The notes under the pieces were generated by a model. The model worked only from the letters and a program-made list of their open reading frames with translations, was not told the origin of the DNA and did not search any database. Shown one piece after another: positions 1 to 20,185 of a stretch of 20,185 nucleotides of DNA. Each line of letters opens with the position of its first letter. Within the stretch, counting starts at the first letter, position 1. Source of the stretch: a virus. The position numbers were made by a program, and so were the translations under genes. The stretch is from the IMG/VR virus record IMGVR_UViG_3300037674_000773, positions 1 to 20,185 of that record; one strand, given 5' to 3'.

Positions 1-47
1 CTAACGAGGATCTATTAAAATTAGCGGCAAATGTACTAAAAAAATAA
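1..47 (+). CDS. 3' end of an upstream gene (partial)
   Basis: The frame beginning at base 3 reads NEDLLKLAANVLKK and stops at TAA 45-47. The other two forward frames stop within the first 18 bases. The peptide looks like the amphipathic C-terminal helix of a protein that starts left of the window. It lies 29 bases before the next gene on the same strand, which fits the tight packing seen throughout. Too little remains to assign a function. Confidence 0.45.
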   Translation, partial: NEDLLKLAANVLKK

Positions 48-76
48 AATATATGTATATAGTATAAGGAGTAATT

Positions 77-304
77 ATGTTACCACAATGGGAAGATGGA
101 AAGAAAGAAAAAGACATTTTTGAAGAAGAGCTAGAATTGGCTTACAAACAACTAGGACAATTATCGCTTCAGAAGAAACAAATTGAAGAGCAAGAAGAAG
201 AAATAGACTTTAAGATTAGAGCTATTTTATCTACTGCACCTTTAAGAGATTTTGAAAAAAGGGAGAAAGCGAAAGATGAAGAGCCTAGAGAAAGTTCGTC
301 TTAG
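77..304 (+). CDS. Small charged coiled-coil protein, function unknown
   Basis: This 75-residue protein is dominated by Glu, Lys and Gln. Residues 10-50 read as one continuous amphipathic helix with heptad-like spacing of Leu and Ile, and the C-terminal 20 residues are polar and probably disordered. There is no signal peptide or membrane segment. The start is supported by AAGGAG about 6 bases upstream. Its 3' end overlaps the next gene by 29 bases if that gene starts at 276, which suggests translational coupling. Small helical proteins of this kind are common upstream of phage terminases. A small terminase subunit is conceivable, but no DNA-binding motif is visible and I do not assign it. Confidence 0.7.
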   Translation: MLPQWEDGKKEKDIFEEELELAYKQLGQLSLQKKQIEEQEEEIDFKIRAILSTAPLRDFEKREKAKDEEPRESSS

Positions 305-731
305 AACAGCGAATGATGAGGATCTGCCTTTCATCTTTAACAGTTGGTTAAAGTCTTATAGGAATTCTCATTTTGCTGAAAAGATAACTAATACTATTTA
401 CTTTAGTGATCACCACAAAGTAGTAGAAAATATTCTAAAAGATAGTGTAACTATGATTGCTTGTAATGCAGACGATCCCACACAGATGTATGGGTATGCA
501 GTAGGTAGTCAGACCGACGGTATATTCGTACTGCATTTTATATATGTTAAGCATACTTTCAGAAGTATGGGCATAGGCAAGTTGCTACTAGAGTCTTATG
601 GGTTTGATGCGGAAAACGCTTCAGTGTATACTCACCATACAAGAGTTGCAGAAAAATTAGCAGCTAAATATAATTTTGTATATCATCCATATTTGATGTT
701 TGTAGGAGAAAGTAATGGCAGTAAAAAATAA
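276..731 (+). CDS. GNAT-family acetyltransferase
   Basis: A 151-residue protein with the GNAT fold pattern. An N-terminal strand-helix (VRLRTANDEDLPFIFNSW) leads to core strand VLHFIYV at 85-91, then the acetyl-CoA pyrophosphate loop FRSMGIGKLLL at 95-105, which matches the family R/Q-x-x-G-x-G/A consensus. A final strand segment YHPYLMFVG lies near 136-144. I chose ATG 276 because GGGAG lies about 10 bases upstream. An in-frame TTG at 252 would add eight Lys/Arg-rich residues and lacks a good ribosome site. The substrate could be a host or virion protein amine or a small molecule; nothing in the sequence decides. It overlaps both neighbours, so it belongs to the same transcription unit as the ClpP gene downstream. 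Confidence 0.75.
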   Translation: MKSLEKVRLRTANDEDLPFIFNSWLKSYRNSHFAEKITNTIYFSDHHKVVENILKDSVTMIACNADDPTQMYGYAVGSQTDGIFVLHFIYVKHTFRSMGIGKLLLESYGFDAENASVYTHHTRVAEKLAAKYNFVYHPYLMFVGESNGSKK

Positions 732-1281
732 GGATATGGAATTAGAAAAACTACGTCTTGGTTATCACTTTGAAGAAGGCGTTAATTTTAGAGACAGGGT
801 GATACAAATTGATGACGAGATTACGGAATCTAGTTTTGCTTTATTTGATGCTGCACTTTCTGAAATGGAAAGGGATAGTAAGCGTACCGTCACTATTAGA
901 ATAAACAGTCCTGGTGGATCAGTTTACGATGCCCTTGCAATTATAGGCAGGGCTAACTCCTCCTCATGTCACATAGTCACAGAAGGGTACGGTCACGTAA
1001 TGAGTGCTGCTACCTTGCTACTAGCTTCAGGTAAGAAAAGAAGAATATCCAAATACTGTATTTTCATGGCTCATCAAATGACTTATCATGTTATGGGTTC
1101 TCATGGAGATACAAAAGAAGAAGTAGAGCAAATTGAGAAACAAGAAAGATTATGGTGTGACTGGATGGCAGAGGTAAGTAATAAAGACGCCGAGTTTTGG
1201 TATGACAAAACATACAAAAAGAATATGTACTTGACAGCATCACAATGTTTAGAGTATGATATCGTAGATGAAATTTTTTAA
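715..1281 (+). CDS. ClpP-like serine protease (family S14)
   Basis: This 188-residue protein is a near full-length ClpP core. It has the oxyanion-loop motif INSPGGSV at 63-70, the nucleophile region GHVMSAATLLLASG with Ser97 where the E. coli ClpP serine falls, MAHQ with His120, and a candidate Asp164 in FWYDKTY before the terminal LTASQCLEYDIVDEI strand. The Ser-His-Asp triad therefore looks intact, though the Asp spacing is two residues longer than in E. coli ClpP. In phages this family supplies head-maturation proteases, but it could also act on host proteins. No propeptide, scaffold fusion or ClpX-docking feature is recognisable. AGGAG sits 6 bases before ATG 715, and the gene overlaps the upstream GNAT gene by 17 bases. 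A second ClpP-like gene follows after fabF. Confidence 0.85.
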   Translation: MAVKNKDMELEKLRLGYHFEEGVNFRDRVIQIDDEITESSFALFDAALSEMERDSKRTVTIRINSPGGSVYDALAIIGRANSSSCHIVTEGYGHVMSAATLLLASGKKRRISKYCIFMAHQMTYHVMGSHGDTKEEVEQIEKQERLWCDWMAEVSNKDAEFWYDKTYKKNMYLTASQCLEYDIVDEIF

Positions 1282-1291
1282 GTGAGGCAAA

Positions 1292-2542
1292 ATGAATCGA
1301 CGAAGAGTAGTAGTAACTGGAATGGAAGCTGTAACAGGCTTAGGAAATTCTCTAGAAGAAACTTGGTATAAACTAGTTGACGGACAGTCTGGAGTAAGGG
1401 ATTTATCAGAGTATCTCTATGACTGGTGTAGAAGTAGAATTGGGTGTAAGCCTAAAGATTGGAAAATAACTGAAGGATTGATTTCTACAAAAGAAGAAGA
1501 AAACTCAGACATTATAGCACTCTACACATTAGACGCAGCTATTAGAGCCTGGAGGAAGAATGAATGGGAAGTTAATAAACTTTTTAACTATGACCCTGAT
1601 AGGATCGGGATTATTCTTGGTAACGGCGCTGGTGGTATGGAATCTGCTCGTAAGATTCATGACAGAATGGGTGCGAAACTTGGTGCGAAAATCGGTCCCT
1701 ACTTACTAGTAGGATACTTAGGTAATTGCATAGCTGGAAAAGTGTCTATTGCTCTTGGGGCTAAAGGAATTAATTACACACTTCAATCGGCATGTGCTTC
1801 TGGAACTCATGCTATTCAAATGGCGTTCAACGAAATAGCCTATGGCAAACATGATGTTATGATTACAGGTGGATGCGAAAGCACTATTTATGATGAGTGT
1901 TTAGATCCTTTTTATAACGGAAAAGCCATAACAAATAATAATGATCCTGATACTCAGCCTAGACCATTTGATCAGAAAAGATCTGGATTTGTAGCTGGAG
2001 AAGGTTCTGCTATTTTAATCTTAGAAGAGTACGAAGCTGCTAAAGCAAGAGGTGCTACTATTTATGCAGAGATTGTAGGTCATGGAGCTACTTCAGACGC
2101 ATACCATATTATGATACCTGACAAATCTGGAAACGGTATTGCAAGATGTATGGAGCTAGCTTTAAAAGATGCAAACTTGACAGGCAACGAAATTGGGTAT
2201 ATAAATGCCCATGGAACAGCTACAAAACGTGGCGATCTAGCAGAGGCATTAGCCATTAATCATGTGTTTAATAATTTTCATGTAAAAAACAAAGACGTCG
2301 CAGTGTCGTCTACAAAAAGTTCTATAGGACATATGTTAGGAGCTGCTGGTGGGATAGAAGCTATTTTTAGTATACTAGCACTTACTAGAGGTGTACTACC
2401 CCCTACATTAAACTGCGATGATCCTGAGTTTGATTTAAATCTTATAAGATATAAAGGCAAAAAAGCAGATATAGAATATTCCATGAGTAATTCGGCTGGA
2501 TTCGGTGGGACTAATGGGGTACTAATCTTTAAAAAAGTATGA
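1292..2542 (+). CDS. fabF: Beta-ketoacyl-ACP synthase II (FabF/KAS II type)
   Basis: The 416-residue protein has the full length of bacterial FabF and a complete thiolase-fold condensing enzyme. The nucleophile Cys168 lies in LQSACASGTHAI, His307 in INAHGTATKRGD, Lys342 and His347 in TKSSIGHMLGAAGG, and the gating motif GFGGTN is at 403-408. The PRPFDQKRSGFVAGEGSA and ARGATIYAEIVGHGATSDAYH stretches are also typical of FabF. The family condenses malonyl-ACP with acyl-ACP to elongate fatty acids, and FabF is linked to unsaturated chain elongation and membrane fluidity. No acyl carrier protein gene is visible, so it would depend on host ACP. GTGAGG precedes the start, 10 bases after the clpP-like stop. 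FabF is unusual in a phage and no inactivating change is visible. The lipid role is inferred from the family. Confidence 0.9.
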   Translation: MNRRRVVVTGMEAVTGLGNSLEETWYKLVDGQSGVRDLSEYLYDWCRSRIGCKPKDWKITEGLISTKEEENSDIIALYTLDAAIRAWRKNEWEVNKLFNYDPDRIGIILGNGAGGMESARKIHDRMGAKLGAKIGPYLLVGYLGNCIAGKVSIALGAKGINYTLQSACASGTHAIQMAFNEIAYGKHDVMITGGCESTIYDECLDPFYNGKAITNNNDPDTQPRPFDQKRSGFVAGEGSAILILEEYEAAKARGATIYAEIVGHGATSDAYHIMIPDKSGNGIARCMELALKDANLTGNEIGYINAHGTATKRGDLAEALAINHVFNNFHVKNKDVAVSSTKSSIGHMLGAAGGIEAIFSILALTRGVLPPTLNCDDPEFDLNLIRYKGKKADIEYSMSNSAGFGGTNGVLIFKKV

Positions 2543-2549
2543 GGGTATT

Positions 2550-3257
2550 ATGCAAGGAAAGTTGAAGTTTTTATTAAACATTTTTATTGTCTGTCTTATG
2601 TGGTACATTCCATTTAAGCTTGTAAAATCTGTTAAAAAGCAGAACTACTTAGATCATAGGTTTGATGCTTTTATCGGTTCCGTAGACTACTATACTGCTG
2701 AAGAAGTAATCTCTGACCTGAAAAAAGCCGCTATAGAAAATAGAGTAAAAAAAGAAATTACTATAGGGATTAATAGTCCTGGTGGATCTGTTCATGCAGG
2801 GTTAGAAATTCTGTCTGAAATGAAACATCTACAGTCTAAAGGATATAAACTTAAATGTTATGTAGGTAATGCGTATTCTATGGGTTTTGTTTTATTAGCA
2901 TATTGTGATGAAAGGATAGGAAAATATGCTTCTACTTTTATGCACCACCTAACTCAAATAGGATATGGTAGACCAAAAAGAACAAAGCACAACAAAAAGA
3001 CTTTTAAAGCTTTAGACTTTTTTGATGGCTTATTAATTAAAGACATAGAAAAAAGATTAAAATTAAAAGATAAAGAACTATTTAAAATTATAAAAGATGA
3101 TAAATGGTGGAGTGCTAAAGACGCTCTTAAAGCTAACATAATTGATAAGATAGAGAGCTTTACTTTTTATAAAAAGAAATATAGAATATTAATAAGTTTC
3201 CTGGAGAGAAGCAATGGCAAAAAAATCGGCAGAAGCCCCCAAGAAGTTGGCATGTAA
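2550..3257 (+). CDS. Membrane-anchored ClpP-like serine protease
   Basis: A 235-residue protein that opens with an uncleaved-looking hydrophobic segment, roughly residues 5-25 (LKFLLNIFIVCLMWYIPFKL), followed by lysines, as in a signal anchor. The ClpP fold follows: INSPGGSV at 74-81, the nucleophile loop NAYSMGFVLLA with Ser110, and TFMHHL with His132. The C-terminal WWSAKDALKANIIDKIE resembles the terminal ClpP strand. The catalytic Asp is not at the expected spacing; Asp183 or Asp184 is the nearest candidate. A basic tail follows. The serine side is conserved and the acid uncertain, so activity is likely but not assured. It may act at the membrane or associate with the soluble paralogue. 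Its last 44 bases overlap the next gene. Confidence 0.75.
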   Translation: MQGKLKFLLNIFIVCLMWYIPFKLVKSVKKQNYLDHRFDAFIGSVDYYTAEEVISDLKKAAIENRVKKEITIGINSPGGSVHAGLEILSEMKHLQSKGYKLKCYVGNAYSMGFVLLAYCDERIGKYASTFMHHLTQIGYGRPKRTKHNKKTFKALDFFDGLLIKDIEKRLKLKDKELFKIIKDDKWWSAKDALKANIIDKIESFTFYKKKYRILISFLERSNGKKIGRSPQEVGM

Positions 3258-3516
3258 AAATTGTGATAGTGATTATAAGATAGATGCAGTTCACTTTCAA
3301 AACGCTGTACAGTTTGAAAGAACTAATGAGTTATTCCTTTCTACTAGAGATATTAATGGTAAAAAAGGAAAAGAAATTAAGATTAATCACGAGCTGAAAC
3401 TTTTAGAAGTAAAATCAGCAAGTGATCATATATTAATTCCTTTACAATCTGTAAGAGCCATTTATTTACTTTCACCAATTAAACAAAGGCAGATAGATGA
3501 AGCTAACAACAGATAG
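3214..3516 (+). CDS. Small protein of unknown function with one CxxC
   Basis: This 100-residue protein is not recognised. A basic N-terminus leads to ACKNCDSD near residues 13-20, a single CxxC that is not enough for a zinc site unless it dimerises. The second half alternates hydrophobic residues as in a small beta structure (EIKINHELKLLEV, then HILIPLQSVRAIYLL). GGAGAG lies about 6 bases before ATG 3214, inside the upstream protease gene, so the 44-base overlap appears genuine. It overlaps the next small gene by 20 bases. Small beta-rich unknown proteins of this kind often sit ahead of phage terminase genes. Confidence 0.6.
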   Translation: MAKKSAEAPKKLACKNCDSDYKIDAVHFQNAVQFERTNELFLSTRDINGKKGKEIKINHELKLLEVKSASDHILIPLQSVRAIYLLSPIKQRQIDEANNR

Positions 3517-3718
3517 ACATAAGATTTTAGATACCTTAGAATATTTTCTAGAAAGATACCTAAAAGCTGCTGAAGGTCATAGCGAAGCAAGCGGCTTAGA
3601 AGGTGTTGTTATAGTACAATTTATAGAGCAATTAAAGTGGATTCGTCAAGATCATAAGAGATTGTCTGATCTAAACAAACCAAGAGTGATAGGAGCCGAA
3701 GATGGGCAAGAAGAATAA
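3497..3718 (+). CDS. Small helical protein of unknown function
   Basis: A 73-residue protein predicted as two helices (about residues 4-27 and 36-60) with a polar acidic tail. There is no recognisable motif, signal peptide or membrane segment. The gene overlaps the preceding gene by 20 bases and the following oxygenase gene by 17, so its position suggests translational coupling. An AGG-containing stretch about 8 bases upstream is only a weak ribosome site. Its place two genes before the large terminase would allow a terminase accessory role, but there is no helix-turn-helix and I do not assign one. Confidence 0.55.
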   Translation: MKLTTDRHKILDTLEYFLERYLKAAEGHSEASGLEGVVIVQFIEQLKWIRQDHKRLSDLNKPRVIGAEDGQEE

Positions 3719-4535
3719 AGGTAAAAAAGTACCTGGTATTAGTGTTTTTAATGATCCCAAGAAATTTACTGAAGAGGCTAAGTTTCACTTACTTCAACCA
3801 TTTGGTCCAGCCGTTGGTATGGTAAAAATGCCCAAAGCTATAACTCAGAAGTTATTGGAGTTGACTGATAAGATACTGTCAGATAAAGATAGAGTAGATT
3901 GGGGTAAAAACCTAGTAGGTCAGATTAACGAAGAGCCTTGGGTGTCTAATGAAGCTTTAGAAGAAGCTGGGCTTATGGAACCTTTAAGAACCTGTGTGTA
4001 TCAATACGTTACAGCGTCATTACAGAGGCAGGGTATAATGGACGATCTAGAGCAAGTTGGTGTACATCTAGATCATATGTGGGCAGTTAGTCAGTACGAA
4101 AATGAGTATAACCCTGTTCACTTCCATACCTACTGCGACGTTTCCTGTGTTATGTATTTAAAAATACCTGATTTTAAAAATAGAATGAAAGAGGGCGAAC
4201 TTCCAGCTTATAAAACTAATAAAGATGGTTTTATTGAACTTATTTATAAAGCAGCGGATACTAACGGACAAGAAAGAGGTACTATGTTAGTAACTCCAGA
4301 GGAGGGTATGCTATTATTATTTCCTTCTAATTTGCTACACACAGTCTATCCTTTTAAAGGTGATGAGGAGAGAAGGTCTGTAGCTTTTAATTGTCATTGG
4401 TCTGCAATCAAGAAAAACGGCGCAGCCTTTGATAAATCTGTTCGATTCCCTTCTGATCAAAAGAATGAAAAATATTTAGAAACATTAGATAAAAAGAACG
4501 AGGTTTCTCGTTATGCAGTCGAAGATAACAAGTAA
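3702..4535 (+). CDS. 2-oxoglutarate/Fe(II)-dependent oxygenase-like protein
   Basis: The 277-residue protein has the jelly-roll signature of putative phage 2OG-Fe(II) oxygenases (the 2OG-FeII_Oxy_5-like group). NPVHFHTYCDVSCVMYLKIP at 137-156 supplies the proximal iron ligands His140 and His142 in the H-x-H form used by this group. GMLLLFPSNLLHTVYPF at 202-218 supplies the distal His213, and Arg224 or Arg225 in ERRSVAFN is placed to bind the 2OG carboxylate. The family hydroxylates protein, nucleic-acid or small-molecule substrates; the substrate here is unknown. The basic N-terminus (MGKKNKGKK) may contact nucleic acid. It directly precedes and overlaps terL by 23 bases. Family membership is well supported, but specific function is not. 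Confidence 0.75.
   Translation: MGKKNKGKKVPGISVFNDPKKFTEEAKFHLLQPFGPAVGMVKMPKAITQKLLELTDKILSDKDRVDWGKNLVGQINEEPWVSNEALEEAGLMEPLRTCVYQYVTASLQRQGIMDDLEQVGVHLDHMWAVSQYENEYNPVHFHTYCDVSCVMYLKIPDFKNRMKEGELPAYKTNKDGFIELIYKAADTNGQERGTMLVTPEEGMLLLFPSNLLHTVYPFKGDEERRSVAFNCHWSAIKKNGAAFDKSVRFPSDQKNEKYLETLDKKNEVSRYAVEDNK
4497..4512 (+). promoter_or_regulatory. Hairpin covering the terL ribosome binding site
   Basis: AACGAG (4497-4502) and CTCGTT (4507-4512) form a perfect 6-bp inverted repeat around a GTTT loop, ending directly before the terL ATG at 4513. The only Shine-Dalgarno-like sequence for terL, GAGG at 4500-4503, lies in the left arm and the loop edge. The hairpin sits inside the end of the oxygenase gene, so ribosomes finishing that gene would melt it and could couple terL translation to it. 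The stem is short, so this is tentative. Confidence 0.35.
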
Positions 4536-5994
4536 AGATGCGCTTTTAGCCGAGATACAAAAACGTAAGGTTAAAGCGGATAGACCTAAATTTGTTTTTA
4601 CAGATTTTTGTTTTGACAAACAAGTCGGATTCTTTCGTGGTAAAGGAACAAGATTTAGAAATGCAGTGTGCTCTCGGAGAGCTGGAAAAACTGTAGGCAT
4701 TGTAGCTGATATGTTAGATACCTGCCAAAAAGAATCGGAGATAAATTTATTATATATTACAATCACACAACAACAAGCAAGAGCCATTATTTGGTCTGAT
4801 TTGTTACGATTAATAGAAGATTATAGTGTAGAGTGTAAAGTAGATAATACAAGATTAACAGTGTCTTTTCCCAATAAATCAAGAATATATATTGCAGGGG
4901 CAAAAGATAGAACTGAGATAGAAAAATTTAGAGGCTGGAAGCTAAGAAAATGCTACATTGATGAGTGTCAATCATTTAGAACTTATATAAAGGAACTAAT
5001 AAATGATATCATTATTCCAGCTCTTAGGGATAAACGTGGAGAGCTATACCTTACTGGCACTCCAGGTCCAGTTAAGGCAGGAGTTTTCTACGAATACTCT
5101 CAGTCAAAAAACTGGAGATCCCACCACTGGACCGCTTTTGACAATCCTTATATGCACGATCCTCCTAAGCTGGATTTGGAAGAAGTACTCCGAGAAGAGA
5201 GAGTCATACGAGGGATTGACGAAAGTGATCCATCGTACATTAGAGAAACTTTTGGAAAATGGATCGAGGACAGTGATGCGCTGGTTTATAAGTTTAACCG
5301 CACTAGGAATATCTATACTACTCTACCTACTGATGGTGAGTGGTCTTACATTGTTGGGGTTGATATAGGCTATAATGATTCAGATGCTATTGCAGTTATA
5401 GGATTTAATAGTCATCACAAAAAAGTATACCTAGTAGATGAGCATGTTAAAAATAAACAGAATATAAGTCAATTGGTAGAAGTAATACAGTATTATAAAG
5501 ATCAATATAATCCTATACGCATGGTTATGGATGCAGGAGCTTTGGGAAAAAAGATACAGGAAGAGCTAAGATTCAGACATGGACTTCACCTAGAAGCAGC
5601 AGAAAAAACTAGAAAGGTAGAGTTCATTGAATTATTAAACGATGATCTGAGAACAGAAAGATTTAAAGCTTTTGAAAACTCACTGTTCCAAGAAGATTGT
5701 ATGCTTGTACAATGGGACAAAGATTCTAAGATTAGAAACCCAGAAAAGCCTAAAATTTCTGACACATATCACTCAGACATTTGTGATGCTGTGCTTTATG
5801 CTTGGAGAGAGTGTAAACATTATTTATCGGAAAAACCTGTTAAGGCTCCGGTTGAGGGTACGAATGACTATATGAAAGAGTTAGAAAACAGAGAGGCAGA
5901 GGATATGCAGCGTAAAAAAGAAGATCCTTATGCATTTGAGCTAGAAAAGCAGTTTGAAGAAGATATGGACGAATTCGAAAATATAATATATTAA
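4513..5994 (+). CDS. terL: Terminase large subunit
   Basis: This 493-residue protein is the DNA-packaging motor and nuclease. The ATPase domain has Walker A CSRRAGKT at 53-60, Walker B KCYIDE with Asp150-Glu151, and the coupling motif LTGTPG at 180-185. The RNase H-like nuclease domain shows GVDIGYNDSD with Asp284, MVMDAGALG with Asp340, and YHSDICDAVLYAW with Asp422 and Asp425, so all acidic metal ligands are present. The last 50 residues are acidic and charged and may contact the portal. No other methionine fits as a start before the ATPase domain. The gene overlaps the oxygenase gene and lies directly upstream of the portal region. No adjacent small terminase is recognisable. Confidence 0.95.
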   Translation: MQSKITSKDALLAEIQKRKVKADRPKFVFTDFCFDKQVGFFRGKGTRFRNAVCSRRAGKTVGIVADMLDTCQKESEINLLYITITQQQARAIIWSDLLRLIEDYSVECKVDNTRLTVSFPNKSRIYIAGAKDRTEIEKFRGWKLRKCYIDECQSFRTYIKELINDIIIPALRDKRGELYLTGTPGPVKAGVFYEYSQSKNWRSHHWTAFDNPYMHDPPKLDLEEVLREERVIRGIDESDPSYIRETFGKWIEDSDALVYKFNRTRNIYTTLPTDGEWSYIVGVDIGYNDSDAIAVIGFNSHHKKVYLVDEHVKNKQNISQLVEVIQYYKDQYNPIRMVMDAGALGKKIQEELRFRHGLHLEAAEKTRKVEFIELLNDDLRTERFKAFENSLFQEDCMLVQWDKDSKIRNPEKPKISDTYHSDICDAVLYAWRECKHYLSEKPVKAPVEGTNDYMKELENREAEDMQRKKEDPYAFELEKQFEEDMDEFENIIY

Positions 5995-6007
5995 TAAGGT
6001 GTAGGGT

Positions 6008-6235
6008 ATGCTTAACAATATTGAAGATATTAAACTATTTATAGAATGGTGTAAAGAGCACAAAATTAAGTCGTTTAAATTCAAAGACTTACAATTTGAG
6101 CTTTCCGAAATAGGATTTATAGATCCTGAAGATTATACAGATAAATTACAATCCGATTTGGCACAAACTAATTTTGAGGCTGATCAAAGTAAAAAAGAAG
6201 ATGATGATTTACTTTTTTGGTCCTCGCAAGGATAA
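6008..6235 (+). CDS. Small acidic protein between terminase and portal
   Basis: A 75-residue protein. The first half (IKLFIEWCKEHKIKSFKFKDLQFELSE is one segment, about residues 8-34) reads as a helix followed by a beta hairpin, and the C-terminal part is strongly acidic and polar. Small proteins with this opening pattern are frequently seen between terL and portal genes in phages, with no known function. AAGGTG and AGGG precede the start. It ends 3 bases before the portal start, so it is co-transcribed with packaging and head genes. Confidence 0.6.
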   Translation: MLNNIEDIKLFIEWCKEHKIKSFKFKDLQFELSEIGFIDPEDYTDKLQSDLAQTNFEADQSKKEDDDLLFWSSQG

Positions 6236-6238
6236 TAT

Positions 6239-8227
6239 ATGTTTGAAGAAATAAACGGTAACAAGTGGTGGCTTGCTAAAAAGACTGACCTTTATCAAGA
6301 AGTTTTTGCATTTGTAACAAGGCTTGATGATAATCAGAGATATAGATCCTTTGATAATCTAAGGTATGCAAGACTTTATGGTAATTTTGATTATATGGGA
6401 ATAGATGCCTATACCTATGCCAGAGTTGAGACTGCCTACTCTGCTACTAATAGAGTTACTCTTAATGTAGTACAGAATATGATTGATACTGTAGTTTCAA
6501 AAATAACTAAGAATAGACCAAAGGCTCAGTTTCTGACTTCTGGAGGTGATTTCAGTCTACAGACAAAAGCCAAAAAACTTACCAAATTTATAGAAGGTAT
6601 TTTTAGCTATGATGAATTTCACGACAAAGCTGCTTTGTCTTTTCTAGATGCTTGTATTTTTGGCACAGGATGTATAAAAATTTATCAAGAAAACGGACAG
6701 ATTAAAACCGAAAGAGTATTTATCGAAGAAATTAAGATAGACGATATTGAATCTTATTATGCTAAGCCACGGCAAATGCACCAAGTTAAGTATATTCATA
6801 GAGATGTTCTAAAGGCGATGTTTCCTAGTCAAAAAATTATTATAGATCAGGCTAGTGATGGAGAGGCTGCTGGCTCTTCTCAAAGTAGTAGTGAACAAAT
6901 TAAAGACATGGTAAAAGTTATAGAATCTTGGAGAGTTCCTAGTGGGTTAAATGTTAATGATGGTAAACATACTATATCTGTATCTTCTGGCACTTTACTA
7001 GATGAATCCTATGAAAAAGACTATTTTCCTTTTGTTTTCTTTAGATGGGGTATACGCCCTGTAGGATTTTTTGGACAAGGATTAGCTGAACAGCTTCAGG
7101 GTTTGCAGCTTGAAATAAATAAAATTTTAAGAACTATACAGGTTTCAATGCACTTAGTATCAGTTCCTAAGTTATTAGTAGAGGCGAGTTCTAAAATCGT
7201 TTCCTCTCACCTTAACAATAGAATAGGAGGAGTAATTAAATATGCAGGAACTCCTCCAGCTTATGCTCCTTTAGGTACTATTCCACCAGATCTATTTACT
7301 CATTTAGATAGGCTATTTGCTAGAGCATATGAAATAGCTGGTATTTCTCAGTTGGCTGCCCAATCTCTTAAACCTGCAGGGTTAGATTCTGGTAAAGCTT
7401 TAAGAGAATTTAATGATTTAGAAACCGAACGATTTATGTCTGTTGCAAAAAGGTATGAAAAAGTATTTATGGATGCTGCAGAGATAATTATAGATATGGG
7501 CAAGGATATTTACGATAGAGATGGGGAATTTAAAGTTAAAGCCAGAGATGGTAAGTTTGTAGAAACTATAGACTGGAAAGATGTTAATATGGATGCTGAT
7601 AAGTATTTGATGCAAATTTTTCCCACTTCTGCTCTATCTAATACTCCATCTGCTAGATTAGCGGACATTCAAGACCTTATGGCAGGCGGTTTTATCAGCA
7701 AAGAGGATGCTCTTAAACTTCTAGATTTTCCAGATTTAGAGGCTACTACTAATATGTTAAATGCCGACGCCAATAATCTAGATAAAATTATAGAGACTAT
7801 GATGGATAAAGGAAAATACTTCCCACCAGAACCTTATCAGAATTTAGAAAATTCTATTAGAAAGGTTCAACAGGCTTATTTAATGTATAGAGTTCAGGGT
7901 GCTAGTGAAAATAGACTAGAGCTTTTACGTCAATATATGGAAGATTGTCAGAATTTAATTATGAAGTCTCAACAAAGATCCCCTTCTCCAGAAGAATTAG
8001 CACAACAATTAGCTCGGCAAGGCGCTCCTGGTGCAGCTAAAGAAGCTATGCAACAGGGACAGGCTCCTGGTCCAGTAGGGCAGCAAAGTGCTATAGCTTC
8101 AGGTGCTCTACCTCTAGGCGATATGGTGCAGCAGGGAGTTCAGCAATTAGGGCAGGCTATAGCAGAGCCAGTTCAGGGACAGGTTAAAGAACAAGTACAA
8201 CAAACTATAGAAGAAAAAATAAAATAA
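6239..8227 (+). CDS. Portal (head-tail connector) protein
   Basis: The 662-residue protein is placed and sized as a podovirus portal, the dodecameric ring at the packaging vertex that serves terminase docking, DNA passage and tail attachment. The N-terminal region has the usual pattern of helices and the conserved NVVQNMIDTVVSKITKNRPK at about 77-96. It then runs through a mixed alpha/beta clip-and-wing region to a helical stem and crown (FAHLDR-like helices around 355-400; TSALSNTPSARLADIQDL near 461-478). The last 90 residues are rich in Gln, Pro, Gly and Ala with a helical end, as often seen in portal barrels or disordered tails. AAGGAT lies 5 bases before ATG 6239. Order terL-portal-scaffold-capsid confirms the role; family assignment rests on pattern and synteny. 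Confidence 0.85.
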   Translation: MFEEINGNKWWLAKKTDLYQEVFAFVTRLDDNQRYRSFDNLRYARLYGNFDYMGIDAYTYARVETAYSATNRVTLNVVQNMIDTVVSKITKNRPKAQFLTSGGDFSLQTKAKKLTKFIEGIFSYDEFHDKAALSFLDACIFGTGCIKIYQENGQIKTERVFIEEIKIDDIESYYAKPRQMHQVKYIHRDVLKAMFPSQKIIIDQASDGEAAGSSQSSSEQIKDMVKVIESWRVPSGLNVNDGKHTISVSSGTLLDESYEKDYFPFVFFRWGIRPVGFFGQGLAEQLQGLQLEINKILRTIQVSMHLVSVPKLLVEASSKIVSSHLNNRIGGVIKYAGTPPAYAPLGTIPPDLFTHLDRLFARAYEIAGISQLAAQSLKPAGLDSGKALREFNDLETERFMSVAKRYEKVFMDAAEIIIDMGKDIYDRDGEFKVKARDGKFVETIDWKDVNMDADKYLMQIFPTSALSNTPSARLADIQDLMAGGFISKEDALKLLDFPDLEATTNMLNADANNLDKIIETMMDKGKYFPPEPYQNLENSIRKVQQAYLMYRVQGASENRLELLRQYMEDCQNLIMKSQQRSPSPEELAQQLARQGAPGAAKEAMQQGQAPGPVGQQSAIASGALPLGDMVQQGVQQLGQAIAEPVQGQVKEQVQQTIEEKIK

Positions 8228-8255
8228 TATATTGTATTAATATAGATCAAAGATC

Positions 8256-8266
8256 GGGCTATGCCC
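8256..8266 (+). promoter_or_regulatory. Small hairpin in the portal-scaffold gap
   Basis: The 56-base gap between portal and scaffold genes is AT-rich and contains GGGC, a TAT loop and GCCC, a 4-bp GC stem, about 5 bases before the GTGAGG ribosome site of the scaffold gene. No T-tract follows, so it is not a terminator. It could be an mRNA processing or stability element. No convincing promoter hexamers are seen here. Confidence 0.2.
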
Positions 8267-8283
8267 CTAAAGTGAGGTTTTAA

Positions 8284-9210
8284 ATGGATAATGATGTTAC
8301 GGTAGAACCAGCAGAAGCTGGGATTCCAGAGGTTCAAATTGATGATTATAGCTCAAATGCAGTTGAAGAACTTGTATCTGAGATGGAAAAAAAGGATGAA
8401 CAAAACGGAATTGCTAAAGAAGAAGAAAAGGTTGAGGAAAGTAAATTTGCTAGAAAATTTGCAGCTTTAAGTAGGAAAGAAAAACAACTAAAAGCTAAAG
8501 AAACTGAGTATAGTAAAAGGCTGGCAGAACTGGAAGCTAAGTTAGAGGCTAAAGAAGAGCCAAAAAAAGAAGCTCCTCAAATACCTATAGAAAAAAGATT
8601 TAAACAAGATCCGTTTAAAGCTTTAGAGGATCTTGGTCTACCATATGATAAACTGACTGAATTAGCTTTAAATGATAAAAAGCTGACTCCAGATATGCAA
8701 ATGAAATTAATGCGTGATGAAATAGAGTCAGGCTATAAAGAAAAGTTTGAAGCTCTTGAAAAACGGTTAAACGATAAAGACCATAGTGAAAAGAAAGTAA
8801 AGTATGATAATATACAAAAAAATTATATGAATAAAGTGAAGGGATTTGTAGATGGTAGTCCTGAGACTTACGAATTTATTAAAGCCAATAATGCAGAAAA
8901 AGTAATTTATGATGTCGTAGAATCTCATTACAAAGAGTCTGGAAAAATCCTAACAATTAAAGAAGCGGCTGACGCTGTAGAGTCGCATTTAGAAGAAGAG
9001 GCTGAAAAGCTTTTAAAACTAAATAAAGTAGGTAAAAGATTAGAAGCCTTTATGCAGCAGAGAAACAAGCCAGAATCTACTACACAAGAGCCAGTTACTT
9101 TAACAAATTCTCATTCCCAATTAACGGCTGATGAGAAGCAGAACAAGCAAATGTTATCAGAAGAAGAGTCAAAACGAGAAGTCGCACGAATGGTGCGATG
9201 GCTAGATTAA
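8284..9210 (+). CDS. Capsid scaffolding protein
   Basis: This 308-residue, highly charged, mostly helical protein lies immediately before the major capsid gene. An acidic disordered N-terminus of about 50 residues is followed by a coiled coil from about 53 to 92 (KFARKFAALSRKEKQLKAKE and onward). Then comes the pattern FKQDPFKALEDLGLPYDKLT at 107-126, familiar from T7-like scaffold proteins, more helices, and a short basic C-terminus (REVARMVRWLD) suited to binding capsid subunits. Scaffolds template procapsid assembly and exit before or during packaging. GTGAGG precedes the start. No protease domain is fused to it, in contrast to phages where a ClpP-like protease and scaffold form one gene. 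Confidence 0.85.
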   Translation: MDNDVTVEPAEAGIPEVQIDDYSSNAVEELVSEMEKKDEQNGIAKEEEKVEESKFARKFAALSRKEKQLKAKETEYSKRLAELEAKLEAKEEPKKEAPQIPIEKRFKQDPFKALEDLGLPYDKLTELALNDKKLTPDMQMKLMRDEIESGYKEKFEALEKRLNDKDHSEKKVKYDNIQKNYMNKVKGFVDGSPETYEFIKANNAEKVIYDVVESHYKESGKILTIKEAADAVESHLEEEAEKLLKLNKVGKRLEAFMQQRNKPESTTQEPVTLTNSHSQLTADEKQNKQMLSEEESKREVARMVRWLD

Positions 9211-9234
9211 TAATTATTTTATAGGAGATTTAAA

Positions 9235-10452
9235 ATGGCTTTAGATATGACAAGTTTTGCTGCAGCACTAAAGCAGCATTACACAACACAACGAATTGAA
9301 AACATGGTATATAAGGATAATCCATTCCTTGCTATGGTTTCTAAATACGAATCTTTTGGTGGTGAAAACCTTAAGCTTCCTATCAAGTATGGGATTCCTC
9401 AAGGGCGTTCTGCTACCTTTTCCGATGCTGTGGCTAACAAGACCAGTTCTCAGTTACAAGCATTTCTACTAAAAAGAAAGTCTAACTACTCTCTAGCTGA
9501 CATCGACAACGAAACTCTAGAAGCTTCTAAAGGTAATGCGAATGCGTTCATCGAAGCTGCTACGACTGAAATTGACGGTGCAATCGAATCCGCTACTCGG
9601 TCACTAGCTATTTCACTTTTTGGTGATGGTGGTGGTTCTATTGGTCAGATCGACACTACTCTTGCAGGTTTGACTATAACTCTTAACCAAGCAGACGATA
9701 TTACTAACTTTGAAGTTGGTATGTCACTTAACCTTTACTCCGCTGCTACTGGTGGTGCTATTAGAGCTTCTACCGTTTCTGGTAACTGGATTGCGGTTGT
9801 TGAGGAAGTAGACAGAGATGCAGGTACTTTAGTTATTGATACTAACTTAAACACTGCTACTACTATTACTGCAGGTGATTTTATTGTTCCTGAAGGGGAT
9901 TATGACCTTATGCTATCTGGCTTAGGCGCATGGGTTCCTGCTACTGCTCCTACTTCTACTAAATTCTTTGATGTCGATCGTTCTGTAGACACTACTCGTT
10001 TAGGTGGTATTAGATTTAACGGCGCCTCCTTACCTCTTGAAGAAGCCCTTATTGGTGCAGCTTCTAGAGCAGCTAGAGAAGGTGGTAAACCAGACGTTTG
10101 TTTCATGAACTATTCAAACTTTGCTGATCTTGAAAAAGCTCTTGGTTCTAAAGTTTCTTATGTAAATATCAAGGTTAAGCCAGAAATTGGTTTCCGAGGT
10201 ATAGAGATTAATGGACCTAGAGGTGTTATCAAGGTAATACCTGATCAAAACTGTCCTAAAGACGTAGCTTTCATGCTTGACATGTCTATGTGGAAACTTT
10301 ACTCTCTTGGTAAAGCTCCTAAGATTCTTGATCCAGATGGGTTGAGATTTTTAAGGGTTTCTAATGCTGACTCTGTTGAAGTCAGAGTTGGGTACTATGC
10401 TCAGCTAGGATGTAGAGGTCCAGGATTTAACGTAAGAATTGCATTATCATAA
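9235..10452 (+). CDS. Major capsid protein (HK97 fold)
   Basis: The 405-residue protein follows the scaffold gene and has HK97-type organisation. A short N-arm contains YKDNPFLAMV at 26-35 and an E-loop-like stretch LPIKYGIPQGRSATFSDA at 48-65. A long helix (about 100-127) follows, then a beta-rich insertion at about 137-222, and the P/A-domain part containing KPDVCFMNYSNFADLEKAL and the terminal beta segments RFLRVSNADSVEVRVGYYAQ. There is no long N-terminal delta domain, in line with a separate scaffold. AGGAG is well placed before ATG 9235. Codon use is visibly richer in C-ending codons than in neighbouring genes, as expected for the most highly expressed gene. A strong terminator directly follows. 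Confidence 0.88.
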   Translation: MALDMTSFAAALKQHYTTQRIENMVYKDNPFLAMVSKYESFGGENLKLPIKYGIPQGRSATFSDAVANKTSSQLQAFLLKRKSNYSLADIDNETLEASKGNANAFIEAATTEIDGAIESATRSLAISLFGDGGGSIGQIDTTLAGLTITLNQADDITNFEVGMSLNLYSAATGGAIRASTVSGNWIAVVEEVDRDAGTLVIDTNLNTATTITAGDFIVPEGDYDLMLSGLGAWVPATAPTSTKFFDVDRSVDTTRLGGIRFNGASLPLEEALIGAASRAAREGGKPDVCFMNYSNFADLEKALGSKVSYVNIKVKPEIGFRGIEINGPRGVIKVIPDQNCPKDVAFMLDMSMWKLYSLGKAPKILDPDGLRFLRVSNADSVEVRVGYYAQLGCRGPGFNVRIALS

Positions 10453-10460
10453 TTAATATG

Positions 10461-10487
10461 AGGGGAGTCGCAAGGCTCCTCTTTTTT
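10461..10487 (+). terminator. Intrinsic terminator after the capsid gene
   Basis: GGGGAGTC (10462-10469) pairs with GGCTCCTC (10474-10481) through a GCAA tetraloop of the stable GNRA class, with two G-U pairs. One more A-U pair extends the base, and six T follow (10482-10487). It begins 8 bases after the capsid stop codon, so it should end most capsid transcripts and leave partial read-through to the tail genes. Confidence 0.9.
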
Positions 10488-10527
10488 GCTGCGTGATGTA
10501 TGTCACTCAGACTAAAGGAGAAATAAA

Positions 10528-10965
10528 ATGGCTAATCGAAATTTTAACAGAGTACAAGCTCTGGATAAAGAAGTTAAACACCTTTATGGACAATTTGCTG
10601 TACTTGATAGTACACCTTTGCAAGTACTTAATGAAAGCCGTAGTGCTGGTATTAAGTCTGTTACTTATAATAGTGTAGGAAATTATAGTGTTGTACTAGG
10701 AGAAGTTGGAGGGGATTCAGATTTATACCCTGCCTTATATTCTGTAGATTCTATTATTTTGGATGGTACTGTTATTGGTGGTACTGCAGGGGGAGTATCA
10801 TGGCAATTAATGTCTGATAGTGTTGCTACTGATGGAACTTTTATTATACAGGCTTTAAGTATTGCCGGAGTTGCTGCTGCTGTTAGAACTGCAGATATTA
10901 TTAAACTACATATAGTTGTAAAAAACTCTAACCAGTCAGCAGTTGGTGTTGGCGATCTTACTTAA
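10528..10965 (+). CDS. Probable head decoration protein
   Basis: A 145-residue protein. A short helical N-terminus (NRVQALDKEVKHLYGQFAV) is followed by a beta-rich body with many Gly, Ser, Val and Thr (SVTYNSVGNYSVVLGEVGG; IILDGTVIGGTAGGVSWQL; a final strand IIKLHIVVKNS). It is small and beta-rich, lies just after the major capsid gene, and has a strong AAGGAGA ribosome site, which together suggest a capsid cement or decoration protein. I do not recognise a named family. It shares a cassette bounded by two terminators with the next acidic protein, which sets its dosage apart from capsid and tail proteins. Confidence 0.5.
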   Translation: MANRNFNRVQALDKEVKHLYGQFAVLDSTPLQVLNESRSAGIKSVTYNSVGNYSVVLGEVGGDSDLYPALYSVDSIILDGTVIGGTAGGVSWQLMSDSVATDGTFIIQALSIAGVAAAVRTADIIKLHIVVKNSNQSAVGVGDLT

Positions 10966-10976
10966 AGGAGTAAATC

Positions 10977-11228
10977 ATGGCTAAACACGACGGCTTAATG
11001 GTAGCTATCCTTGAGGGGATGAAAAAAAAAGGCGAAGATTCTGAAGAAGGTGAAGAGTTTGAAGTTGAAGAAGCTGGTGAAGATGATTATAGTATAGGCT
11101 ACGACTCTGCTGTTGAAGAAATGTTTCATGCTTTTGAATCAAAAGACGTTTCAGGGTTTAAAGAAGCTTTAAAAAGTTTTATAGAACTTTGTGTTGATGA
11201 AGATGACGGATCTACAGACGAAATTTAA
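10977..11228 (+). CDS. Small acidic protein of unknown function
   Basis: An 83-residue protein. A short N-terminal helix (AKHDGLMVAILEGMKKKG) is followed by a Glu/Asp-rich linker at about 20-38. A second amphipathic helix (SAVEEMFHAFESKDVSGFKEALKSFIELC at about 44-72, written here in parts: SAVEEMFHAFE then GFKEALKSFIELC) leads to an acidic tail. AAAGGAG precedes the start, 11 bases after the decoration gene stop. Small acidic proteins of this layout are often found between capsid and adaptor genes in podoviruses without known function. A head-associated or assembly role is possible. Confidence 0.6.
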   Translation: MAKHDGLMVAILEGMKKKGEDSEEGEEFEVEEAGEDDYSIGYDSAVEEMFHAFESKDVSGFKEALKSFIELCVDEDDGSTDEI

Positions 11229-11233
11229 ATAAA

Positions 11234-11259
11234 GGGGGAGGGAGACCTCCTCTTTTTTT
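11234..11259 (+). terminator. Intrinsic terminator before the tail genes
   Basis: GGGGGAGG (11234-11241) pairs with CCTCCTC (11246-11252) around a GAGA tetraloop (GNRA class), followed by seven T (11253-11259). It lies 6 bases after the acidic-protein stop. The G-run that follows (11260-11264) doubles as the ribosome site of the adaptor gene, so terminator and initiation signal are abutted. Together with the terminator at 10461 it brackets a two-gene cassette. Confidence 0.88.
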
Positions 11260-11268
11260 GGGGGTATA

Positions 11269-11979
11269 ATGGCAACTATAAGAGAACATGCTCTAGTATC
11301 AAGGGTCAGACAGCGTGCAGATATGGAAAATAATTTTTTTATATCTGACCTTGAAATACAAACGTATCTAAATGCTGGCTTATGCGAACTCCACGACATC
11401 CTTATCCAAACATATGGACAAGATTACTATATTAAATCAACAGAATGGAATACTACTGCTGGCACTGATACTTATCTTATTTTTAATCTTGCTAATGATT
11501 TTTACAAACTTAGAGGAATAGATTGTAAACTTAATGGACAAGAGTGGTTTACTTTAAGACCTTTTAATTTTAATGAAAGAAATTTATACCAGAACTGGGC
11601 ACAGTGGTCAGTTCTAGGTTTGTCTAATATAAGATATAGAATGGTGGGAGGTAATTTTGTTTTTACTCCCGTACCTAATGCGGTTACTGCTATGAGAATA
11701 TGGTACATCCCAACAGCACAACAGTTTGAGAGTGCTGCTCCTGGTACGTCTACTGCTATTTTTGATGATATAAATGGTTATGCAGAATATGTAGTTATAG
11801 ATGCAGCTATAAAATGTTTGCAAAAAGAAGAAAGTGATGTTCAAGTTCTTATGGCACAAAAGCTAGCAATGAAAAAAAGAATCGAAGATGCGGTCCAGAA
11901 TAGAGATGCAGGACATCCTTTAGCAGTAACAGACATATACGATGCTAATAATAGATTTTGGTATACTAGGAGTACTTAA
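11269..11979 (+). CDS. Head-to-tail adaptor (tail tubular A-like) protein
   Basis: The 236-residue protein shows the pattern of podovirus adaptors that dock under the portal and hold the nozzle. An N-terminal helical module starts with VRQRADMENNFFISDLEIQT and YLNAGLCELHDILIQTYGQD (about 13-51). A beta part with TYLIFNLANDFYKLRGIDC and FNFNERNLYQ follows, then a final helical module near 172-205. T7 gp11 and related adaptors have the same helix-sandwich-helix order and similar length. GGGGG lies 4 bases before ATG 11269. Its stop overlaps the next start (TAATG). A head-completion protein is the alternative name for the same position. Confidence 0.7.
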   Translation: MATIREHALVSRVRQRADMENNFFISDLEIQTYLNAGLCELHDILIQTYGQDYYIKSTEWNTTAGTDTYLIFNLANDFYKLRGIDCKLNGQEWFTLRPFNFNERNLYQNWAQWSVLGLSNIRYRMVGGNFVFTPVPNAVTAMRIWYIPTAQQFESAAPGTSTAIFDDINGYAEYVVIDAAIKCLQKEESDVQVLMAQKLAMKKRIEDAVQNRDAGHPLAVTDIYDANNRFWYTRST

Positions 11980-12704
11980 TGGCTTGGGCACATAAATATA
12001 CTACAAAATATATGCAATTAGAATTACCAATTCCTGGTGTAACTCCTGGACCAGATTGGGCTATGATGATTAATGAAGCTTTTTGGAAAATAGATAACCA
12101 CAATCATTCTGGTCCAGGACAAGGTAGAAGAGTACTTTCTTCATCTATCAGAATTACTGGAGATATAGATTTTGGAGATGATGGAAATTATAATGGAATA
12201 AATCGTTCTAAATACTTTCAGTTTTTAGATATAGCAAACTCAGGAGGCACTCCAGGAAATGCCGGATCATTATTTTGTTATAAAAGTGATTTATGGTGGC
12301 AATATAGTTCTACAGGAGGGACGGCTGGGACTTTCTGTCAAATAACTAGTTATAGCAGACCAGTTTCTGTCACCTCTGGGTTTGAGCCTATTCATGTTAC
12401 TTCTTCATCTTATTATATAGGATCAAAAGAAAAAATTTCTGCAGTATTTATAACTGCTGATCCTGGTGGTGGTACTACTATCAGTCTTCCAGATTGTGAT
12501 GCCGTAGGTAGTGGTAGATATTATTTAATACAAGATAGAGCTGGAACAGCTTCTACGAATGGTATAACTATACAACCATCTACAGGTGATTCTGTAGGTA
12601 CTGCAGGAGCAGGTGTATCCGTTCCGATAAATACTGACTATGGATATAAATGGTTAATAGCTGATGCATCTAATGATCGTTGGCTAATCCTAACTGAAGC
12701 ATAG
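11979..12704 (+). CDS. Tail appendage protein with DNHNHSGPGQG signature
   Basis: This 241-residue protein begins with YMQLELPIPG at 11-20 and IDNHNHSGPGQGRRV at 38-52. The latter is a His-rich turn common near the N-terminus of phage fibre and appendage proteins, where it anchors them to the tail. The remainder is beta-rich and Gly/Ser/Thr-rich, with SGFEPIHVTSSSYYIGSKEK and a C-terminal GTTISLPDCDAVGSGRYYLI region resembling a small trimeric fibre tip. The start overlaps the adaptor stop by one base. The downstream protein repeats the N-terminal signature, so the two probably share an attachment mode. A receptor-binding or virion surface role is inferred. Confidence 0.6.
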   Translation: MAWAHKYTTKYMQLELPIPGVTPGPDWAMMINEAFWKIDNHNHSGPGQGRRVLSSSIRITGDIDFGDDGNYNGINRSKYFQFLDIANSGGTPGNAGSLFCYKSDLWWQYSSTGGTAGTFCQITSYSRPVSVTSGFEPIHVTSSSYYIGSKEKISAVFITADPGGGTTISLPDCDAVGSGRYYLIQDRAGTASTNGITIQPSTGDSVGTAGAGVSVPINTDYGYKWLIADASNDRWLILTEA

Positions 12705-12712
12705 GTGTTATT

Positions 12713-14281
12713 ATGGTAGATATGACTTATAGACGAACAGGTTACATGTCTCTGCCTTTGCCAGTTGTAGGAAACCTATACGCTCCTACAGATCCGGTAG
12801 AGCCTCTGGGTCACGAAATGAAGGCTACTCTTTGGAATAAGCCTGAATTAGGTCCAGTATCTATGGACGGTAGGATGCTTCTTGCTCCTACTCAAAAACA
12901 GAGGGGTACAAGAGCTATATACTGGGCAGTTTTATGGAATAGATGTTTGGCTATTATAGATGATCACTCCCATTGGGAGTCTAATCCAATGAGCACCACC
13001 CAAACACCGAATGAAGGTAGTCATCATGGTAAACGTCTATTATGGGGTGGTCAAAATGCTAATGTTATTGAGAATGCTGCTAATATACCTCCTTCTGGAG
13101 TAACGGCTTGGGTGTCTAGTATTTACGTTGACGCAGATCTTGATATGCATAATAGTCCATATGAAGAAATGGCTGTTGAGGGTGCTCCTGGTTGGGCAAT
13201 GAAAAGTTTATATCATGCTGGACTTGGTATGGAAGCTAATCCAGTAGATGAATCAAGAACCTTGTTTTTTTCTGACGAACATAGCGATACTGAGTTTGGT
13301 TTTCCTGCAGATATGACAAGTCCTAATATTTCTAGACGATATTCTCTCTTTACTAGAATGAGAGTTAATCCAATTGATACTACACAAATTGGAACTGATG
13401 ATGTTATTTCTAACTATAATTATGCTCCTAGTATTTCTTTAGTTTGGAATACAGGAATGAATAATGGAATAGCTTGTGAGATAATCAATAATGTACCTGG
13501 TGGAGCTGTGTTAGGAGCCTGGAAATTTTATGCTTTTGATCATTATTCATGGGAAAATTGGGATCCTAGTACAAATTGGAGAGGCACTTTTCAAAACCCT
13601 ACAGAAGAAAGCCATGACTATAATTCTATTCCTGTTGGTGGGTATTATTATAAAAATACAAATAGACCTTTCTTAGGAATGTTAGATGATGGATCGAACG
13701 GCTTTGGTGGATGGGATCTAAGTGGTACTAGTGATAATACTTATGCTGCTTTTCCTGAGTATTGGACAAGTTCCTCACATATAAGATGGGATAATTCAAC
13801 TTATACTACTACTGCTATATTAACTCTGCTTGATACAAGCGGAATGCAAGATCCTAAATTAGAAATACCTAGACCTCTTTCTAGAGATATGCAAAATGTC
13901 TTCTTTTATAGTCCCTATAAAAATGAGATGTCATGGTTTGCAAATAATAATCACGCTTATAGATGTGGAACAATTGTTGTAGTATCGGATATAAAAGGAA
14001 ATGCAAGTACTTATAATATTGTCACTACACTAGCTAACCTAATCTCTCCTACAGACGATATACCTATGGTTATTAGGTGGTTTGAAAGTGGGGTTCCAAA
14101 AACCTATAGTTATACTCAGGCAGGCGGAAGTACTGGAGATCTTTTAACACTAGATCAAGATTATGGTTCAATAGTATTAGTAAAAGGTCCGTTTTTATGG
14201 CAAACAAATGCAGGAGGAAGCGTGGATGAGGGACAATATACCGGAGGCGACATGTGTTGGTTTGCCTACTTTGTGGATTAA
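12713..14281 (+). CDS. Larger tail appendage protein related at its N-terminus
   Basis: The 522-residue protein starts with YMSLPLPVVG at 11-20, aligned without gaps to YMQLELPIPG of the previous protein. After an extra 45 or so residues it has IIDDHSHWES at 81-90 and GSHHGKRL at 102-109, a split version of the same His-rich signature. The rest is rich in Trp, Tyr, Asn and Gly in strand-like stretches, with no enzymatic motif I recognise. It reads as a beta-structured virion protein, possibly a fibre, spike or carbohydrate-binding appendage. It lies between the adaptor-side genes and the nozzle gene, 8 bases after the previous stop. Confidence 0.55.
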   Translation: MVDMTYRRTGYMSLPLPVVGNLYAPTDPVEPLGHEMKATLWNKPELGPVSMDGRMLLAPTQKQRGTRAIYWAVLWNRCLAIIDDHSHWESNPMSTTQTPNEGSHHGKRLLWGGQNANVIENAANIPPSGVTAWVSSIYVDADLDMHNSPYEEMAVEGAPGWAMKSLYHAGLGMEANPVDESRTLFFSDEHSDTEFGFPADMTSPNISRRYSLFTRMRVNPIDTTQIGTDDVISNYNYAPSISLVWNTGMNNGIACEIINNVPGGAVLGAWKFYAFDHYSWENWDPSTNWRGTFQNPTEESHDYNSIPVGGYYYKNTNRPFLGMLDDGSNGFGGWDLSGTSDNTYAAFPEYWTSSSHIRWDNSTYTTTAILTLLDTSGMQDPKLEIPRPLSRDMQNVFFYSPYKNEMSWFANNNHAYRCGTIVVVSDIKGNASTYNIVTTLANLISPTDDIPMVIRWFESGVPKTYSYTQAGGSTGDLLTLDQDYGSIVLVKGPFLWQTNAGGSVDEGQYTGGDMCWFAYFVD

Positions 14282-14295
14282 TTTAAGGAATTAAA

Positions 14296-17200
14296 ATGGC
14301 TATACAAAAAGATACAGTTTCAATTCCTTTTCTAAAGGGAATAAATACAAAGATAGACCCTCAACAAGAACAGTTAGGTTCTTTGACTCGGTTAAGGGAT
14401 GTTAAATTTACTAAAGTTGGTAGTATAGAAAAAAGGTATGGGTATGAAATGATAACCCAAGATATCTCAGCTATCACTGACTTAGATACCGATATGAAGT
14501 TAAACCTTATAGATCCTCTTTCAGTTAGAGGTGCTGGAGATACGCCTGTTGTTATTACAAAAAATATGATATGTAAATACACAAAAGCAGATAGGAAAAC
14601 ATACAATACTTCCGCCTATACCCCTTTAAAATTTCAAGAATTACCACGCCCCAATGATAATGATCTTCATGTAAACTCTCAAACAATAGTATATGGAGAT
14701 TTATGTTTTGGACTTCATACAAGAATATTGCAACCTGGGATTTTGGCAGCGCATATTGAAATTTTTGACATTTCAACTGACACCCCTACCAGATTGGTGA
14801 GACCCCATATTCTAAGTTTAAATATGACTGGTACTGCATTTCCTAATTCTATAGACGGTGGAAGTACTTATGGTGCTTTTTCCTACACAGATATTACAAG
14901 TGCTAATGGTAGAATGATAATTCATGAGGACCGATTAATTGTTACTGTAACAGACGCTCTTGGCAATTTATTTTATAAAACTTGCGATCCTTATAATTTT
15001 TCAGATGTTTTAAATAGTCAAATGGCAGTAGAATCTTCTGGTAGAGATGGGGGATGGATTCCAGTTTATCAAGGGCAAATAAATGCAACAAAGAATGTTT
15101 ACGATATAGAAAGTGATGTTGGTGGTATTATATTATTAGCTACTAAAACTGTATCTACTGATAACACTATAGCTAGAAAGTATGGAAGAAATATAGGTTC
15201 AATTCATAGTGATTTACATTTATATTACTCTTATAGTTTGCAGTGGGGCTGGACATTTACTGCTGATGCTGTATGTCTTACTAGAGTAGGAGATGATCCA
15301 CCAGGAAATTATAATAATAATGATCTTCAGCATGATTTAGTCGCAGCAATGGTCGCTGATAATGTGATAACTATTACTGCAACAAATCAGCGTTTTGACA
15401 AAAACTATGAATGGACAAAAACATTAACTTCAGGTATAACTGATGCAAGATTTATTAGTGTGATTCCAAATGCTAATCTATTTTCTCAAAGTTGGATAAA
15501 TCCTTCTACAACAGACGCTACTAATATTTACTTTGATGTTTTTGTTCAATATAGAAAGACTGGAGACCCTGCACTTGCTACTATAGACCATCTTCAATTT
15601 ACGGACAATACAAGTGGTACTAGGGCTGATGCTTTTTTAACTACAAATAATTTTGACTCTGGAACTTTAGATAATGTTAGAGAAGGAGATTGGAGTACAG
15701 TTACATTTGACAGTCTAGAACCTTGGGCTACAGACTTTATCGTTGCATGGGAGTTTATCCCAGATTATACTAGTTTTAGTACTCCTTTAGCAGAAACAGT
15801 TATGGAAGATTTTAAAATAGGACTGGGTATAGCAGGGAGAGCTTTTCAAATTAAATGGGGAGAAGATGAGCAAAGAAAATGGGATGCTGATATGGTTCCT
15901 TGGATTCACAAAACTGGTCAATGGGTTCAACCTTTTTCTTCAGAATCTCAATTAGGATCTGCCTTTTATTTTATGGCACTTGCTGGACCATATAATAATT
16001 ATGGTCCCCCTGTTACCACTAGTACTACGTCTGGTGATGGGTTAAATAGATACTCTAAGTGGACTGGAATCTTAGCATATGGTATTGGCGGTGGAGATTT
16101 AGAAACAGGAACCGCTGGAGTTCCTAGTCTTTCTGAGGTTCCTTATTATAATAGATTTGGAAATAAATGTGTTCTATTTCCCTATACAGTACAGTCAAGA
16201 GTAACTACAGAGGATGTTTCTTCTGAAGCTGCAGCTTTTACAGCTTTTTATAATACAGAATCTGCTACTATAGCTAAAATACACTACGATCAAGGTATTC
16301 CTAATCAATCTAAAGAAATTGCTGATAGTTTATTTATTCCTGGTGGAATGGTAAATAAGTATCAAGCAGGGCTTACTCATGAAGCTGGGTTTTTACAATC
16401 TCCTCATAGATTATACTTGTATTTAGGCGGAGCTACGTCTATGACAGAAGTGTCTACAGCTAGTCCAACTTTTGAAAAAGGTGATATTTATAATTATGTA
16501 GCTGTTTATTCAGATAGGGATTCTTCAGGTAGAATTAATAAATCTAGTATATCTAAACAATTGCAAGTTACTATAACTAATACTAGTACTAATACTGGAT
16601 ATGATGGAATAAATTTATTAATACCTATGAATGTGATTACTAATAGATTAGTTTATGGAATGCATGATATTGAAGTATATCGAACTACTAATAATGGAAC
16701 AGTATATTATAAAGTATCGGGGCAAAATTCTACATTATCCCATCCTTATTTAGCAAATAATGAGCAAAACTATTTTATAGCATTTAGAGATACAATAACT
16801 GATGATGATCTTACTAATAATGAACTATTATATACAACAGGTGGGGTTCTTGAAAATACTCCAGGTCCTGCATGTTCTATAATGGAAGTTTACAAAAATA
16901 TAGTATTTATGGCAGGATTAGAAAATCCATATGCAATACAATACAGTAAAGAAGTAGGCTATAATACTGCTTTAGATTTTAATGATACTCTTTTATTTGA
17001 GACTCCCACTATAGGTGGACCTATTACCACACTTAAAGGAATGGACGATAAGTTATTTATATTTAAGAGTAGTTCTATTTACTTTATTGCAGGTGGACAG
17101 AATAACTTTACCTCATATCTTCGAACTAGGTCTGGGCAAGCAACTGATATTGAATTACCTATTCTTTCTGCAGATATTGGTTGTGTTAATAAAAATTCTT

Positions 17201-18288
17201 GTGTTCTTACTCCTATTGGTATAATGTTTAAATCTAATCGTGGTATTTATCTTGTTAATAGATCTAATATGTCTTTAGAATATATAGGAGCACCAGTTCA
17301 AGCCTATAATAACTTAGAAATTACTGATGCTACATTATTTGCCAAAGTTGGAGAAATTAGATTTATCACTAAAAGAGCAGAAACTCTTGTTTATAATTAT
17401 GAAAGAGATGTTTGGTATACTTTTACAGGTGTAAGTGGTAATTCTCAAACTGTTATAAATGATGAATTTTTTATGGTTTCAGATAGAAATTTAGTATTAA
17501 AGGAAGTAGAGGGGACTTATACCGACGTAGGTAATCCTATAACTGTAGGATTAGAAACAGGTTGGATGAGTTTTGCCAAAGTACAAGGATTTCAACGTGT
17601 TTATAGAATGTTATTACTTGGAAATTACAAATCTAAACACCAAGTTAAAATAAAAGTAGCGTATGATTTTAATGATTCTTGGGTAGATGAATATATAATA
17701 GAATTAACTGATCCTAGTACTATATATTTTAAGCAAACACCAGAGGGTGCTGAACAAGACCAGATATCGGAGTGGGTTGATTCTCAAGGTAAACGTGCAG
17801 ATCCAAGCGAATTGTTTTCATCGGAATTTTTTGGTGGACCTGTTGACGTTACTGCTGATACCGCAAGAATTTTTAATAAAGGAACTAATAATAACTTTCC
17901 TTTTCATACTGATGGTGTTAGAGATCTTGATCCAGACCCTGTGCCTGGTGTTCTTGGTGATCCTTCTACTCAATTTAAAGCCGACGGCGGCGACGGCGAA
18001 GGCTTTGCTGCTTATGAAGTAGTAGGAACTGCTTCTGATTGGTATGATCCATATACACAAACATATCCCCAAGATATGACTAAAAAGTTTGGTACTAATC
18101 AATTACAATATCAATTTAGAATTAACATGAAGAGACAAAAATGTGAAGCTATAAAAGTATCAATAGAAACTCTTCAAGATTCAGATCAAAGAGGAGAAGG
18201 CGCAACCTTTTCTAATATAAGCTTTTTAGTAGGAATCAAAAAAGGCGATTATCGTATTAAACAAAGTAGAGTCAAAGGAACGCAATAA
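14296..18288 (+). CDS. Tail nozzle (tail tubular B-like) protein, very large
   Basis: A 1330-residue protein. The N-terminus PFLKGINTKIDPQQEQLGSL and onward to KVGSIEKRYGYE (11-51) is the opening of podovirus nozzle/stabilisation proteins, which list bound sites in a beta-propeller. Later it has GDIYNYVAVYSDRDSSGRIN near 728-747 and IEVYRTTNNGTVYYKV near 790-805. VYKNIVFMAGLENPYAIQYS and TLKGMDDKLFIFKSSSIYFI (about 866-935) match the propeller blades seen in this family. Nozzles close the tail tube until infection. T7 gp12 is 794 residues, so this one is much longer; the extra beta-rich material lies mainly between residues 150 and 700 and near the C-terminus. It is followed with a one-base overlap by the gp13-like gene, which supports the T7 order. 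Confidence 0.72.
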   Translation: MAIQKDTVSIPFLKGINTKIDPQQEQLGSLTRLRDVKFTKVGSIEKRYGYEMITQDISAITDLDTDMKLNLIDPLSVRGAGDTPVVITKNMICKYTKADRKTYNTSAYTPLKFQELPRPNDNDLHVNSQTIVYGDLCFGLHTRILQPGILAAHIEIFDISTDTPTRLVRPHILSLNMTGTAFPNSIDGGSTYGAFSYTDITSANGRMIIHEDRLIVTVTDALGNLFYKTCDPYNFSDVLNSQMAVESSGRDGGWIPVYQGQINATKNVYDIESDVGGIILLATKTVSTDNTIARKYGRNIGSIHSDLHLYYSYSLQWGWTFTADAVCLTRVGDDPPGNYNNNDLQHDLVAAMVADNVITITATNQRFDKNYEWTKTLTSGITDARFISVIPNANLFSQSWINPSTTDATNIYFDVFVQYRKTGDPALATIDHLQFTDNTSGTRADAFLTTNNFDSGTLDNVREGDWSTVTFDSLEPWATDFIVAWEFIPDYTSFSTPLAETVMEDFKIGLGIAGRAFQIKWGEDEQRKWDADMVPWIHKTGQWVQPFSSESQLGSAFYFMALAGPYNNYGPPVTTSTTSGDGLNRYSKWTGILAYGIGGGDLETGTAGVPSLSEVPYYNRFGNKCVLFPYTVQSRVTTEDVSSEAAAFTAFYNTESATIAKIHYDQGIPNQSKEIADSLFIPGGMVNKYQAGLTHEAGFLQSPHRLYLYLGGATSMTEVSTASPTFEKGDIYNYVAVYSDRDSSGRINKSSISKQLQVTITNTSTNTGYDGINLLIPMNVITNRLVYGMHDIEVYRTTNNGTVYYKVSGQNSTLSHPYLANNEQNYFIAFRDTITDDDLTNNELLYTTGGVLENTPGPACSIMEVYKNIVFMAGLENPYAIQYSKEVGYNTALDFNDTLLFETPTIGGPITTLKGMDDKLFIFKSSSIYFIAGGQNNFTSYLRTRSGQATDIELPILSADIGCVNKNSCVLTPIGIMFKSNRGIYLVNRSNMSLEYIGAPVQAYNNLEITDATLFAKVGEIRFITKRAETLVYNYERDVWYTFTGVSGNSQTVINDEFFMVSDRNLVLKEVEGTYTDVGNPITVGLETGWMSFAKVQGFQRVYRMLLLGNYKSKHQVKIKVAYDFNDSWVDEYIIELTDPSTIYFKQTPEGAEQDQISEWVDSQGKRADPSELFSSEFFGGPVDVTADTARIFNKGTNNNFPFHTDGVRDLDPDPVPGVLGDPSTQFKADGGDGEGFAAYEVVGTASDWYDPYTQTYPQDMTKKFGTNQLQYQFRINMKRQKCEAIKVSIETLQDSDQRGEGATFSNISFLVGIKKGDYRIKQSRVKGTQ

Positions 18289-18644
18289 TGAAAATGTGGA
18301 GCGATTATCAAAAAGAGTTAAATCCTAATACTGAAATATATGAGGATGAAAACGGTTTTATACAATTTACTTATGAAACCGATGGCAAACCAAGAATTTT
18401 TATAGACCATGTTTTTCTTAAAAAAGAAAAGAGAAAAGCATTGCAAGGTGATGCAATAAAACTATATTGGGTTATTGTATACGATAGAGCAAAGGAATTA
18501 GGTTGTGAGTTAATAGCCACCTCTGTTTGTACAAGGTCAATGAAAGGTGCAGAAAAGAGGTTGTATATGCACTTTAGATCAGGCTGGAAAATTAGTCATC
18601 TAGGTGGCTCAGTTATTTATTTATATAAGGAAATGCCGAAATGA
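18288..18644 (+). CDS. Degenerate GNAT-fold protein in the T7 gp13 position
   Basis: This 118-residue protein resembles the core of the GNAT fold. Strand RIFIDHVFLKKE (36-47) leads to KRKALQGDAIKLYWVIVYDR (48-67), then AKELGCELIATSV (68-80), and a final AEKRLYMHFRSGW (88-100) before a last strand. The acetyl-CoA loop consensus R-x-x-G-x-G/A is replaced by KALQGDA, so coenzyme binding is doubtful. T7 gene 13, directly after the nozzle gene, encodes a small protein of this fold that is needed for virion assembly; the position here is identical. I therefore infer an assembly role rather than an enzyme. The start overlaps the nozzle stop by one base, and the stop overlaps the next start as ATGA. 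Confidence 0.6.
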   Translation: MKMWSDYQKELNPNTEIYEDENGFIQFTYETDGKPRIFIDHVFLKKEKRKALQGDAIKLYWVIVYDRAKELGCELIATSVCTRSMKGAEKRLYMHFRSGWKISHLGGSVIYLYKEMPK

Positions 18645-20185
18645 AATTATTAGGTAAGAAAATTTATAGATCAGGGTTGAAGCCATATAAAAATGGCTTA
18701 GGAATGCACAATAGGGATAGTGAAGGTAATTATAAATCTTCTTCTTCTGGTTGTTGCGTTCATCCAGATACTAGAATCTCTATGGCAGATGGAACTACCA
18801 AAGCCGCTAAGGACATTCGCATAGGCGACGAGCTTATGACTCAAGCTGGTAAAGGTAAAGTAGAGATCATAGCAAATCCTGAATTAGGCTATAGATCTTT
18901 ATACTCATACGGTAGAGGTTCTTACTTTATAACAGGTGACCATCCCATTCATGCCGATGGAGAATGGAAGTCTCTTATGCCTGGGTTTTCTAAGCTAGAT
19001 TATGGTGTTGAATGTACTAGACTAGAAAAAGGAGCAGTCTTAACTCTTATTAATGGAGATAAGGTTAAGTTAGAAAAAATAGAAGGAGAAACCAATAATC
19101 CCAATTTAGTGTTATATGATTTTCACATGGATGGGGATGAGGATGCTAATCATACTTACTTTGCTAATGGCTTACTAGTCCATAACGGTGGCGGCGGCGG
19201 CGGCGGCGGCGGCGGAGGTTGTGGTAGTAGATCTAAACCTAAAGGTCAAGGTCATTACGATGACCAAGGAGCTTACCACTATGGTACTGACTACTCTTCT
19301 GGAGGGCAGTATCACCATTCTACTGTTGATACTGGAACTGAAGGATCTGGTCAAGGTTTGCAATCAGATTCAGAAACTATTCAGGAACAGCAGGATTTGG
19401 CAGATAGTATAGATGAAAGTTCTCTTAATGTGGATACTGGGGAATATGTTGGTACTAGACCTGAAGATAGACCAATGGGAGAAGGGATAGCAGAGGGCAT
19501 AGCGCAAAACGAGGCAGAGACAACTACTGGAACAGACCAAACTCCAGAAACCCAAGAGGGGCAGGTTACTGGGGGAACTCCAGCAGAGCAAGTAGATAAT
19601 TATGATTCTCTCCAAGAAGAAATTCAACAAGCAGAAGTAGATAGTCAATATGATCCAGTACAAGCTGGAGCAGGTTATGAAGATCCTAGCCAATACCAAG
19701 ATATGCCTGGTTTTGATGCTGGTCAAGATCCTGCAACAGTCCAACAAAACTTTTTAGATGCTCAACAACAACAAAATCCACAATTAGCTCAACAACCAAT
19801 AACTGCAGAGGAAGTAGGCGATTTAGAATTTAAACCTGCTTGGACCGACGAAATGGAAGAAGGAGCGCAACTTGATATCGATACTCAAACTACAGCAAGT
19901 GAAGAATATGAAGATTCTGCTCAAGAATATGAAGATGAAGTAGCTGCTCAAGAAGAGGCAGGATTTTTAGCCAACTATGAAGAAACTGAAGGACAACATG
20001 CACAAACAGAGTATAACGAACAATTACAAGAAATGTGGGATGATCCAGATCAAAGAAACGATTTAACTGCGAACGAGATCCAACAATTACAGAATCAGGG
20101 CTATATTACAGGTGAACCTGTTCCTGAAACTTCCAGCGGTGGTGGAGGCGCAGCAGATCCTACGGCTGTAGATACTACAACTATG
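18641..20185 (+). CDS. Hint/intein-like self-processing protein, open at right edge
   Basis: This frame runs 515 codons without a stop to the window end, so the 3' end is missing. Residues 1-38 form a basic then Ser-rich leader. Residues 39-182 are a Hint domain (see 18755-19186). Residues 183-193 are eleven glycines, followed by Cys194 and a His/Tyr/Gly-rich stretch. From about 235 to 515 the protein is a low-complexity acidic region rich in Gln, Glu and Asp with short repeats such as EYED. No enzyme fold is visible after the Hint domain. AAGGAA about 8 bases upstream supports ATG 18641, which overlaps the upstream stop as ATGA. It occupies the place of the internal or ejection proteins in T7-like order. 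A virion protein cleaved or spliced by its own Hint domain is the inference; the product after processing is unknown. Confidence 0.8.
   Translation, partial: MKLLGKKIYRSGLKPYKNGLGMHNRDSEGNYKSSSSGCCVHPDTRISMADGTTKAAKDIRIGDELMTQAGKGKVEIIANPELGYRSLYSYGRGSYFITGDHPIHADGEWKSLMPGFSKLDYGVECTRLEKGAVLTLINGDKVKLEKIEGETNNPNLVLYDFHMDGDEDANHTYFANGLLVHNGGGGGGGGGGGCGSRSKPKGQGHYDDQGAYHYGTDYSSGGQYHHSTVDTGTEGSGQGLQSDSETIQEQQDLADSIDESSLNVDTGEYVGTRPEDRPMGEGIAEGIAQNEAETTTGTDQTPETQEGQVTGGTPAEQVDNYDSLQEEIQQAEVDSQYDPVQAGAGYEDPSQYQDMPGFDAGQDPATVQQNFLDAQQQQNPQLAQQPITAEEVGDLEFKPAWTDEMEEGAQLDIDTQTTASEEYEDSAQEYEDEVAAQEEAGFLANYEETEGQHAQTEYNEQLQEMWDDPDQRNDLTANEIQQLQNQGYITGEPVPETSSGGGGAADPTAVDTTTM
18755..19186 (+). other. 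Intein-like Hint domain (no homing endonuclease)
   Basis: The 144-residue domain starts with Cys39 in CVHPDTRISMADGTTK and the KDIRIGDELMT strand (intein block A). It continues with SYFITGDHPIHADGEW, whose T-x-x-H (Thr98, His101) is the block B signature. It ends with YDFHMDGDEDANHTYFANG and LLVHN, giving block F His171 and the terminal His181-Asn182 pair. These residues carry the N-S acyl shift and Asn cyclisation of inteins. The size leaves no room for a homing endonuclease. The residue after Asn182 is Gly, not Cys, Ser or Thr, so it resembles A-type bacterial intein-like domains, which can cleave and sometimes splice. Confidence 0.85.
19187..19219 (+). repeat. GGC microsatellite encoding eleven glycines
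   Basis: GGT, eight tandem GGC codons (19190-19213), GGA and GGT encode Gly183-Gly193 directly after the Hint domain. The run is almost pure G+C in an AT-rich genome and can slip by whole codons without changing frame, so its length may vary between related phages. Confidence 0.95.

Follow-up and report, generated by a model that had tools for sequence, protein, structure and literature searches.

The stretch of DNA examined here, hereafter the window, comprises an entire IMG/VR record of 20,185 bases, which ends within an open reading frame starting at position 18641. No stop codon interrupts the 515 codons of this frame before the record ends, and the encoded protein must therefore run on past position 20185. 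The start codon overlaps the preceding stop codon (ATGA), and the same start is found in relatives, whose products begin with MKL(V/I)GKKLYRTG. The features that the analysis relies on, all on the plus strand, are as follows.

14296..18288, + strand: 1330-aa tail protein, synteny anchor, matched in 52 loci of relatives
18288..18644, + strand: acetyltransferase-like gene, synteny marker (tblastn to L161 and L186; the L142 homologue matches Pfam Acetyltransf_1)
18641..20185, + strand: virion-region protein of 515 aa interrupted by a Hint domain, its 3′ end lying past the contig
18641..18754, + strand: N-terminal flank, residues 1-38, with the conserved motif MKLLGKKIYRSGLKPYK and a Ser-rich linker; motif also found in 14 relatives where the gene occupies the equivalent position, 13 of these without a Hint
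18755..19186, + strand: Hint domain, residues 39-182 (144 aa), A-type BIL-like, without an endonuclease domain (Pfam Vint, phage-Hint profile, AlphaFold2 with Foldseek, PDB profile search)
18755..18757, + strand: Cys39, predicted N-terminal nucleophile, aligned with Cys1, which is kept in 84% of non-redundant phage Hints without a +1 nucleophile
18932..18943, + strand: block B, T98-G-D-H101 (T kept in 81% and H in 86% of the same set)
19151..19153, + strand: block F His171 (81% conserved in the same set)
19181..19186, + strand: His181-Asn182, predicted C-terminal cleavage residues, Asn182 at 19184-19186 (100% in the same set)
19187..19219, + strand: Gly11 tract, residues 183-193, +1 residue Gly; Gly-rich linker present in Hint-free relatives too
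19187..20185, + strand: C-terminal flank, Gly-rich and then an acidic low-complexity chain, ending at the contig end

Cys194 (19220-19222) directly follows the Gly tract, and the first Lys after the Hint domain is at +17. Residues Gly183 to Gly193 are encoded by a GGC-rich triplet tract; GGC-rich triplet runs are of a type whose length changes easily.

Identification of the Hint domain

A first-pass annotation, made from the letters alone, had proposed a Hint domain at residues 39-182, and this was borne out by each search applied to it. Pfam Vint (PF14623) matched the open reading frame above the family cut-off (E value of 5.6e-7), and a profile built from other phage Hints, with the window excluded, aligned end to end with residues 39-182 at 57.5 bits. 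The AlphaFold2 model of the domain reached a pTM of 0.77, with core blocks mostly at pLDDT >90, and its best PDB matches in Foldseek were the BIL2 domain (top match; E value of 1.5e-10, TM 0.73), the gp41-1 intein, and the Clostridium thermocellum BIL. When the PDB was searched with a 40-Hint profile led by the window, the best match was again a BIL, 2LWY (4.8e-30). The residues that had been pointed out, namely, Cys39, T-x-x-H, His171, His181-Asn182, eleven glycines, and Cys194, all lie where they were placed, and Cys39, T98/H101, H171, H181, and N182 each align with conserved Hint positions.

Type A bacterial intein-like (BIL) domains are defined by His-Asn without a +1 nucleophile (PMC4031507). 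Since Gly183 takes the +1 position next to His-Asn, the window Hint is, as judged from its sequence, an A-type BIL-like domain that combines the Hint fold, at 144 aa within the expected size of about 130-150 aa, an N-terminal Cys, and His-Asn with the lack of Cys/Ser/Thr at +1, in agreement with the first-pass reading. Assignment to the class 1 inteins was rejected, because these carry Cys/Ser/Thr at +1, where the window has Gly183, and occupy a conserved functional site, while the window Hint interrupts a Gly/Ser linker that varies among relatives. A search of the annotated phage collection with the whole open reading frame returned no relatives, and the corresponding search of IMG/VR matched only terminase inteins.

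The window Hint is divergent. In the tree it occupies a long branch (end branch of 1.7) that could not be placed among the other Hints, it carries Ala56 at a position that is Ile in all other aligned phage Hints, and its −1 residue is Cys38, as opposed to the Gly usual in relatives. The long branch and Ala56 would suit an inactive or dispensable passenger, i.e., a domesticated or decaying intein remnant tolerated in a flexible linker, and Gly/Ser linkers do tolerate insertions. We nevertheless consider such a remnant very unlikely, as the catalytic positions are all intact within a confidently modeled fold and, across divergent phage Hints, His-Asn is invariant and Cys1 is kept in 84%.

The host protein and its glycine-rich linker

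By its capsid and portal, the window phage is SU10-like, and searches with capsid and terminase yielded about 140 loci of relatives. In many of these, the order of the 1330-aa tail protein homologue, the acetyltransferase-like gene, and the counterpart of the window protein is retained, and the N-terminal motif MKL(V/I)GKKLYR(T/V)GPLK(L/C)FK or a variant of it occurs in twelve loci and three extended contigs. Downstream of the linker, the relatives carry helices, a GTETSDSI-x-A-x-LSDGEF motif that matches tape-measure profiles, the match being limited to this short motif, and a short C-terminal helix; the window frame is cut off upstream of the corresponding place. The AlphaFold2 model of the L160 relative is mostly helical, with pLDDT <50 across almost the whole of residues 1-53, and at a pTM of 0.30 the whole model was too weak for a fold search. 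The more distant relative L186 has a Peptidase_S74 chaperone match. By synteny, the window protein corresponds to a virion protein of SU10-like marine phages that is predicted to be helical and tape-measure-like. The virion-gene neighborhood proposed before is supported. Likening the protein to the T7 internal ejection proteins is only approximate: what the relatives show is the short tape-measure motif and, in L160, a mostly helical model, and neither the window protein nor its relatives matched a T7 internal-protein PHROG or Pfam family.

The far end of the window holds several genes of separate interest. Two different ClpP-like proteases (715-1281 and 2550-3257), each found in more than 50 relative loci, lie upstream of the terminase; both keep a plausible Ser and His, and the product of 2550-3257 has a hydrophobic N terminus. 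Between them lies a complete FabF-like beta-ketoacyl synthase (1292-2542; Pfam E value of 1e-39), which occurs in just three loci of relatives (L204, L205, and L241) and is thus an auxiliary metabolic gene of a small clade. A 2OG-Fe(II) oxygenase (3702-4535; PF13759), matched in 65 relative loci, sits just before the terminase.

The linker itself probably predates its insert. A GGG lies within the first 75 residues of 10 of the 14 distinct relatives, some of which are partial at a contig end; no Hint is seen in nine of the ten, and L444, the remaining one, carries it at another site. The N-terminal motif followed by a GGG-containing linker is kept in 9 of 13 distinct Hint-free relatives, where the longest Gly runs are Gly17 (L166) and Gly12 (L197). 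Because the linker is Gly-rich in proteins that lack a Hint, the poly-Gly represents the native linker of the protein and not a feature made by the Hint, and the window Hint is most likely seated in a pre-existing, Gly/Ser-rich, predicted-disordered linker just after the conserved N-terminal motif. The same runs in L166 and L197 speak against the earlier view of the oligo-Gly as an amine specific to the cleavage product; the accompanying idea of a sortase acceptor, for which the Gly N terminus was the one ground, is unsupported.

Two of 50 records of relatives carry a Hint, i.e., L440 (in the terminase) and L444 (in the window-protein orthologue). The former, the terminase of the L186 record of a SU10-like relative, has an intein-like insert in its P-loop region, and inteins and BIL-like Hints thus coexist in the SU10-like phage group. 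In the latter (G004, L444:660-3905), the Hint sits at a different site from that in the window, preceded by EGMKAQVDAARAGAK and followed by FGGGKAGGGEIFKKYAKGG, whereas the Hint-free sister G002 (L442) reads EGMKAQIEAARAGQARGGGGKAAGGAIYKKYAKGG at this place. Aligned on the Hint-free ...AARAGQARGGGGKAAGGAIYKKYAKGG, the L444 protein shows ...AARAGAK, then the Hint, and then FGGGKAGGGEIFKKYAKGG; this insertion, too, is at a Gly-rich stretch, and joining the flanks restores the Hint-free layout. The L444 Hint is 55% identical to the N-terminal Hint of the L104 J-like tail protein, and the tree groups both (99/95). The AU test rejected a tree that makes the window Hint sister to that of L444/L445 (p-AU of 0.001, with long branches involved), which indicates two separate acquisitions. 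Members of a single gene family thus seem to have gained different Hints on two occasions, each at its own Gly-rich site.

Glycine-flanked Hints in environmental phages

In six-frame translations of viral DNA, a Hint ended exactly at His-Asn-Gly6 in 18 of the 121 places listed, a count in which eleven Gly-flanked Hints belonged to the training set of the profile, with L113, L091, L025, L050, L083, and L098 among those outside it. The reversed control, Asn-His-Gly6, had a Hint in 0 of the 120 places listed, and a chance origin of the motif is thereby ruled out (12 versus 2 with a looser regular expression). A query with the Hint alone, stripped of its flanks, matched at least 349 viral stretches in one lineage, and the best 80 of these loci, comprising 48 distinct Hints, served for the statistics that follow. 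Cys1 and His-Asn, neither of which was part of the search pattern, are present in 48/48 each, and Cys/Ser/Thr at +1 in none. Since both are conserved, most phage Hints without a +1 nucleophile are probably active and would excise themselves through BIL chemistry, leaving the flanks ligated, cleaved, or a mixture of the two. The Hint adjoins a GGG in 45 of the 48 and has Gly at −1 in 46; by comparison, such flanks occur in 0/21 phage Hints with Cys/Ser at +1 and in 1/66 related bacterial Hints. The suggestion that Cys194 acts as a displaced nucleophile is not supported: no conserved Cys follows the Gly tract, any Cys within +1 to +15 occurring in just 7 of the 63 Gly-flanked Hints from phages.

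Many of the host proteins are tail-tip J proteins with a mostly N-terminal Hint, as indicated by a J signature after the Hint in 21 distinct cases and by the match of L449 to the GpJ FNIII-A family (1.5e-39); other hosts are Gly-rich fibre-like proteins (L059, L072, L093, and L113). An hGxGG motif both precedes and follows 36 of the 48 lineage Hints (best 80 of at least 349 loci), many of them in J proteins. About ten changes of the Gly-flanked label are needed to account for the tree, at least four being forced by well-supported branches, and the association of Hints with Gly therefore probably arose more than once.

Several other arrangements came to light. On the minus strand of L025 (7057-7482 and 8589-9023), two proteins start with a Hint in which Cys1 is replaced by Gly and His-Asn is kept, one of them continuing into Gly7 (HN-G7); both are candidate N-terminal caps capable of C-terminal cleavage only. 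Tail proteins of L046, L090, L110, and L112 have two tandem N-terminal Hints, with a separate Gly tract after each. Two to three consecutive Hints near the C terminus are found in phage proteins of L267, L268, L270-L272, L274-L278, and L304, with Lys/Arg/Leu/Ile/Tyr at +1 and some ending in HN-K or HN-KK. Bacterial, mostly alphaproteobacterial, Hint relatives (L528-L589) have Asp at +1 in 32/66, often as HN-DS, and their host proteins are large, with lengths often near 1,700 aa.

Among the matches listed from the annotated phage collection, which were mainly helicase and terminase inteins, there was no tail-tip Hint like the Gly-flanked ones, and in the open-access literature we found no paper on Hints placed in the Gly tracts of J proteins of the tail tip or of tape-measure-like proteins. 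The presence of BIL-like Hints within glycine tracts of virion proteins from phages thus seems to be little described. The domain itself is of a known kind, A-type BIL-like, and the interest lies in its repeated setting in such tracts. We tentatively suggest that Gly-flanked BIL Hints may constitute a processing module that is specific to phages and has been acquired repeatedly by tail-tip J, Gly-rich fibre, and tape-measure-like proteins; the glycines to either side would then provide an unhindered thioester and amine for nucleophile-free splicing or for timed N-terminal maturation during assembly. Earlier descriptions place BIL domains in the hypervariable regions of bacterial proteins that are themselves not conserved, and their purpose is unsettled (PMC7765530). 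If the tail proteins of hundreds of environmental phages hold BILs within their Gly tracts, virion maturation offers a concrete place to test the role of BILs, and protein engineers could draw on phage BIL Hints as a natural source of domains that ligate at Gly junctions.

Predicted processing and comparison with known systems

For type A BILs, splicing has been proposed to begin with a Cys1 thioester, continue with Asn cyclization, and end when the amine so released attacks the thioester, although mostly cleavage products are obtained (PMC4031507). All residues needed for this route are present in the window Hint. We consider it reasonably likely that a tape-measure-like protein acquired an A-type BIL Hint within its native Gly/Ser linker and that this Hint removes itself, with ligation or cleavage of the flanks. 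Cys39 would make the N-S acyl shift, Asn182 would cyclize and free the Gly183 amine of the C-terminal part, and this unhindered glycine amine would attack the thioester, joining residues 1-38 to residue 183 onward; unligated cleavage products would be the alternative outcome. Self-removal as such, expected in the first-pass annotation and predicted here from the intact catalytic positions, is very probable, and the processing may be used in virion assembly. Ligation as the main outcome for the window protein is plausible, if somewhat short of probable: it is favored by the retained Cys1 and by the L444/L442 empty-site comparison, and Gly at both junctions may favor it as well, while the lack of the usual −1 Gly and the long unplaced branch of the window Hint speak against self-removal with ligation. 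C-terminal cleavage that exposes Gly is possible, ligation of the flanks being at least as well supported.

A pure cleavage device would employ Asn182 cyclization, and perhaps hydrolysis of the Cys39 thioester, to release a C-terminal part starting with oligo-glycine, with the N-terminal motif shed or acting on its own. Apart from the sortase step, this corresponds to the core of the first-pass interpretation. The predominance of cleavage among type A BILs is consistent with this, and the recurrence of hGxGG after the Hint in J proteins means that cleavage alone would leave a complete-looking N terminus. In L025, HN-G7 is kept despite the loss of Cys1, which would allow C-terminal cleavage only. 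The repeated J motif and the L025 case suggest that some Hints do act as cleavage devices. For the window protein we find this rather unlikely, because Cys1, needless for C-terminal cleavage alone, is retained in all 48 lineage Hints (best 80 of at least 349 loci), the N-terminal motif and the body form one chain in Hint-free relatives, and the L444 Hint splits its protein in the middle, with flanks that match the uninterrupted sister.

For the best structural match, Tetrahymena BIL2, isopeptide formation with Lys has been reported (PMC8616854). By analogy, the Cys39 thioester could pass the N-terminal peptide to an amine, either on a Lys side chain or on a second protein, so that an isopeptide or crosslink would form in the virion, and Lys does occur within +1 to +15 in 40/63 Gly-flanked phage Hints. 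Such Lys residues, however, are also found in Hint-free Gly-K tracts (J of L021 and the linker of L166), the first Lys after the window Hint comes too late to fall within this range, and no acceptor is known, which makes such a transfer highly improbable.

Several known systems come close to the window protein and its Hint. Tape-measure and internal virion proteins share with its relatives the tape-measure-profile motif, a mostly helical make-up, and the position in the virion cluster, whereas the window copy stops before the motif and the setting is SU10-like. Phage class 1 inteins, such as gp41-1 and the terminase inteins, have in common with the window Hint the fold, Cys1, and His-Asn, but the latter lacks the +1 nucleophile and a conserved active-site insertion point and has Gly-rich flanks. 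BIL2 of the Tetrahymena BUBL (6TMM and 6Y75) is the nearest structure to the window Hint model and differs in its ubiquitin-like flanking domains and in the isopeptide bond that it makes (PMC8616854), nothing similar being known for the window Hint. With the A-type BILs, represented by the C. thermocellum BIL (2LWY), the window Hint shares the mini-Hint without endonuclease, Cys1, the block B T-x-x-H, His-Asn, the lack of Cys/Ser/Thr at +1, and a location in a variable region; in contrast to them, it lies in the Gly/Ser linker of a phage virion protein, has Gly at +1, and shows low sequence identity (22% in the structural match).
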